In this document: positions 1-64,000 of the stretch, one piece after another
Numbering within the stretch: the stretch's first letter is position 1
Layout: every line of letters begins with the position of its first letter
Assembly: GCF_015207655.1 (NCBI RefSeq)
Contig: NZ_JADEWN010000003.1
Coordinates: 1-64,000, forward strand
Length of the DNA: 64,000 bases
Direction of reading: 5' to 3'
Source of the DNA: Gloeocapsopsis crepidinum LEGE 06123
Lineage (GTDB): Bacteria > Cyanobacteriota > Cyanobacteriia > Cyanobacteriales > Chroococcidiopsidaceae
Made by a program: the position numbers and the translations under genes
Notes under the pieces: generated by a model
Database searches by the model: none
What the model saw: only the letters and a program-made list of their open reading frames with translations
What the model was told of the DNA's origin: nothing

Positions 1-1
1 A

Positions 2-244
2 GCCCTGCTCACAATAGTGAGCGCTACCGTCCAAAGTCTTGCCATCCACTACAATCATCGAATAGGTTCATCGGGAACGAATCTGCTGCACGCCAGTGGA
101 GTATCAGCGCAGCAATCAGTGTTCCATTTACACTTTCATCTGATACCGCGATTCGATGGTGATGGGCTGGATGCGTGGCCAAAACTGCCATCAGCACAGT
201 ATGATAAAAACGAGCTTTTGGAAAGGCTACAAATGGAAGATTAA
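2..244 (+). CDS. HIT-family protein, C-terminal part (cut by window edge)
   Basis: The visible 80 residues match the C-terminal half of histidine-triad (HIT) nucleotide hydrolases/transferases. The motif HLHFHLIPR supplies the three spaced histidines of the HIT signature, preceded by NLLHASGVSAQQSVF, the usual approach to the triad. The reading frame is open to the left edge, and no plausible start lies inside the window: a GTG at 17 would begin mid-domain. The N-terminal half should therefore lie outside. HIT proteins hydrolyse dinucleotide or nucleoside-phosphoramidate substrates in the cytoplasm; the exact substrate cannot be told from this fragment. The gene ends in TAA at 242-244. Confidence 0.85.
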   Translation, partial: ALLTIVSATVQSLAIHYNHRIGSSGTNLLHASGVSAQQSVFHLHFHLIPRFDGDGLDAWPKLPSAQYDKNELLERLQMED

Positions 245-540
245 CATTGACAACGATAGAGCTACGTCGAAAACGAAGCTGATTAAGCGTTGGCAACAAA
301 GGCAAGCTTTGAAAAGGTAAGGCGGAAATTCCACCACTCAATTGTGCCTAAAATCCCATTGCTGCCGACGTGCTTCGCGCACCGAAGCTGATTACACTTC
401 TTTACTGAAGTGGGTAATCTTAGGAAACTTACCTCGACGTCACCCTATCGTCAACTGTAAAAGCACCTGTGCCGTTCCTGCTGACGTAATTTCTCTACAA
501 ATCAAGTTTTCTGAATTACTCTCTGCCACAAAAGCGAATT
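245..540. other. Non-coding stretch with no recognisable gene
   Basis: About 300 bases between the HIT gene and the decayed permease. Open frames here show no family resemblance. A short palindromic GC-rich element (TGCTTCGCGCACCGAAGC, about 370-387) resembles the small dispersed repeats seen elsewhere in the window. The N-terminal half of the permease remnant that follows might have been here originally, but I cannot recognise it. Confidence 0.5.
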
Positions 541-1032
541 TCCGCTTCTGCTGTCACTTTCTTACACTACTTATTCATGTATTAGTGGTTTTCCTGATAG
601 GTGCAAGATGTGAGCGATCGCGTTCGAGAAGTTATTGCAGGTGTTGTCCATGTACTACGTGCTTGGCTGTTAGGACGAGTCATTTCCATGATTGCGATCG
701 AGGTTGTAATTGGAATTGGATTGACCTTGCTTGATATCTCCCTTGCCTTAGTTTTAGGGGTCATTACCGGATTGTTAGAGTTTATTCCTGTTGTCGAACC
801 AATTCTTTCCGCAGTTTCCGCAATTGTTGTTGCGATTAGCCAAGGTTTTATGCCCGCAGTTTACGTTGCAATATTTTATCTTGTCGTTCAACAGCTAGAA
901 GGCAATGTAGTCACACCAATTGTGCAGCAGAAAACTGTCTCTTTACCACCAGCAATTACACTCGTTGCAGTTTTAGCAATGGGTGCTGTGTTCGGCGTCC
1001 TTGGTTCTCAAAGAGGGGCGAGAAGTGAGTGA
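541..1032 (+). pseudogene. AI-2E family transporter (PerM-like), decayed fragment
   Basis: The frame from about 601 encodes VREVIAGVVHVLRAWLLGR followed by several hydrophobic helices and the signature GLLEFIPVVEPILSAV, which matches the second half of AI-2E/PerM family permeases (normally about 350 residues). Only about 140 residues remain. The N-terminal half is missing; a short hydrophobic stretch (LLIHVLVVFLIG, about 565-600) in a different frame may be the preceding helix, implying a frameshift plus a small deletion. The C-terminus ends abruptly at FGVLG followed by SQRGARSE, where intact members continue into another membrane helix. The last residues run into heptamer repeats. An intact paralogue is at 10480. 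I infer a relic, most likely not functional. Confidence 0.75.
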
Positions 1033-1033
1033 T

Positions 1034-1068
1034 TAGTGAGTAGTAGCTAGTGGCTAGTGAATAGTCCT
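1034..1068. repeat. Short tandem heptamer repeat (TAGTGRN)
   Basis: Five consecutive degenerate heptamers (TAGTGAG, TAGTAGC, TAGTGGC, TAGTGAA, TAGTCCT) follow the broken permease. This resembles the short tandemly repeated repetitive sequences known from many cyanobacterial intergenic regions. No function can be assigned. Confidence 0.7.
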
Positions 1069-1237
1069 GAGATTTGTTCGCGTAAGCGTGCCGGAGGCAA
1101 TTATTTTGAATTAAAAGACTCTTCATAACTCATAACTCTTTTAAACTCAGCACTCAACACTGTATCTCCTCGTTCCTCACTTCCTCCAGCTTGCCCAGCA
1201 ACCCCACTCCTGCTGTTGTAAAAAGAATGGCGAGGAT

Positions 1238-3239
1238 CTAGCGATCAAGTAGTACTTCTGGATCGTCGTCAATCGAGAGTAGAAATTGAATTAAGTCAGT
1301 TTGATCTTTGACAGAAAAACCAGCTTGTTTGTCAACCCAGTAATTGTGACCGCTACCATCGACATTAACTCGTTGTAAATCAGAATTAGCACGATTTGCA
1401 GCAACGACAGGTTTACGCAGATTGCGATCTACAAGTACCCGCAAACTCGCACTTGGATCGGGTTGGATATTTTGTAGTAACGTACCAGCTATTCCTAACT
1501 GATCGGGGTTAGCTACCTTAAAGCCTTTTTTATCAGGTTTGAGTGCTTCTGAACTTGCAGCAACACCTCCATCATGTAAATATGGGGCACTCAGGTAAAG
1601 TCCAATTAAGTTAGGAACCTTGAATCCTCCTAGAGGATCGCTTTGCGCGTAAGCTAGTTCAATATCTTCTTTGGGTGTGATATCGGTAGGAACTGGGATA
1701 ACAGGAGGATCAGGAGGCAAAGGAACCGATACATTAGGTGGATAAGTTTGAGGTGGAACAAATAGTTTAGCAAAACCTTTTGATGCTTGGGCGCGGGATG
1801 GTTGCGTACCAATTTTGCGTTGAGCAATCACATCGTGGTTTGTAAAGTAGCGTCCGCTGTGACAATCGACACAACCTGCTTTATTAAAGATTGCAGCACC
1901 ATGTTTTAAAACTTCGCTATCATCTGTAGGTTGATACGGTGGTGGCGCTAAGGTGTTTTGATACGCCGACATACCGTTAATTTGTTCTGCAACTTTATAT
2001 CCTGGAGAAGCTGCCATTAACCCGTTCTGCATAAATAAACTACCTTTGGGGTATTCTGGCATTTTGATCACTTCGTTGAAACCTGGTTCTCCTGGGGTGG
2101 GATCAATTTTCTCAAAAAATTCTGACGGTTTGACTTTTTCTGGCAAGCGGAATTTAGAATTGGAGGCATTTTGCAGCATCGTCCCTAGATAAATCTCTTT
2201 ATCAACTCCCAAGAGTTCGCCACCCGCATCAGCTGTCGTTGCGGGATCTGCATTGACACCAAACACAGCATTATTTAATGTTGTTAAACCGTGGAACCAG
2301 CCAATAGAAGCAACACCACTCCAACTATAAGGCCAAGAGCCGTGAGTGTAAGATGAGGGAATTTGTGAGGGATTGTTTTTTTAAGTCTCCATTTGAGGTA
2401 AAGTTTCCAGGAGGCCAAGATAGCAAGTCAGTATCAACTGCATCTTCCATTGCTTTGATATCTGGTAGACGGGCTTCTTGTCCGTCTTTGTTAATGTAAA
2501 TGCGATCGCCTAATGGCATTTCTGTAGGATTAGCACTTGCTTGACGAAACAATGCTGCGGAGTTACTTGCAAATGCAATAATTAAACCCGTGTCTACATC
2601 ATTATTTGGCGCACCCTCTAAAACGCGACCTGTTTCTGAACTTACTGCGGCATGACACAACGCACAAGTCACGCCGACACGTACTTTCCCTCGATCTAGA
2701 AACGAGCGAATTCCTAAAGGAAACAGCGAACCTTTGGGAACATCGATACCTGTATTAAGTACTGTACCTGCACTAAAAGTGCGATTACCTACCGTAACAT
2801 CTTCATCCAAAGTGACTTGTAAATTTGTTGTTGGTTTTCCTCCCAATGCCAAGATTGCTTTGCTCAAACTCCCAATATTCAACGGTCCATCCAGAATTCC
2901 GATGACATCAGTAAATAAATACTCATTGCCAAACGTTTCTAAGTAAAACGCTTTACGACCGAGATCGACAAGTTCTTCACTAACTTCTACTGCACCATTT
3001 TCTGGCGAAAGTTCTTGTCTTCCTATCTCAGTTTGCAACAGTTGGTCAGCTTCCGCCTGACTTACTGCATGACCTAACACATCATAAGAACCAATTTCCT
3101 GCGGTGCAGCCTTCGTTAATGGTGTATATGTGTTGTAAAGACTTGGTGGTGTTCCAGGAAGTGCGAGTTCAATGCGAAAGGCAATAAACCCGACAAGAAC
3201 AATCAAAGAAATCAAAATAATTATTGGACGTAATCGCAT
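1238..3239 (-). pseudogene. Di-heme c-type cytochrome (CCP/MauG/RoxA-like), split by one frameshift
   Basis: Two adjacent frames, 3239-2325 and 2266-1238, are one gene. Reading on past position about 2377 in the other frame gives residues NNPSQIPSSYTHGSWPYSWS, which join the two parts without a gap. The break sits in a run of seven A (coding strand, 2377-2383); removing one A restores about 666 residues. The N-terminus is a membrane anchor or signal (residues about 5-23). Two heme-binding CxxCH motifs are present: CALCH (192-196) and CVDCH (about 456-460). The segment APYLHDGG is typical of the cytochrome c peroxidase/MauG superfamily. The product would be a periplasmic heme enzyme or electron carrier; the substrate is unknown. 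The frameshift may be a homopolymer sequencing error, in which case the gene is intact. Confidence 0.75.
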
Positions 3240-3261
3240 ACGTACCTCACTACTAAAGCTA

Positions 3262-3297
3262 AAAGCAATTAGCCGTTAGCTTTTAGCTAATTGCTTT
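3262..3297. other. Perfect 12-bp stem hairpin between two minus-strand genes
   Basis: AAAGCAATTAGC (3262-3273) is exactly complementary to GCTAATTGCTTT (3286-3297), with a 12-base loop. It lies downstream of the debranching-type enzyme and 22 bases upstream of the cytochrome start. No T-run follows on the minus strand, so it is not a classical terminator; attenuation, RNA stabilisation or a repeat element are possible. Confidence 0.6.
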
Positions 3298-3355
3298 GAT
3301 AGGTTTCAGTCGCTAAATTTCCATCGAATCCGTTTTTCGCATCCTCTGCGGTTCG

Positions 3356-5524
3356 TTAATCAGCCTCAACTTTCCAAGGTTGCCAAGACTTCTGTTTAAC
3401 ATCAATCTCACCTTTCTGAAGAGTTGCATCCCAGCGAGTGACTCCATTTTCTTGCCAGAATTGTAATTTAATACAAGCCTCGCCAACCTCTAAACGGTTG
3501 AGAGTAATCTCCGGTATCCAATGTGGCAGACAAGGATCGACATAAAGGAGTTTCTTAGGAGCATCTGCCTGCAAGCCTAAAATTGCTTGCAATAAATGAA
3601 AGATTGAACCAGCCGCCCAAGCTTGAGGAACATTAGCTTCAATGTATGGTACTGGAAAAGCACCAGGCGATCTGGTCACACCAGAGTAAAGTTCAGGTAA
3701 ACGATAGCTAGCAAAATAGCTTGTTGCCTCAAAAAGGTCACGCGCTAGCCGCGCTGTTTCTTCTTTGAAGCCATAGCGCTTCAACCCTAAGGCAATAATG
3801 CCATTGTCATGAGGCCAGATACTCCCTCGATGGTAAGAGAAAGGATTAAATGCAGGATTATTCGCTGATAAAGTACGAATACCCCAACCACTGTACATAT
3901 CTGGTGCAAGTAATTTTTGCACAACCTGTGCTGCACGTTCGGGAGAGACAATACCACTCCACAAACAATGTCCTGGATTTGACGCAATAGTATGCACTGG
4001 CTTTTTATCAGGGTCAAGTGTCAAAGCATAAAAACCGATGTCTTCACACCAAAAAGTTTCTTCAAACTGTGCTTGGAGTTTTGCCGCTTTAGTGCGTAGA
4101 TGACTAGCGCGATCGCTCTCATCTAAATAATCAAAAATTTCTGCTATGCGCATCCACGCATCAAAAACATAACCTTGCAATTCACACAAAGCTTTTGGTG
4201 CTTTTACTTGACTACCATCAGGATAGACAATGGCATCTCCTGAATCTTTCCAACCCTGATTTTCGACACCACTGGGCGATCGCGTTTGATATTCTTGAAA
4301 TCCATCACCGTCCAGATCGCCGTAGCGATCAATCCACTCTAAGCACTGCAAGATCGTATCGCGATAGTCGTGCAACAAGGAGTCGTCACCTGTCCATTTC
4401 CAAGCCTCGTGCAGCACAATAAGATACAAAGTTGTTGCATCTGCCGTACCATAATAAGGCGTATGTGGAATTTTCTGGAAATGTGCGAGTTCTCCTTTGC
4501 GAATCTCGTGTAATATTTTGCCTGGTTGGGCATCGCGCCAATCGTCCATTTCTGTAGCTTGCAACTGCGCGAGTTTCTTTAACGTTCCGCGAGCAAAACC
4601 AGGGTGCGTAATCATGTTTTGCAGCGTGACAATTAAACTATCACGCCCAAAAAGAGTGACAAACTTGGGTACACCCGCCGCTGGAAGCCATACATCAGGA
4701 CCAAAATCATAATCGTACAGTCGTAATGCACCCATATCACTAACCGACTGACGATATGCTCGATAAACTTCTTCATTGGTAACTGTCACTTCTGTAACTG
4801 TTTCTAACCAACGATGATAAAGTTTTTCTAACTCGGTGTTAATTTCTTCATCGACTGCTTTGTAGTAGCAAATATGGATCGGTTCGCGTTTTAGGTCATT
4901 TTCTACCAAAATGTAGTTCCCACAGGTGTGCCAGCTTTCGCCTGGTTCTAATGCAATTTCAAAGTTAATCCGACCATTTGCGTAGTGGGGTTTTGAGTCA
5001 TAGTTACGCGGTTGGTAAATTAAACTGCGGAAAAAATCTTTATTTTTGTAGATCGTATGCAGTTCTTTTTTCTCATTATCCCAGTTTGTTTCCAAACAGC
5101 CCCGACGCACTAATTGACCAGAGTTCACTTCAAAAATATCGGCAAAGTCTGATCGCAACGCAATTTCTAGAGTAAACTTTGCTGGTCTGAGTCCGTAGTT
5201 TGTTAGATCAAGATCTTCATGAATTCCATGTTCTACTGTACGGCTAATGATTAAAGATAGAGAATTTTGTTCAATATTTCCCTCTTCAGTAATAATTTCT
5301 GGATTCGTTAAATAAACTCGTGATGCATAATATGTCGTTGTGGTTGAGCGCAAACGTACCCACGAACTACTATTGGCATAACAGGCGTAGTAACTCAAAA
5401 AACGAGTATCTTCGGCAAAAATTCCCAAAAAACCATCTTGCTGAATTTGACCATCCAGGTCAGTAACCATGAACGTTCCGCCATGATTAATGGTTAAAAT
5501 TGGTGGACCGACGGTGATGCGCAT
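3356..5524 (-). CDS. Glycogen-debranching-type enzyme (amylo-alpha-1,6-glucosidase family)
   Basis: A 722-residue cytoplasmic protein without signal peptide. Residues 1 to about 200 form the beta-rich N-terminal domain of the bacterial GDE_N family (GGTFMVTDLDGQI, then FAEDTRFLSYY). The rest is an (alpha/alpha)6 barrel with landmarks FGRDSLIVTLQNM, GWKDSGDAIVYPDG, PHDNGIIALGLKRYG and EANVPQAWAAGS, typical of amylo-alpha-1,6-glucosidase/GH15-like catalytic domains. Such proteins act on glucans or short glucosides. The true substrate is uncertain because many members of this subfamily are uncharacterised. A second (alpha/alpha)6 enzyme (GH63) lies at 48542. The gene is followed by the hairpin at 3262-3297 and then the cytochrome. 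Confidence 0.85.
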   Translation of the reverse strand: MRITVGPPILTINHGGTFMVTDLDGQIQQDGFLGIFAEDTRFLSYYACYANSSSWVRLRSTTTTYYASRVYLTNPEIITEEGNIEQNSLSLIISRTVEHGIHEDLDLTNYGLRPAKFTLEIALRSDFADIFEVNSGQLVRRGCLETNWDNEKKELHTIYKNKDFFRSLIYQPRNYDSKPHYANGRINFEIALEPGESWHTCGNYILVENDLKREPIHICYYKAVDEEINTELEKLYHRWLETVTEVTVTNEEVYRAYRQSVSDMGALRLYDYDFGPDVWLPAAGVPKFVTLFGRDSLIVTLQNMITHPGFARGTLKKLAQLQATEMDDWRDAQPGKILHEIRKGELAHFQKIPHTPYYGTADATTLYLIVLHEAWKWTGDDSLLHDYRDTILQCLEWIDRYGDLDGDGFQEYQTRSPSGVENQGWKDSGDAIVYPDGSQVKAPKALCELQGYVFDAWMRIAEIFDYLDESDRASHLRTKAAKLQAQFEETFWCEDIGFYALTLDPDKKPVHTIASNPGHCLWSGIVSPERAAQVVQKLLAPDMYSGWGIRTLSANNPAFNPFSYHRGSIWPHDNGIIALGLKRYGFKEETARLARDLFEATSYFASYRLPELYSGVTRSPGAFPVPYIEANVPQAWAAGSIFHLLQAILGLQADAPKKLLYVDPCLPHWIPEITLNRLEVGEACIKLQFWQENGVTRWDATLQKGEIDVKQKSWQPWKVEAD

Positions 5525-5562
5525 ATAACTCCTGATAAATAGATAATAAATAAATGTGAAGG

Positions 5563-5590
5563 TTGGTAATTGGTAATTGGTAACTGGTCA
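5563..5590. repeat. Tandem heptamer repeat (TTGGTAA)
   Basis: Three perfect copies of TTGGTAA (5563-5583) are followed by a degenerate copy, CTGGTCA. It lies between the debranching-type gene and the LLM oxidoreductase and is of the cyanobacterial short-tandem-repeat type. Confidence 0.75.
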
Positions 5591-5685
5591 TCATCCACGA
5601 GTTTTCAATTAGGTAAACTCACTCCTCACTCCTCATAATTCAAAACGTGCTAAGGCACCGCTACGCTAACAAAACTCAAAACTAC

Positions 5686-6645
5686 TTACTGAAGTGCTGG
5701 CAAAACTTTTTCGCCAAAGACATCAATAAACGCCTGCTGTTCGCGGTTGACGTTGTGTAATGTAATAACTTCAAAGCCCAGGTCAATATCTTTTTGTAAC
5801 CATTCGATGTGTTGTTGGGGATCGGGGGAGATGCGGACATATTGATACATATCCCTTGGTTTGACAAAATCGGCGATCGCATCAAATTGCTGAGGACTGC
5901 GCAAATCGGCTAATACTGGACTTGTAAAAATGTTTGTCCGCCACTGATCGTAAGCACCCTCAAGTGCTGTTGCTTCATCTGCAGCATAGGAAAGCTGTAC
6001 TTTAAGATACATTGGCTTACTTTCTCCACCACCACGCCGAAACGCTTCTACGACTTCTTTTAATTTGTCGTATGGGTGTGATATTGTAATCATCCCATCT
6101 GCCCACCCTGCTAACCACTCAGCAGTTTGTGGTGTAATCGCTGCACCAATAATTTTAGGGGGAACTTGAGGGCGAGTATAAAGCTTTGCTTCTTCTACGC
6201 AGACTAAACCGTAACGAGTGACTGTTTCGCCTCGCCATAAAGCCCGTATAATCTCGGCACACTCTTGTAAACGTGCGTTACGTTCTTCTTTAGCAGGCCA
6301 GCGATCACCTGTAATTTTCTCATTTAAAGCTTGACCACTACCCAAAGCTACCCAAAACCTTTCGGGGAACATTTCGGCTAATGTTGCTGCGGCTTGGGCA
6401 ATAATCGCTGGATGATAGCGCTGTCCTGGAGCACAAACAACGCCAAAAGTCAAGGGTACAGCTTGCATTGCTGCACCTAACCAAGACCAGGCATAACCAC
6501 TCTCGCCCTGGCGATCGCTCCACGGATAAAAATGATCCGAACATGATATCCGCTGAAATCCTGCACTATAAGCAGCTTGAGCGTATTGTAGCAGAGTACT
6601 CGGTTTAAATTGTTCGTGCGAACAGTGGTAGCCAAACTTAACCAT
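5686..6645 (-). CDS. LLM-class flavin-dependent oxidoreductase
   Basis: A 319-residue luciferase-like monooxygenase fold protein. It begins MVKFGYHCSHEQFKPS, the usual first beta strand of the TIM barrel, then SDHFYPW, FGVVCAPGQRYHPAIIAQ, WVALGSGQALNEKITG and a C-terminal VITLHNVNREQQ. It most resembles the cyanobacterial LLM group often annotated as non-F420 flavin oxidoreductases. The frame is open 50 codons further upstream, to 6795, but that stretch is low-complexity, has no family similarity and overlaps the neighbouring CAP gene; I therefore chose the ATG at 6645. It presumably uses reduced FMN or a related flavin; the substrate is unknown. Confidence 0.85.
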   Translation of the reverse strand: MVKFGYHCSHEQFKPSTLLQYAQAAYSAGFQRISCSDHFYPWSDRQGESGYAWSWLGAAMQAVPLTFGVVCAPGQRYHPAIIAQAAATLAEMFPERFWVALGSGQALNEKITGDRWPAKEERNARLQECAEIIRALWRGETVTRYGLVCVEEAKLYTRPQVPPKIIGAAITPQTAEWLAGWADGMITISHPYDKLKEVVEAFRRGGGESKPMYLKVQLSYAADEATALEGAYDQWRTNIFTSPVLADLRSPQQFDAIADFVKPRDMYQYVRISPDPQQHIEWLQKDIDLGFEVITLHNVNREQQAFIDVFGEKVLPALQ

Positions 6646-6737
6646 AATACTAATTCGTAATTTGTAATTAATTATTCTCCTGTGCTTCCTCTGCCCCTGC
6701 TTACCCGTACGCAGCAACCTTAAAAGCAAAACGCTAT

Positions 6738-7298
6738 CTAAAGAAGCGATCGCAAAAACATTTGCGTGATGTAGTACTGATTTCCTTCGCGCCAAACACC
6801 CACACCGGTTTCAGCAAAGACGGAACGTAAAATATTTTCACGATGTCCAGAACTCTCCATCCATCCCTGAACTGCAACAGGGACAGGATCGGAGATATTT
6901 GAACTGCGAAACAAATTTTCGCCCACCATTAAATACATGATTCCACCATCGCGCACTCGCTGTGCCGGAGTATCACCCTCTGGTCCTGTGTGACTGAAGA
7001 AATTTTCCTGCGCCATTCTTTGACTATATTGCCGTGCCACCTGGGCTAATCTTTCGTTGTTTTCCAGCGGTTGCAAATTGTTCTCCAAGCGAATTTTATT
7101 AATTTGTTGGCGGATCGCCACTTCCATTTCAGCAATGTTTGGTGTTTGTGCAGGAATTGAAGGTAACGGTTGATTAATGAACTGATCTGCGCCAGGTATT
7201 GATAAGACCAATTCTCTTACAGATTCACACCCTCCTAAAATCAAGGCAATAGGTGTACTTAAAACACATAATCTCCACAAAAATCGACTTTTGTTCAT
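6738..7298 (-). CDS. CAP/SCP-domain lipoprotein
   Basis: A 186-residue protein with a lipoprotein signal peptide: basic N-terminus, hydrophobic segment and the lipobox LGGC (Cys24). After a short linker, residues about 58-185 form a CAP (SCP/PR-1) domain. Visible landmarks are INKIRLENNLQPLENNERLAQVA, FFSHTGPEGDTPAQRV, GENLF, SSGHRENIL and GVGVW. Bacterial CAP domains are secreted, and most have no known activity. It is expected to be anchored to the plasma or outer membrane facing the periplasm. It is codirectional with the LLM gene, 92 bases away. Confidence 0.9.
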   Translation of the reverse strand: MNKSRFLWRLCVLSTPIALILGGCESVRELVLSIPGADQFINQPLPSIPAQTPNIAEMEVAIRQQINKIRLENNLQPLENNERLAQVARQYSQRMAQENFFSHTGPEGDTPAQRVRDGGIMYLMVGENLFRSSNISDPVPVAVQGWMESSGHRENILRSVFAETGVGVWREGNQYYITQMFLRSLL

Positions 7299-7766
7299 GC
7301 AGATGCTGTACTAGCTAAAGCTTTAATACGCGTAGATTCACTGACTCTTCTACCCTAAGCTGGAAGTTCAAAAAGTGGCAATTTCTTCCCTATTTGTAAA
7401 ATTCACCCTTAACTGAAGTGCGATCGCATGTTCAAATAAATTACCAAATTGTCCTCAGCAAGACTAAGCCAATACCTGCAATTTGCGCAACCTAACTCAT
7501 GACTAAAATGCCACAATTCCTCCAGCGATTGACAACCAGGGAAACAAGAGAACGCGAAATCGCTAATATTACTTAAGAGACGATCTCCGCATCACCACAA
7601 GCTTGATATTTGGTAAAGCATAGGAAACTCTAAACATCGCACTGCAGATTTGTGCTAGGGGTTTAGAGGAATGCGATCGCACTTCTTGGCGTTCATTGTG
7701 TTTGTGTCATTGCAGTCTCCTAATATTGACTGTAATTGTGTCATGCTAGCGATCGCAACTGTGTTA
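7299..7766. other. Intergenic region without a supported gene
   Basis: About 470 bases between the CAP lipoprotein and the rhodopsin, with two HIP1 sites (7420s and 7670s). Short hydrophobic minus-strand stretches near 7440-7560, interrupted by stops, could be remnants of a membrane protein, but no family can be named. No ASRT transducer gene is present here. Confidence 0.5.
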
Positions 7767-8570
7767 TTAGTCATAGCTTCTTCTGCGCGTCGATAATCGG
7801 TTGCGTCTGGGTGTTCTTAAGAAAAACTGCATGACATTTCCTACAGTACTATCTGTACTACTTTCAGCAACACTGCTACTAATACTGCGTAATCCATGCA
7901 AATCTAAATAGCTAAATCCCACTTTGGAGAAAAAGGGAATTAAACAAAATAGAAAAGTATCAACTGTTTGATTGAAGACCCGAAATCCTGAAGGTCCCAA
8001 AATCCACACTAAGGGATAGCAAATCCACAACACGGTGAAATATGTTGTTAGGCGATCGTAAAAACTTGATAAATCGCCTCCTTGACTGCGCGTTTTAGCG
8101 CGTAATGGTCCCCAAATTCCCCACATCACAACCAAGAATGCAACAACACCGTTGATGTACCACAAATAGCGCACCCAAGGTATCACAGACAAATCAGCAA
8201 CTAAGCCACACACAACAACAATTACCTGAGTCATCATCAATGCAGCAGGCAGCACCCAATCTTTTTTTGGTAAACGATGCATCCCTGTCCAAGATAGAGC
8301 TAATAATAATAAAGGCGTCGTGACAACCCAGTCTAAATAACGTGCGTAGTGGGTTATTTGCCCAGCAACTGCAACTTTCCCTTGCTCTAATTCTCCGTGT
8401 GGTAAAACCATTGAGAGATAAGCTAATCCTGACCAAATAGGAATAAATGCTGCAACTAAATACTCATACTGCGGTATACCACGCGGGTTTGTGCTTAGCG
8501 AAATAAAGTAAATCGCACCAACAGCCATTCCAACAATATAAAGCCAGTGAAATATAGCTTCTAAATCCAT
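7767..8570 (-). CDS. Microbial rhodopsin, Anabaena sensory rhodopsin (ASR) type
   Basis: A 267-residue seven-helix retinal protein. Helix C reads ARYLDWVVTTPLLLLALSW. This gives Arg77, Asp80 and Thr84 at the bacteriorhodopsin R82, D85 and T89 positions, but Ala91 at the proton-donor D96 position. Helix G reads DTFLFCLIPFFSKVGFSYLD, with the Schiff-base Lys216 and Pro212 at the D212 position. Pro at this site and the segment WVRYLWYINGVVAFLVVMWGIWGPLRAKTR are hallmarks of ASR, a photochromic sensor rather than an efficient pump. ASR normally signals through a soluble transducer (ASRT) encoded beside it; none is visible here. The C-terminus beyond helix G is a basic tail of about 40 residues rich in Ser and Arg. 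Light sensing is inferred from the family. Confidence 0.93.
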   Translation of the reverse strand: MDLEAIFHWLYIVGMAVGAIYFISLSTNPRGIPQYEYLVAAFIPIWSGLAYLSMVLPHGELEQGKVAVAGQITHYARYLDWVVTTPLLLLALSWTGMHRLPKKDWVLPAALMMTQVIVVVCGLVADLSVIPWVRYLWYINGVVAFLVVMWGIWGPLRAKTRSQGGDLSSFYDRLTTYFTVLWICYPLVWILGPSGFRVFNQTVDTFLFCLIPFFSKVGFSYLDLHGLRSISSSVAESSTDSTVGNVMQFFLRTPRRNRLSTRRRSYD

Positions 8571-8793
8571 TGCTCCTCCAGAAAATTAATGAGGAAAAGT
8601 GTATTAAAGTCAACAAAAAAAGTATTTTACAACAATATTTTGATAGTTGATACTCCTTATAAATAAGGGGATATTCTTGCTTTTTCATCTTCTATCTGAA
8701 GGATGAATACAAATTAAAATAGAGTCATTTTTTTAGAGTGTACGTTGTATTCTTGGTAACATCAGCAAGTAGAAATAGAGCAGATTTTTAGTC

Positions 8794-9582
8794 TTATGTA
8801 CTTCTCTTCTCTTGCTGTCGGTTGGTACGAAGAATTTGCAAAAATTTGTTTAGGTTAAAACTTCGCGGATCTATTCGCGTACCTGACCGATCAACTGCCC
8901 GATGTGTCGTAATTCGATTATCCGGAACGCTACTTTGGGCTATTAACCAAGCAAGCGAACGATATTGTTCTTCTGTGTAACCACTATGTCTTCTTGCATT
9001 ATTTCTGCCACTTGGTGGAGTTTCTAGTGCTACATGATAAGCAAAGTTATTCACAGAAGGAGGAAAATTTGCATGAGTTTTTACAGCTTCTGGTCCTGAA
9101 GTACCATCAAAAACAGAATTTCCTGCACCAAAAGCTCGATATTCTGGTGGGACAAGATAAACAACTGTTCCATTTAGTTTAATTAATGCATGATAGCTTG
9201 CTTGCTGCCTTTCGTTGTAATGAGGTGTTTGGAAAAAATTAACTGTACTTGCAGCAGAACTGACTGTTTCATGTAAAACAACAATTGGTTGATTGGTAAC
9301 AGGAACGCCATTAATATCGGTAGTCAGTCTTGCACCATAATTCGTTGGGTGTACCGGAACAACTTCATAATTTGGTTGATATGCGCTTTGGGAATTGCTG
9401 AATAATTGTGCTTCTACAGAAGTTGCGATTGCTTGTGAATTAGCTGGTTGACCCCATGATCCGGCTATGTTTGATATTGGTTTTGTTTTCGGTTGTGGTA
9501 CGTGCCAAAGAGCTAAACTAAAAGTAAAAAAGCAAACTAATACAGCACTGGTAAATACGCTAATCCAAACTAAACGCCTCAT
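8794..9582 (-). CDS. N-acetylmuramoyl-L-alanine amidase (Amidase_2), membrane-anchored or secreted
   Basis: A 262-residue protein with an N-terminal signal or anchor (residues about 5-27). The catalytic domain spans about 95-245 and is AmpD/Amidase_2-like: VVLHET gives the first zinc histidine, YHALIKLNGTVVYLVPP the core strand, and THRAVDRSGTRIDPRSF the second histidine and acidic residue. It should cleave the amide between muramic acid and L-Ala in peptidoglycan in the periplasm. It is followed in its own direction by the rhodopsin, about 220 bases away, with no sign of co-regulation. Confidence 0.88.
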   Translation of the reverse strand: MRRLVWISVFTSAVLVCFFTFSLALWHVPQPKTKPISNIAGSWGQPANSQAIATSVEAQLFSNSQSAYQPNYEVVPVHPTNYGARLTTDINGVPVTNQPIVVLHETVSSAASTVNFFQTPHYNERQQASYHALIKLNGTVVYLVPPEYRAFGAGNSVFDGTSGPEAVKTHANFPPSVNNFAYHVALETPPSGRNNARRHSGYTEEQYRSLAWLIAQSSVPDNRITTHRAVDRSGTRIDPRSFNLNKFLQILRTNRQQEKRST

Positions 9583-9603
9583 GTTTTTAATTTAAAATTC
9601 ACT

Positions 9604-9978
9604 TTAGTGAAACATTTTTTTAGCTTGAGGGCAATAATCTGCACAATTAATTGCCTCCTCCGTTAAAGCAATTTTAGGATTAACAGCACACCTCAAATAA
9701 GGATTGCTAGAAAAAAAGCGACAGTTGCTACAAGGAATCTTATTTAGTTGCTGTAAATCGATAACAACATGACTTTGTTTTCGTTTACGAAGCTTAGACA
9801 GCATACTGAGAAAAATGAATCCACCAGTAAGTAAGCCTAAAGACCCCCAAAAAGCACCTGTGTTAGGTATATTTACTTGATTCGGCGTTGCTGTATTCTG
9901 ATTAATTTCTGTACGAGTCAGGTTGCTAAAATTTCTTTGTGCAAGCAAAGAGTTTTGGTTAAGCTTGTGCCCCTGCAT
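9604..9978 (-). CDS. Small membrane protein with a conserved Cys cluster, cyanobacterial hypothetical
   Basis: A 124-residue protein. A polar N-terminus is followed by one hydrophobic segment (GAFWGSLGLLTGGFIFLSML, about 43-62), a basic stop-transfer KLRKRK and a C-terminal domain with CSNCRFF, RCAV, INCADYC. The five cysteines (CxxC, then C, C, C) suggest metal binding or disulfides on the cytoplasmic side. I recognise the Cys-rich C-terminus as a type recurrent in cyanobacteria, but know no function. It is 21 bases upstream of the amidase on the same strand and may be cotranscribed with it. Confidence 0.7.
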   Translation of the reverse strand: MQGHKLNQNSLLAQRNFSNLTRTEINQNTATPNQVNIPNTGAFWGSLGLLTGGFIFLSMLSKLRKRKQSHVVIDLQQLNKIPCSNCRFFSSNPYLRCAVNPKIALTEEAINCADYCPQAKKMFH

Positions 9979-10479
9979 ACTATTTACCTCAAATTACAGT
10001 CACTTATCAGGATTTTGAGCGCATTGAAATTTGTATATCACACGTTTTTCTGGCAAGGATCATACGGTAATACCAAGTTGAAATACCATGTAAACTCGTA
10101 TTCTTAAATCAACACCATTGAACAATTTCTGCTAACGATCAGTATTTGAAACAATTGTGACGAGAGAGTGACAGAAATTAAAAAGGCAAATTTTGTCATA
10201 AAATTATCTTGTTTAAGTAGTGCGATCGCAGAGTATAATTTTTAAACCTAAATAATTTGAGTAACAGCCTCTTACTTAGCGAGAAACACAAATGATGTCC
10301 GCTCCTCTATAGCCTATTCATATAACCTTAAAGTAGCATCCGGATGGATTAAATCATGTTTACTACTGATGCTTGCCACAATAACCTGAAATTAAGGCAT
10401 AGTATTATTGAGATCCACCATCGTTTAATTATTCAAAAATAGCTACAAAAATCTTTCAATCAGAGGAGTAAGGTTCGCT
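9979..10479. other. Divergent intergenic region
   Basis: About 500 bases between the minus-strand Cys-rich protein and the plus-strand permease. It holds a HIP1 site near 10222 and presumably both promoters. No gene or clear hairpin is visible. Confidence 0.5.
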
Positions 10480-11598
10480 GTGAATTTCGGTCGATGGATT
10501 GGCTTAATTGTTCTGCTGATTTCTTTGTATATCCTTTGGCAGATTCGGCAGCTGCTTCTACTCTTACTTACGGCAGTTGTAATAGCAACAGCTTTAAATC
10601 GGTTAGTTTTACAACTACAAAGATTAAACGTCAAACGCGGTTGGGCAGTTTTAATTACTTTAACAAGTTTATTGGCGCTTCTCGTTGGCTTTTTTGTCCT
10701 TATTGTACCTGCATTTATTGAACAATTTCAACAACTTATTGCTCTACTTCCTACAGGCTTGGTGCGAATTCAAACTTGGCTAAGTTGGTTAGAACTGCAG
10801 ATCGTCGAACGATTTCCTAATTTACCAGGTAACTTACCTGATATTAGTAGCTTAATTCAACAAATTCAGCCGATTGTTACTCAGTTATTAGGTCAATCTG
10901 TTAACTTTTTCTCAACTTCGATTACCGCATTACTACAGTTTCTCTTAGTCCTGGTGTTAACACTGATGTTGCTAGCACAGCCTCAGCCGTATCGTCAGTC
11001 ATTTATCCGACTTTTTCCTTCATTCTATCGCCGTCGAGTCGATGAGATTTTGACACGGTGTGATGTTGCATTGGGAAGTTGGGCTGTTGGTGCAGTGATT
11101 GAAGGAATATTTATTGCAGTCTTAAGTGGATTGGGATTATGGATTATTGGCGTACCCTTAGCCTTAGCCCATGCAATGCTTGCTGGTTTATTGAACTTTA
11201 TTCCTAATATTGGACCGACATTGAGTGCAGTATTTCCGATCGCGATCGCACTCCTTGATGCTCCTTGGAAATCAGTTGCGGTTCTCATACTATACATAGT
11301 TATTCAAAATATCGAAAGTTACTGGCTAACTCCATTAGTCATGGCACATCAAGTAGCTTTGTTACCAGCTATTACATTAACAGCACAGTTATTATTTGCA
11401 GGCTTTTTCGGTGCATTAGGATTATTGATGGCACTACCACTAACTGTTATTGCCAAAACATGGTTAGAGGAAGTCTTGTTTATAGATATTTTAGATAAAT
11501 GGCGTCACCCCCAAGCTAAAGTGATGCATGAGGAAGTCATTTATGATACTAATACAGATTACGATCCAGAAATTAGTGAGGAGTGGAAAGAAGTCTAA
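10480..11598 (+). CDS. AI-2E family transporter (PerM-like permease), intact
   Basis: A 372-residue integral membrane protein of the AI-2E exporter/PerM family. Hydrophobic helices lie near residues 5-40, 60-85, 145-170 and several between 200 and 330. The signature GLLNFIPNIGPTLSAV and the terminal segment LLPAITLTAQLLFAGFFGALGLLMALPL are diagnostic. The start is GTG at 10480, preceded by GAGGAG at 10464-10469. Substrates proposed for the family include autoinducer-2 and Na+; which applies here is unknown. Relatives are decayed at 541-1032 and 11608-12381, so this is the only intact copy in the window. The C-terminal tail (about 345-372) is acidic and cytoplasmic. Confidence 0.9.
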   Translation: MNFGRWIGLIVLLISLYILWQIRQLLLLLLTAVVIATALNRLVLQLQRLNVKRGWAVLITLTSLLALLVGFFVLIVPAFIEQFQQLIALLPTGLVRIQTWLSWLELQIVERFPNLPGNLPDISSLIQQIQPIVTQLLGQSVNFFSTSITALLQFLLVLVLTLMLLAQPQPYRQSFIRLFPSFYRRRVDEILTRCDVALGSWAVGAVIEGIFIAVLSGLGLWIIGVPLALAHAMLAGLLNFIPNIGPTLSAVFPIAIALLDAPWKSVAVLILYIVIQNIESYWLTPLVMAHQVALLPAITLTAQLLFAGFFGALGLLMALPLTVIAKTWLEEVLFIDILDKWRHPQAKVMHEEVIYDTNTDYDPEISEEWKEV

Positions 11599-11607
11599 GT
11601 TCAATGA

Positions 11608-12381
11608 CTAACCATGCTCCTTTTGATCTGCTTGAAGTTTATTTAATTCAAATAAACTAATTATTACGCCTGCAATTGGCACTGATAGAAAAACACCGCC
11701 TAAACCTGCAATTCTTGCACCTACTAGCAAGGAAAAAAACATGAAAACAGGGTAATAACGATAATTGATACTCAGGCAACTCCGATTGTTGCGCCAATAC
11801 CAGGAATTAAGTCAAATACTCCGGCGATCGTAGCAAGTAACAAAGCAAAGGGTGCTTATAATAGTAGCAAAACAACGTAAACTGAGACGCCAAAGAAGAG
11901 TGACAAAAGAAAACGTCCCCAGAAAAAACTGAGAAAATTGTGTTGAATTGCATGAGTTATTTTATTGCGCCAATGAGAGGGAAAAACTTATAAAAGAAAA
12001 TACCATAATCGCTTGCCAGCAAGTAGTATAAACAAGGCGATCGCAGCAATAATAATTAAATTGACAATATTAGTAATAGGGCTTGTAATGTAGCAAAGCC
12101 AAATCCTACTCCAGCTAAGGCTTGATTGCGAATTTGTTCTTCAATAGCCTCAAAATCTACTTGAAAGTTAAATTGCTGTGGGCTTGTTCTAGTTGTTCTA
12201 TTGCAGGTAGAACACTATTTAAGAGTTCTGGGGCTTGGTTGATAAGTTGTTTGCCTTGTGACAAAATCGCTAAATCAATTGTGAAAACTATAGCTAGTAG
12301 AAGAAAAATACTTAAGAGAAAGACAAGTATGACGGCTACAGTGTGAGGTAAGAAACGCTCTATCCAACGTATTCGTTGCAA
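11608..12381 (-). pseudogene. Second decayed AI-2E family transporter
   Basis: The minus strand from 12381 encodes an open N-terminal segment of 74 residues (VILVFLLSIFLLLAIVF, then PELLNSVLPAIEQLEQ), typical of the start of a PerM-like protein. Further down, the frame is broken. Near 11790-11840 one reads AGVFDLIPGIGATIGVA followed by a stop TGA, and near 11640-11720 LLVGARIAGLGGVFLSVPI ending in a TAG at 11608-11610. These are the conserved C-terminal blocks of the same family. At least one in-frame stop and frame changes are needed, so this is a pseudogene. It begins 10 bases after the stop of the YihY/BrkB gene, suggesting the two were once an operon. Confidence 0.85.
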
Positions 12382-12390
12382 TAATTGCTA

Positions 12391-13362
12391 CTATCTTCTT
12401 CCAATGAGACTATGCCATGTACGCATACATTTACGGCGGAAATTAGTTAATACTGGCGACGATCGCTTTTGGTTTGCTTGGTCAGAAATAGGTATTGCAT
12501 ACTCTTCTGGTACAATTGGAGATCCATGTTGTTTGGCATAGACTTTAGTAAATTCTGCACCTAAAAATAAAATATGGGCAGCGTAGTAAATCCAGGTGAT
12601 AATAATTAAAAATGAGCCAGCAACACCATAAGCTGAACCAAAATCTGTTTGACCTAAAAATAAACCAAAAAAGTACTGACCTAGCATGAATAATACTGTA
12701 GTGAAAATCGAGCCTACTAAGGCATCACGCCACCTTACCTTGGCATCAGGTAATACAGTATAAATCGCGGCAAATAAAACTGTAATCATACTAAAAGAGA
12801 CTACAAAGCTAAGAATTTGCCACCAATAGCCCTGCCCAGGTGTTAACTCATTTAAAACATCAACAACTGAGGCTAAGACTGTGTTAGCAACGAAAGAAAC
12901 AAGAAGTAAAAATGCAATTACTAGCACCATTGCAAACGACAACAATCGTTTACGTAGAAAGTGTGTAATATGCTTCCCTGGTACTGGTTTAACTTCCCAG
13001 ATTTTGTCAAGTGCATTTTGAATTTGGGCAAAAACTCCAGAAGCACCAAACGCAAAAAAAGCTAAGTTAAAAATTAAGCGGAATGGTCCTCCTGTAGCAT
13101 CTTGTCGCATATTAGCGATCGCTGTTGCAATCACCTCAGCACTTCCAGTGCCGACAATACCTTGGATTTGATTGACAAGTTGTTGCTTTGCTGTTGCTTC
13201 GCCATAAATTGCCCCTACCATCATAATGACAAGGATCATGAGTGGTACAAGCGAGAAAACTGTGTAATATGCCAAAGACGAAGCTAATAATGAAACTTGA
13301 TTAAATTGCCACTCTGAAAATGTCTCCTTAAGTAGCTGCCATACATTCCTTACATATTTCAT
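12391..13362 (-). CDS. YihY/BrkB-family inner membrane protein
   Basis: A 323-residue protein with about six membrane helices. The opening LLASSLAYYTVFSLVPLMILVI is diagnostic of the YihY/BrkB (virulence factor BrkB) family, followed by FAFGASGVFAQIQNALDKIW and, near the end, SAYGVAGSFLIIITWIYYAAHILFLGAEFTKVYA. The family was once called ribonuclease BN by error; its members are integral membrane proteins of uncertain role, possibly transport. The tail (about 285-323) is basic and cytoplasmic. It is the upstream partner of the decayed permease at 11608-12381. Confidence 0.9.
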   Translation of the reverse strand: MKYVRNVWQLLKETFSEWQFNQVSLLASSLAYYTVFSLVPLMILVIMMVGAIYGEATAKQQLVNQIQGIVGTGSAEVIATAIANMRQDATGGPFRLIFNLAFFAFGASGVFAQIQNALDKIWEVKPVPGKHITHFLRKRLLSFAMVLVIAFLLLVSFVANTVLASVVDVLNELTPGQGYWWQILSFVVSFSMITVLFAAIYTVLPDAKVRWRDALVGSIFTTVLFMLGQYFFGLFLGQTDFGSAYGVAGSFLIIITWIYYAAHILFLGAEFTKVYAKQHGSPIVPEEYAIPISDQANQKRSSPVLTNFRRKCMRTWHSLIGRR

Positions 13363-13401
13363 GACAATTCAAGAACTTTACTCCTTAGTTTTAATTTATA
13401 C

Positions 13402-15534
13402 TTAACGCGGGAAATGTAGCACTATGATTGAGGTTTCTGGATGAGTGCGAGCAATCACTTCTGGTTCTGTTCCTAACATTCGCATACTTAAAATATCAGG
13501 GTGATTTCCTGAAGTTAGGATCAGTAAATCGTCAGGTTGTAACATTTTGGCAACGCGGCTGACAAAATTTCCCCGTACATGCTCAATTGTTGCTTCAGTT
13601 TGGACTGGAGGAATTTTAGGTGCTTTGCGGCGAGAATTTCTTGTGACGTGCAGTACTTCTAAATTTGCTTTTAGTTCGTCAGCTAGAGTTTCTGCTAAAG
13701 ATATTGTTTTTTGCAGCTTAGATGAGGCAAAGTCTAAATCAGTGAGTGCAAGAATAACACGTTCAGTATTTCTAATTGGCTGAGCAAATCGCGCTACTAA
13801 CACAGGTACGGTTGCTTGACGGATAACATTGTCAATGACACTGCCAAAAAAATTATCGCGATAGCTAGAATAACCTTTCCAACCGCAAACAATAAGATTA
13901 GCATCGCGTTCTTGTGCTGCTCTGAGAATTCCTTTTTCAATTGAATCATCAACGCGCCCAATTGTTTCGACTGACGTTACTGCTGCATGAGCGATTGTTT
14001 CGGCTTTAGCTAAGAGTTCTTGTTGCTGTATTCTTTTCTCAGCAGTTACCGCTCCACTACTGTCACTCAGAATATGTAAGGGTAGTAATGTTCCATCACT
14101 ATTTTTTGCCAAAATTATTGCAAGTTTTAAGAGATGATCTTCGGTACTAGGGTTAGCAACAGGAACTAGAATACGATCTGCTAACTTTTGTGCTGTCTCT
14201 GTTGTCGGAGTTACGGCATCGGGTTTCACGCCTTTGCCCCAACGTGTTGTTATCCAGGGAGAAGCAATACACGTTACTAAAATCATGGCGATCGTGCCAT
14301 TTACTGTTAGCTGATCGACTAAATCAATCTCAAATGCAACTGTAATTGCGGCAAGAGTTGATGCAGCCTGTGCAACTGAAAGACCAAACATCAACATTAC
14401 GTTAGGAAACTGCAATCCAATAATTTTACCTGTTCCCCATGCTGGTAAAAATTTAGCAACAATTGCTACAAAAGTCATCACTCCTGCTACTAATAAAGAG
14501 CGTGGTTCGCTAATTAAAATACTTGGATTAATTAGCATCCCAACAGAAATAAGAAAAAATGGGATGAATAAAGTATTCCCAATAAATTGAATACGATTCA
14601 TTAAAGGACTCAACTGAGGAATCAATTGGGTAATTGCAATTCCAGCTAAAAAAGCCCCAATAATTGGTTCAATTTCAATTAATTCAGCTACATAAGATAC
14701 AATAAATAAGGTAGCAACAACAAAGGTGAATTCTGCACTTTCATCGTGTCCAAACTTCCGAAAAAACCAACGACCAATCTTAGGAACTCCCCATAAAGTG
14801 GCAAAAGTATAAATTGTTAAAGCTGGAATCAGAAATAACCAAAAACCTAAGGTTAAACTTCCTTGATGGGCGCGAACAACAACCGCTAAAACAAGAAGTG
14901 CTAAAACATTTGCAATTAATGTTCCTCCCAAAACTGTTGTGACAGCTTGAGTACGCATCACTCCTAACCGCATAGCGATAGGTAGCGCCAGGAGGGTGTG
15001 CGAAGCAAAACAGGAAGCTACTAAAATTGAGGCAAGTAAGCCATAACCTAGTAGCAACATACTACCAGTTCCTAAGAGCATCGGAATGATAAAAGTTGCT
15101 AATCCAAAAACAACTGCTTTATCAGCGTTATACTTCAAATCGTCCAGGCTTGTTTCCAAACCAGCCATGAACATCAAAAATAGCAATCCTACAGTACCAA
15201 GTAAAATAATTGTGCTATCACGCTCTAATAGTCCAAAACCATAGGGACCTACTGCTAATCCTGCTAAAATTAAACCGACAATACCTGGTAGTTTGATCCG
15301 CTCAAATAATAGCGGGGCAACTAGCATAATTGCCATAATAATAAGAAATACTGGCACAGGATCGGTAATTGGACCAGAAAAAACTGATGGACGAAAAATC
15401 TCAACAAGCGATCGCCCAGTATTTTGCGTACACAACCAACTCGCCTGCACGAATGTTAGAAAAGATACTTGATAGAAATTTATGATTTCCATTGTGCTTT
15501 GAGTGTAAAGATTGCTAATAGGTAAGGTATACAT
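13402..15534 (-). CDS. CPA2-type cation:proton antiporter with C-terminal universal stress (USP) domains
   Basis: A 710-residue protein. Residues about 60-440 hold 11-13 membrane helices of the monovalent cation:proton antiporter-2 (KefB/NapA-like) family, with LLFERIKLPGIVGLILAGLAVGP, EIEPIIGAFLAGIAITQL and FFLISVGMLI. Residues about 450-700 contain two USP-like domains; the second part of the first reads ANLIVCGWKGYSSYRDNFFGSVIDNVIRQATVPVLVAR. USP domains bind nucleotides in many proteins and probably gate the transporter; this is inference. The first 50 residues before the first helix are poorly conserved, so the true start could be an internal Met (residue 15). It is divergent from the P-type ATPase at 15819. 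Confidence 0.88.
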   Translation of the reverse strand: MYTLPISNLYTQSTMEIINFYQVSFLTFVQASWLCTQNTGRSLVEIFRPSVFSGPITDPVPVFLIIMAIMLVAPLLFERIKLPGIVGLILAGLAVGPYGFGLLERDSTIILLGTVGLLFLMFMAGLETSLDDLKYNADKAVVFGLATFIIPMLLGTGSMLLLGYGLLASILVASCFASHTLLALPIAMRLGVMRTQAVTTVLGGTLIANVLALLVLAVVVRAHQGSLTLGFWLFLIPALTIYTFATLWGVPKIGRWFFRKFGHDESAEFTFVVATLFIVSYVAELIEIEPIIGAFLAGIAITQLIPQLSPLMNRIQFIGNTLFIPFFLISVGMLINPSILISEPRSLLVAGVMTFVAIVAKFLPAWGTGKIIGLQFPNVMLMFGLSVAQAASTLAAITVAFEIDLVDQLTVNGTIAMILVTCIASPWITTRWGKGVKPDAVTPTTETAQKLADRILVPVANPSTEDHLLKLAIILAKNSDGTLLPLHILSDSSGAVTAEKRIQQQELLAKAETIAHAAVTSVETIGRVDDSIEKGILRAAQERDANLIVCGWKGYSSYRDNFFGSVIDNVIRQATVPVLVARFAQPIRNTERVILALTDLDFASSKLQKTISLAETLADELKANLEVLHVTRNSRRKAPKIPPVQTEATIEHVRGNFVSRVAKMLQPDDLLILTSGNHPDILSMRMLGTEPEVIARTHPETSIIVLHFPR

Positions 15535-15818
15535 ATCAATTTTTATTCCTAAAAATATCTATATTTAGTTACTTTTTTTAATAAATAAAACCTGTAAATC
15601 AAGATATTTGATCGATTGAGCGCCCAGTATAAAAGAACTACAAGTTATTGGCTACAAGTACGGAGATATAATCTTTAATGATTTAAAAATTGTCATTTTT
15701 CCATCATATATATTGAATAAAGTAATAAAGATAACGGTTTTTACAAACAGGTAATGGCTAGCAGTGTAACTTTAATCCATAACCTAACTGCCAGAAACAG
15801 TGTCGGGGGGCAAATCAT

Positions 15819-18584
15819 ATGACAGCAACAGAAGAAAAATTGCTGGAACATCATTGGCATAATCTACCACTACAGGAAGTTGCTCAAAGTTTAGATAGCG
15901 ATCCTAAAACTGGTTTATCCGCTGCTGAAGTGTCGCAAAGACAGCAAAAGTATGGTTCAAATGAGTTAAAAGGTAAACCAGGGAAAAGCCCAATAATACG
16001 GTTTTTGTTGCAATTTAATCAACCACTGCTTTATATCTTATTGATTGCAGGTGCAATTAAAGCATTACTGGGATCTTGGACAAATGCTGGGGTCATTTGG
16101 GGTGTTACTGTCATCAATGCAATCATTGGCTATGTACAAGAATCGAAAGCCGAAAGTGCGATCGCCGCGCTGGCTTCTGCGGTAAAAACGGAAGCGACAG
16201 TATTGCGTGACGGACAAAAAGTCAGGGTATCTTCCACAGAGATTGTGCCTGGAGATATTGTGATACTGGCTTCTGGAGATAAAGTTCCCGCAGATGTACG
16301 ATTATTCGATATCCGCAACTTGCAAGTCAATGAATCAGCGTTGACAGGAGAATCGGTTGCGGTCGAAAAAAATACAAGACAAGTAGAAACTGATGCCCCC
16401 TTAGCCGAACGCACTAATATGGCGTATGCAGGTAGCTTTGTGACGTTTGGGACTGGTAGCGGTGTTGTGATTGCGATCGGGCAAGATACAGAAACCGGAC
16501 GCATTTCGCAGTTAATGGATCGCGGAACAAACTTAACAACACCTTTAACACGCAAGTTTGATCGCTTCAGCAAGACGCTGTTGTACATTATCTTGGGTGT
16601 TGCGGCTTTAACCGTGGCTGTAGGTATTGGTTACGGAAACTCCTTAATCGATATGTTTGAAGCTGCTGTTGCTTTGGCTGTGAGTGCTATTCCTGAAGGC
16701 TTACCTGCTGTTGTCACAATCACACTCGCCATTGGTGTTTCGCGCATGGCACGGCGTCATGCAATTATTCGCAAACTACCTGCTGTCGAAACTCTTGGTG
16801 GTGCTACTGTTATTTGTTCTGACAAAACTGGAACGCTCACCGAAAACCAAATGACGGTGCAAGCAATTTATGCCGGAGAACGACAATATAAAGTTACGGG
16901 TAATGGGTATAATCCAGAAGGGGAGATTGTTGTTGATATAGATATACCTGATGGTGCTGCGGCACAGCAGAGTGCAGATCTTAACTCAAATGTTGCTTTA
17001 CATGCCTGTTTAACTGCAGGGCTACTGTGTAATGACTCGCGCATAGAAGTCAAAGATGGGCAGAATACCGTGATTGGCGATCCGACTGAAGGAGCTTTGA
17101 TTATTGCTGCCAATAAAGCAGGGCTGAATGTTTCTCATGAAGAAGCAATGCCAAGAGTGGATGTAATTCCTTTCGAGTCTGAGTTTCAGTATATGGCAAC
17201 ATTGCATAAGCAGGAGCGTGGACAACGGATAATTTATGTCAAAGGTTCGGTAGAAGCATTGCTACAGCGTTGCGAACAGATGTTGAATGCCCAAGGGGAA
17301 CTCCAACCAGTAGATGCAGAACTCATTCAGCAACAAGTTGATACAATGGCGAACGAAGGATTGCGAGTGCTAGCTTTTGCCCAAAAAACTGTATCAGCAC
17401 AGCAATCGCTCGATCGCGATGATATTGCCACAGGCTTAAGCTTCCTTGGATTGCAGGGAATGATCGATCCGCCACGTCAAGAAGCCATTAGGGCAGTCAA
17501 AACCTGTCAGGAAGCAGGAATTCAAGTCAAAATGATCACTGGAGATCACGCTGTCACTGCACGGGCGATCGCTCAACGTATGGGCTTTAATCATCATGAA
17601 GAAGTGATTGCGTATACCGGAAAACAACTTGCACAGATGGACGATCGCGAACTGGCTAATGCGGTAGAAGATGGTGCAGTGTTTGCGCGTGTTGCCCCAG
17701 AACAGAAACTTCGTTTAGTAGAAGCTTTACAATCTAAGGGTGAAATTGTCGCCATGACCGGCGATGGTGTAAACGATGCCCCTGCTTTAAAACAAGCTGA
17801 TATTGGCACTGCAATGGGCGGCGCAGGAACCGAAGTCGCCAAAGAAGCCGCTGACATGATTTTAACAGATGATAACTTCGCCTCGATTGAAGCCGCAGTC
17901 GAAGAAGGACGCACAGTTTATCGGAACTTATTGAAAGCGATCGCGTTTATTCTTCCTGTCAATGGTGGCGAATCAATGACGATTTTAATTAGCGTGTTGC
18001 TAGCCCGCGTTCTCCCGATTCTCTCGTTACAAGTTCTGTGGTTAAACATGGTGAATTCAATTGCGATGACTGTACCCCTCGCTTTTGAACCCAAATCAGA
18101 AATTGTTATGCAGCAGGAACCACGTAATCCAAACGAACCGCTGCTTTCTCGCAGACTACTGTATCGCATCATCTTGATTTCTGTATTCAACTGGATTTTG
18201 ATTTTTGGAATGTTTGAATGGGTACTCCGCGATACTGGAAATGTTGATTTAGCCCGGACAATGGCGATTCAATCACTGGTTTCTGGTAGGATCTTTTATC
18301 TGCTGAGTTTGAGTCAACTGGGAACTGCGATCGCAACTCGACTCATTGGACGCCGCAGAGAATCATTTAGCGATGCTCGTGCTATTTTAATCGGAATTGT
18401 TGGTGCAGTTATTCTCCAAATTATTTTCAGTCAAGTGGGTTTCATGAATACCTTGTTCTCTACAGCGCCACTCAACTGGAATCAATGGCTGATTTGTCTG
18501 CTTGTTGGTTTACCAATGATTCCCACTGCAATTATTGCTAACCGTATCGATCCAATCGAAAAGCCTTCTTCAAGAAAAAGATAG
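15819..18584 (+). CDS. P2-type cation-transporting ATPase (CtpF/PacL-like)
   Basis: A 921-residue P-type ATPase with a complete set of motifs: TGES (176-179) in the actuator domain, IPEGLP in M4, phosphorylated Asp335 in DKTGTLTENQM, KGSVE in the nucleotide domain, and TGDGVNDAP (647-655). The N-terminal cation ATPase domain and overall length fit P2A (SERCA-like) pumps. M6 reads LWLNMVNSIAMTVPLAFEP: it keeps the Asn (743) but has Asn746 and Ser747 where SERCA has Thr799 and Asp800. The cation may therefore not be Ca2+; relatives such as mycobacterial CtpF also differ at this position. Good Shine-Dalgarno (GGGGGG) 8 bases upstream. It exports a cation across the plasma or thylakoid membrane. 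Confidence 0.92.
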   Translation: MTATEEKLLEHHWHNLPLQEVAQSLDSDPKTGLSAAEVSQRQQKYGSNELKGKPGKSPIIRFLLQFNQPLLYILLIAGAIKALLGSWTNAGVIWGVTVINAIIGYVQESKAESAIAALASAVKTEATVLRDGQKVRVSSTEIVPGDIVILASGDKVPADVRLFDIRNLQVNESALTGESVAVEKNTRQVETDAPLAERTNMAYAGSFVTFGTGSGVVIAIGQDTETGRISQLMDRGTNLTTPLTRKFDRFSKTLLYIILGVAALTVAVGIGYGNSLIDMFEAAVALAVSAIPEGLPAVVTITLAIGVSRMARRHAIIRKLPAVETLGGATVICSDKTGTLTENQMTVQAIYAGERQYKVTGNGYNPEGEIVVDIDIPDGAAAQQSADLNSNVALHACLTAGLLCNDSRIEVKDGQNTVIGDPTEGALIIAANKAGLNVSHEEAMPRVDVIPFESEFQYMATLHKQERGQRIIYVKGSVEALLQRCEQMLNAQGELQPVDAELIQQQVDTMANEGLRVLAFAQKTVSAQQSLDRDDIATGLSFLGLQGMIDPPRQEAIRAVKTCQEAGIQVKMITGDHAVTARAIAQRMGFNHHEEVIAYTGKQLAQMDDRELANAVEDGAVFARVAPEQKLRLVEALQSKGEIVAMTGDGVNDAPALKQADIGTAMGGAGTEVAKEAADMILTDDNFASIEAAVEEGRTVYRNLLKAIAFILPVNGGESMTILISVLLARVLPILSLQVLWLNMVNSIAMTVPLAFEPKSEIVMQQEPRNPNEPLLSRRLLYRIILISVFNWILIFGMFEWVLRDTGNVDLARTMAIQSLVSGRIFYLLSLSQLGTAIATRLIGRRRESFSDARAILIGIVGAVILQIIFSQVGFMNTLFSTAPLNWNQWLICLLVGLPMIPTAIIANRIDPIEKPSSRKR

Positions 18585-18620
18585 CAGCACAAAGGTCAAC
18601 GGAATTAAGTATTATTTGTA

Positions 18621-18641
18621 GGGGAGGCATCTTGCCTGCCC
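18621..18641. terminator. GC-rich hairpin between convergent genes
   Basis: GGGGAGGCA and TGCCTGCCC pair with a single mismatch and a three-base loop. The hairpin lies between the stop of the plus-strand ATPase and the stop of the minus-strand ABC ATPase, a suitable place for a bidirectional terminator. No clear U-run follows on either side. The sequence resembles an interspersed cyanobacterial repeat, of which a degraded copy occurs near 48492. Confidence 0.5.
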
Positions 18642-18642
18642 T

Positions 18643-19389
18643 TTACCATTCCAATTCAGCTGGCGCAACTTTGCGTTCGTTACGACAAATATTCAGAATT
18701 TGACCACTACGCATTGCGATCGCGCGATCGGCCATTCTCGAAATTCCCGCATTGTGGGTAATCACAATTGTCATTGTGCCTAATTCACGGTTAGCTTGTT
18801 CTAAGACTTCTAGTACCAGTTTGCCAGTTTGAAAGTCAAGCGCTCCTGTTGGTTCATCACATAATAATACCTCTGGACGTTTCGCAATAGCTCTTGCGAT
18901 CGCCACTCGCTGTTGTTCGCCACCCGACATTTGCGCGGGAAAATGATTGATGCGATCGCTCAATCCAACTCGGAAGAGTGCTTCTTCTGGTTGCATTGGA
19001 CGACGTGCGATGTCTGTCACTAGTGCCACATTTTCTCGCGCTGTCAGGCTAGGAATCAAATTGTAGAACTGAAAGATAAATCCAATGCAGTCTCGTCGAA
19101 AGCGGGTTAGTTCTGCATCAGTAGCACTAGTCAAGTCACGATGACCAAAGACAATCTGCCCACTTGAAGGAACATCCAATCCACCTAAGATATTTAATAA
19201 CGTTGATTTACCGCTACCCGAAGGTCCTAAGACAACAACAAACTCACCTTCGTATAAGTCAAGATCAATTGACTGTAATGCATAAACCTCCACTTCACCC
19301 ATGCGGTAAACTTTTGTGATGGCTTGCAAATGAAACCCAATGTTTGATCCAGCTGAGGAGTTGGGTAACTGACCGTGTCGGCTTCTCAT
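18643..19389 (-). CDS. ABC transporter ATP-binding protein, MacB/LolD-like
   Basis: A 248-residue ATPase with Walker [10 protein letters not shown], signature [16 protein letters not shown], Walker [13 protein letters not shown] and a switch histidine in VITHNA. The MacB/LolD-type pattern with [13 protein letters not shown] suggests pairing with a FtsX-fold permease. The best partner is the 788-residue permease at 21905, with the HlyD-like adaptor at 20470, although those genes are separated and partly inverted. The first 15 residues before the ATPase fold are not conserved, so the start could be slightly internal. Confidence 0.9.
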
Positions 19390-19508
19390 GGTCAGAGTTA
19401 GTTTTATGGCGATGCTTCAAGTTTATGCGATCGCCCTCCATCTTCACAAGATTCTCAAGTTTCTTTCCTAAAGTTGAGCTAAGCAAATGAGATGCAGAGG
19501 CTACTATT

Positions 19509-19931
19509 GTGATCAGCTATCAGGAAAAAATCATTGCGCTTTGGACTGTTTTTTTACTAGGTACACTCTTTCATACTCAACTTGGTTTGATGCCACTGTT
19601 TCACGGTCAAGATATTGCGATCGCAGATATCCACAATAATCTGAATATTGCTTATATTCTCTGGGGAATGCTCGGCTTTTTTGTTTTACCCATGTTTGCA
19701 ATCATAGTCATGGCATTCAATGACTCTAAACGTTATCGAGTTATTCATTTAAGTTTGACAATCTTTTATACCGTTCTGAACTTTTTACACGTTGTACTTG
19801 ACTTAGAAGTTACACCAATTGCTTGGTATCAAATCGCATTAATGATTGTTTTATTTTTTATTGGTTTGTTACTTAATATAGTTTCATTGCAATGGCTAAG
19901 AGCATACAACTACTACAAAAGACTAGCTTAA
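19509..19931 (+). CDS. Small four-helix membrane protein, unknown function
   Basis: A 140-residue protein with four predicted membrane helices (about 8-28, 45-70, 78-98, 105-130). It starts with GTG at 19509. No catalytic motif or family is recognised. Landmarks are GTLFHTQLGLMPLFHG and an acidic loop. The next gene, the adenosine-specific kinase, begins 15 bases after its stop, so the two are probably cotranscribed with the HlyD-like gene. A role in the membrane is all that can be said. Confidence 0.65.
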   Translation: MISYQEKIIALWTVFLLGTLFHTQLGLMPLFHGQDIAIADIHNNLNIAYILWGMLGFFVLPMFAIIVMAFNDSKRYRVIHLSLTIFYTVLNFLHVVLDLEVTPIAWYQIALMIVLFFIGLLLNIVSLQWLRAYNYYKRLA

Positions 19932-19945
19932 ACACTGGGGTAAAA

Positions 19946-20428
19946 ATGCAACTGCAATCAATTCCTGTTCAGATTCCACAAGGAAGTAATGTCATTTTAG
20001 GACAATCACACTTCATTAAAACAGTTGAAGATCTTTATGAAATCATGACTGAAAGTTCATCTCAGATCAAATTTGGTATTGCGTTTTGTGAGGCATCCGG
20101 ACCGTGTTTGATTCGTGCTGCTGGTAACGAACAAACACTACAAGCTGCTGCTGTCAATAATGCAAAAGCGATCGCGGCTGGACATAGTTTTATTATTGTG
20201 ATGCAAAATGCCTATCCAATTAGTGTTTTGAACGCAATTAAGCAATGTCCAGAAGTCTGTAATATCTACTGTGCTACTGCGAATCCTGTTGAAGCAATTG
20301 TGGCTGAAACAGATCAAGGAAGAGGAATTTTAGGTGTTGTGGATGGTTCGGCACCACAGGCTATTGAAACTGATGAAGATGTGAGAGTACGCCATCAATT
20401 TTTACGTCAAGTAGGCTATAAGCTTTAG
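19946..20428 (+). CDS. Adenosine-specific kinase family protein (DUF355)
   Basis: A 160-residue cytoplasmic protein matching the adenosine-specific kinase family first structurally described from archaea. Landmarks are GIAFCEASGPCLIRAAGN, AAGHSFIIVMQNAYPI, CATANPVEAIVAE and GRGILGVVDG. I chose the ATG at 19946, because the longer frame from 19892 overlaps the preceding gene's end and adds residues foreign to the family; GGGG at 19937-19940 provides a ribosome-binding site. The name comes from ligand binding in one homologue; physiological activity is not established. Confidence 0.88.
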   Translation: MQLQSIPVQIPQGSNVILGQSHFIKTVEDLYEIMTESSSQIKFGIAFCEASGPCLIRAAGNEQTLQAAAVNNAKAIAAGHSFIIVMQNAYPISVLNAIKQCPEVCNIYCATANPVEAIVAETDQGRGILGVVDGSAPQAIETDEDVRVRHQFLRQVGYKL

Positions 20429-20469
20429 TTTTAAATAATGAGGCACAAAGAGATCTGAGGTAGTTGTAG

Positions 20470-21810
20470 ATGATATCACTGCCATCTCTATCTAAACGCT
20501 TCCCAAAGTTATTGATTTATCTCGGTATTGCGCTAGCAACAGCGATCGCCATTGTCTTATTACTACGTCCCACTCCTGTTGCAGTTGAGGTAGGGCGCGT
20601 TGAACAAGGCAAGTTGCAAGTCACAGTTAATGCAGAGGGAATGACACGAGTCCGCGATCGCTACATCCTTGCAGCAGAAGTCAATGGACAGCTAGATCGG
20701 ATTACTTTAAATGAGGGTGATGTTGTAGAGGTAGGGGATGTTGTAGCGCGGATTGATTCCTTGCCACATACAACTGCTGTTCAAGAAGCTTTAGGGCGTT
20801 TAGCAGAATGGCGGGCGCAACGTGCAGGAGTCGAAACGCAACGCCCCAAAACCGCAGCTTTAGCACAAGCACGCAGTCGCATTGCAACAACTCAGGCAAA
20901 TCAGCGACAAATTGAAGCACGAGTTGCTCAAGCACAAGCTGCTTTAGAGCAAGCCCAGCGCGATCGCCAACGGGCACAATACTTTGCCTCTACAGGTGTC
21001 ATCTCACGTCAAGCGCGAGAACAAGCCGAATTAAACGAACAAACAAAACAAGAAGAACACAATGCCGCACTCCAAGCCGCACAAGCAGCGCGATCTGAAG
21101 TAGCTGTTGCACAAAAAGCTCTTGCCTTACTACAAGCCGAGCAAAGCGATCCTGATTATCTTTTAGAAGTTTACAATGCTCGCATTGCTAGTGTCGAGGC
21201 GGAACTAGCACGATTGCAAGATGAAGCTCAACGCACCGAAATGCGATCGCCAGTACGCGGTCAAGTGTTGCGAGTTTTGCAACGTAGTGCCCAAGTTGTG
21301 AGCGATGGAACTCCACTTTTGGAATTGGGCGATCCAACAAAACTTGAACTTGTGGTAGATGTTCTTTCTAGTGATGCAGAACGAGTTGCTGTCGGAAATG
21401 CGATGCAAGTCACCTCTGGGACAACACAACTAGAAGGTCGAGTACGGCGCGTTGAACCTTCTGCTTTTACAAAAACATCTGCTTTAGGCGTAGAAGAACA
21501 GCGAGTGAATGTCATAGGTGATATTGACGCACCAACAATACTTGGTGATGGCTATCGAGTCGATGTGCAAATTGTAGTTTGGGAAAAACCCAATGTATTA
21601 CAAGTACCGTTGAGTGCATTGTTTCGTTGCAATCAAGCTTGGTGTGTATTTGTCGTTAATAATGGTAAAGCCGAACGACGTACAGTTACAGTTGGGCAAC
21701 GCAGTGATACTACCACAGAAATTCAGCAAGGCTTAACCGCTGGTGAACTATTAATCTTGCACCCCACAGAACAAATTCAGGATAATCGGTCTGTCACTAT
21801 AAATGATTGA
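20470..21810 (+). CDS. HlyD-family membrane fusion protein (efflux adaptor)
   Basis: A 446-residue periplasmic adaptor. It has an N-terminal membrane anchor (about 14-32), a biotinyl-lipoyl-like hairpin split around a long alpha-helical coiled coil (about 105-260, rich in Ala, Gln and Glu with AQARSRIATTQANQRQIEARV) and C-terminal beta-barrel domains. Such proteins connect an inner-membrane ABC permease to an outer-membrane channel. The likely partners are the ATPase at 18643 and the FtsX-like permease at 21905, both on the opposite strand. No outer-membrane TolC is in the window. Confidence 0.9.
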   Translation: MISLPSLSKRFPKLLIYLGIALATAIAIVLLLRPTPVAVEVGRVEQGKLQVTVNAEGMTRVRDRYILAAEVNGQLDRITLNEGDVVEVGDVVARIDSLPHTTAVQEALGRLAEWRAQRAGVETQRPKTAALAQARSRIATTQANQRQIEARVAQAQAALEQAQRDRQRAQYFASTGVISRQAREQAELNEQTKQEEHNAALQAAQAARSEVAVAQKALALLQAEQSDPDYLLEVYNARIASVEAELARLQDEAQRTEMRSPVRGQVLRVLQRSAQVVSDGTPLLELGDPTKLELVVDVLSSDAERVAVGNAMQVTSGTTQLEGRVRRVEPSAFTKTSALGVEEQRVNVIGDIDAPTILGDGYRVDVQIVVWEKPNVLQVPLSALFRCNQAWCVFVVNNGKAERRTVTVGQRSDTTTEIQQGLTAGELLILHPTEQIQDNRSVTIND

Positions 21811-21904
21811 GTTCTTTTAAAGAAGTTGTGAGTTGAAGAAGTAGGAGTTTTGAATATATAGAAAAGAGTATTTACCTCTGCCCCTTACTTCCTCTGCCAT
21901 CCAA

Positions 21905-24271
21905 CTACTCGCGGGTTTTGAGTACCGCAACTAAATCAAGTCGGTTCACCTGACGGCGAATGATGACTCCTGAAACGATCGCTGCGATCGCAATAACTCC
22001 CAAGGCAAAAGCATAGCTTGTTTTAGTGACAATTAAGGGAATTCGGTACAGTTCTGACTCAAAAGCTGCAGACAGAAATGCTGAGAAACTATATCCTAAA
22101 ATAAATCCCCACGGAATGGCAAACAAAATAATTGCAGCTTGTTCGCCTAAGAGAATCACTGTGACTTGGACGCGAGAGAATCCCATAATTCGTAACGTTG
22201 CTAATTCGCGACTGCGTTCTGATAAGGCAATTCTTGCCGAATTGTAGACAACTCCAAAAGCAATGATACAGGCAAAAATGACTAGAACAGTGGTAAAAAT
22301 TGCTCTACTGCCAGCAATTGTCTCCTGAAACTGGGCGATCGCGGCTTGACGAATTGAAATTCCTGAAACAGCAGGTGTTCGTTTTAACAGTGCGTAAAGT
22401 TGCTCAGTTTGGTTCGTATCAATCGCCAAGAATGCGCCCGAAATCGTTCCACCTTCTTGCATCAATCGATTTAACGCATGAATATCCATGTAAGCAGCAA
22501 CACCAATCATTTCATCAACAAACCCGACTACTGGAACTGTGCGGATCGGGCGTTCTTCTTCTAAAACTTCAATTGTGAGTAGATCTCCTGGACTAATGTG
22601 TAAGATATCTGCTAAGGCTTTGGTTAAAACGATACCATTAGGTGGTAAATTAACTGTGTTGAGTTGTCGATCAATTAAGCGGCGCAATTTTCCTGTTGGT
22701 TCTAACCCTGTAATTCCAATAGGGCGCGATCGATGCTCAAAGCGCAAGCGGGCTGCTACACTGCGAAACGGTTCAGAGTACAAAACACCAGGTAAACGAT
22801 TGACTTCGTAACGGACGCGAGCAGGACGTGGATTATTAAATACAATTGTGACATCCTCACGCTGCACCTGCCGAAATTGAACATCAATCATGTACTCAAC
22901 AGCATCAATCAAGTAACGTCCCACCACTAGCATTGCTAAAGCCAGTGCAATACCTAAAGCCGCAAAGAAAGCTTGCACCGGTCTACGCTCAATATTCCGC
23001 GCAATCATGCGTCCTACAGGAGAAAGCCAAGTATGCAATCCCATGCGTTCGATGAACGTCAGGCGAAACACTGCAGGCGGTTCTGGGCGCATCGCCTCGG
23101 CGGGTGGTAGCAACACAGCACGTTGCACAGCAATAAACGCTCCAAAGAGTGCAGCCCCTCCACTAATGACAATTGCGCCAACAATCAATTCAATTCTTGC
23201 TTCGTAGCGTAGTACAGGAAAAGCATAAAACTGAGCATAAGTGCGTGTCACAGCATTTCCAAACCATACCCCAATCCCTGTACCGAAAATAGCTCCCAGC
23301 AGTACAATCGCCAGCACAAACTTGAAGTAATGAATTCCAATTGTACTGTTGCTATATCCAAACGCCTTGAGTACCGCAATTTGTTCGCGCTGGGTACTCA
23401 CCAATCGTGATAGTGAGATATGCAACAGAAATGCTGCAATTCCTAAAAAGACAATCGGTACTACCGTAGCTGTTCCCTGCAGTTGAGTAATTTCATCGGA
23501 TAAAACTCGATGCGAAATTTGATCTTCTCTTCCGTAAGCCCCTAAACCACCATAAGGTGCTAGCAAGCGATCAAGTTGAGAAATTATGTCGGCTTGACTT
23601 GCTTTAGGCATCAGCGACAGAGTAACATCATTAAATGCACCATCCATATTAAATGCCGTAGCTAACGCCTCGCGTCCTATCCATAACACGCCAAACCGCT
23701 CGTTGTCTGGAAACAAATTTCCTGCACCACGAATTTCATAAATATATTCAGGCGAAAGCGCAATACCAACAATCTGCAACGATTGCCAACGTCCATTGAT
23801 AATGGCTCCTAGCATATCTCCTAATTGCAGTTGATTTGCATTAATAAAGGCTTCACTGACTAATACTTCATTGTTACGCCCTGCTTGAATGTATCGCCCT
23901 TGACGCAAATAAAGATCGTTAAGCATGACACTCGGCTGTTCAGGAATTGATACCAACCGTCCGATCGCTGGTTCATCGCGCTGTGGAATATCGAGTGTGA
24001 CATCCATCACGACTCGTGTTTGTACTTGTGCTACCCCTGAAATAGCAGCAATTTGATTAACAAGTGACTCTGGCGCACGCTTCAGTTGTACGAATATATC
24101 TGCAAAACGATATTGCCCATAATATGTCGCTTGCGATAATTGCAGTGAATCATATGCACTTAACATCGAAACAAAGCTAGCAATACCACAGGCAACAACT
24201 AATGCGATCGCGATCCCTTGTCCTCGCCAATGCAAGAGATCTCGCCAGAGTTTTTGATTGAGAGGTGACAT
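21905..24271 (-). CDS. FtsX-like ABC transporter permease (two FtsX domains)
   Basis: A 788-residue permease. It has a first helix (about 15-40), a large periplasmic MacB-PCD-like domain, three helices with a FtsX core (around 265-375; IAAFLLHISLSRLVSTQREQIAVLKAFGYS), a second periplasmic domain, and a C-terminal FtsX core (about 670-785; ALSERSRELATLRIMGFSR). The duplicated architecture matches large LolE/MacB-related exporters that work with a MacB-type ATPase and HlyD-type adaptor. It is convergent with the adaptor gene (94 bases apart), an unusual split arrangement. Confidence 0.9.
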   Translation of the reverse strand: MSPLNQKLWRDLLHWRGQGIAIALVVACGIASFVSMLSAYDSLQLSQATYYGQYRFADIFVQLKRAPESLVNQIAAISGVAQVQTRVVMDVTLDIPQRDEPAIGRLVSIPEQPSVMLNDLYLRQGRYIQAGRNNEVLVSEAFINANQLQLGDMLGAIINGRWQSLQIVGIALSPEYIYEIRGAGNLFPDNERFGVLWIGREALATAFNMDGAFNDVTLSLMPKASQADIISQLDRLLAPYGGLGAYGREDQISHRVLSDEITQLQGTATVVPIVFLGIAAFLLHISLSRLVSTQREQIAVLKAFGYSNSTIGIHYFKFVLAIVLLGAIFGTGIGVWFGNAVTRTYAQFYAFPVLRYEARIELIVGAIVISGGAALFGAFIAVQRAVLLPPAEAMRPEPPAVFRLTFIERMGLHTWLSPVGRMIARNIERRPVQAFFAALGIALALAMLVVGRYLIDAVEYMIDVQFRQVQREDVTIVFNNPRPARVRYEVNRLPGVLYSEPFRSVAARLRFEHRSRPIGITGLEPTGKLRRLIDRQLNTVNLPPNGIVLTKALADILHISPGDLLTIEVLEEERPIRTVPVVGFVDEMIGVAAYMDIHALNRLMQEGGTISGAFLAIDTNQTEQLYALLKRTPAVSGISIRQAAIAQFQETIAGSRAIFTTVLVIFACIIAFGVVYNSARIALSERSRELATLRIMGFSRVQVTVILLGEQAAIILFAIPWGFILGYSFSAFLSAAFESELYRIPLIVTKTSYAFALGVIAIAAIVSGVIIRRQVNRLDLVAVLKTRE

Positions 24272-24439
24272 GGATGCCTACCTAATATCTACGTTCGGTT
24301 AAAGGCTACTCGCTAGTAGAGGAACAGAAAAAAGGTATAAGCTATGCGGTACTTCTTACATCTTTGCAAGGTTTGATGATAGAAAATACAACAAGTTATA
24401 TATGTTAAAGAAATTCAAGTTATTGTCGCAGAGATATTA

Positions 24440-25213
24440 CTACAATCCACCTCTTGAACGAATAATTTGCCCAGTAATCCATTGTGCTTGTGCCGAAGCT
24501 AGAAATAAGATAATATGTGCCGCATCTTCTGAAGTACCAACACGCCCAAAAGGCGATCGCATTGCAAGTTGATCGCGAAATTCTGCGTTCATCCAACCCG
24601 TATCTGTCGCGCCAGGATCGACTGCATTAACTGTAATACCTTTATCTGCCAAACTAGCACTTAAACTGATTGTTAGTGCCTCAATTGCTCCTTTAGTAAT
24701 TGCATAAGGGAGATTCTTTGGCATTGGTGCTAAACTTTGACCAGAAGTTAGATTGATAATTCTACCGCCATCGCGTCCATCGTGACGCTGCGCAAATTCT
24801 TGACATAACAGTGTAGTTCCCCGTACATTCACTGCATAGTGTGTATCAAGTAAATCAGCAGACAATGAGTAGATATCAACTTGTTCGTCATATGCTGCAT
24901 TATTTACTAAAATATCGACAGAACCCAGCAAATTTTCTACTTGATCAAATAGTTGTTTTGGTATCTCTGATTCAGCAAGATTCGCTTCCAATCCAGCAGC
25001 TTTTACTCCATAAGATTGCAACATGGTAACAATTTCTTCTGCTTCTCGATCGCGACTTCCCCAAGGCATCAAAGCATCGTAAGGACGATAATAAGTTGTA
25101 AAAACATTTGCCCCAGCTTCTGCAAACGCCCGCGCGATCGCAAAGCCAATTCCTTGAATGCGACTCACTCCCGTCACTAAAGCCACCTTATTAAATAACC
25201 CGTAATCTTTCAC
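24440..25213 (-). CDS. SDR-family oxidoreductase (FabG-like)
   Basis: A 257-residue short-chain dehydrogenase/reductase. The nucleotide-binding motif is TGVSRIQGIGFAIA (with a two-residue extension relative to TGxxxGIG), then NNAA, catalytic Ser in NLTSGQS, and YAITK with the Tyr and Lys. The C-terminus GQIIRSRGGL replaces the usual GGxxI-DGG. It is NAD(P)H-dependent; the substrate is unknown. The GIG loop insertion is typical of a subset annotated 3-ketoacyl-ACP reductase in actinobacteria and cyanobacteria. Confidence 0.88.
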   Translation of the reverse strand: MKDYGLFNKVALVTGVSRIQGIGFAIARAFAEAGANVFTTYYRPYDALMPWGSRDREAEEIVTMLQSYGVKAAGLEANLAESEIPKQLFDQVENLLGSVDILVNNAAYDEQVDIYSLSADLLDTHYAVNVRGTTLLCQEFAQRHDGRDGGRIINLTSGQSLAPMPKNLPYAITKGAIEALTISLSASLADKGITVNAVDPGATDTGWMNAEFRDQLAMRSPFGRVGTSEDAAHIILFLASAQAQWITGQIIRSRGGL

Positions 25214-25240
25214 TACTTCTGCACTGTGGTTTATTTCTAA

Positions 25241-26398
25241 TCAAAAGAAGTCTGACATCCAAGGTGAAGAACTAACAAAAATCTGTGTTGCTATTGATAA
25301 AGCTGTTTCTGTAGCTTCTAACCATCCTACAAGTTGCAATTGCTGTGGTGTAAATAATCCTGTGTATAGGGGAGATAATCCTCTGACATCAAGTTTTAGT
25401 TCTCCTTTCCCTCCTCGTACTACTTCACCGCGTCCTTGTGCTACTTTTAAAATGAATTTGTCGTTATTTTCTACAATCAAGTCATCGCGAACTTCCAAAT
25501 GCAATTCGGTTACTAATTCTTGTGGATAACCACGTTTCTCTAAAGCTTTTATAACATCTACAATTCGTACCATCCAATGCTCTAAGTTTGCTACTTTAGC
25601 AGTTTGTTCTGGCAAAACTAGCGTTAAAAAATTATGAGGAGAAGCCCTCCATCGTACTTTCTCAACTTGCGAGCGGTGATCGCTAATAAATGACCAGAAA
25701 CGCTGCACTGCGCCTGCACTAAGCAAGACAAGATCGCGGATTATAAGACAATTGCTATTATTGACTTCCTGTTGTTTAAACAGTAGATAACCTTCAGATC
25801 GATCGCCAATCAGATAAGCATAAGTAGATAATTCAACGATCTCTTGCCAAATCGATTGATGACGTTGCAAATAGCCATTTGTTGATTTTGCTTGCTGCTG
25901 ATAGAGATTGTGGAGTCGATTGTCATCCACATTTACAGCTTGCATTGGTAGTGTGCGATCGCGCATCATGATACTTTGTGTGGGCATTTCCCAAGTGCAA
26001 AGGCTTCCTCCTTGTTCGTATCCGGCTTGGCGATACAATCGTTGTGTCGCCGCATACAAAGTAGAAAGTGGTATACCCTGGTTGTAAAGTTCTCGAATCG
26101 TTTGTTGCATGAGTTCTAGTGCTGCACCAGAACCGCGATATTCTGGGGCTATACCCACTGCTTGGATTCCTCCCATAGGAACGCATTCACCCCTAAACCA
26201 TTGTCCTTGGGGAAGAATCACTAAACCACCAATAATTTGGTTTGAATGACGGATGCTGCGGAAGTTTTCTCTACCAACACGTTGAAGGTAAGTTTTGATG
26301 CTGTCGGGTGGAGAGTTGAAGCACTGCTGTAAGATTTTTCCTAGTTGTTGCTCGTCTTCAGCATTAGAGATTGTATCGTATTCAAACTGAGACGTCAT
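25241..26398 (-). CDS. GNAT-family N-acetyltransferase, Eis-like
   Basis: A 385-residue protein. The N-terminal GNAT domain includes GGLVILPQGQWFRGECVPMGGIQAVGIAPEYRGSGAALELMQ (acetyl-CoA loop EYRGSGA). The middle has a second GNAT-like fold, and the C-terminal about 100 residues resemble the SCP2-like domain of Eis-type acetyltransferases (LTELHLEVRDDLIVENN). Eis enzymes acetylate amines such as aminoglycosides; the substrate here is unknown. The stop is 27 bases before the SDR gene starts, so these may be an operon. Confidence 0.85.
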   Translation of the reverse strand: MTSQFEYDTISNAEDEQQLGKILQQCFNSPPDSIKTYLQRVGRENFRSIRHSNQIIGGLVILPQGQWFRGECVPMGGIQAVGIAPEYRGSGAALELMQQTIRELYNQGIPLSTLYAATQRLYRQAGYEQGGSLCTWEMPTQSIMMRDRTLPMQAVNVDDNRLHNLYQQQAKSTNGYLQRHQSIWQEIVELSTYAYLIGDRSEGYLLFKQQEVNNSNCLIIRDLVLLSAGAVQRFWSFISDHRSQVEKVRWRASPHNFLTLVLPEQTAKVANLEHWMVRIVDVIKALEKRGYPQELVTELHLEVRDDLIVENNDKFILKVAQGRGEVVRGGKGELKLDVRGLSPLYTGLFTPQQLQLVGWLEATETALSIATQIFVSSSPWMSDFF

Positions 26399-26440
26399 GA
26401 CAATGGTGCTCGTTGTACTACAAGCATAAATATATATGTA

Positions 26441-26884
26441 TTACAAATATGAGGCAAGCGATCGCGCTTGATTAATCCACACTTGCATTTCACTTCGAGA
26501 AGGACACAAATCGCGACGATGGAGTGTGGCAACTTGCAATCGCAAAATTTGTTGATATAACCGATGCAGTGGAGTTTGCGCAAGTTGTCCAACAGATATG
26601 ATTCCTATATGTAGTAGTACGCCACAATGTTGACAGCCAACACTAGGAATCCGTGCTAAATCTGCTAAAGCTACCCATTTGTTGACAGTTTCAACTCGCA
26701 CTCTTAACTGTGTTGCTAAAGCTTGTCGTTGAGGAGACGTTTGATGTTGTAGTAGTTGTAGCGTTGTTGAGATACCAAGTTGTGCAAGTTGTGCTTGTTC
26801 TTGGATGTTTAATCCTGGTAGTTCGCTAATTTGCCAATTCTTTTGTAGAATTTGAGTTGGAGACGAACGATTTACTTTTTGCAT
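26441..26884 (-). CDS. DUF4332-domain protein
   Basis: A 147-residue soluble protein with two helix-hairpin-helix-like repeats: LPGLNIQEQAQLAQLGISTTLQLL (about 22-45) and ARIPSVGCQHCGVLLHIGIISVGQLAQ (about 77-103). These match DUF4332, which is related to HhH nucleic-acid-binding folds. It is common in cyanobacteria with no assigned function. It starts at ATG 26884, about 40 bases after the stop of the DUF3267 protein upstream. Confidence 0.82.
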   Translation of the reverse strand: MQKVNRSSPTQILQKNWQISELPGLNIQEQAQLAQLGISTTLQLLQHQTSPQRQALATQLRVRVETVNKWVALADLARIPSVGCQHCGVLLHIGIISVGQLAQTPLHRLYQQILRLQVATLHRRDLCPSRSEMQVWINQARSLASYL

Positions 26885-26919
26885 ATTTTTGGAAGTGATA
26901 CCATCTCACTATATTCTTG

Positions 26920-27834
26920 TTATAAATTGCTCTTTTTTGAGTTAAAACTCGATTTAACAAATCCGTAAATTAATCCCACCGCACTACTTAATCCTAAAAC
27001 ATTAACAAACTGAATCGAAGCCAGAAATCCGCCTCCATCAGTATGTTGGTATTGGTACAAAGTCAAGGGAGTATCTGGAATTCCCAAAATCAATGTTTCT
27101 ACACCAAGCATCGATAAAATTACCGGTAGCACAAACCCCAATCCTAGCCAAATCACTACCATGCTGATCGCAAAGCCTGTCAAGAAATCCCAGAATAAAC
27201 TATTTGCTGAATGCGCTACGCGGCGATCGCCTGATTTACCATAGATGCGTAAGCCAATGACTGTATCTTCTGCTAAGATGTGCCGAGGGTAGCGCCAAAC
27301 AATCGTACTCACCCACACATCGACAATCGCGCCTGCGGCGTTGATTGCAAGTGCGATCGCTAACCACGGCGTCTGCAATCCAACCATCAGCAACACACCT
27401 AAAACTGAGATGATCGCGAATGGCGCAAGCGTAATCTGTAAAAATTGATTGCGCGTGAAAACTTTGCTCGAAGTTGCATAAGCATAAGGTAAGACAAAGT
27501 GCGATAACCCTACTCCATAACGCGGTTTACCACCATAAATCGACATTACCGCACCGTGAATAAGTTCGTGCAAGACAATTGTTAAGACAATTAGAAGTAA
27601 TGTTCCTAGCCATCCTTGCACTTGCGAAAAGGCAAAATTAATGTCTTGATTTGTTCCTGTGAGGAAAGCATAAATCGCTAAAAAAATCGGTAAAAATAAG
27701 AAAAATCCTGCTGTAGCCAGAAAGAAAAACTTCGCGGCTAAAGTACGAGTGACTATTAATTCATCTAATAGTTGATAGCCGCGTTGTTGTAGTTTTTGTG
27801 TCTCAAAGGAAGTAGGATGTTTCAGATGTTTCAT
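26920..27834 (-). CDS. DUF3267-like membrane protein with an HExxH motif
   Basis: A 304-residue protein with about six membrane helices. HELIH (89-93) inside a hydrophobic stretch gives a zinc-metalloprotease signature, followed by GAVMSIYGGKPRYGVGL, typical of DUF3267 putative membrane metalloproteases (M50-like arrangement). The third zinc ligand is not obvious to me, so catalytic status is uncertain. Its ATG overlaps the stop of the MscS gene (ATGA, 27831-27834), so the two are translationally coupled. Confidence 0.82.
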   Translation of the reverse strand: MKHLKHPTSFETQKLQQRGYQLLDELIVTRTLAAKFFFLATAGFFLFLPIFLAIYAFLTGTNQDINFAFSQVQGWLGTLLLIVLTIVLHELIHGAVMSIYGGKPRYGVGLSHFVLPYAYATSSKVFTRNQFLQITLAPFAIISVLGVLLMVGLQTPWLAIALAINAAGAIVDVWVSTIVWRYPRHILAEDTVIGLRIYGKSGDRRVAHSANSLFWDFLTGFAISMVVIWLGLGFVLPVILSMLGVETLILGIPDTPLTLYQYQHTDGGGFLASIQFVNVLGLSSAVGLIYGFVKSSFNSKKSNL

Positions 27835-29177
27835 TTGTCGCTTCCTTGTCTATTCGGTTGTTCTAATACTGTTTGCTGCAAAATCGGCAAAGAGTTACGA
27901 AATTCTATAGCATAAATGTCTGTTGGTAGTGCAATTCCCGCATTCATGAGTGACTCTTTAATTGCTTGCGCTACCTGCGAAGTTGCTTCTAAGAAAGCCA
28001 TGCGGCGCGAGTTTACCCAAAAGCGAATTTCAAGATTTACGGTACTCGGTGCAAGTTCGCGAACTAAAATATCTATTGGTTGACTGACTTCTACGCCGCT
28101 GATTTTAGAAATAGTATCTCTAATAATCTGTTTTGCGGTATTAATATCAGCAGCATAATCAATTCCAACCATTACCGAACTGCGACGCACTGGGGAAGCT
28201 GTATTATTAGTAATGCTCGCTTGAAAAACTTCTTGATTGGGAACGTAGACCATCCGCCCATCATAAGTTTGAATTGTCGTCGCGCGGAGTTGAATTTGAG
28301 TAATTGTGCCTTCAAATTCTTTAATAACGACTTGATCGCCGAGTCGAAACGGTCGAGCAGCTAGTAAAATGACACCAGAAATATAATTACCTAGAATATC
28401 TCTGAGACTAAAACCGATTGCAACCGTGGTTAATCCTAACGTACCGAGTAACGCGGTAAAATCAAGTCCTAAGACTCCTAAGGCGATTATCGAACCAATG
28501 ACCCATACTCCACCGTATCCTAATTTAGCAATGAGGATTTCGGTACTGCGATCGCCTTCGGTGCGTTGCGCCCAACCGTATGCAACTTGTCGTACTCCCC
28601 GCGCGATTCCCCATGTCAACGCCACAACGATTAAACCACCAATAATCGAGGGTAAATTATCGATAATGTCGCGGGTTAACTCGCGCATCGTGATATTAAC
28701 GCGCTGCACAACATCAATGGCTAACGGTGGCTGATCGAAGGCTTGATTGAGTTCATTCGCCCACTGTTGTGCTAATTCTTCAACAGAAGCACCAAAATCT
28801 TCTGCATCTTGTTGCGTGACCGTCATTAACACGCGGTTATTTACTTGCAATGTCGCGATATTGCGTTGCGGACTTGTCTGTACAGTAACAGTTTCTATCG
28901 TTTGCGATCGCGCTAAGACACTAGCAATTCTGCGATTGATAATTTGCGCACGTTCTGTTGCATCAAGTTCCGGTAAACTACCGACTTGAAAAATTGGTCT
29001 TCCGCGTACTAAAACATCGGCAAAAAACAGTCCATCTACAGAATCTTCTACCGATGGCTGAGGCGGAGTTTCAATGATAGGAACATTTTGGGCTAAACCG
29101 ATATGACTTCTGACTAGTATCAAGCTAGTTACAAACACGACAATGCGTATTTTATCAGCTTGTTTACGTTTGCCCAT
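27831..29177 (-). CDS. Mechanosensitive ion channel, MscS family
   Basis: A 448-residue channel. A signal peptide (about 1-30) is followed by a periplasmic segment (about 35-165), membrane helices (about 175-200, 215-240) and the pore-lining TM3 with LGTLGLTTVAIGFSLRDILGNYISGVILL. The cytoplasmic beta domain follows, with RPFRLGDQVVIKEFEGTITQIQLRATTIQTYDGR and VPNQ. It opens under membrane tension on hypo-osmotic shock. The periplasmic extension resembles that of several cyanobacterial MscS homologues. It is first in a coupled pair with the DUF3267 protein. Confidence 0.93.
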   Translation of the reverse strand: MGKRKQADKIRIVVFVTSLILVRSHIGLAQNVPIIETPPQPSVEDSVDGLFFADVLVRGRPIFQVGSLPELDATERAQIINRRIASVLARSQTIETVTVQTSPQRNIATLQVNNRVLMTVTQQDAEDFGASVEELAQQWANELNQAFDQPPLAIDVVQRVNITMRELTRDIIDNLPSIIGGLIVVALTWGIARGVRQVAYGWAQRTEGDRSTEILIAKLGYGGVWVIGSIIALGVLGLDFTALLGTLGLTTVAIGFSLRDILGNYISGVILLAARPFRLGDQVVIKEFEGTITQIQLRATTIQTYDGRMVYVPNQEVFQASITNNTASPVRRSSVMVGIDYAADINTAKQIIRDTISKISGVEVSQPIDILVRELAPSTVNLEIRFWVNSRRMAFLEATSQVAQAIKESLMNAGIALPTDIYAIEFRNSLPILQQTVLEQPNRQGSDK

Positions 29178-29261
29178 GCCTTACTCTCTACTATACGCTC
29201 ATAAACACAACAATAGTTTTTATTCTTTCTATAGTGAGAAGTAAGCTTTGTGTCATAACGC

Positions 29262-29278
29262 TTACGCTAGCGTAGCGC
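29262..29278. repeat. Small palindromic dispersed repeat
   Basis: TTACGCTAGCGTAGCGC contains the palindrome ACGCTAGCGT (29264-29273). It is of the same GCGTAGCG type as the element inserted in the RTX gene (34863) and in the small ORF at 48031. Confidence 0.5.
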
Positions 29279-29331
29279 ATTTTCTGTGGTTCGTTTCAAA
29301 AAAGATATCTCAGACAACAATATTACTATAG

Positions 29332-29345
29332 TGGGCAATGCCCAC
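29332..29345. other. Short GC-rich hairpin after the baeRF gene
   Basis: GTGGGC and GCCCAC pair around an AAT loop, nine bases beyond the stop of the minus-strand baeRF gene. There is no strong U-run after it. It may stabilise or end the transcript; similar GTGGGCAATGCCCAC strings are interspersed in cyanobacteria. Confidence 0.45.
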
Positions 29346-29353
29346 CATGCTCT

Positions 29354-30502
29354 TTAATAACGAAAGATACCTGCTATTGGTGAATTTCCTGGTACAAATT
29401 CAGGCTCAACCGCATAGACAGTACCACTATTTATCAAAGTATGAATTGCGGCTAAATCCATCAAGTCTTCATCACCAGTTTGCTGTTCGTCATGAACCTC
29501 AACTTGATTATTCTCTGAATCAAAGCTACCCCACTTTTGAACGCCAATTCCTACAAATAACGAATCAACGCGCTGAAAGTAGGCGGCGGAAACAACTTCT
29601 GATATATTATCGCTTGTTTGTCCTGTTCCTACTAATTCTTGATAGCGTTCCACAAGTTCTTGTTGATTTTTCTCAAAATGAGGTTGCACCATTTCCCAAG
29701 CTTGCGCGTGTAATTCTTCAGGTTTGGAAATATCAGGATTACCTGTAACACCACCATCAATTAAATAAGGGTAGTTATTAGCTTCTTTGTAGATTGGAAA
29801 TAAGTATTCTACTCCAGCTAAAACAAGCGGAAATTGTTGATTTTTGAGTAATTCTTGAATACCAGAATCTACCTTGCGGAAGTAGCGCAAGATATTTTCT
29901 TTTTGATCGTCTTCGCCTGCGCCTTGTCCGTGGAATACTGCAGCGCGTACGCCTCCACCTTGTGAAGTTCCAGTATGAAATTGTAGTTGCTTTTCAGGAT
30001 CGTCGTAACGTAATGCTTCGGCAATACTTTGTGGGACATCTTCTAATTCAATTTTGCTGATACTATAGCGTGTCCCTTGGAAAAGTCGAATTTGATTTTG
30101 ACTGAGTGCGAGTAGATAAAATCTACCATCGTTAGTAAGTAACTGTAATAGCGGCTTGAGGTGAAAGCGATCTGTTACGACAACTAATTCATCAAAGTTG
30201 AGGGGAACTTGGTAGTAGCTAAAGAAATTATCTGCAATAAATATTGCCAGCCCATCGCTTTGATGTTGCCAAAATTGATAATCATCAAGTTCCTGTGCCC
30301 GTACTAGCATGTCTCTTGCATCTTGCGGACGCATGCCTACTTCGATTAATTTATCTTCAGCTTCTTTGATTAAATTTTTGAAGCGGACTGGATCTTGCTG
30401 TGTTTGAGTTCCTAATTTATGTGTAGGCATATAGATGGAAACACAGATACCTTTTGGTTGTTCAATTAATATTTTTGCTTCTTCAATTGAAAATAATTTC
30501 AT
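29354..30502 (-). CDS. Bacterial archaeo-eukaryotic release factor-like protein (baeRF family 7 type)
   Basis: A 382-residue cytoplasmic protein. It starts MKLFSIEEAKILIEQPKGICVSIYMPTHK and has LLALSQNQIRLFQGTRYSISKIEL, then FPLVLAGVEYLFPIYKEANNYPYL and a C-terminal DLAAIHTLINSGTVYAV. The arrangement resembles eRF1 middle and C-terminal domains and matches the bacterial aeRF-like families predicted to act on ribosomes or RNA. No activity is established. It stands alone, followed by a hairpin. Confidence 0.8.
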   Translation of the reverse strand: MKLFSIEEAKILIEQPKGICVSIYMPTHKLGTQTQQDPVRFKNLIKEAEDKLIEVGMRPQDARDMLVRAQELDDYQFWQHQSDGLAIFIADNFFSYYQVPLNFDELVVVTDRFHLKPLLQLLTNDGRFYLLALSQNQIRLFQGTRYSISKIELEDVPQSIAEALRYDDPEKQLQFHTGTSQGGGVRAAVFHGQGAGEDDQKENILRYFRKVDSGIQELLKNQQFPLVLAGVEYLFPIYKEANNYPYLIDGGVTGNPDISKPEELHAQAWEMVQPHFEKNQQELVERYQELVGTGQTSDNISEVVSAAYFQRVDSLFVGIGVQKWGSFDSENNQVEVHDEQQTGDEDLMDLAAIHTLINSGTVYAVEPEFVPGNSPIAGIFRY

Positions 30503-31157
30503 GTAATATTCTCCGATTTGGTCAAAAGATTGATATGGCAGTCTTGTTGGGGATACAAAACAGTTTTTAGAGCGAGATACATTAGTGTAGCCTTTTGGCA
30601 GAGTGGTGTATAAAGTACGTAAAGAAAAATATGAGATGTTCTTTTGAACTCTTACTAACTACTACAAACTGCTTAAATTTACACAAGTTGCATATTGTTT
30701 CTTATGATAAACATTTTGTCTTTTATTTACTTCCAACTAACTTGGTAAATAATTTGTATATTGTCTATCTAATGATTGAACTTTGCTGTTAAAGATAAAT
30801 GTGGTAAAAAAATACATCTATCTTAAAGTTGATCTTTACGAAAAGTGAGACAGAAGACTAATAGCTGTTAATTCAAGGATAAATGGTGATTTTTAGTAGA
30901 AAGATAATATTTTCTTAACGTTTATTTGATAAGTTACAGAAGTGTGACCCTAATACACAACTTAAATGCTTTGCACGATTTTTAGTAAAGCATTCAAATA
31001 GCTCATCTATAACTGCCTTTTTTTAAGCAATGGTCAATATTATTAGGGCATCATAGAGGTTCAGAAGCGTTACTTTAACTGGCTTTTAACCCTGACCTCT
31101 GACCCCTAATTTTATGCAGACTCGCTGTAATTCATCAATATTGCAGACATATCACCT
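30503..31157. other. AT-rich intergenic region
   Basis: About 650 bases between divergent genes (baeRF and the nucleotidase). It presumably holds both promoters. No coding stretch or strong hairpin is visible. Confidence 0.5.
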
Positions 31158-34100
31158 ATGGATTCATTTAAGTTACAATTACTTCACGCTACTGACTTAG
31201 AAGCTGGTATTTCTGCTGTTGAGGATGCACCTCGGTTTTCAGCAGTTGTTAATGGACTGAGATCGGAATTACCTGAACAAACGCTTCTTATCTCTTCTGG
31301 TGATAATTATATTCCTGGTCCTTTTTTGCTAGCGAGTGCCGATCCAAGTTTAGATGAAATATTAGGAAGTGCTGGCGCTGGGCGAGGCGATATCGCGATC
31401 GTGAATGCGATTGGCTTTGATGCTTCAGCATTGGGTAATCATGAATTTGACTTGGGAACAGGACAAGTTGCAAGTGTAATTGCGCCGGATGGCGATTATC
31501 CTGGGACAAGTTTTCCTTATTTAAGTGCTAATTTAGATTTTAGCGAAGATGCCAATCTTAGCGATTTGGTTGTTCCTGAAGGACAAGCCCCACAACCGAA
31601 TAGTATTACAAAAAGCGTGGTGTTTGAAGTAGATGGCGAAATTGTTGGTGTTGTTGGCGCGACGACACCGCTACTCGAATCGATTTCTTCTCCTGGTGAT
31701 GTGATTGTTTCACCACCCGATCCTGAGGACTTGAATGCACTAGCAGCAGAAATTCAAATTTCAGTAGACAATTTGACTGAACAGGGAGTCAACAAAATTA
31801 TTCTGACTTCTCACTTACAGCAAATAGCACTTGAACAAGAATTAGCAACATTACTCGAAGGCATAGATATTATTATTGCTGGTGGATCGGATACGATTTT
31901 AGCGGATGAAAGCGATCGCCTCCGTCCTGGTGATGAAGCAGCAGATCCTTACCCAATCTTGACAGAATCTGCAAATGGTGAACCTGTTGCCATTGTGAGT
32001 ACTGATGGTAACTATAACTATGTGGGGCGCTTAGTTGCCGAATTTGACGACAATGGGGTATTACTATCAGAAAGCATCGATCCTTTAACCAGTGGTGCTT
32101 ATGCTACCGACAATCAAGGTGTAGAAGATCTCCGCAATCTTGTAGCGAATCCTGATGCTGTCGTTGCCGATCCTGATGTTGTCGCAATTACAGCGGCTAT
32201 CCAAGAAGTTATTTTAGAAAAAGACGGTAATCTTTTTGGTAGTTCCGATGTATTTCTCAACGGTGAAAGAGAGGATGTTCGCACTCAAGAAACAAACTTG
32301 GGGAATTTAACTGCTGATGCTAATCTAGCTGCGGCGCAGGCTGTTGATGACTCGGTTGTCATCTCCATCAAGAATGGCGGAGGAATCCGCGCGCCTATTG
32401 GTGTCGTTAATCCTGAAACCGGAGAAACGCTTCCTACAGCAGCAAATGAATTAACAGGTAAAGAAGCAGGCGATATTTCGCAGCTAGACATTGAAAATGC
32501 ACTACGCTTTAATAATGAACTGAGTTTATTAACTTTAACAGCCGAACAACTTCTTGCAGTTATCGAACACGGAGTTGCAGCTACTGCATCAGGTGCTACT
32601 CCTGGTCAATTTCCCCAAGTTGCTGGTGTATCTTTTAGTTTTGACCCAGATTTGGAATCAGGAAATCGAGTTCAATCTTTAGTTGTTGAGGATGCAGACG
32701 GCAATCCTAGTGATGTTATTGTTGAGAATGGAGAACTTGTCGGCAATCCCGATCGCGAGTTTCGCATAGTCACTCTGAACTTTTTAGCAAGTGGAGGAGA
32801 TGGCTATCCCTTCGATCAATTTGCTGAGGCTAACTCAGAAAGATTAAATCGAGTTGATCTAACTGATTTAAATTTAGCTTCAGGAACTGCAACTTTCGCC
32901 GATCCTGGTACCGAACAAGATGCTTTAGCTGAGTATCTCCTCGCCAATTTTGTAGAAGAACCTTATGATATTGCAGATGTTGATCCTGGACAAGATAGTC
33001 GGATTCAGAACCTCAACGAGCGCAGCGATACTGTCATTACTCCTTTAATCGATACTTCTGATGCAATTAGTTTAGCTCCCATTGGCACCTATGAGACAGG
33101 TATCTTCGATGAAGGTGCAGCAGAAATTGTCGAGTACGATCCTGAAACACAACGTCTGTTTGTTGTCAATGCAAATAGTGCCACGCTGGATGTTTTAGAT
33201 ATTAGCGATCCGACTAACATTCAAGCACTTGAGGCAATTTCACTAACCTCATATGGTGCTGTAGCTAATAGTGTTGATATTTTCGATGGTGTACTAGCTG
33301 TAGCAGTAGAAAATGAGGATACACAGCTCCCTGGTAACGCTGTATTCTTTGATACTGATGGTAAATTTTTAAGTTCCGTAGAAGTTGGGACGCTGCCTGA
33401 TATGCTGACCTTTACTCCTGATGGTAGTAAAGTATTAGTTGCAAATGAAGGCGAGCCAAGTGACGATTACACGGTTGACCCTGAAGGTTCAGTAAGTATC
33501 ATTGATGTCTCAGGTGGTTTTGAAAACCTGACACAAAATAATGTTACAACGGCTGGCTTTACTGCGTTTAACGATCGCAAAGAAGAACTGATTGCAGAGG
33601 GAGTCCGAATCTTTGGACCTAATGCCACGGTTGCTCAAGATATAGAACCGGAGTACATCACAGTTTCCTCTGACTCTACAACTGCTTGGATTGCTTTGCA
33701 AGAGAACAATGCTTTAGGCTTGCTTGATATTGCTTCTGGAGAAGTTACTGATATCTTGCCTTTGGGCTTTAAAGATCATACGCTTCCAGAAAATGCATTC
33801 GATGCTAGCGATCGCGATGACGCGATTAATATTACCAACTGGCCCGTATTTGGTATCTACCAACCCGATGCGATCGCAAGTTACGAGGTCGATGGCGAAA
33901 CTTTCATTATTACTGCCAACGAAGGCGATGCTCGCGATTATGATGCCTATAGCGAAGAAGCACGGATAGAAGATTTAGTTCTCGATCCTGTTGCTTTTCC
34001 TAATGCTGCAGAATTACAAGCAGAGGAAGCACTTGGCCGTTTAATTGTCACGACTGCCAACGGCGACACTGATAGTGACGGCGAGTATGAAGAACTGTAC

Positions 34101-35204
34101 GTTTTTGGAGGTCGTTCGTTTGCGATTTGGACTGAGGAAGGAGAGCTAATTTACGATAGTGGTGACGAGTTTGAGCAAATTACAGCAGCGCTGTACCCCC
34201 AAGAGTTCAACTCTGACAATAGCGAAAATGACTCATTTGATAGCCGTAGTGATGCCAAAGGACCAGAACCCGAAGGCGTGACCGTTGGTGTTATTGATGA
34301 CCGGACTTATGCGTTCATTGGTTTGGAGCGGATTGGCGGGATAATGACTTACGATGTCACTGATCCTACTAATCCACAGTTTGTTCAGTACATCAACAAC
34401 CGTCATTTTAGTGGTGATACTGAAGCTGGTACAGCAGGCGACCTAGGTGTAGAAGGATTAACATTCATCTCTGCTGAAGATAGTCCAAATGGTAAGCCAT
34501 TAATAGTTGCTGCTAATGAAGTCAGCGGAACGACAACTGTTTTTGAAATTACGGTAAACAGTGACGGTACTCCTGAACCAATCGGAGAACTCATCTTTGG
34601 TACAGAAACTGATGATGAGTTGTTTGCAAATATTAGCGATACTGTCTTTGCAGGTGCTGGTAATGATATTGTTGATGCTTCTACTGGTGGCGGTGGTAAT
34701 CAACTTTATGGCGGTGATGGCGATGATGAGTTGTTTGCTGGTAGTGGCGATCGCCTATTCGGTGAAGCAGGTAATGATATTCTGAATGCTGCTGTTGGCA
34801 GTGGTGGTAATCGCTTGTATGGCGGTGACGGGAACGATACCTTAATTGGTGGTACAGGCGATTACGCGAAGCGTAGCGCTGGAGGCGATCGCTTATTTGG
34901 TGGTGAAGGCAATGATGTTCTCTTTGCTGGACAAGGCGATAACCTCTTAAATGGTGGTGCTAATACAGATCAGTTTTGGATTGCTTATAATAGATTGCCT
35001 GATAGTGTAAACACCATCACAGACTTCCAAGTTGGCACTGATATCATTGGTATTGGCGGATTAGCCGGAGTGAGTAGCTTCAGTGACCTCACGCTGACTC
35101 AAGACGGGGCTAACACACTAATTAATGCTACAGATACAGACTTAGCTGTACTGAGAGGCATTCAAGCAACTGCGCTTGACAGCAACAGTTTTGTGTTTGC
35201 TTAG
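31158..35204 (+). CDS. 5'-nucleotidase/choice-of-anchor I/RTX multidomain secreted protein
   Basis: A 1348-residue protein. Residues 1 to about 620 are a metallophosphoesterase plus 5'-nucleotidase C domain: LLHATDLEAG, SSGDNYIPGP, GNHEFDLG, then KNGGGIRAPIG. The usual NDxHG is DLEAG, so the His ligand is replaced by Glu. Residues about 640-1130 form a beta-propeller of the choice-of-anchor I type. Residues about 1150-1270 carry RTX-like calcium repeats (GGDGDDELFAG, GGDGNDTLIGG, GGEGNDVLFAG), followed by a C-terminal secretion domain. There is no Sec signal; RTX repeats indicate type I secretion, though no type I secretion genes are nearby. The likely role is extracellular phosphate scavenging. 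A small repeat is inserted in frame at 34863. Confidence 0.88.
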   Translation: MDSFKLQLLHATDLEAGISAVEDAPRFSAVVNGLRSELPEQTLLISSGDNYIPGPFLLASADPSLDEILGSAGAGRGDIAIVNAIGFDASALGNHEFDLGTGQVASVIAPDGDYPGTSFPYLSANLDFSEDANLSDLVVPEGQAPQPNSITKSVVFEVDGEIVGVVGATTPLLESISSPGDVIVSPPDPEDLNALAAEIQISVDNLTEQGVNKIILTSHLQQIALEQELATLLEGIDIIIAGGSDTILADESDRLRPGDEAADPYPILTESANGEPVAIVSTDGNYNYVGRLVAEFDDNGVLLSESIDPLTSGAYATDNQGVEDLRNLVANPDAVVADPDVVAITAAIQEVILEKDGNLFGSSDVFLNGEREDVRTQETNLGNLTADANLAAAQAVDDSVVISIKNGGGIRAPIGVVNPETGETLPTAANELTGKEAGDISQLDIENALRFNNELSLLTLTAEQLLAVIEHGVAATASGATPGQFPQVAGVSFSFDPDLESGNRVQSLVVEDADGNPSDVIVENGELVGNPDREFRIVTLNFLASGGDGYPFDQFAEANSERLNRVDLTDLNLASGTATFADPGTEQDALAEYLLANFVEEPYDIADVDPGQDSRIQNLNERSDTVITPLIDTSDAISLAPIGTYETGIFDEGAAEIVEYDPETQRLFVVNANSATLDVLDISDPTNIQALEAISLTSYGAVANSVDIFDGVLAVAVENEDTQLPGNAVFFDTDGKFLSSVEVGTLPDMLTFTPDGSKVLVANEGEPSDDYTVDPEGSVSIIDVSGGFENLTQNNVTTAGFTAFNDRKEELIAEGVRIFGPNATVAQDIEPEYITVSSDSTTAWIALQENNALGLLDIASGEVTDILPLGFKDHTLPENAFDASDRDDAINITNWPVFGIYQPDAIASYEVDGETFIITANEGDARDYDAYSEEARIEDLVLDPVAFPNAAELQAEEALGRLIVTTANGDTDSDGEYEELYVFGGRSFAIWTEEGELIYDSGDEFEQITAALYPQEFNSDNSENDSFDSRSDAKGPEPEGVTVGVIDDRTYAFIGLERIGGIMTYDVTDPTNPQFVQYINNRHFSGDTEAGTAGDLGVEGLTFISAEDSPNGKPLIVAANEVSGTTTVFEITVNSDGTPEPIGELIFGTETDDELFANISDTVFAGAGNDIVDASTGGGGNQLYGGDGDDELFAGSGDRLFGEAGNDILNAAVGSGGNRLYGGDGNDTLIGGTGDYAKRSAGGDRLFGGEGNDVLFAGQGDNLLNGGANTDQFWIAYNRLPDSVNTITDFQVGTDIIGIGGLAGVSSFSDLTLTQDGANTLINATDTDLAVLRGIQATALDSNSFVFA
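34857..34889 (+). repeat. Small palindromic repeat inserted in frame into the RTX region
   Basis: A 21-base element beginning TACGCGAAGCGTAGCG (34863-34883) is flanked by direct GGCGAT repeats (34857-34862 and 34884-34889). It adds nine residues (YAKRSAGGD) to the nonapeptide pattern. A related element with a GCGAT duplication occurs at 48026-48052 on the other strand. Confidence 0.7.
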
Positions 35205-35228
35205 TTGTTTCTTTTAAAAGCAACAAAT

Positions 35229-35265
35229 TGCACCTCTTGCCTGTAAAAGGTGCAGTCATTTTTTT
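35229..35265 (+). terminator. Rho-independent terminator of the nucleotidase gene
   Basis: TGCACCT (35229-35235) pairs with AGGTGCA (35248-35254), followed by GTCA and then a run of T at 35259-35265. It lies 25 bases after the stop of the 31158 gene and before the convergent ABC genes. Confidence 0.7.
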
Positions 35266-35271
35266 CATAGT

Positions 35272-35964
35272 TCAGAGTCGGGAGTTACACGCTTGATTCA
35301 CTACAGAACCATCTTGCAGGTGAATAATCCATTTTGCTTGAGCCGCTACATCGCGATCGTGAGTCACAATCACAATCGTAATTCCTTGCTCGTTTAATTC
35401 TTGCAGAAGATGCATCACATCTTGCGATGTCTTAGTATCTAACGCTCCTGTTGGTTCATCAGCAAGGATCATAGCAGGTTGGTTGACTAAAGCACGGGCG
35501 AATGCGACTCGTTGTTGCTGCCCCCCAGAAAGCTGGTTTGGACGCTTGGCAAGGTGTTCGCTTAGACCTACACTTGTCAAGGCTTGGATCGCCCGTTGGT
35601 GTTGCTCCTGCTGGGATAGGTTGGCATAAACCATAGGTAACATCACGTTTTCTAGGGCTGTAGCACGCGATAATAGATGAAACTGTTGAAACACAAAGCC
35701 AATGTGCTGATTGCGGATATACGCTAATTCATCCTCATTCAATGTTGTGAGGTTTTTGCCTTCGAGAAAATACTCTCCTGTCGTTGGACGGTCAAGACAA
35801 CCCACAATGTTCATCAGGGTAGATTTACCCGAACCAGAGGCTCCCATGATGGCAACGTAGTCGCCTTGCGCAATCGACAAGTCAACTTGCTTCAAAACTG
35901 GTATACTGACTTCTCCAAGGCAGTAAGTTTTAGTAATTGCTTCCATTCGTACCATTGTTGTCAT
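35272..35964 (-). CDS. MacB-type ABC ATPase, last gene of the lasso-associated run
   Basis: About 230 residues. Walker [10 protein letters not shown], then [31 protein letters not shown] and a switch His in VTHDRD show an active ATPase of the MacB/LolD type. I chose the ATG at 35964 ([14 protein letters not shown]); the upstream start at 35988 overlaps the permease and adds residues outside the fold. It begins two bases after the permease stop, so the two are tightly coupled. With the adaptor at 37255 and permease at 35966 it forms a MacAB-like exporter. It is downstream of the lasso genes and could export the peptide or give immunity; this is inference. Confidence 0.9.
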
Positions 35965-35965
35965 C

Positions 35966-37216
35966 TTACTCGCTCCGCAAAGCAACAATAGGGTCTAATT
36001 GAGCCGCATGATGTGCTGGTATCAATCCCGCCAGTAATCCAATGACGCAAGAAATTCCTAAGCTGGTAGCGACTGACCACAGGGATACGACAAAGGGAAA
36101 TTGGAAAATTGTTGCAGCCCCGAAGGAAATCACAATCCCAACTCCAACCCCGATCGCTCCTCCTGTGCAGGAAACCACCACAGCTTCTGCTAAAAATTGG
36201 TGTAAGATTGCTGCATTCGTAGCACCTACTGCTTTGCGAATTCCGATTTCTCGCGTCCGTTCCACAACGGAAACGAACATAATATTTGCGATCCCAATTC
36301 CACCGACGATGAGTGAAATGCCTGCGATCGCGACTACCATTACAGTAAATAAACCAACTACGCTATTGAGTGTATTAATAAGATCTTTTTGATTTGTTAT
36401 CCGAAATGTGTCAGGTTGCGGTGGATAAATATTGTGTCGCAAGCGCAAGAGATTTGTAACTTGAAATTGAGCTGCATCCAAATACACTTCAGAGTTAGAC
36501 TTTAACCATAAGCCACTAATAGCAAGACCCGCTAACGCATTGTTACCGACAATTCGCGCTGACATATTCGTTAAGGGAATATAGAGTTGGTCATCTTGGT
36601 CAACTTCACCCAAAGCGCCTTTGGGTTCCATCACACCAATAACTTTGTAACGTTCTCCTTGGATGCGGATGTCTGCCCCTACTGCACTTGCATTCAGACC
36701 AAAAAGGCGATCGCGTACTTTAGAACCCAAAACAACAACTGGGTTAGCCGCGTTCACGTCATCTTGACTCAAAAATTGCCCTTCTTGTGGGTAAATATTT
36801 TTAACTTCGGGGTAATATTTATCCGTACCGATCAGATTTGTGACAATCTTCTGCTCAGCATACACAACTTGTACTTGAGGCTTTTGTAAGAAGGCAGAAA
36901 CTGCTTTAGCAGCGGTTACTTGCTGGGACACTGCTTGCGAGTCTTCCCACGTTAAGGTTGCTGCACCTTGGCTACTGTTATTAGTAGTGACACCAGCTTG
37001 TACTAGCAGGACATTCGTACCTAGAGCTTGTAGCTTTTGTTCAGTTGCCTTTTGTACTCCCTGACCAATTGAGGTAATCGCGATCGCTGAGCTAATTCCA
37101 ATGATCGTGCCTAGCGTTGTCAGCCCCGTACGCAATCGATTACTCCACAATGCATCAGCTGCCATCATCAATACTTTTACCGTTGATAATCTACGGTATC
37201 GAACAGGAGGTGACAT
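35966..37216 (-). CDS. MacB-type ABC permease (FtsX fold)
   Basis: A 416-residue permease with four membrane helices. It opens with LMMAADALWSNRLRTGLTTLGTIIGISSAIAI (MacB_PCD start), then a periplasmic domain (about 60-270), and the FtsX core SLIVGGIGIANIMFVSVVERTREIGIRKAVGATNAAILHQFLAEA. MacB-type transporters act mechanically, with an adaptor and outer-membrane channel, to extrude peptides or toxins from the periplasm. It is 38 bases downstream of the adaptor and immediately upstream of the ATPase. Confidence 0.92.
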   Translation of the reverse strand: MSPPVRYRRLSTVKVLMMAADALWSNRLRTGLTTLGTIIGISSAIAITSIGQGVQKATEQKLQALGTNVLLVQAGVTTNNSSQGAATLTWEDSQAVSQQVTAAKAVSAFLQKPQVQVVYAEQKIVTNLIGTDKYYPEVKNIYPQEGQFLSQDDVNAANPVVVLGSKVRDRLFGLNASAVGADIRIQGERYKVIGVMEPKGALGEVDQDDQLYIPLTNMSARIVGNNALAGLAISGLWLKSNSEVYLDAAQFQVTNLLRLRHNIYPPQPDTFRITNQKDLINTLNSVVGLFTVMVVAIAGISLIVGGIGIANIMFVSVVERTREIGIRKAVGATNAAILHQFLAEAVVVSCTGGAIGVGVGIVISFGAATIFQFPFVVSLWSVATSLGISCVIGLLAGLIPAHHAAQLDPIVALRSE

Positions 37217-37254
37217 TATTTGAACCTTCCAATAAGCAACTAAAGTGGGCTGGG

Positions 37255-38754
37255 TTATGAACCACGACCTAGAGTTGGAACCATCGATTGAGGTCGAAAT
37301 CCTTTTGGAAAACTGACAAATATTCTTTCCTCTCCCTTCAATCCAGAGAGTACTTCGGTTTTATGATTAGCAGTGACTCCAGTGACAATAGGAGTAAATA
37401 ACGTGCGATTTCCTTGAGTTACAAAAACACCAGTATTATTTTCCTGACGCACGATCGCAACTGTAGGCACAACCAAAGCATTTTTCAGTTCACCCACCTT
37501 AAACTCCACATTCACATTCATGCCAGATCGCAGGAGTTGTTGTGCGTCTGAAAGCAGTACAATTTTCACTTCAAAACTGGTGACATTTTGCTGCGTAATT
37601 GATTGGGTAGCAATTTGAGTTACTTGACCTGCAAAAGTTTTGCGTGGATAGGCATCAGCCTGAAGAATCACCTCTTGCCCCAAACGGATTTGGGAAATGT
37701 TGCTTTCTGCTACGTATGCCACCACCTGATTATTCGCAACAAGCGACATAATTGAGGAAGAAGTCGCTGAAGAGACAGAACTGCCAGCCGTAGTTGGAGT
37801 AACAAAAGCACCAGGATCGGCAAACTTACGAGCGATCGCACCATCAAATGCAGCACGAATCACAGTGTCGTTAATCTGTGCTTGGATCGTTTGCACCGCA
37901 CCCTGTGCCTGGGTAACTTGAGCGCGGGCTTGCGCAACTTCTTCTGAGCGCGGTCCTGCTTGCGCTAATGCTAATGCTTGTTGTTTTTGCCTAACTTGAG
38001 CGCGGGCTTGCGCAACTTCTTCTGAGCGCGGTCCTGCTTGCGCTAATGCTAATGCTTGCTGTACTTCCATGACTTGTGCTTGCGCACTATCTCGCGTTGT
38101 ACGAGCTTGATTTAAAGATTGCAGCGAAATTGCTCCGGCGTTGGCAAGTTCTTGATTGCGACGGAAGTCATCTTCAGCTTGCTGCAATTGAGCCAGTGCA
38201 TTGTTTAACCGTGCTTGAGCTTGGGCAATATCTTCAGGGCGATTCCCAGCTAATAGTTTTTGCAGATTTGCTTGTACCTCAGTAAGTTGTTCTTGCGTCT
38301 GGGCAATATCTTCAGGGCGATTTCCAGCCAGTGACTGTTGTAAGTTTGCCTGCGCTGCTGCTAGTCTTCCCTGAGCCTCAATGAGTTGCCCCTGCAAATT
38401 AGAGTCATCCATGTATGCTAGAATCTGACCTTGCTTGACACGATCGCCTTCTTTAACAAGCAAACTTTTCAATACCCCTGCGGTTTTGGGACTAACGTTT
38501 ATTGACTTTTCTGGCTGAACAGTGCCGTTAGCAGCAATAGTTATAGGCAGACTCAACCGTTCTACAGCAACGGTTTGTGCTTGGTGTTTTGCTTCTTGGC
38601 GCGGCATCACAATTGTTTGGTGATAAACTGCATACGCACCTCCTGAAACGAGGGATAAGATGATTAACCTCAGTAGCAATTTAGTAATTTTGTGTTTGCC
38701 TAATTCTTTTAAAAATTTGATAACGAGTGATTGCTGGCTCGCCTGTGAAGTCAT
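37255..38754 (-). CDS. MacA/HlyD-type membrane fusion protein
   Basis: A 499-residue adaptor. It has an N-terminal anchor (about 20-45), lipoyl halves (around 75-110) and a long coiled coil (about 120-300). That coil includes two near-identical repeat pairs (EDIAQTQ/EDIAQAQ with AGNRPEDIAQ, and AQAGPRSEEVAQARAQV), suggesting internal tandem duplication that lengthens the hairpin. C-terminal beta domains end near VPTVAIVRQENN. It connects the MacB-type permease to an outer-membrane channel. It lies 133 bases after the ABC-2 permease gene. Confidence 0.9.
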   Translation of the reverse strand: MTSQASQQSLVIKFLKELGKHKITKLLLRLIILSLVSGGAYAVYHQTIVMPRQEAKHQAQTVAVERLSLPITIAANGTVQPEKSINVSPKTAGVLKSLLVKEGDRVKQGQILAYMDDSNLQGQLIEAQGRLAAAQANLQQSLAGNRPEDIAQTQEQLTEVQANLQKLLAGNRPEDIAQAQARLNNALAQLQQAEDDFRRNQELANAGAISLQSLNQARTTRDSAQAQVMEVQQALALAQAGPRSEEVAQARAQVRQKQQALALAQAGPRSEEVAQARAQVTQAQGAVQTIQAQINDTVIRAAFDGAIARKFADPGAFVTPTTAGSSVSSATSSSIMSLVANNQVVAYVAESNISQIRLGQEVILQADAYPRKTFAGQVTQIATQSITQQNVTSFEVKIVLLSDAQQLLRSGMNVNVEFKVGELKNALVVPTVAIVRQENNTGVFVTQGNRTLFTPIVTGVTANHKTEVLSGLKGEERIFVSFPKGFRPQSMVPTLGRGS

Positions 38755-38887
38755 AATTTCGTTTCTCCTGCAGTATTCAGGATTGAGAAAGTTGTACCGT
38801 TTTGCCTTAACGCTGCTATGTCTGCAAAGCTGAGGAGAAAAGAGATGACATAGTAGTATTTCAGTCCGGTAATACAGCGCCTCTACA

Positions 38888-39661
38888 TCAATATCCGCTA
38901 AGTATTCCTTGCCGCTTGGCTTGGCGTTCAGCCCATTTGAAAACGAATAAACCTAAAGCGAAATAACCTATTCCATTGAGCAAAGCAAGCATAAAGTGGG
39001 TGAGGCTTAAACTTTGGTTTCTGACCATTAAATTGCGTAGTTCCTCTGCACCAGTTGCCATTGGTAACAAGATTCCTAAGCCTCTTAACGGAGCAATCCA
39101 AGTCGCTATAGGAACTGCCAGCAAAAATAACAAGCCAAACCGGAAGAATCCCAGTAGTTGCTCAACGCGCTTGAAAACCAATGCCAAAGCCCCCATCATA
39201 AATGACATACCATAAGCACCCAACAGTAGAGTACTCAAAGGCAAAAGGAGTGTTAATGAAAAATAAAGATGAGTTCGCGTAAACAGCATAATGATGATTA
39301 GCACACCTAAAATTAAAGCAAGACGTAACCCTAAATTGGCAATAGTTCGTACTAAGAAGATTTTGGGTGCCCCAAAAGGTGAAAGAAAAATTTGTTCTAG
39401 CGTTCCGGTTTGTGCTTCCATTTGAAGCGCTGCAGCAATATCATTGACAATGAAGAGTACCAAGGTCCAGAGCACATAGCCAACCACAATTGTACTGAGG
39501 CGATCGCCGAGATGAAGTTGCGATCCGGCAACAAAGCGGGCACTGAGGAACAGTCCATAAAAAATGAAAGTTGTAATGACTAATCCAGCGATCGCTTCAA
39601 TTGGATAACGAATAAACTCAGTCCAAGTCCGTTTAATTTCCGTGAGTAACAGTTGCAGCAC
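38888..39661 (-). CDS. ABC-2 type permease (lasso cluster exporter candidate)
   Basis: A 257-residue membrane protein with about six helices, matching ABC-2 type transport permeases (LTEIKRTWTEFIRYPIEAIAGLV; TGTLEQIFLSPFGAPKIFLVR). It overlaps the start of its ATPase gene by 29 bases (39633-39661), showing coupling. Such pairs export peptides, polysaccharides or antibiotics; with the lasso genes directly upstream, peptide export or self-protection is the best inference. Lasso clusters usually encode a fused exporter of the McjD type, which is absent here. Confidence 0.9.
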   Translation of the reverse strand: MLQLLLTEIKRTWTEFIRYPIEAIAGLVITTFIFYGLFLSARFVAGSQLHLGDRLSTIVVGYVLWTLVLFIVNDIAAALQMEAQTGTLEQIFLSPFGAPKIFLVRTIANLGLRLALILGVLIIIMLFTRTHLYFSLTLLLPLSTLLLGAYGMSFMMGALALVFKRVEQLLGFFRFGLLFLLAVPIATWIAPLRGLGILLPMATGAEELRNLMVRNQSLSLTHFMLALLNGIGYFALGLFVFKWAERQAKRQGILSGY

Positions 39662-40574
39662 GACTTTCTCCTATAAGTTTTAAAAATATTTTTGTCAGGT
39701 CAGCACGGTCTTGTTTAACTTGTACTAGCGGCAACGGACTCAGTACGTTTAAAATCTGATACAGTCCTTCAGGCGTGCCAGCATAAATCATCTTTTGTGA
39801 CTCAACGACTGCACCTATTGCTTCAATTTTGCGAGTTCTGACATCATCTAACTCGCCTAAGAATTCAATGATGTAACCACAGTCAGAAAATTGCTTCACA
39901 ATTCTGGCAGTTGGTTCTAGTGCGATAATTTCGCCGTTTTGAACAATAGCTACCCGATCCGAAATTTCCTCTGCAATATTCAGTTGATGAGTAGTCAGGA
40001 GGATGGCACACCCTTCTTGCGCTATTTCCCGCACTAAAGCTTTGACGTTTTGGCTGGCTTCCACATCTAAGCCTAAAGTCGGCTCATCTAACAACAATAG
40101 TCGCGGCTGGTGAATCAACGCGACAGCGATCGCCAACTTTTGCTGCATTCCCCGCGAGAGTGCCTGAACAGGAGTGTGACGTTTGTGCAATAATTCAAAT
40201 CTGTCCAACAAAGCTAGACCTCGACGATGCGCAGCTTTGCGATTCATTCCTCTTAAAACCCCAAAATACTCTAAATTTTCTTCTGGAGTCAGCCGCCAGT
40301 AGAGATTGCGATTACCTTCTAGCACTGCACCTAACATCTGTAGTGCCTTTGAATTGCGATGCGGGTCACAACCGGCAATTTTGACCCAACCTGTATCTGG
40401 TCGAATTAGACCAGCAATCATTTTGATCGTGGTTGTTTTCCCAGCCCCGTTAGCACCAAGAAAAGCTAAGACTTCTCCAGGCTCAATCTTTAAGGATAAT
40501 TCGCGCACTGCTTCAACTAGCTTGCCGCCCTGTCGGTAGGTTTTGCGGAGTTTATAAGCTTCTAATGCAGTCAT
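39633..40574 (-). CDS. ABC ATPase, partner of the ABC-2 permease
   Basis: A 313-residue ATPase of the antibiotic/ABC-2 export type: Walker A GANGAGKTT, signature LSRGMQQKLAIAVALIHQP, Walker B LLLDEPTLGLD and TTHQ switch. The C-terminal extension (about 220-313) includes FLGELDDVRTRKIEAIGAVV, usual for the DrrA/NatA subgroup. It starts 85 bases after the asparagine-synthetase-like gene ends, on the same strand. It probably exports the mature lasso peptide together with the 38888 gene. Confidence 0.9.
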   Translation of the reverse strand: MTALEAYKLRKTYRQGGKLVEAVRELSLKIEPGEVLAFLGANGAGKTTTIKMIAGLIRPDTGWVKIAGCDPHRNSKALQMLGAVLEGNRNLYWRLTPEENLEYFGVLRGMNRKAAHRRGLALLDRFELLHKRHTPVQALSRGMQQKLAIAVALIHQPRLLLLDEPTLGLDVEASQNVKALVREIAQEGCAILLTTHQLNIAEEISDRVAIVQNGEIIALEPTARIVKQFSDCGYIIEFLGELDDVRTRKIEAIGAVVESQKMIYAGTPEGLYQILNVLSPLPLVQVKQDRADLTKIFLKLIGESRAATVTHGN

Positions 40575-40659
40575 GGCTATGATAATTGCTCAGTGGATAG
40601 TAATCAGCCGATGCAATCTGCTTGTCAGAGAAAAAGCACGGCTAGTGCGTGGCGTTTAG

Positions 40660-42570
40660 TTAGTATGTAAGTGCTACTTGCCGAGGTAGTCGATAGACTT
40701 TCGTTGGTTCTAGCGGTTGCTGTCGTACTGCCGTTATTTGGTCGAACCAAGCGATTAGAGCGAGTGTCGTGTTAATTCGCCAGCTAGCTGACACATCTCC
40801 AATCCCAACTGCAGCCTGCCGCATTACTTGAATAAGCTGCGTCTTATCAAAGACTCCTAAATCGCTAATGCTTGAATTCCGAACCATTGCTTCTAACTGA
40901 GGCAAATGTTTAGATAGCCCAATCCAGTAAACATCGTTAAACGATTTTTTGTCGCGCCTGGTGCGAATGGCTTCTGGAAGGATTCCACGCATAGCCGTTT
41001 GCAGCACAGGTTTAGGCATACCAGGAACTTGTCTAAGTGTTGTAGGAAGACTCAGGCAGAAACTCAGCAGACGAGAATCGCGGAAAGGATGCGAGTTATG
41101 CATACCATGTGGCGCTGCTAGATACCATCCAGACCAATCACCTACACTGGATTGAATAGCACACAGATCAGTAGACAATGTTGTTGAGTTGCTGCTTACC
41201 CTACGAGCGTTGTTGATTCCCAGCTGCTGCATTTTATAATTGCGCGCAAATTCGGGAAGCACCCAAGGAGGAATCGAAAAAGTTCCTAGGTTGGGCCATC
41301 TGCCAAACCCGTGGTGTAAGAATGGTTGAATTCCTTCGCGTGTCAGAATCGGGAAATTAGGCTGAATACCACATCGATACAAGATTGACCACACATTGAG
41401 GTTACTAACTTGGGCTAAGCGGTTAGCTTGGGAAAGTGCTAACGAATACTGACCTTGACGTAATAAATCGGCAATACAAAGCCAATTTCCAGCTAGCAGT
41501 TCGTCACTGCCTAAACCTGTTAAAATTGTATCTGCTCCACTTTGCGCAGCAGTCTCGACGAGAAGTTTTTCCATACTCAAGCGAAATAAACCTGCATAAG
41601 GTTCGTCGTGGTAAGGAATTTCCTCACTAAACCATTGAAAGTCTACTGCGTTGTCTGCTTCTATTAAATGAGCTACAGTTGGTCCACCCTGGTTAATGAC
41701 CATCTCAGCATAGGCTTGCTCTCCAGCTAAGCTATGTCGTTTATAAACTGCCGTCAGAGTATGTAAGTTTGGTTGCCCTACACCTGATGACATCCAGTCG
41801 CGAGCAATGCAGACTACGCTAGAGGAATCCATTCCTCCCGATAAGTGTGCTGCAATTTGTCCTCTATGCAATCGTTCTTTGACGGCTTGCTTAAAGAGCT
41901 GAGCGTATTGTTCGCCAGCTTCTTCTAAGAGAATACTATTGTTATTTCTGTTACTTCCAGCTTTTGAGTTCCAATCCCACCATCGATACTTTTCCACTTG
42001 TCCAGTAGAAGTGATTGTCAGCATTGTGCCAGGAAGTACGCGCTTGATGACATCGAAAGGTGTTCTCTGTGTAGGTAGCTCGACAGCAGGAGATGGGCAC
42101 ATGAGGAACTGTGCTATGAATTCACGGTCAAAGGCTGTATTTGGTAGCAAATTGAGAAGCGATCGCACACTGTTACTGATAGCCATCTGCGTTCCTTGGA
42201 CAAGCCAATATAGCGGCCAGCAACCAAGAGAATCGCGTAAAGCAAACAACTTTTGCTGCGAACTATCCCACACAACTAAAGAAAACTCACCCTCTAGCTG
42301 CTCAAGTCCTTTGTCACCAAGATGGCAATAGGCTGCTAAAGCGATCGCAGCATCTGATGTGCATTTTTGTACTGCGGACTGCGGCAATCGAGCCAGCAAT
42401 TCATCCTGATAACACAAATGCCCCAAAAGTACAGCTGCATTTCCTGAGTGGTAGTCGCGGGCAAAGGTCACTAAAGCAGGTCGCGCAGCATCATCTCTAT
42501 GCGGCGAAAACACATGGAACTCAATTTCTCCATCCTCACTAGCAAAAACGTCAAATCCTACGCGCATCAC
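40660..42570 (-). CDS. Lasso peptide cyclase (asparagine synthetase-like, C protein)
   Basis: A 636-residue asparagine synthetase homologue. Residues 1 to about 200 form the glutaminase-like (Ntn) domain; the catalytic N-terminal Cys of true glutamine-dependent synthetases is missing (MMRVGF...), so it should not use glutamine. Residues about 220-600 contain the synthetase domain with the ATP PP-loop HLSGGMDSSSV and ILTGLGSDELLAGN. Lasso C proteins adenylate the Asp or Glu side chain and form the macrolactam with the N-terminal amine. The gene follows the B protein after a gap of 20 bases. The identity as lasso cyclase rests on this context plus the two precursors. Confidence 0.88.
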   Translation of the reverse strand: MMRVGFDVFASEDGEIEFHVFSPHRDDAARPALVTFARDYHSGNAAVLLGHLCYQDELLARLPQSAVQKCTSDAAIALAAYCHLGDKGLEQLEGEFSLVVWDSSQQKLFALRDSLGCWPLYWLVQGTQMAISNSVRSLLNLLPNTAFDREFIAQFLMCPSPAVELPTQRTPFDVIKRVLPGTMLTITSTGQVEKYRWWDWNSKAGSNRNNNSILLEEAGEQYAQLFKQAVKERLHRGQIAAHLSGGMDSSSVVCIARDWMSSGVGQPNLHTLTAVYKRHSLAGEQAYAEMVINQGGPTVAHLIEADNAVDFQWFSEEIPYHDEPYAGLFRLSMEKLLVETAAQSGADTILTGLGSDELLAGNWLCIADLLRQGQYSLALSQANRLAQVSNLNVWSILYRCGIQPNFPILTREGIQPFLHHGFGRWPNLGTFSIPPWVLPEFARNYKMQQLGINNARRVSSNSTTLSTDLCAIQSSVGDWSGWYLAAPHGMHNSHPFRDSRLLSFCLSLPTTLRQVPGMPKPVLQTAMRGILPEAIRTRRDKKSFNDVYWIGLSKHLPQLEAMVRNSSISDLGVFDKTQLIQVMRQAAVGIGDVSASWRINTTLALIAWFDQITAVRQQPLEPTKVYRLPRQVALTY

Positions 42571-42590
42571 TTTCTCCTTTGTTAAATAGA

Positions 42591-43307
42591 TCAGCTATAC
42601 CGTGCTGCAGCTATAAAGTTCTCACAGTTGCTTTGATTGTCTGTGACTGTCCAGGAACCACACTCTACCCAGGCGTGTGCTTGGAACGGATACAAATTGA
42701 TACCAACTACCAGTTCCGCAGGAAAATGAAAAGTAGTTTTAAGAATCTGCCATCCTACAAGTGCCCGCTCTTTACAAGCCATTGGCAGAAGGGGATATTT
42801 TGCTGCACCTTCTCGAACTAAAGCATCAACTGCTTGAACTGCCTCTTTATCAGGTACTTTGTAAGTAGTAGAACGTTGCCAACGCCGCCACAGCCGAATC
42901 GTTCGCGTCCAACCTAGAGTGCGAATGCTAATCCAAGCTAGTGTTAATAACACAGAGATGGTTAGGTATGACGGTAGTTTAGGATGTTGCAGTTGTGGTA
43001 GTTGATCAATTAATTGCTTGCGTTGTAGATCGTGTAGTAGCTTGTTAGCGTCAGCTTGTACTTGTTCTTTTGTGACACCGTATTCGTTGGCGATCGCTTG
43101 CGCTGTTTCTTCAGGATTGCGATCGAGTAAAAGCATTAACATTTTCGTGCCAACTGTGTCTAATCCATAGAACTTACCGCGATTGAGTCCCAGCAGTCGT
43201 GCTACGCCGTCTTGAAGAACCACGATCACGTCTTGCTTGAGTCGATAAGCTCCACTTCCTTCAACAATTACCGTAGGGTTAAATTTTTGTTGTACTGAGT
43301 AAGACAT
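42591..43307 (-). CDS. Lasso peptide B protein (PqqD-like RRE fused to transglutaminase-like peptidase)
   Basis: A 238-residue two-domain protein. Residues about 10-95 form a PqqD-like RiPP recognition element (GAYRLKQDVIVVLQDGVARLLGLNRGKFYGLD). A hydrophobic linker (about 112-132) may be a membrane or buried helix. Residues about 145-238 are the lasso B2 peptidase fold with Cys178 (ACKERALVGWQIL), His211 (QAHAWVE) and Asp223 as the presumed triad. It should bind the leader of the precursors and cut it off. The one-protein B1+B2 arrangement is as in proteobacterial clusters. It lies about 200 bases downstream of precursor A1, with a hairpin between. Confidence 0.92.
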   Translation of the reverse strand: MSYSVQQKFNPTVIVEGSGAYRLKQDVIVVLQDGVARLLGLNRGKFYGLDTVGTKMLMLLLDRNPEETAQAIANEYGVTKEQVQADANKLLHDLQRKQLIDQLPQLQHPKLPSYLTISVLLTLAWISIRTLGWTRTIRLWRRWQRSTTYKVPDKEAVQAVDALVREGAAKYPLLPMACKERALVGWQILKTTFHFPAELVVGINLYPFQAHAWVECGSWTVTDNQSNCENFIAAARYS

Positions 43308-43385
43308 AAATACTATCCTGCTGATTTTTTGAGTTACTCATGACACTAATAACTACAAATGCAGCTATTTCAAGTTGTAAAAAAG

Positions 43386-43419
43386 AGGCAGCTTTAGAGA
43401 GTAGCTTAATAAGCTGCCT
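43386..43419 (-). other. Hairpin between precursor A1 and the B gene
   Basis: AGGCAGCTT (43386-43394) pairs perfectly with AAGCTGCCT (43411-43419) around a 16-base loop. It lies between the end of A1 and the start of the B gene. A copy with one G-U pair follows A2 (43700-43733). Neither has a long U-run, so partial termination or transcript stabilisation that would favour precursor over enzyme production is possible. Confidence 0.6.
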
Positions 43420-43513
43420 GTATGAAATATGGCTTAATAATGCATAGCTTTTAAAGCTATCTTGCTAAGAACATTAATGTTTCACACACTCACAATGGCT
43501 ATTTTTGGATTGC

Positions 43514-43651
43514 TTACCACCAGAGCAGCCAGTTGTACCAATCGTAATAGCCGATCCAAGAAAAGCCTTGGATTTTATCAATATTTCCGAGTTTATACAA
43601 TTCTGGTGCGCGGTAGCTAGAGTTATTTACTAATGCCATCTGTTGACTCAT
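43514..43651 (-). CDS. Lasso peptide precursor A1
   Basis: A 45-residue peptide starting MSQQMALVNNSS, with a strong ribosome-binding site AAAGGAG 7 bases upstream of the ATG at 43651. The leader carries the lasso motif YRAPELYKLG (YxxPxLxxxG). Aligning it with the known fusilassin leader places the cut after Gly, giving a core FSWIGYYDWYNWLLWW of 16 residues. The only acidic residue, Asp8, would be the ring acceptor (8-residue ring). Nine of the 16 core residues are aromatic. The usual penultimate leader Thr is Gln. An alternative cut one residue earlier gives a Gly1-Asp9 ring. Too short for most gene callers. Confidence 0.88.
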   Translation of the reverse strand: MSQQMALVNNSSYRAPELYKLGNIDKIQGFSWIGYYDWYNWLLWW

Positions 43652-43699
43652 GACTGACTCCTTTGATTGTTATTTGGGTTTAGATAGTTGGTAGGAAAC

Positions 43700-43733
43700 A
43701 GGCAGCTTTGGAGAACAGATTGATAAGCTACCT
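43700..43733 (-). other. Hairpin between precursors A2 and A1
   Basis: AGGCAGCTT (43700-43708) pairs with AAGCTACCT (43725-43733), with one G-U pair in minus-strand RNA. It is the duplicated copy of the hairpin at 43386 and sits in the spacer between the two precursors. Confidence 0.55.
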
Positions 43734-43834
43734 GTATCATACGTGGCTTTTTAATGCTTAGCTTTTAGAGCTATTCTCCTGCTAAGCACATTGATGTTTT
43801 AACAAGCTCATATCGGCTGTTTACAAACCGATTA

Positions 43835-43972
43835 AAACCAGATCAACCAGTTGTAAAAGTCATAAAAGAATCCAACGATATAAAACCCTTGGATTTTATC
43901 GATATTTCCAAGTTCATACAATTCTGGTGCGCGGTAGTGAGAGTTATTTATTAATGCCATCTGTTGACTCAT
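43835..43972 (-). CDS. Lasso peptide precursor A2
   Basis: A 45-residue peptide from ATG 43972, with the same AAAGGAG ribosome-binding site as A1. The leader reads MSQQMALINNSHYRAPELYE and then LGNIDKIQG, nearly identical to A1. The core by the same alignment is FYIVGFFYDFYNWLIWF (17 residues). Its only acidic residue, Asp9, gives a 9-residue ring; starting the core at the Gly would require a 10-residue ring, outside the known 7-9 range. Ten of 17 core residues are aromatic. It is the first gene of the codirectional run. The stop TAA lies near 43832-43837, immediately after WF. Confidence 0.87.
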
Positions 43973-44995
43973 GATTGACTCCTTTGATTGTTGTTTGGGT
44001 TTAGATATCGTGTCACGCTTTTTTTAGCGATTCACTCAGCAAGCGGTTTAACTGCTTGCCTGATTGATAAGTTACTAAGTTTGCACAGATAAAGTAATAC
44101 TTGTTTATGTAGATTTAGTTGCTCACCTTAGAAAGTTAAATTGCACAAAACTGCAACAATGCACTTTGCTAAAGAAAATGTGTAGCCAAACCAAACGTAT
44201 TAAATTTAATACGTGCAAATGTTGTTAGATAGCCTAAGAAATAAAATTTAGAAGAGTATCTTTGCTAAATTGAGGCTGATCAGCACATTGATAAGTTAAA
44301 GCAGGAAAATATTTGTACTATTAGCAGCTCTAATATTTTTTTATTAATACGTCGAGTAGTTGATATATTGACTGGATTGTAACCTAAAACTATAGCTAAT
44401 GAAACTTATTACTTTAATTGCATAACATTATTTATCAAACCAATGAAAAAATAATAAATTATTTTTTTAGTTTTAACATGATACAGAAAAAAATAATCAA
44501 TAGAAAAATACAATAAGATATCTTCGCATGAGAGAAATGCTAAATTAATCTTGAGTTTTTGCCTTACAGAGAATGAATTTTTAGACTTACTTTTAGTGCC
44601 TATTTTTTAAGCTTTTTAAAGAATTAAGTTAGTTATCAATTAACATAAATATAGTAGTGAGCATCTAATAATCGTTGATCGTTGAAGTAGTGGCGATATG
44701 CTCAAACCAGTGTATGACAATAGTAAATACTAGTAGTACGTTGTATGCCTACTTAAATCAATAAATGACCTCTTCTCAAATTGTCTTTTTGATAAATGAC
44801 TAGTTTGAATCAAACAAAGTCAACTTATATACAATCATCATACTTAATTTTGCTTTTTATACAAAAATTTAAGAAAACTCTGTATTTTAATTTGAAAAAT
44901 TAGGTAAATATATACAAAAGTAGTACGATTGATTCTCCTTACTCAGCTGACAGCACAACAAGTAGTCAAAAGCTTAAAGGATTTCTTAAGTAATA
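43973..44995. other. AT-rich control region upstream of the lasso genes and PhoD-like gene
   Basis: About 1 kb between the divergent A2 precursor and the PhoD-like gene. It is strongly AT-rich and contains the palindrome at 44195-44214. No further precursor-like ORF with the YxxP leader was found. It presumably holds promoters for both sides. Confidence 0.55.
44195..44214. promoter_or_regulatory. Perfect 20-bp palindrome, candidate operator
   Basis: ACGTATTAAATTTAATACGT reads identically on both strands. It lies 223 bases upstream of the A2 start codon. A half-site TTAATACGT recurs at 44344-44352. Such dyads are typical of dimeric repressor or activator sites, although an AT-rich cruciform is also possible. 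No regulator gene is in the immediate cluster. Confidence 0.55.
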
Positions 44996-47323
44996 ATGAA
45001 TCGTTATCGAATAAATAGGCGCTCATTTCTTAAATACGCGGCTGCTGGATTTGCCGTCTCAAGTGTTTATTTCATAAAAAGGACAAGCGCTGCAACTAAC
45101 TTGCAGCCAGTGCAAGGGCTACCAAACAATCTGACACGAACCTGGATTGGGCGATCTTTCTGGGCAAATCGTTTGCAAGATTGGCGATTGCATCAAGGTT
45201 TCATCGAATGTTTAGCAGGAGACGCTGGAGATGAGATCCGAACAGTTTCGCTGCTTACCCGTGAATTAATTCCAGGTTCAAATGCTGCACAAATGAGTGT
45301 TGTTGTCAAGCGTTTAACAGATAATGGTGGAGGATTTTGTGGGTTTCTGATCGGAGGTGGCGGCGGACAGCTAGACTACCGTGCAGCGGCGCTTGTACAG
45401 AAAGCATCTGGTATCGGCGGTGGTTTGCTTTGCACTTATGATGGTCATCGCCTTCGGTTTCGCGAACACACTAGCGAACAGCGACCTTTGCAATTTGCTG
45501 AGCTACCATCACAGCAAGTAGGTTCGATAAATCCAGTTACTAATCTCGATGAAGAGGTCTTACTACACCTCGATATATCTCCTCAGCCAAATGGTAAATT
45601 CCAGTTACAACTAACTGCCTCGCAGGTAAAAACAGGTCAAGTATTAGGGAAAGCCATTTTAAAAAACGTTGCTGATGCTAGTATTTGTGGCAGTATTTTA
45701 CTTGTTTCTTCTCCCTATACAGGACAAGCAGGAGCAAGATATGGATTTCGCGATCCTCGCACGGGTGGGAACAAGATAGCTGCACGTCCTCAAAATACGC
45801 TTGGTCCAATCTTGGGAACTATGTATTCACTCAATGGCAAAGTTCTCAAAGTCTTAGCTCAGTTTATGCCCATCGGCGATACACAAGCACGCGTAGCACA
45901 ATTTCAGTATCGCAGTACTAACGGAGCTTGGCAAAGTGGTTCTGAGGCGACTATTGGAGTAGGATACACAGCGCTGTTTCGCTTAACTAATTGGAACTCT
46001 ACGAAAGATTGGGAATATCGAATTGTTTATAAGTATCAAACATTAACAGCATATTACAACGGTATTATCCGAAAAGACCCCATCAACAAATCGTTGACTA
46101 TGGGACTGGTTAGCTGCACGATCGCTACTGCACGTCCCCTCGACAGTGGTATAGGTAAACCTGAACTACCCAATGCGGAACTTTTAGGACGCTACACCTC
46201 GCAAAACATTTATTTTCCTTACTCTCAGCTTGTACAAAATCTTCGTCGTCATCAACCTGATTTACTACTCTTCGTTGGCGATCAACTCTATGAAACCAGT
46301 CCAACGCTGAAAGACACGAGTAACTTAGTACTAGACTATTTGTACAAATGGTATCTCTGGTTGTGGTCTTTTCGCAGTCTCACACGCAACACTCCCACCA
46401 TTGTTTTAGTAGACGATCACGACGTTTACCAAGGTAATATTTGGGGAGAAAATGGCAAGCCTGCTCCCAACAAAGATGAAAATCGCGGAGGTTACGTCTA
46501 CACAGGTTCATTTGTCAACCTAGTTCAGCGAACGCAATGCGGTCACAATCCAGACGCTTACGATCCGACGCCAGTGTTACAAAATATCAATGTTTACTAT
46601 GGTGCTTTCCGCTATGGTGGGGTTAGTTTTGCAATTCTAGAGGATCGCAAGTTTAAGAGTGCAAGTACAACACAACCACCTATACTATTGGGAGAACGAC
46701 AAGAGAAGTTTTTAGAAGCTTGGGCGCAAGACAAACAAGGGGTACGCGCAAAGGTATGTATCACGCAGACTGTTTTTGGTTGCGTTGCAACAGATGAAGA
46801 TCGCCGCCCCGTAATCAATAACTATGACTCTAATGGATTTCCGCAAGCAGGAAGGAACCGTGCGATCGCGCTTTTGCGCAAGGCAGGTGCGTTGGTTGTC
46901 TCTGGCGATCAGCACTTAGCTAGCTTGGTACGACACGGAATCAACAATTTTACTGATGGTGTTGTGCAATTTTCTGGACCTGCAGGAGGCGCACTTTGGC
47001 AACGATGGTTTCAACCTGCTGGACTTTTGCCGAATGGTGGTTCTACGCCATACACGGGGGATTTTATCGATGGATTTGGTAACAAAATGCGCGTCTTAGC
47101 TGTAGCGAATCCCAAAATTACCCAAAAATATCATGTAGATAATTCCTTTAGTAAGAGCCGTAATCTTGGCGATAGAAGGCTTAAAAGCGAAGGATACGGT
47201 ATTATTCGCGTCAATGCAAACGAATATGCGATTGAGTGCTGGTCTTGGGATATCGATCCTACCTCCACTAATGCCAAGCAGTTTCCTGGCTGGCCTTATC
47301 GTTTGCCTTTCACTCAAGTTTAA
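44996..47323 (+). CDS. PhoD-like Tat-exported phosphoesterase
   Basis: A 775-residue protein. The N-terminus carries a twin-arginine signal (NRRSFLKYAAAGFAVSS). Residues about 40-360 hold a family-specific beta-rich domain. The C-terminal half is a PhoD-like metallophosphatase: FVGDQLYE, VDDHDVYQGNIWGENG, then ILEDRKFKSA and VVSGDQHLASLVRHG supply metal ligands. The product would act in the periplasm as a phosphodiesterase or alkaline phosphatase. It is divergent from the lasso genes and shows no link to them. I did not see a convincing Pho box upstream. Confidence 0.88.
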   Translation: MNRYRINRRSFLKYAAAGFAVSSVYFIKRTSAATNLQPVQGLPNNLTRTWIGRSFWANRLQDWRLHQGFIECLAGDAGDEIRTVSLLTRELIPGSNAAQMSVVVKRLTDNGGGFCGFLIGGGGGQLDYRAAALVQKASGIGGGLLCTYDGHRLRFREHTSEQRPLQFAELPSQQVGSINPVTNLDEEVLLHLDISPQPNGKFQLQLTASQVKTGQVLGKAILKNVADASICGSILLVSSPYTGQAGARYGFRDPRTGGNKIAARPQNTLGPILGTMYSLNGKVLKVLAQFMPIGDTQARVAQFQYRSTNGAWQSGSEATIGVGYTALFRLTNWNSTKDWEYRIVYKYQTLTAYYNGIIRKDPINKSLTMGLVSCTIATARPLDSGIGKPELPNAELLGRYTSQNIYFPYSQLVQNLRRHQPDLLLFVGDQLYETSPTLKDTSNLVLDYLYKWYLWLWSFRSLTRNTPTIVLVDDHDVYQGNIWGENGKPAPNKDENRGGYVYTGSFVNLVQRTQCGHNPDAYDPTPVLQNINVYYGAFRYGGVSFAILEDRKFKSASTTQPPILLGERQEKFLEAWAQDKQGVRAKVCITQTVFGCVATDEDRRPVINNYDSNGFPQAGRNRAIALLRKAGALVVSGDQHLASLVRHGINNFTDGVVQFSGPAGGALWQRWFQPAGLLPNGGSTPYTGDFIDGFGNKMRVLAVANPKITQKYHVDNSFSKSRNLGDRRLKSEGYGIIRVNANEYAIECWSWDIDPTSTNAKQFPGWPYRLPFTQV

Positions 47324-47501
47324 AGCTGTTAGCTTGCAGTTTGAGCTAAGAAAGTTGAGTTAACTCTATTCACAATTTGTAGCTTTGCGAAGCAGTAATT
47401 AGTCTATCGCAAGATTGAAAAACCTCTGTCTAGAGCACGATTTGACTAATAAACCAAATGAAGTAAAAATAGGATGCCCAATTTGATGTAGATTGTATTC
47501 T

Positions 47502-47924
47502 ATGAAACTAAATCGTTTAATACGCTTTTCAACAGTGAAACGTTGGATAGCAACAATGCTTTTATGTCTATCAGCGATCGCCTTTTTCCCAGCGTACTCT
47601 GCAATGGCTGCTCCCAATGCAACCTTAATTGCAGCAGATCTTGGAGATCAGGTTCAAGAGAAAACCAGTGAAGATGCTGGACGCGCGAAAAACTTTATCC
47701 GCGACACTGCAGATAGCGTCGAGGAAACTGCACGAAAAAATGCTAAGCGAGTTGACCAAGCAACCGATGATGGTAGTTTCGTTGAGCGCAAAGCTAAGCG
47801 AGATGCAGCCCGTATTGAGAAAAGAGCAGAAGAAGATACAGCGCGGACTCAAAAAGCTGTAGACAATACAAAGAACGTTATTGAACGTACAGTTGATAGT
47901 ATCAAAGATGCTTTTAGCGATTAA
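47502..47924 (+). CDS. Small secreted protein with highly charged amphipathic helices
   Basis: A 140-residue protein from the ATG at 47502 (an upstream TTG at 47493 is less likely). A signal peptide (about 1-38, ending SAMAAP) precedes a region rich in Lys, Glu, Asp, Arg and Ala with helical periodicity (KNFIRDTADSVEETARKNAK; KRDAARIEKRAEEDTARTQK; KNVIERTVDSIKDAFSD). It resembles LEA group 3 or apolipoprotein-like repeats, suggesting disorder or membrane-surface helices; a desiccation role is only inference. No named family is recognised. Confidence 0.65.
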   Translation: MKLNRLIRFSTVKRWIATMLLCLSAIAFFPAYSAMAAPNATLIAADLGDQVQEKTSEDAGRAKNFIRDTADSVEETARKNAKRVDQATDDGSFVERKAKRDAARIEKRAEEDTARTQKAVDNTKNVIERTVDSIKDAFSD

Positions 47925-48010
47925 AAACTAAACAGTAGCTAAAAAGATTAATGTGCATTGTTTCATTTGTTGCATCCACTTAAAACGAAAGAAGCAATGT
48001 ACATTAAACT

Positions 48011-48319
48011 TCATACATCAATGCGATCGCTTCGGACGCTACGCGTAATCGCGAATTCATTCGCTACTAAACTTAAACAATCCACTGCGGAATTACTGAA
48101 AAAGATTCTACTAATTGTGATGACTCGCACATCTACACCTCTTTGCCTTGCTTGAATCAGTGCAGCACGAGTATGAGGATCTTCAACAGTTGGACTTGCT
48201 GTGAGGTTGTATTCAGGTTCTTGGCGAAAAGCCCCACATAGATAAAGAAAAAGGAATGTAAACAAAGCTACTCCAGCAACACTGCCAGCAAGCCATGCAA
48301 GTAAGTTTCTTTTAGCCAT
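48011..48319 (-). CDS. Small membrane-anchored hypothetical protein
   Basis: A 102-residue frame with one N-terminal membrane helix (about 8-30; LLAWLAGSVAGVALFTFLFLYLCGAF) and a soluble part. The stretch AALIQARQRGVDVRVITI is weakly reminiscent of a phospholipase-D type helix, but no HKD motif follows. The 3' end runs through a GCGAT-flanked small repeat (48026-48052), so the C-terminus may have been altered by its insertion. The coding status is uncertain. Confidence 0.45.
   Translation of the reverse strand: MAKRNLLAWLAGSVAGVALFTFLFLYLCGAFRQEPEYNLTASPTVEDPHTRAALIQARQRGVDVRVITISRIFFSNSAVDCLSLVANEFAITRSVRSDRIDV
48026..48052 (-). repeat. Small palindromic repeat flanked by GCGAT duplications
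   Basis: On the minus strand, TACGCGTAGCGTCCGAA (48047-48031) is flanked on both sides by GCGAT (plus-strand ATCGC at 48026-48030 and 48048-48052), the left copy continuing a HIP1 site. It resembles the element at 34863-34889, including the duplication of (G)GCGAT. Confidence 0.65.
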
Positions 48320-48541
48320 CGCTACCTACCTCCCGCTTTCCTGATTTTGCTAGCAGTTTTGCAACAACGTATATTTTATCAGGTTAAGTGTATAAATATA
48401 CCTTGATCTGAATGAATGTACACCTGTCTTTTGATATGGGGAAAGTAGAAGTTAAGTAATCCCAGCTCATTAAAACACATGCTTAAGTAAAAGGCAGGCA
48501 AGATGTCTATCCCACATTTGAAGGTTGCTTTAAAACTTTGG

Positions 48542-51229
48542 CTATGTGTCAATTACTAACGCTTTAAGTGATTTTTGCGGCTCAGTTGCAGAAGTTCCTT
48601 GTTGATATGCTTGATGAATTAAGTCAGCAACTAAACCTGTCCACCCTGTTTGGTGATTAGCCCCAAGTCCAGCGCCATCATCGCCATTGAAGTATTCGTG
48701 GAATAAAATCCAGTTTTGCCAATGAGGGTCATTTTGAAACTTCTCGATACTGCCAAAAACAGGTCTGCGTTGTGACGATCGCAGAAAAATTCGCATTAAC
48801 CTTTGTGCAAGTTCAGTAGCGATTTCTTCCAGATTCATCAATTTACCTGAACCTGTGGGATATTCAACAGTAAACTCATCACCTAAATAATTGTGATATT
48901 TCTGTAGCGATTCAATAATGAGGAAGTTCATAGGAAACCAAATAGGACCACGCCAATTAGAATTTCCCCCAAACATCCCGCTAGTAGACTCCGCCGCTTC
49001 GTAATCTACGCGATGTTGATGACCATCAACCTCAAAAATATAAGGGTTTTCTACATGAAACTTAGAAAGTGAGCGAATGCCGTAATCACTCAAAAACTCT
49101 GTTTCATCTAACATTTTTTGTAGAATCAGTTGTAGTTTATTGCGATTAACAATTGCGAGTAATCGTCTTTCTCCTATTCCTTCAGCTTCCATACAAGCAA
49201 TGTTTCTTGTCAAATTCGGACGATTAGTAATAAACCACTCAAATCGCTTTTTGAAACCAGGAAAAGCATTTAAAGTTGCTTGTTCTAGAACTTCTACACC
49301 AAAGATAGGGACAAGTCCAACCATAGAACGTACTTTGAGATGTACCCGTTGATTATCAGGAAAATGCAGTACGTCGTAATAAAAATCATCGGTGTCGTCC
49401 CACAGATGTACATCTGTGTCACCTATATGATTCATCGCATCAGCGATATAGAGAAAATGTTCAAAAAACTTACTGGCAATGTCTTCGTAAGGGGGATTAT
49501 CTTTGGCAAGTTCAAGTGCGATCGCCAACATATTTAAACAATACATCCCCATCCAACTTGTACCATCAGATTGATCGAGATGACCGCCTGTCGGTAATTC
49601 TGAACTTCGGTCAAAGATTCCGATATTATCTAGCCCTAAAAATCCCCCCTGAAAAACATTATTGCCTTCTTCATCTTTACGGTTTACCCACCAAGTAAAA
49701 TTGAGGAGTAATTTCTGAAATACACGCTCTAGAAAATCTTTATCTGCACGTCCATACATTTGTTTTTCAATTTGATAAACGCGCCAAGTTCCCCACGCAT
49801 GAACAGGTGGATTGACATCACTAAAATGCCATTCATAAGCTGGCATTTGTCCGTTGGGGTGCAAATACCATTCGCGTGTGAGTCGATCCATTTGACGCTT
49901 GGCAAAATCAGGATCGATCATGGCTAGAGGTAAGACATGAAAAGCTAAATCCCAAGCAGCAAACCAAGGAAATTCCCACTTATCGGGCATCGAAAGAATG
50001 TCATCATTAAATACATGAAGCCATTCTTTATTACGTTCATAAGTTCTATTTGGTGTAGGTTGTGTCGGATCGCCTTTTAACCAATCTTCAATAACGTAGT
50101 GATAAAATTGCTTTGTCCACAGTAAACCGGCAAAAGCTTGACGTTGCACGCTTTGTACATCTGGATCGGTAATATTAGGAGAAATGCGCTGATAAAAATC
50201 ATCAGCTTCTTGTTGGCGTATTTCAAAAATCCGATCGAATTCTTCGCTAAAAGGTGCTGATAAATCTGCTGTGTTGCAAAGTCTTAAATGGACAGATTTT
50301 TCTTGTCCTGCACCAATATTGAAGTTATAATATGAAGAAACTTTTGTACCTATTTGGTCAGGATTAACAGCTTCTTTTTTACCATGAACGACATAATCGT
50401 TTATACCATCTTTGACGTAAGGTGACTTATTCGGTTCGCCAAATAATCTTTGATGATTTGTCTCGTTTTCAGTAAATAATAATTCTGGTGATTGATCGCA
50501 ATATAACCATCTTTCACCTAAAGTAGGATGTGCCGCCTCTACTAAACTAATATCTGATTGAATTTTCTTTAAAATTGGTTTTTGAGCGTTTTCTTCCCAA
50601 GACCAAGTATTACGAAACCAGAGAGTTGGCAGTAAGTGTAGTGTTTTTTCTTCGGAACTGCGGTTAATAACTTTAATTTTAATTAAGATATCTTCGTCGG
50701 TGTTTTTTGCATATTCCACAAAGACATCAAAGTAGCGATCGCCATCAAAGATTCCGGTATCAAGTAACTCAAATTCAGGCTCGTGAAAGCCACGGCGTTG
50801 GTTTTCTTGGACTAATTCTGCATAAGGAAAAGCTTGCTGCGGATACTTGTACAAGCACTTCATGTAAGCATGAGAGGGAGTATTATCAAGGTAGAAGTAA
50901 TACTCTTTAACATCCTCACCGTGATTGCCTTCAGGTCCTGTTAAGCCGAAAATGCGTTCTTTGAGGATAGCGTCATTGCCATTCCACAGTGCGATCGCAA
51001 AACACAACCGCTGGTGATTATCCGAAATTCCGGCAATACCATCTTCACCCCAACGATAAGCACGGGAGCGAGCATGATCGTGTGGAAAATAGTCCCAAGC
51101 TGAACCAGTAGCGCTGTAATCTTCACGCACAGTCCCCCATTGGCGTTCGCTAAGGTAGGGTCCCCAACGTCTCCAATAAGCTTTACGAGTGCGGTTTTCC
51201 TCTAGTCTGATTTCTTCTTGAGTCATCAA
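48542..51229 (-). CDS. GH63-family glucosidase
   Basis: An 895-residue cytoplasmic glycoside hydrolase. It starts with [52 protein letters not shown], the hallmark of the bacterial GH63/mannosylglycerate-hydrolase-like group. It contains the (alpha/alpha)6 barrel ([40 protein letters not shown]) and ends in [26 protein letters not shown]. Relatives hydrolyse glucosylglycerate or mannosylglycerate, which are osmolytes; which one applies is unknown. A ribosome-binding site precedes either MM or the second Met. It is the second (alpha/alpha)6 enzyme in the window after 3356. Confidence 0.88.
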
Positions 51230-51254
51230 TGTCGCTCCCTAAAAGCTACTTATT

Positions 51255-51542
51255 CTATCTTCTATTTTCCAGAATTGTGCTTTCTAAGTCCGCGCCTTGC
51301 AGATTTGCCCCATCTAAGTAGTTTGCACCTTGGAGGTTTGCCTCTTCTAAGTCAACATCTCGTAGATCAGCACCACTTAAGTTACATCCTGCGCATTGTT
51401 TAGTTTCAAGCAGACGTCTTAACTTCAGGAGATTGTGACTGTGTTGCTGATTGAGCTATAACTTGGGGTTGCTGTAGAGATTCAACAGCAAATCCTAAAA
51501 ACCGAGCGTTACAGGCGCAATCAACTTTTTGGCAATTAACAT
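51255..51542 (-). pseudogene. Secreted pentapeptide-repeat protein with two frameshifts
   Basis: From ATG 51542 (GGGGAG 12 bases upstream) the frame reads MLIAKKLIAPVTLGF then stops. Adding one T in the run there gives FLGFAVESLQQPQVIAQSAT, a signal-peptide end. A second shift near AAGACGT then opens RLLETKQCAGCNLSGADLRD and repeats EEANLQGAN, YLDGANLQGA, DLESTIL up to a stop at 51255-51257. The A(D/N)LxG periodicity and the CxxC-NL start are typical of short cyanobacterial pentapeptide proteins. Two indels in 290 bases suggest decay, or errors in homopolymers. Confidence 0.72.
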
Positions 51543-51614
51543 TCTTATTTGCTACTCCCCATTGTTATTATTTTTACTAATTTTGCCAAAGGAGTACTTT
51601 ATTAGCTTCTATTT

Positions 51615-52424
51615 TTAAGCTGACCATGCCTCGCGAAAGTCTGCATAAAGGGTGAGTCCGCCATCAATAAATAACGTTTGTCCAGTGATATACACGGCTT
51701 CATCCGAAGCTAAAAAAGCTACAGCAGCAGCCATTTCTTCAGCAGTTCCCGCACGTCCCATCGGGATATGACTTTCCACTTCTGCTTTCTTCTGAGGGTC
51801 TTCTGTCCAAGCTTCGTTAATAGGAGTTACTGTTGCCCCTGGTGCTACAGCATTAACGCGAATACCTCTATCTGCGTACTCTAGAGCTAAAGTTTTTGTC
51901 AGATTTTCCATGCCACCTTTGCTAATAGAATAGCTGATGTACATCGGTCGAGGAATAATTTCATGGACGCTAGAGATATTAATAATGACTCCTTGGCGGT
52001 TTTGGGAAAGCAGATGTTTTAGTGTCTCACGCGCACACAAATAAGCACCGCGCAGGTTAACTGATATCACCTGGTCAAAATCATCGGTTGCAACTTCGTG
52101 TGAAGGACACTCAGTTTGAATTCCGGCATTATTGATTAGGATATCTAAACTACCAAATTGTGCAACAACGGTATTGACCATCCGTACAATGTCTTCTTCT
52201 TTAGAGACATCGCCTTGCACTGGTAATGCTTTGACACCACAATTTTCTACATCACCACAGGCTTTTTGCATCATTTTTTCTTCAGTGTCTGCCGCATCTT
52301 CTGGGCTTTTGCGGTAGTTGATGGCGACATTGACGCCTTCTTGTGCTAAACGAATTGCGATCGCTTGACCAATCCCAGAAGTTGCACCTGTAACTAAAGC
52401 ATTTTTTCCTTTAAGACCCTGCAT
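51615..52424 (-). CDS. SDR-family oxidoreductase (glucose-1-dehydrogenase-like)
   Basis: About 269 residues from the ATG at 52424 (MQGLKGKNALVTGATSGIGQAIA); the longer start at 52451 adds non-conserved residues. Motifs are TGATSGIG, NNAG, ISSVHEI with the catalytic Ser, YSISK and a C-terminal YITGQTLFIDGGLTLYADF. It closely resembles classical SDR glucose-1-dehydrogenase-like enzymes frequent in cyanobacteria; the true substrate is not known. Confidence 0.88.
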   Translation of the reverse strand: MQGLKGKNALVTGATSGIGQAIAIRLAQEGVNVAINYRKSPEDAADTEEKMMQKACGDVENCGVKALPVQGDVSKEEDIVRMVNTVVAQFGSLDILINNAGIQTECPSHEVATDDFDQVISVNLRGAYLCARETLKHLLSQNRQGVIINISSVHEIIPRPMYISYSISKGGMENLTKTLALEYADRGIRVNAVAPGATVTPINEAWTEDPQKKAEVESHIPMGRAGTAEEMAAAVAFLASDEAVYITGQTLFIDGGLTLYADFREAWSA

Positions 52425-52496
52425 AAGCACTAATCTCCAAGAATGCAACAAGATAATTTTATGGGCGTACCGTAGTACGCCCTTTCACTATGTCAC

Positions 52497-53123
52497 TTAC
52501 AGGTTAAGGTTTGGGGGAAGAATGACACTATCAATTGCATGGATAACGCCATTGCTTGCTTGGATATCAGGTTGAGTCACAGTAGCATCGTTAACTCTCA
52601 CTTGGTCAGCTGCAGCATCGACTTGTACATTGACAGGATTACCCTCAGCTGTTGCTACCTCTCCTGATTGCAGTTGATCTGAAGTAACTTCTCCAGGAAC
52701 TACGTGGTATTGCAGGATTCTTCTTAAGGTTTCGCGATTTTCTGGCTGTACTAACTCTTGGCGTGTAGATTCAGATAACCCAGCAAAAGCTTCGTTTGTA
52801 GGAGCAAAGACAGTGTAAGGTCCTTCACCTTCTAGGGTATCGGCTAAACCTGCTGTATTAATCAACTCAGTCAATGTACTAAATGATGGATCTCCAGATG
52901 CAACATTAACAATATCATCTGTAGCTCCTGTGGTTGGAGTTGTTGGAGTTGTTTGGTCAGCTGGTGTTTCACCAGGTGCAGGAGTAATCGTGGGAGTTAC
53001 TTCCGGTGCTGGAGATGTCTGTGTTGTCGTTGTTTGTGGCTCACACGCTGCTAATACAGGTAGAATTGCTAGCCCACCTAAGAATCCAGCAAGCTTTGTG
53101 ATTGTATGTTTACGATTCTTCAT
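52497..53123 (-). CDS. Fasciclin-domain lipoprotein
   Basis: A 208-residue protein with a lipoprotein signal (lipobox LAAC, Cys26), a Thr/Pro-rich linker (about 29-68) and one fasciclin (FAS1) domain (about 70-205). FAS1 boxes are visible: FSTLTELINTAGLADTLEGEGPYTVFAPTNEAF and LQYHVVPGE, then NGVIHAIDSVILPP. FAS1 domains mediate adhesion or surface structures. It is codirectional with the methyltransferase-like lipoprotein, both sharing a Pro/Thr-rich linker. Confidence 0.92.
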   Translation of the reverse strand: MKNRKHTITKLAGFLGGLAILPVLAACEPQTTTTQTSPAPEVTPTITPAPGETPADQTTPTTPTTGATDDIVNVASGDPSFSTLTELINTAGLADTLEGEGPYTVFAPTNEAFAGLSESTRQELVQPENRETLRRILQYHVVPGEVTSDQLQSGEVATAEGNPVNVQVDAAADQVRVNDATVTQPDIQASNGVIHAIDSVILPPNLNL

Positions 53124-53159
53124 GAGATGTTCCTGATTATTTTCTCAATTTGATTATGT

Positions 53160-53207
53160 TAGTCACCAGTTACTATTTACTAATCATTAGTCACTGGTCA
53201 CTAATCG
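53160..53207. repeat. Tandem heptamer repeat (TAGTCAC type)
   Basis: Seven degenerate heptamers (TAGTCAC, CAGTTAC, TATTTAC, TAATCAT, TAGTCAC, TGGTCAC, TAATCGC) span the gap between the fasciclin gene and the end of the methyltransferase gene. Confidence 0.65.
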
Positions 53208-53867
53208 CTATTGCAGATTTGCGGGCACATTTTCTGGTACAGTCCATACATAAAGCGTATGTTGGCGACTGGGACCTTGAACTTGAACTACGTTGTCAGG
53301 TTGCCACTCTCCCATATCGAAATCATGGGAAACAATGCGAGTACCAGGTTTTAACTCTTGTAGTAGCTTCGGACGTAGCTTAATATTGATATCTGGCAAG
53401 AGATAAAGTGTGACTACTGTGGCTTCACTCAAATCTGTTTGAAACAAGTCTTGTTGGACAATTTGCACGCGATCGCTTACATTAGCCGTTTCTGCATTCT
53501 GGCGAGCACGTTGCACTAGTTCAGGGTTAATTTCAACTCCATAAGCCCGACTTGCATCAAAGTTTTGCACAGCAGTAATAGGAATTCTACCATCACCGCT
53601 ACCCAGATCGTACAACACATCGTTACTTGTGACATTTGCCAACTGTAGCATTTGGTTTACGACTTCTTGCGGAGTAGGCACATAAGGCACATCTGGTGAG
53701 CGTTCTTGCGGTTGAGTAGGCTCAGTTGCTGGTGCTGGTGATTGCGTTTGCACCGTTGGCGATTGTGCTTCTGCTTCAAATTGACGTTGTTGATTACATC
53801 CTGCCAATAGCAAGCTACCTATACCCACACCGGTAACTAGCAAATTTTTAATTGTCTTGAGATGCAT
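53208..53867 (-). CDS. Methyltransferase-domain lipoprotein
   Basis: About 219 residues. I chose the ATG at 53867, with AAGGATGAG as a ribosome-binding site upstream; the ATG at 53888 is also in frame. A lipoprotein signal peptide ends in LLAGC (lipobox), followed by a Pro/Thr/Gln linker (about 30-68). The rest is a Rossmann SAM-methyltransferase: VLYDLGSGDGRIPI (motif I), YGVEINPELVQRA, and ATVVTLYLLPD. SAM is normally absent outside the cytoplasm, so an exported methyltransferase domain is puzzling. Either the domain is repurposed or the signal acts as an anchor facing inward. This is why it is listed as a finding. Confidence 0.85.
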   Translation of the reverse strand: MHLKTIKNLLVTGVGIGSLLLAGCNQQRQFEAEAQSPTVQTQSPAPATEPTQPQERSPDVPYVPTPQEVVNQMLQLANVTSNDVLYDLGSGDGRIPITAVQNFDASRAYGVEINPELVQRARQNAETANVSDRVQIVQQDLFQTDLSEATVVTLYLLPDINIKLRPKLLQELKPGTRIVSHDFDMGEWQPDNVVQVQGPSRQHTLYVWTVPENVPANLQ

Positions 53868-53986
53868 ATTCTCATCCTTTGCTACCAATTGGATAAATGT
53901 TTGTTACCCTGGGACGTTTAATGTCTTTATCTCCCTCGTTGTCAATTCCAGTTTCAAATTCCCAAATGATAAACTCTGTCCTGCGT

Positions 53987-55342
53987 TCAAACTTGTTGGT
54001 TACGATTCCAGAACAGAAGTGGTATGCCTGAAATCACAACGAATAAACCTAATAGCGCTCCAACTCCTGTATAGGTCAAACTAGAGTAAAGCAAATAAAT
54101 ACAAATAAGACAAAACAGCAGCGGAGTTAGGGGATAAAACGGAACTTGAAAAGGTCGTGGTATGTGTGGTTCGCGCTGTCGCAAAACAAATAAGGCGATC
54201 GCAGAAAGCAAGAAGAAGAACCAAAACACAGGTGCAGTGTAGTCTACCATTGCTTCAAAGCCATTACGAGGCGCGATAGTTCCTCCTAAAACTAATACTA
54301 AGGAAATAGCACCTTGAGCGAGTAATGCACCTATCGGAGTATTGCCATTGTTTCTCCACTTACTGAGAAATTTGAATTGTGCAAAGTCTCGTCCTAATGC
54401 ATAATTGGTTCGCGCACCTGTAAAAATTGTGGCGTTAGTGGCACCTAAAGTAGAAATAGCAATGAGGAAGCTAATAAATACAGCGCCAGGTGTTCCAAAA
54501 GCATAACGCATCAAGTCTGCTGCCACAGCCTCTGAACCAGCGGTTCCAGCAAGTCCTAAGCCTCGAAGATAGGCAAGGTTAATCAACAAATAAATCGTTG
54601 AGATAATACAGATACTCCAAACCAGCGATCGCGCCATATCGCGGCGGACATTGCGGATCTCAGCGGAAATATACGCAGCTTCGCTCCACCCGCCATAAGA
54701 CAGCAAGACAAAAATCATGACTATACCTAAGCTGCTTTCGGTTGTCGGAGTGATTTGTTGTGGAGGACTTGTTGTTATCAGTAAACCAACGCCCACAACA
54801 AGAAGTAACCCTAACACCTTAGCTGCTGTTAACAAATTTTGCGCGATCTTGCTTTGTTGTACGCCAATAATATTCAAACCTGTTAATAGTGCGATCGCTA
54901 AAGCACCATAGACTGATGGTGAATAAGCGCCCAAGCGCCACAACTGTGAAGCATAATCACCAAATACGAATGCTAATAAAGCAATTGAACCAGTTTGAAC
55001 TACTGTCATGCGTGCCCAAGCAAATAAAAAAGCCACCGATTTGCCAAACGCTCGTAGCAAGTAGTAATAATTACCACCGGTGTGTGGATAAGTTGTTGCT
55101 AATTCGCCATAGCATAATGCACCCAGCAAAGAGACAATGCCTCCTAAAACCCAAGCACCAAGAGCAACAGCCCCATTCCCACTATTCGCTGCCACGAGTG
55201 CTGGCGTTTCAAAAATCCCTGCACCGATAACTATACCAACAATGATTGCGATCGCATCTCCAAAAGCCAGTGCAGGTTTGGGTGTTGTAGCAATGCTACT
55301 AGCTATTCCCTCTCGATTTAAGTTATGTTCCCGTTGACTCAC
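53987..55342 (-). CDS. APC-family amino acid permease
   Basis: A 451-residue transporter with about 12 membrane helices. Landmarks are GDAIAIIVGIVIGAGIFETPALVAA (helix 1 break), YPHTGGNYYYLLRAFG, and YGGWSEAAYISAEIRN. This matches the amino acid/polyamine/organocation superfamily, basic-amino-acid antiporter-like group. Substrates are not deducible. It is downstream of the OB-fold gene (137 bases), codirectional. Confidence 0.9.
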   Translation of the reverse strand: MSQREHNLNREGIASSIATTPKPALAFGDAIAIIVGIVIGAGIFETPALVAANSGNGAVALGAWVLGGIVSLLGALCYGELATTYPHTGGNYYYLLRAFGKSVAFLFAWARMTVVQTGSIALLAFVFGDYASQLWRLGAYSPSVYGALAIALLTGLNIIGVQQSKIAQNLLTAAKVLGLLLVVGVGLLITTSPPQQITPTTESSLGIVMIFVLLSYGGWSEAAYISAEIRNVRRDMARSLVWSICIISTIYLLINLAYLRGLGLAGTAGSEAVAADLMRYAFGTPGAVFISFLIAISTLGATNATIFTGARTNYALGRDFAQFKFLSKWRNNGNTPIGALLAQGAISLVLVLGGTIAPRNGFEAMVDYTAPVFWFFFLLSAIALFVLRQREPHIPRPFQVPFYPLTPLLFCLICIYLLYSSLTYTGVGALLGLFVVISGIPLLFWNRNQQV

Positions 55343-55478
55343 TACGGTTTATTTCCAGGTTTGCCTACAGCGGGATTCAGCGAGTGATACAAGTCAAATG
55401 TATCTACTACGAGGGGAAGCTAAAGCATGGTGCTTCATGCCTCCCCCTTCGTTCAGTAAAGGTCATACTAATGTGACT

Positions 55479-55901
55479 CTAGTTTCTTGCAGGCGCGTTG
55501 CCTCTATCGCCAGGGTTAGGACGGTTACGGTTAGGTCCACCTGCCCAAGGTGGTGAACCTTGTGCTGGACGAATCTGAATCACAGAACCATTAGCACGAG
55601 TAATTGAGAAGGCATCAAATTCACCACCTCTACCCAGTTCGCCATTCACGGTAACTTCTTCTTCAGGAGAGAGATTGATTTGTTGCCACCAACGTGGTCC
55701 AGCATCTACAATGATTTGCCCGCTACCATCTTCAAGGATGAAATCGTTACCAACTACACTCGTCACTCTACCGGAGATTGTTGTCCCAGGAGGGCGCTGC
55801 TGCAAATCACTAATTCTTGTTTGCGAGCGTGCTACGGTAGATATCCCTACTGTAAAAATTGACGCCGCTATAGTTAAGCCAATTAGTAATTGCTTGTTCA
55901 T
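55479..55901 (-). CDS. Secreted small OB-fold protein (YgiW/YdeI-like)
   Basis: A 140-residue protein with a signal peptide (about 1-26) and a small beta-barrel (about 35-110; TISGRVTSVVGNDFILEDGSGQIIVDAG, EEEVTVNGELGRGGEFDAFSI). The pattern resembles bacterial OB-fold stress proteins of the YgiW/YdeI type. The C-terminal tail is Pro/Gly/Asn-rich (SPPWAGGPNRNRPNPGDRG). The role is unknown; it may bind cations or small ligands in the periplasm. Confidence 0.75.
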   Translation of the reverse strand: MNKQLLIGLTIAASIFTVGISTVARSQTRISDLQQRPPGTTISGRVTSVVGNDFILEDGSGQIIVDAGPRWWQQINLSPEEEVTVNGELGRGGEFDAFSITRANGSVIQIRPAQGSPPWAGGPNRNRPNPGDRGNAPARN

Positions 55902-56075
55902 AGGCTGAAATCCTCATATTGTCCTTACTTTATAGTTTCAAAAGTAAATGTGACTGTAGAGTGACAGCAACATGAACATCAGGTGACAGTAAAGTAACTT
56001 CAGGTAATCCCTAAGTGTACGCTGCTGTCGCACTTAAAGGCTCGTACCAACTTAGGGATATTACCTAATTTAAAT

Positions 56076-57212
56076 TTAGAAGTTGTAACCAACTCCGATC
56101 AATAGTCCAACTTCAGTATCATCAATGAAACCAATGTTGACACCTGCAGTTGCTGTAAATTGCTCTGTTAATGGCACGTCAACTCCGCCACTAATTAGTG
56201 CACCTACAGTACTGTCTTCTCCTGTAGAAATTGCAATCCCAGCACCAATATAAGGCGCTATGTTGAGTTGTGCATCTGCCACTCCTGTTTCTGCAGGTGG
56301 GAAATCTGCCGTAATTGGTATCGCAATTACTGTATTGTCACCAATGTATGCTGCTGGTCTCACAGAAAAAGTGTCGGTCAATCCTATCTTGCTATAAACA
56401 GCAAAAGCACCTTCACTCAAAGTGGTTTCTCCACCAAATCCGATGTTACCACCAATTCCGATGTAGCTAGCACCACCACGAGTTGCTGTACCAGGTACAA
56501 TAGCAGGCTCTACAGTTGTATCTGGAGTTGTTGTATCAGGAACTTGCTGCTGAGTAGGACTTGGGAAAGTTGGATCTGGTTGAGTTGGTTCTGGAAAGGT
56601 TGGATCTACTGTTCCAGGTGTTGGTTGAGTTTGGGTAGGTCCTGGAAAGGTTGGATCTACTGTTCCAGGTGTTGGCTGAGTTTGGGTAGGTCCTGGAAAA
56701 GGAGTACCTGGTTGAGTTTGAGTCCCAGGCGCGAACGGATCTACTGTTCCAGGTGCTGGTTGAGTTTGGGTAGGTCCTGGAAAAGTCGGATCTGTTGTTC
56801 CAGGTGCTGGTTGAGGTTGCACGAGATTTGGACTAGGAGTTGGTTGGGTTATGCCACCTTCTGGTGTTGTTTGGTTTAATGGGTTAGGAGGACTTGATTC
56901 AATACGGTCATCAATGTCACCTTCCGTTGGTCCTAAGTTATCAAGATTAGCTTGACTTAATATGGTGGAAGCATTGCCATCTGTCCCAGGCGCGTTTCCA
57001 TCCACCACCAAATTGCTCTCCGCTTGAGTCACTCCAGATGCTGACCCAATAACAAGCGCAGATGCTGAAGTGGAAACATTGCTGTTTACATCTGCAGTTA
57101 TTTGCACATCATTATTAACGGTTTGAGCTTGAACCGATGCTGCACTGGTAACAACTCCCACCGCAGTGAGACTTGCTATCAGTGAAGCACGCCTGAACGA
57201 AATGGTTTTCAT
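56076..57212 (-). CDS. Beta-barrel surface protein with proline-rich tandem repeats
   Basis: A 378-residue protein with signal peptide (about 1-29). Residues about 120-230 are Pro/Gln/Thr-rich with repeats PGPTQTQPTPGTVDPTF. Residues about 240-378 alternate hydrophobic and polar residues (SYIGIGGNIGFGGETTL; GALISGGVDVPLTEQFTATAGVNIGF) and end GVGYNF with a C-terminal Phe, as in outer-membrane barrels. It is a probable outer-membrane protein with a periplasmic or wall-spanning proline-rich linker. No specific family is recognised. Confidence 0.75.
   Translation of the reverse strand: MKTISFRRASLIASLTAVGVVTSAASVQAQTVNNDVQITADVNSNVSTSASALVIGSASGVTQAESNLVVDGNAPGTDGNASTILSQANLDNLGPTEGDIDDRIESSPPNPLNQTTPEGGITQPTPSPNLVQPQPAPGTTDPTFPGPTQTQPAPGTVDPFAPGTQTQPGTPFPGPTQTQPTPGTVDPTFPGPTQTQPTPGTVDPTFPEPTQPDPTFPSPTQQQVPDTTTPDTTVEPAIVPGTATRGGASYIGIGGNIGFGGETTLSEGAFAVYSKIGLTDTFSVRPAAYIGDNTVIAIPITADFPPAETGVADAQLNIAPYIGAGIAISTGEDSTVGALISGGVDVPLTEQFTATAGVNIGFIDDTEVGLLIGVGYNF
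56590..56820. repeat. 51-bp tandem repeats in the proline-rich region
   Basis: Near-identical 51-base units encoding TFPGPTQTQPTPGTVDP occur with starts 51 bases apart (for example 56593 and 56644), with partial and diverged copies on either side. Such repeats can vary in number by recombination. Confidence 0.75.
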
Positions 57213-57682
57213 ACGTTATTCCTTGTATTCCTTACATTGACCTCTGTGATTCAGGGTGATAGACTGGATTGAGTACTTCCAGTCTTCCTGAAGAATGTGA
57301 CGCAAATGTGACAAAGCGTCGGTATCAAAAAGATTTCTGCCAAAAGTAATAGTTGACTTTCTTGGAGAAATTTAGGTTTCTACCAGAAAGAGTAGGCACA
57401 AGGTTGTATAAAAATTGTTTTAGCTTTCATATTCTGCTCCTCACTCCTCTTATCGTCTACAATCGAGTAATGATTGTTAACTGGATTTAACATTACTTCT
57501 GATAATATTGCAACATCTTGTCGCTTTTTGTATCTACCCTCCGGTATCTAATTTAAGTATTAAATGTATAGATTTGGTATCATTATGAGATCGTAGTGAT
57601 ACATATTAATTGATTATATTTTGATAATTTCTGTTTGTTTTGCATCTGTACGGTACAGCTTAGAGTAAGGGTTAAAGCACGC
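57213..57682. other. Divergent intergenic region
   Basis: About 470 bases between the barrel gene and the channel gene. It is AT-rich with no gene or clear regulatory motif that I can name. Confidence 0.5.
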
Positions 57683-58777
57683 ATGGGTTGGTTATTGCAA
57701 GGCATTGGAACAGGGTTAGTTGTTTTAGCCATTGCAGACATATATTTAACGGTGTTGTATCCAAGGGGCGACAAAGGTATCATTAGCGTTCCTCTGGCGC
57801 GAGGATTATGGCATTTTTTTCGCTTCAGTGCCAAGACAATACGCACACAGCGCGATCGCATACTCTCGTACATGGGTCCGACATTGTTAGTTGCAACTGT
57901 TACAGTATGGATACTGCTACTTTTAATTGGGTTTGCTTTGATCAGTTGGGTTGCATTAGATAATGAAATCCAAATGCAAGGAAAAGATACTCCTACAGAT
58001 TTTGCTACAGCTATTTACTACAGTGGTTATTCACTGTCAACTTTAGGTATTGGTGATATTAGACCTCAAACTGGTACTTATCGCTTGCTAATGATACTTG
58101 AAGCAGTCCTCGGCTTCTCTGTATTCACCATAACGCTAACTTATTTGCAATCAGTGTACAACCAACTGATCCAGCGTAATATTTTTGCTTTGAGTCTCCA
58201 TCATCGTACTGGTAAAACTGCAAATGCTGCTGTGCTACTAGCAGGTTTAGGGTCAAATGGTAGTTTTGACAGCAGTACTCGCCAGGATCTTAATAATATG
58301 GCTCAAAGCTTGTTGAATATATTAGAGTCTAATCATTCCTATCCAGTGATGGGTTATTTCCGCTTACAAGAATCTTACTATGCGTTGGCACGAGTTGTTT
58401 TTCTCACGATGGATACCGTGACACTAATTAAAAGTGCGCTAAATGAAGAAAGTTATCGCTCTTTAATTTACTCGGCAGCAGTTAAAGGTTTAGAAGAAAG
58501 TGGCATGCAATTTTTAGCAGAGTTGGCTGAGTCATTTCTTCCGAGTAGTGCTTTACGCGTTAAAGGACAATCTGAACAAATGTGGCGATCGCATTACTAT
58601 CAGGCTGTTGAGCATTTAGCTGCGCAAGGAATCGCAACAGTAGCTAACTTAGAAGCTGGTGCAGATTTATATGTTTCACTACGTCGTCGGTGGAACCCTA
58701 ATATAATTGCTTTGGCAAAATATATGGAATATGACTGGAGTGCGATCGCTCCTTCAGTTGTGCAACGAGTAGATTGA
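57683..58777 (+). CDS. Two-TM potassium-channel-like protein with large cytoplasmic domain
   Basis: A 364-residue protein from the ATG at 57683 (MGWLLQGIGTGLVVLAIADIYLTVL); the open frame to 57635 adds unlikely residues. Helices lie at about 3-27, 68-92 and 132-155. The pore reads STLGIGD (119-125), a variant of the K+ filter TVGYGD with Ile for Tyr. The C-terminal 200 residues are helical and cytoplasmic, with no RCK domain recognised. The gene stops at 58777 and the hydrolase starts at 58778, indicating coupling. The ion specificity is unproven. Confidence 0.82.
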   Translation: MGWLLQGIGTGLVVLAIADIYLTVLYPRGDKGIISVPLARGLWHFFRFSAKTIRTQRDRILSYMGPTLLVATVTVWILLLLIGFALISWVALDNEIQMQGKDTPTDFATAIYYSGYSLSTLGIGDIRPQTGTYRLLMILEAVLGFSVFTITLTYLQSVYNQLIQRNIFALSLHHRTGKTANAAVLLAGLGSNGSFDSSTRQDLNNMAQSLLNILESNHSYPVMGYFRLQESYYALARVVFLTMDTVTLIKSALNEESYRSLIYSAAVKGLEESGMQFLAELAESFLPSSALRVKGQSEQMWRSHYYQAVEHLAAQGIATVANLEAGADLYVSLRRRWNPNIIALAKYMEYDWSAIAPSVVQRVD

Positions 58778-59551
58778 ATGAAGCATCAATTACAAGAAAA
58801 GCAAATTAAATTAGAGAACTATCAAACAGTTTATCTAGAAGAAGGAGTGACTCATTCAGAAACAATATTATTTTTACATGGCTGGACAATAGCCACCGAT
58901 CCTTATCAAGAAACTCTACATCTTTTGTCGCAGTACTATCATGTTATTGCTCCAGACTTACCAGGTTTTGGCAAAACAAGTTTTCCTACTGCTGTACCAG
59001 ATTACAATGGATATGTTGAGTGTATTACTAGTTTCTTAAAAGCTTTAAATTTGAAAAAAGTTCATGTAGTAGGACATTCTGGTGGTGGTGCAGTTGGAGT
59101 CGTTTTAGCAGCTAATTTTCCCGAACTTGTTAAGAGTCTCATTTTGATTGATAGTACAGGAATTCCGTTAGGCTTTTTACCCGAGGTGGCACTACGACGG
59201 TTAATTGATTTTCCTGCTCAAATTGGCAGATTTAAATTTGAGCCAACATTTCTTTTTATGAAAGCTCTAATAAGTAACTGGATTTTCAAAACTCAAAATA
59301 TGTTTCAAGCTTCATGGATTGCGTTAGAAAAAGACTTACGCCCATTATTACCACAAGTTCAGTGCCCTACTTTAATTGTCTGGGGCGATCGCGATTTATT
59401 TATTCCTGTGAAGTGTGCATACGAGTTCTCACAAGGTATTCCTCATTCACAGTTAATTATGCTGGAAGATGAATATCATGAATGGATATTTTATCATGAG
59501 GAAAAGTGCATAAATATTATTGCTAACTTTATTAATGAGGCTGAGCTGTAG
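58778..59551 (+). CDS. Alpha/beta hydrolase
   Basis: A 257-residue hydrolase of the alpha/beta fold. Oxyanion loop HGWT, nucleophile Ser in GHSGGG, acid Asp in WGDRDLF and His in DEYHEWIF make a complete triad. The ATG directly abuts the channel's stop codon. It is typical of esterases, epoxide or haloalkane-type hydrolases; the substrate is unknown. Confidence 0.88.
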   Translation: MKHQLQEKQIKLENYQTVYLEEGVTHSETILFLHGWTIATDPYQETLHLLSQYYHVIAPDLPGFGKTSFPTAVPDYNGYVECITSFLKALNLKKVHVVGHSGGGAVGVVLAANFPELVKSLILIDSTGIPLGFLPEVALRRLIDFPAQIGRFKFEPTFLFMKALISNWIFKTQNMFQASWIALEKDLRPLLPQVQCPTLIVWGDRDLFIPVKCAYEFSQGIPHSQLIMLEDEYHEWIFYHEEKCINIIANFINEAEL

Positions 59552-59593
59552 CTAAATAACGTTGTTCTACTTGAATACAGAAGGGAAACGCAT

Positions 59594-59917
59594 ATGAGTT
59601 TCAAGTATAGGTTAACATGTAAAAACACCTTGGCAACTTTTTTAGTGTTGTCACTGACACCTGTAACAGTGGCAGTTCAGGCAGAGGAAGCAAGCGATCG
59701 CCCAGAAAGCAACGTTGGACAAAACATCCGTTGTTCCGAAGCATCTCAAGCCGAACAATACTGGACACCTGAGCGCATGGAACGTGCTGAACCACCATCA
59801 ATGATACGCCCTGGTTCTCCTAATCCCGATGCTCAACCTGAACCACCATCTAGCCCAGAAACGAGTGCTCCGAGTTGGAGTCCACAAAAAGATTTTCAGC
59901 CGCAAACAGAAGATTAA
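59594..59917 (+). CDS. Small secreted protein sharing a YWTPxRMxxAxP motif with the adjacent protease
   Basis: A 107-residue protein with signal peptide (about 1-30). It has NVGQNIRC and then YWTPERMERAEPPSM (56-70), followed by a Pro/Ser-rich tail. The convergent protease gene at 59993 has NVGINI and YWTPQRMREAKPV at almost the same distance from its N-terminus. The two therefore share a propeptide-like block, though this gene has no protease domain. It may be a degenerate protease, a processed peptide or an inhibitor/prodomain acting in trans; I cannot decide. Confidence 0.7.
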   Translation: MSFKYRLTCKNTLATFLVLSLTPVTVAVQAEEASDRPESNVGQNIRCSEASQAEQYWTPERMERAEPPSMIRPGSPNPDAQPEPPSSPETSAPSWSPQKDFQPQTED

Positions 59918-59992
59918 TAGAAGTATTAAGTTACATTTCACTGCCTACTACTTCTTATCAGTCTTATTCAATCTCAATCTGGCAATGAAATC

Positions 59993-61072
59993 TTAGGAGC
60001 CTCTTTGTATAGCATAGTTGCGTAAACTCAGAAAGCTACTACCAAAATAGGGAGAATACATTGCTCCTGGTTGATGGTTGTACTTATAGCTATTGAGTCC
60101 ATTGATTTGATTGATTGCTCCAAATCTATTAGGGCTATACTTAACTAACCAGGGACCGCCACTTGCACCACCTGTCATATCGCAGCCAATACCAATTGGA
60201 TTAGGATTACCAGAGTCATTGACGGCATAAGGTGCAGCACAAACGACCATCCGCCTGCCATCAAAGGGTGGATTTGCCGGATAGCCAAAAGCGTGCCAGA
60301 ATTGATTGCGCGGGGCATTTGCTAGAAAACCTAGAAACCCTACAACATTGTGAAGACGTCTGTTACCTTTGTCACAAGCTTGAATTGCTCCTAGGTCTTG
60401 AGCAAAATTACTATTATTGTGCCAACCAGATCTTGCGTAAAGTCCACATGATGACCATGTTCCATAAGGCGCTGGCACTGCGGTTCCTGGTTTGTAGGCA
60501 GGTACAAAGGTAACGTTAGTATGAAATCTTCCTTTGCCATTAGATACACAGTGTCCTGCTGTCCAAATGAGACGTTTATTTGTACTATTAACTGCTGACG
60601 CTGAACATACCTTATCTACGCCGTTCTCAGTAAAAAATACCTTGCCTATCGTTGCTTCAGGGTACTGCGTGTATCTGTTGAGATTAACAAAGGAGCGTGA
60701 GTACGTAAATGGGTAACTAGCAGCAAATGGAACAGAACTTATCAATGAATTATTTGATAATTGCTCGCTGAGCATCTCTAATTGAGAGGAACTTGGACCA
60801 CCGCTAGGTGCGCTAACAGGTGAACCAGACGGCGATCGCTCAACTTGAGATGTTGGTTGAGGGAGAGTAGTACGATTAATATTTACTGGCTTAGCTTCCC
60901 GCATCCTCTGTGGAGTCCAGTAGGTTGTTGCTTTATCTGCTTGTGCTATGGGTATATTTATGCCGACGTTACCGTTCGATTGAGCAGTAGCAGCTAGGGG
61001 TGTGAATGTTGTTAAAAATAAACTCGTAATTGTACTTGTAAAAGCAAAAGATGTGTATAAAATTCTAATCAT
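59993..61072 (-). CDS. Secreted trypsin-like serine protease (S1/V8-type)
   Basis: A 359-residue protein. The signal peptide (about 1-30) and propeptide (about 31-120, containing YWTPQRMREAKPV) precede a chymotrypsin-fold domain with the triad His173 (WTAGHC), Asp225 (NFAQDLGAI) and Ser303 (TGGASGGPW). The extra cysteines suggest disulfides. The substrate specificity is unclear. It is convergent with the small secreted protein at 59594 (75-base gap). Confidence 0.88.
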   Translation of the reverse strand: MIRILYTSFAFTSTITSLFLTTFTPLAATAQSNGNVGINIPIAQADKATTYWTPQRMREAKPVNINRTTLPQPTSQVERSPSGSPVSAPSGGPSSSQLEMLSEQLSNNSLISSVPFAASYPFTYSRSFVNLNRYTQYPEATIGKVFFTENGVDKVCSASAVNSTNKRLIWTAGHCVSNGKGRFHTNVTFVPAYKPGTAVPAPYGTWSSCGLYARSGWHNNSNFAQDLGAIQACDKGNRRLHNVVGFLGFLANAPRNQFWHAFGYPANPPFDGRRMVVCAAPYAVNDSGNPNPIGIGCDMTGGASGGPWLVKYSPNRFGAINQINGLNSYKYNHQPGAMYSPYFGSSFLSLRNYAIQRGS

Positions 61073-61749
61073 GTTTCCGTAACTCCTCGTGTAATTATGT
61101 TACTTGCAAAGTTGATAGATGTAGGAGTCAACTACAGCTAATTTCGGATAATTGCAGATTTACTTAAGAAATCAATAAAGTTAGCAGTGACCTCATCAAC
61201 TACAAGATGCTTTTCAAATAAACCTGGAGTCAATCTGCAGCTAACTTAATGACAAAAATGCTTACCTGTTCAATAACTTTTAGTGAACAGAAATCAAAAT
61301 AATTAACAAAACTTCTTTATGCTATTGTTAGGCTTGTCATGCTAATTCTTCTCTACTCCTCAATTAGAACTAGGATTCGATTAATTTCCTTCAAATTTTA
61401 TAGAAGTAGAGAGAATAATTCGTTTCAGATTTTGACCTTGCTGATTGCCGATTTTGCCTAACCTAGTTGCATAAAACTGTAATGGAAGTGTGGCATTGCA
61501 GAAGTAATGATTAACGCAAGATATTGCTATTTGTCGCAATTCACATCTTGCTTGCATCAAGCCAACCTCACAAATCTATTAAATGACTGTGGGATGGGCA
61601 GGAAAGCGCGTCCATCTTTTCTATGGGCAAAATCTCAGGCGAAGCAGTGAGTTACTGATTATTGTAAGTTTAAGCCACTAATTTGAATAGTAATATTTTT
61701 ATAATAGTCGTAGTTTTATGAGTGTTGACCTCAATTAGGGATTCAGAAA
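61073..61749. other. Intergenic region
   Basis: About 680 bases upstream of the protease gene and downstream of the receiver gene. It is AT-rich with nothing recognisable; a GC-rich inverted string (GATGG ... CCATC, near 61593-61616) might form a small hairpin. Confidence 0.5.
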
Positions 61750-62193
61750 CTATTCCGAAGGCAAAAAGAAAGAACAAGGATTATATATGAAGTGATAAAT
61801 TTTAGCTTCTAAATTTTCAACAACTATGGGCTTTTCCATAAAGTCGTTACATCCAGCGGCTAGTGCTTTTGCTTGGAATAAATATTTAGGTAAACTAGTT
61901 ACAGCAATAATTGGACATAATGTGTGTTGACGTAACTGCTGAGTTAAAGAAATACCATCAGTTTCTGGTAACATCAGTTCTAATAGAATAAGTGCTGGTT
62001 TGTGGGCGATCGCCAACTGCAACGCATTTTGACTATTTATCGCCGTCAGCACACAACAACCATAAACTTTAATAATCTCAGTTGTTAATGTCAAACTATC
62101 TAGATCGCTATCAACGACTAAAACAAGCGAATTTTCTCGGTCGGGAAAGAAATAATCTTCTGGTGAAAAATGTTTTAAGTTCACAGTAAGCAT
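61750..62193 (-). CDS. Single-domain receiver with Glu at the phosphoacceptor position
   Basis: A 147-residue CheY-like receiver. The acidic pair (VDSDLDS, Asp28/Asp30), the conserved Thr99 (AVTS) and Lys121 (MEKP) are present, but the phosphorylatable Asp is replaced by Glu72 in LILLELMLPETDG. A Glu here may act as a constitutive mimic of phosphorylation or mark an atypical receiver. No output domain or kinase is adjacent. The N-terminal about 20 residues are a non-conserved extension. Confidence 0.85.
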   Translation of the reverse strand: MLTVNLKHFSPEDYFFPDRENSLVLVVDSDLDSLTLTTEIIKVYGCCVLTAINSQNALQLAIAHKPALILLELMLPETDGISLTQQLRQHTLCPIIAVTSLPKYLFQAKALAAGCNDFMEKPIVVENLEAKIYHFIYNPCSFFLPSE

Positions 62194-62620
62194 TGTCGTT
62201 GAGTTCCTCTACACACACCACCTAAGCCCTGAAAACTGTGTGAGATCTACAGCCATGCCTTAGCGAGAACGAGGCATTTCCAAACATGTTATACCTACGC
62301 TTGAGATTAGCTCGAAGTTAACTTGCCCAGCTACCGATCCTTGCATTCCAAAATAATCAGCAAGTGAATATGCTTATATTCGGGTATACGTTATAAAATA
62401 ACCATTTTTGGCTATAAATACGATAACTTTATAATTATTTAACTAATAGAGTTACTTTTTTGTTGTCAATTATACTGTTTATATTGTGTAAAGCTGATTT
62501 TTGTTGCGTTGGAAACAGGTAATAAAGAGTTTTGAGTTGAAAAGAATTGAGAAAAATGCTTAATTTAACACTCAAAACTTTTGACACGTCTTTGAGTTAA
62601 ATTTATTTTCATTTTATTAC
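62194..62620. other. Intergenic region
   Basis: About 430 bases between the receiver gene and the truncated membrane gene. It is AT-rich, with no recognisable features. Confidence 0.5.
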
Positions 62621-64000
62621 TTATTTGGGACGTATCTGCTTATGTAGTTGCTCTGCTTTTTCTAGCAATTGTTCGCTTCCAGCTTCAGCAATGCCTTTGA
62701 CGTAATTAATTTTGACTTCTTCTAACATATCAATCAACAAAGATTGAATTTCTTGAATATTGTGTTTTTTTTGTAATTCGTTTTCTAAAGCATCACGTAA
62801 GTTTCTCCCCAAGCGGGCGGTAAGTTCAGCACCTACAGAATCTTGCATTGAATTTGTGAGGTTGTTGTATGTCACACTAAATATAGCTTTAGCTAATCTT
62901 TTAGTTTGATTTTTACCAACATTACGCAAACCTGGGATATATTGTAGTGCGCGGTTTCCAGGAAGCTGATGCAGTGTACTAGAAAGACTATGATGAATGA
63001 GATTTTCGATATCAGGTTGTACTTGGGGCAAAACATCGTAAACACCGATATGAAAAAGGCGTGAAGCGATCGCGCTCATCTCATTTACATTATTAACCTG
63101 TACATAAGGTTTGCGTAGTTCTGGATGCAACAACCATCGAAATACATCTCCCTTGCGAATTGAATTTTGCATTTGTTCAACAATTTGAATTCCTGCCATT
63201 TCCGTTAGTTCTGCCGCAAAACCAATGACAAAATCTCGTTGTGCTTCGGCACGAAGAGGGTCAAGATTCAATAAGCCAGTATGGTAAAGACGCACTGATA
63301 CCGGAAGGACACGCAATAATCGCCAAAAAGGTAACAGTAAAAACAAGTCGTACCAGCGCCTTAACGTTGCTTCTAGCCAACTTAAGTAAGGATAACGATG
63401 ACGAATTGCTCTCACCCGTGCAAAAAGATCGAGCGCAAAAATCAGTACAAATGGCAAATCGAGTAGCCAAAAATGGTTTGTTGGTGTATCAAGTCGGTTA
63501 ACACTGCGATAGTAATTGGTTTGCATCAAGGGGCGAATTTGCGTATCCCAAAATTCCATTTCCTGCTGCCAGCCTGCTTGCGTGAGATATAGTGGACTCC
63601 AAAATCTTGCAAAAGCATCTCTAGCTAAAGTTTCCCCAGTGCGCACTCGTAGACGTTGCTTGATTGTTTCAAACTGACTACTTTTGTAAGCTGCTGCAAA
63701 AGGATTATCTTCAATCAGTGTTTGACTCAGGACACGTATTTGCGCAAGTGAACTTGCAGTTTTAGGTGATTGCAATCCGGTGACAATAACTTGTGCCTCT
63801 AAAGCTGCGACTTGGGCAAGATAATTTTCAGTTTCAGGATGCGGTTGAATACCTTTGACCGGATCGTAAAGCCGTGTCAAGCTAGGAATGACTTGTAAAT
63901 AAAAGTCGCGACTATACAAGTACGTTAGGTCAAAAAGAACTAACAGCAAATTAATCAAGGCGAGAATCGCAATCCCACGTTCTCGCCAAGGGTAGCGTCG
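62621..64000 (-). CDS. Cyanobacterial membrane protein of unknown function (cut by window edge)
   Basis: The frame stays open to the right edge: upstream of the TTG at 63958 the codons continue as RRYPWRERGIAILALINLL. About 460 residues are visible. A first hydrophobic segment (ILALINLLLVLFDLTYLY), then a helical domain, a second hydrophobic stretch (FWLLDLPFVLIFALDLFARV; LFLLLPFWRLLRVLP) and a long helical C-terminus rich in charged residues are seen. The family is not recognised; the N-terminus is outside the window. Confidence 0.7.
   Translation of the reverse strand, partial: RRYPWRERGIAILALINLLLVLFDLTYLYSRDFYLQVIPSLTRLYDPVKGIQPHPETENYLAQVAALEAQVIVTGLQSPKTASSLAQIRVLSQTLIEDNPFAAAYKSSQFETIKQRLRVRTGETLARDAFARFWSPLYLTQAGWQQEMEFWDTQIRPLMQTNYYRSVNRLDTPTNHFWLLDLPFVLIFALDLFARVRAIRHRYPYLSWLEATLRRWYDLFLLLPFWRLLRVLPVSVRLYHTGLLNLDPLRAEAQRDFVIGFAAELTEMAGIQIVEQMQNSIRKGDVFRWLLHPELRKPYVQVNNVNEMSAIASRLFHIGVYDVLPQVQPDIENLIHHSLSSTLHQLPGNRALQYIPGLRNVGKNQTKRLAKAIFSVTYNNLTNSMQDSVGAELTARLGRNLRDALENELQKKHNIQEIQSLLIDMLEEVKINYVKGIAEAGSEQLLEKAEQLHKQIRPK

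Follow-up and report, generated by a model that had tools for sequence, protein, structure and literature searches.

The window analysed here, a stretch of 64,000 nucleotides from Gloeocapsopsis crepidinum LEGE 06123, contains two small genes, A1 and A2, which we consider likely to be duplicated lasso peptide precursors: both would be cut after Gln(-2)-Gly(-1), and a single enzyme set would turn them into a Phe1-Asp8 and a Phe1-Asp9 lasso respectively. The genes, their order, the clade to which they belong and the conserved sites can be read from the sequence. Both ORFs were confirmed on the minus strand, where a preliminary description of this DNA had placed them. A1 (45 aa, 43514..43651) has its leader, MSQQMALVNNSSYRAPELYKLGNIDKIQG, at 43565-43651 and its predicted core, FSWIGYYDWYNWLLWW, at 43517-43564, whilst in A2 (46 aa, 43832..43972) the leader, MSQQMALINNSHYRAPELYELGNIDKIQG, is at 43886-43972 and the predicted core, FYIVGFFYDFYNWLIWF, at 43835-43885. 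In both genes a ribosome-binding site, AAAGGAG, lies within a few nucleotides 5' of the ATG. The leaders share 26 of their 29 residues and the cores 9 of 16, A2 having one added in-frame codon within the ring; the predicted tails are of the same length, 8 residues, and aromatic (WYNWLLWW in A1, FYNWLIWF in A2). An RNA hairpin, CAGGUAGCUU...AAGCUGCCUG, lies 3' of A2 (43698..43735, minus strand; the 101-nt region around it folds with z = -4.3) and has been duplicated along with the precursor gene, its second copy, AGGCAGCUU...AAGCUGCCU, lying 3' of A1 (43386..43419, minus strand; z = -2.2). The two genes are a tandem duplication whose unit takes in the ribosome-binding site and the downstream hairpin region. 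The similar hairpin after each precursor gene may tune the expression of precursor relative to enzymes.

The two precursors were compared with the usual features of lasso peptides. Cys is absent from both cores, as in class II lassos, and the leader motif YxxPxL occupies positions -17 to -12. Given a cut after Gly, the acid falls within core positions 7-9, as Asp8 in A1 and Asp9 in A2. Thr(-2), a common feature of lassos though not an obligatory one, is missing: as the preliminary description correctly recognised, both leaders have Gln in its place. The lasso_cyano profile NF033528 did not match A1 at E <= 1, and matched neither precursor at E <= 0.001. We found no third precursor in the 64-kb window with a YxxP-type pattern, and in the rest of the assembly the sole other match was at noise level (E = 0.67).

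Relatives were sought by scanning a genome collection with the cyclase, which picked out Moorena bouillonii, by searching with the B protein (the fused leader-binding protein and peptidase described below) and its alignment, and by reading the ORFs near the genes so found. This yielded nine further precursors in eight other cyanobacterial genomes with a fused B, all with Gln(-2). With the predicted cut shown as a slash, these are ...DKVQR/YWFGPRFDWFFWRCFFFCR (Moorena), ...NVVQG/YYSGSYYDGSSSWFFYG and ...EKVQA/NYAGSQTDASRNFYYN (both in G068), ...EQVQA/YYRGSMFDGPNSPYNYNG (G202), ...EQVQA/NDLGSMIDGPNRAYYYNG (G192), ...EQIQA/YNSGSMVDGPIGALYYRG (G654), ...NNVQS/SVQGSYIEGPNSQFWYS (Nostoc sp. ATCC 53789, G667), ...DKIQG/GPTGSYREYSGYYYG (G611) and ...DLVQS/YSYGKYSDGYSGYYWER (G605). 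No precursor was seen in two more fused-B genomes, G207 and G609, whose contigs stop near the B gene on the expected precursor side. Tyr, Pro, Gly and Gln are invariant across all 11 precursors, A1 and A2 included. In a cyclase tree of 22 rows, one group with 100/100 support takes in all nine systems for which a Gln(-2) precursor is known, together with G207 and G609, and excludes those with Thr(-2). Within it the window is sister to Moorena, G605 joining the two at 97/96; a flagged long-branched row, L119, fell outside the Gln(-2) group. Since all nine relatives' precursors have Gln(-2) and share the site alignment set out below, the sequences indicate that Gln(-2) characterises a whole cyclase clade, itself well supported, and is not peculiar to A1 and A2.

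A precursor-profile search of 386 genomes of the phylum gave strong matches outside the genome itself only in G192 and G202; the ten weaker loci that were translated (L046-L049, L051-L054, L058, L059) gave no sequence recognisable as an intact precursor. The one other Gln(-2) record from a search of plasmids, pNsp_a of Nostoc sp. ATCC 53789, proved to be the replicon of G667. Within the RRE, the turn residue corresponding to FusE Tyr33 (numbering approximate) is apparently Gly in the Gln(-2) proteins and in most of the Thr(-2) cyanobacterial ones, and does not discriminate between them. At the position after it, almost every cyanobacterial RRE of the Thr(-2) type has Glu, where the Gln(-2) clade has V, F, I or T, a difference confounded by clade. 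We found no description of the fused-B cyanobacterial lasso group or of its Gln(-2) in the open-licence papers searched, which is weak evidence of absence. Two side observations concern pNsp_a (L122): a pentapeptide-repeat protein gene at 7837-8970, between B and the cyclase, might encode an immunity protein, and the precursor near 7656 has no CDS listed in the record's table. Elsewhere, L112 (G015) has five tandem Thr(-2) precursors with near-identical cores at 10428-11520, by one lasso gene set.

Where the leader is cut determines the ring sizes. The preliminary description preferred to place it behind the leader Gly, so that the cores start with Phe1 and close rings of 8 and 9 residues, and this reading is the best supported. 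The first point to note is spacing: YxxPxL in lasso leaders sits at -17 to -12 (PMC10368454), and in both A1 and A2 its Tyr lies exactly 17 residues before Phe. Secondly, the site reads [I/L/M]-T-x in 33 cyanobacterial Thr(-2) precursors, a set picked by a profile built on Thr(-2) sequences and so informative about the shape of the site, not the frequency of Thr. In the 11 clade precursors it reads [I/V]-Q-x; the match aligns Gln with Thr(-2). Thirdly, counted from this cut, an Asp or Glu lies at +8 in 10 of the 11 precursors (the nine relatives and A1) and at +9 in A2 only. Fourthly, the residue at -1 varies within the clade (G, A, S, R). On these sequence grounds the cut most likely follows Gly, with Phe as residue 1 and rings of 8 (A1) and 9 (A2). 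Aromatic starts are rare, however: in a table of 55 known cores, 48 have Gly, Ser or Ala as their first residue and a single one has an aromatic residue there, which weighs against Phe1. In its favour, the fuscanodin core begins with Trp1 (PMC12427821), and P1' tolerance has been reported for fusilassin.

The strongest competing reading keeps the same pathway but has B cut in front of the leader Gly, giving Ile/Val(-2), Gln(-1), a mostly small residue 1 and rings of 9 (A1) and 10 (A2); we regard it as attractive on chemical grounds but unlikely. When cores are read from the residue that follows Gln, 10 of the 11 begin with Gly, Ala or Ser, the commonest starts among known lassos, which weighs against a cut after Gly. 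Ile or Val precedes Gln in all 11, and Ile(-2) occurs naturally in BsfA. The preliminary description had argued that A2 would then need a 10-residue ring, outside known lasso sizes. The requirement stands; the size is not wholly outside what is known, as the fusilassin enzymes accept rings of 7-10 residues (PMC13352647) and made a 10-residue one in vitro. Even so, the earlier cut would call for a natural 10-residue ring in A2, shift Tyr from -17 to -16, put the clade's site out of register with the [I/L/M]-T-x of the Thr(-2) precursors and have the Moorena core begin with Arg. With the cut after Gly, the pair of ring sizes is plausible and precedented, given the 8- and 9-residue rings of the caulosegnins and the tolerance of the fusilassin enzymes. 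As a separate observation, many cyanobacterial Thr(-2) precursors (L123-L152, for example L123 in G093, L131 in G219 and L149 in G088) have their candidate ring acid at +10, sometimes +11, counted from a cut one residue after Thr, whilst their close relatives have it at +9; this group has either natural 10-residue rings or a shifted cut.

The genes downstream of the precursors, all on the minus strand, encode the expected machinery. The B protein (42591..43307; PF05402 and PF13471, with NF033537 above its cut-off) is a PqqD-like RRE fused to a transglutaminase-like B2 leader peptidase of the Cys-His-Asp type, in which C178, H211 and D223 are invariant in nine sequences. When B was modelled (six aligned sequences only; mean pLDDT 77), the N-terminal RRE part of the model matched leader-bound TbiB1 and TfuB1 with TM 0.81-0.89, normalised by target. 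The C protein (40660..42570; PF00733 and GATase domains) is an asparagine-synthetase-like lasso cyclase with the ATP-site motif SGGMDSS; its best NCBIfam match, the cyanobacterial lasso cyclase model lass_lactam_cya, scores 222 bits, far below the cut-off of 525, which counts against the proposed pathway. Then follow a DrrA-like ABC transporter ATPase (39633..40574; PF00005, TIGR01188 below cut-off) and its putative ABC-2 type permease partner (38888..39661), which has no family match, adjoins the ATPase and keeps this placement in Moorena. Beyond these lie an HlyD-type membrane fusion protein (37255..38754; PF12700, PF16576), a MacB-type permease (35966..37216; PF12704, PF02687) and an ABC ATPase presumed to be its partner (35272..35988; PF00005).

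In the pathway that we propose, the place of the cut, the closing and threading of the ring and the export of the products are all predictions. The RRE half of B would bind the leader at its YRAPEL motif, and the B2 half would cut behind Gln(-2)-Gly(-1), releasing Phe1. The cyclase would then activate the sole acid of the core and join it to the amine of Phe1 around the threaded tail, yielding an 8-residue ring closed between Phe1 and Asp8 from A1 and a 9-residue ring closed between Phe1 and Asp9 from A2, both lassos coming from the one enzyme set. Export of the products may fall to the ATPase with its permease and to the HlyD-MacB-ATPase set, as gene position and family suggest.

Passing a bulky tail through an aromatic 8-residue ring is sterically demanding, which weighs against the predicted threading. 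The precursors could instead be cut and cyclised yet left unthreaded, as branched-cyclic macrolactams: threading cannot be read from sequence, and bulky side chains pack the rings. We judge this improbable, as B and C have lasso-type domains, the leaders are of lasso type, and steric locking is typically the work of bulky aromatic residues in the tail.

The lasso genes form an island (35270..44790, a region without strand) that is missing from two congeneric genomes. Its boundaries are clean: the congeners' flanks are collinear at 83-94% identity, with the segment replaced by ~440 bp (L162) or ~180 bp (L163), so the whole operon constitutes one island. The congeners have only paralogs of the HlyD protein, ~46% identical to it. 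From these comparisons, the island appears either to have been gained in G. crepidinum LEGE 06123 or to have been lost in both congeners. That the cluster is silent or decaying, with A2 a non-functional duplicate, would fit its absence from the congeners and a promoter scan in which promoter-like sites at the lasso cluster were no commoner than chance, but is very improbable, as every ORF of the island is intact, neither precursor gene has lost its leader motif, its ribosome-binding site or the Asp that would close the ring, and the cores differ in length by one complete codon.

A1 and A2 also stand out in composition. A recount agreed with the preliminary description on 9 aromatic residues of 16 in A1, 10 of 17 in A2 and one acid, Asp, in each core. 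Against the background of the window's proteins (8.2% F+W+Y), these fractions (0.56 and 0.59) have binomial p values of ~1e-6 and ~2e-7 respectively, calculated post hoc for cores chosen for their composition. By a stronger yardstick, A1 and A2 are more aromatic than every known lasso core among the 55 distinct entries of the table in PMC12427821, where the median is 0.15 and the maximum, RES-701-1, 0.44. Aromatic residues make up a fraction of 0.17-0.59 of the cores in a Gln(-2) sample (n = 11) versus 0-0.10 in a Thr(-2) sample (n = 11; Mann-Whitney p = 8e-5, which overstates independence because the rows are related). The Gln(-2) family thus leans aromatic, with the window and Moorena at the extreme end of the tendency. 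The summed interface-partition values of A1 and A2 are also more favourable than those of any lasso in the same table. As ring closure would consume the amine and the acid, the C-terminus alone would stay charged, which makes a membrane or lipid-like target plausible; that the products act on a membrane, lipid-like or other hydrophobic target is speculation from composition.

Thr(-2) is found in ~94% of lasso precursors (PMC11420955) and has elsewhere been called invariant, a preference explained structurally by the RRE-B2 pocket. A clade whose members all have Gln(-2) offers a natural counter-specificity with which to test the pocket model, and could be used for building orthogonal leader/peptidase pairs. 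A1 and A2 themselves amount to a natural ring-expansion experiment, with near-identical leaders, tails of equal length and one extra ring codon, and their aromatic excess over the tabulated lassos would widen the known range of cores that lasso cyclases can fold. We tentatively suggest, as a possibility on the doubtful side, a distinct cyanobacterial lasso branch in which a fused RRE-peptidase reads Gln(-2) in place of Thr(-2) and the cyclase takes an aromatic residue 1, duplication having given a natural pair of 8- and 9-residue rings. The pair would have an aromatic tail of constant length, would be free of charged side chains and would act on membranes or some hydrophobic target.

Among known systems, the NCBIfam lasso_cyano type (NF033528) is likewise cyanobacterial with a YxxP leader, but has Thr(-2), separate B1 and B2, cores that are ~4% aromatic and a cyclase of another clade. 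RES-701-1 has 16 residues and an aromatic tail, DWFFNYYW, yet begins with Gly1 and is 44% aromatic; its Streptomyces family has been described as endothelin B antagonists. Fuscanodin/fusilassin of Thermobifida fusca shares an aromatic residue 1 and an aromatic-rich class II core, and differs in its separate B1 and B2, in the explanation given for its invariant Thr(-2) and in being 33% aromatic. BsfA of Bradymonas sediminis also has a -2 residue other than Thr, read by its own peptidase, but that residue is Ile, B1 and B2 are separate and the precursor is phosphorylated by a kinase. In caulosegnins I-III, several precursors are served by one enzyme set with rings of 8 and 9, although these have Gly1 and an ordinary composition; the mixed ring sizes predicted for A1 and A2 thus have a precedent within one gene cluster. 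The uncharacterised system of Moorena bouillonii PNG (L032) resembles the window in its cyclase (66% identical), gene order, Gln(-2) and aromatic core with Asp8. It differs in having Arg(-1), two tail Cys, a VKOR/thioredoxin-type gene pair and one precursor found. The VKOR/thioredoxin-type gene is split into two overlapping ORFs at 11941-12872, and may serve to form the disulfide of a class IV lasso.
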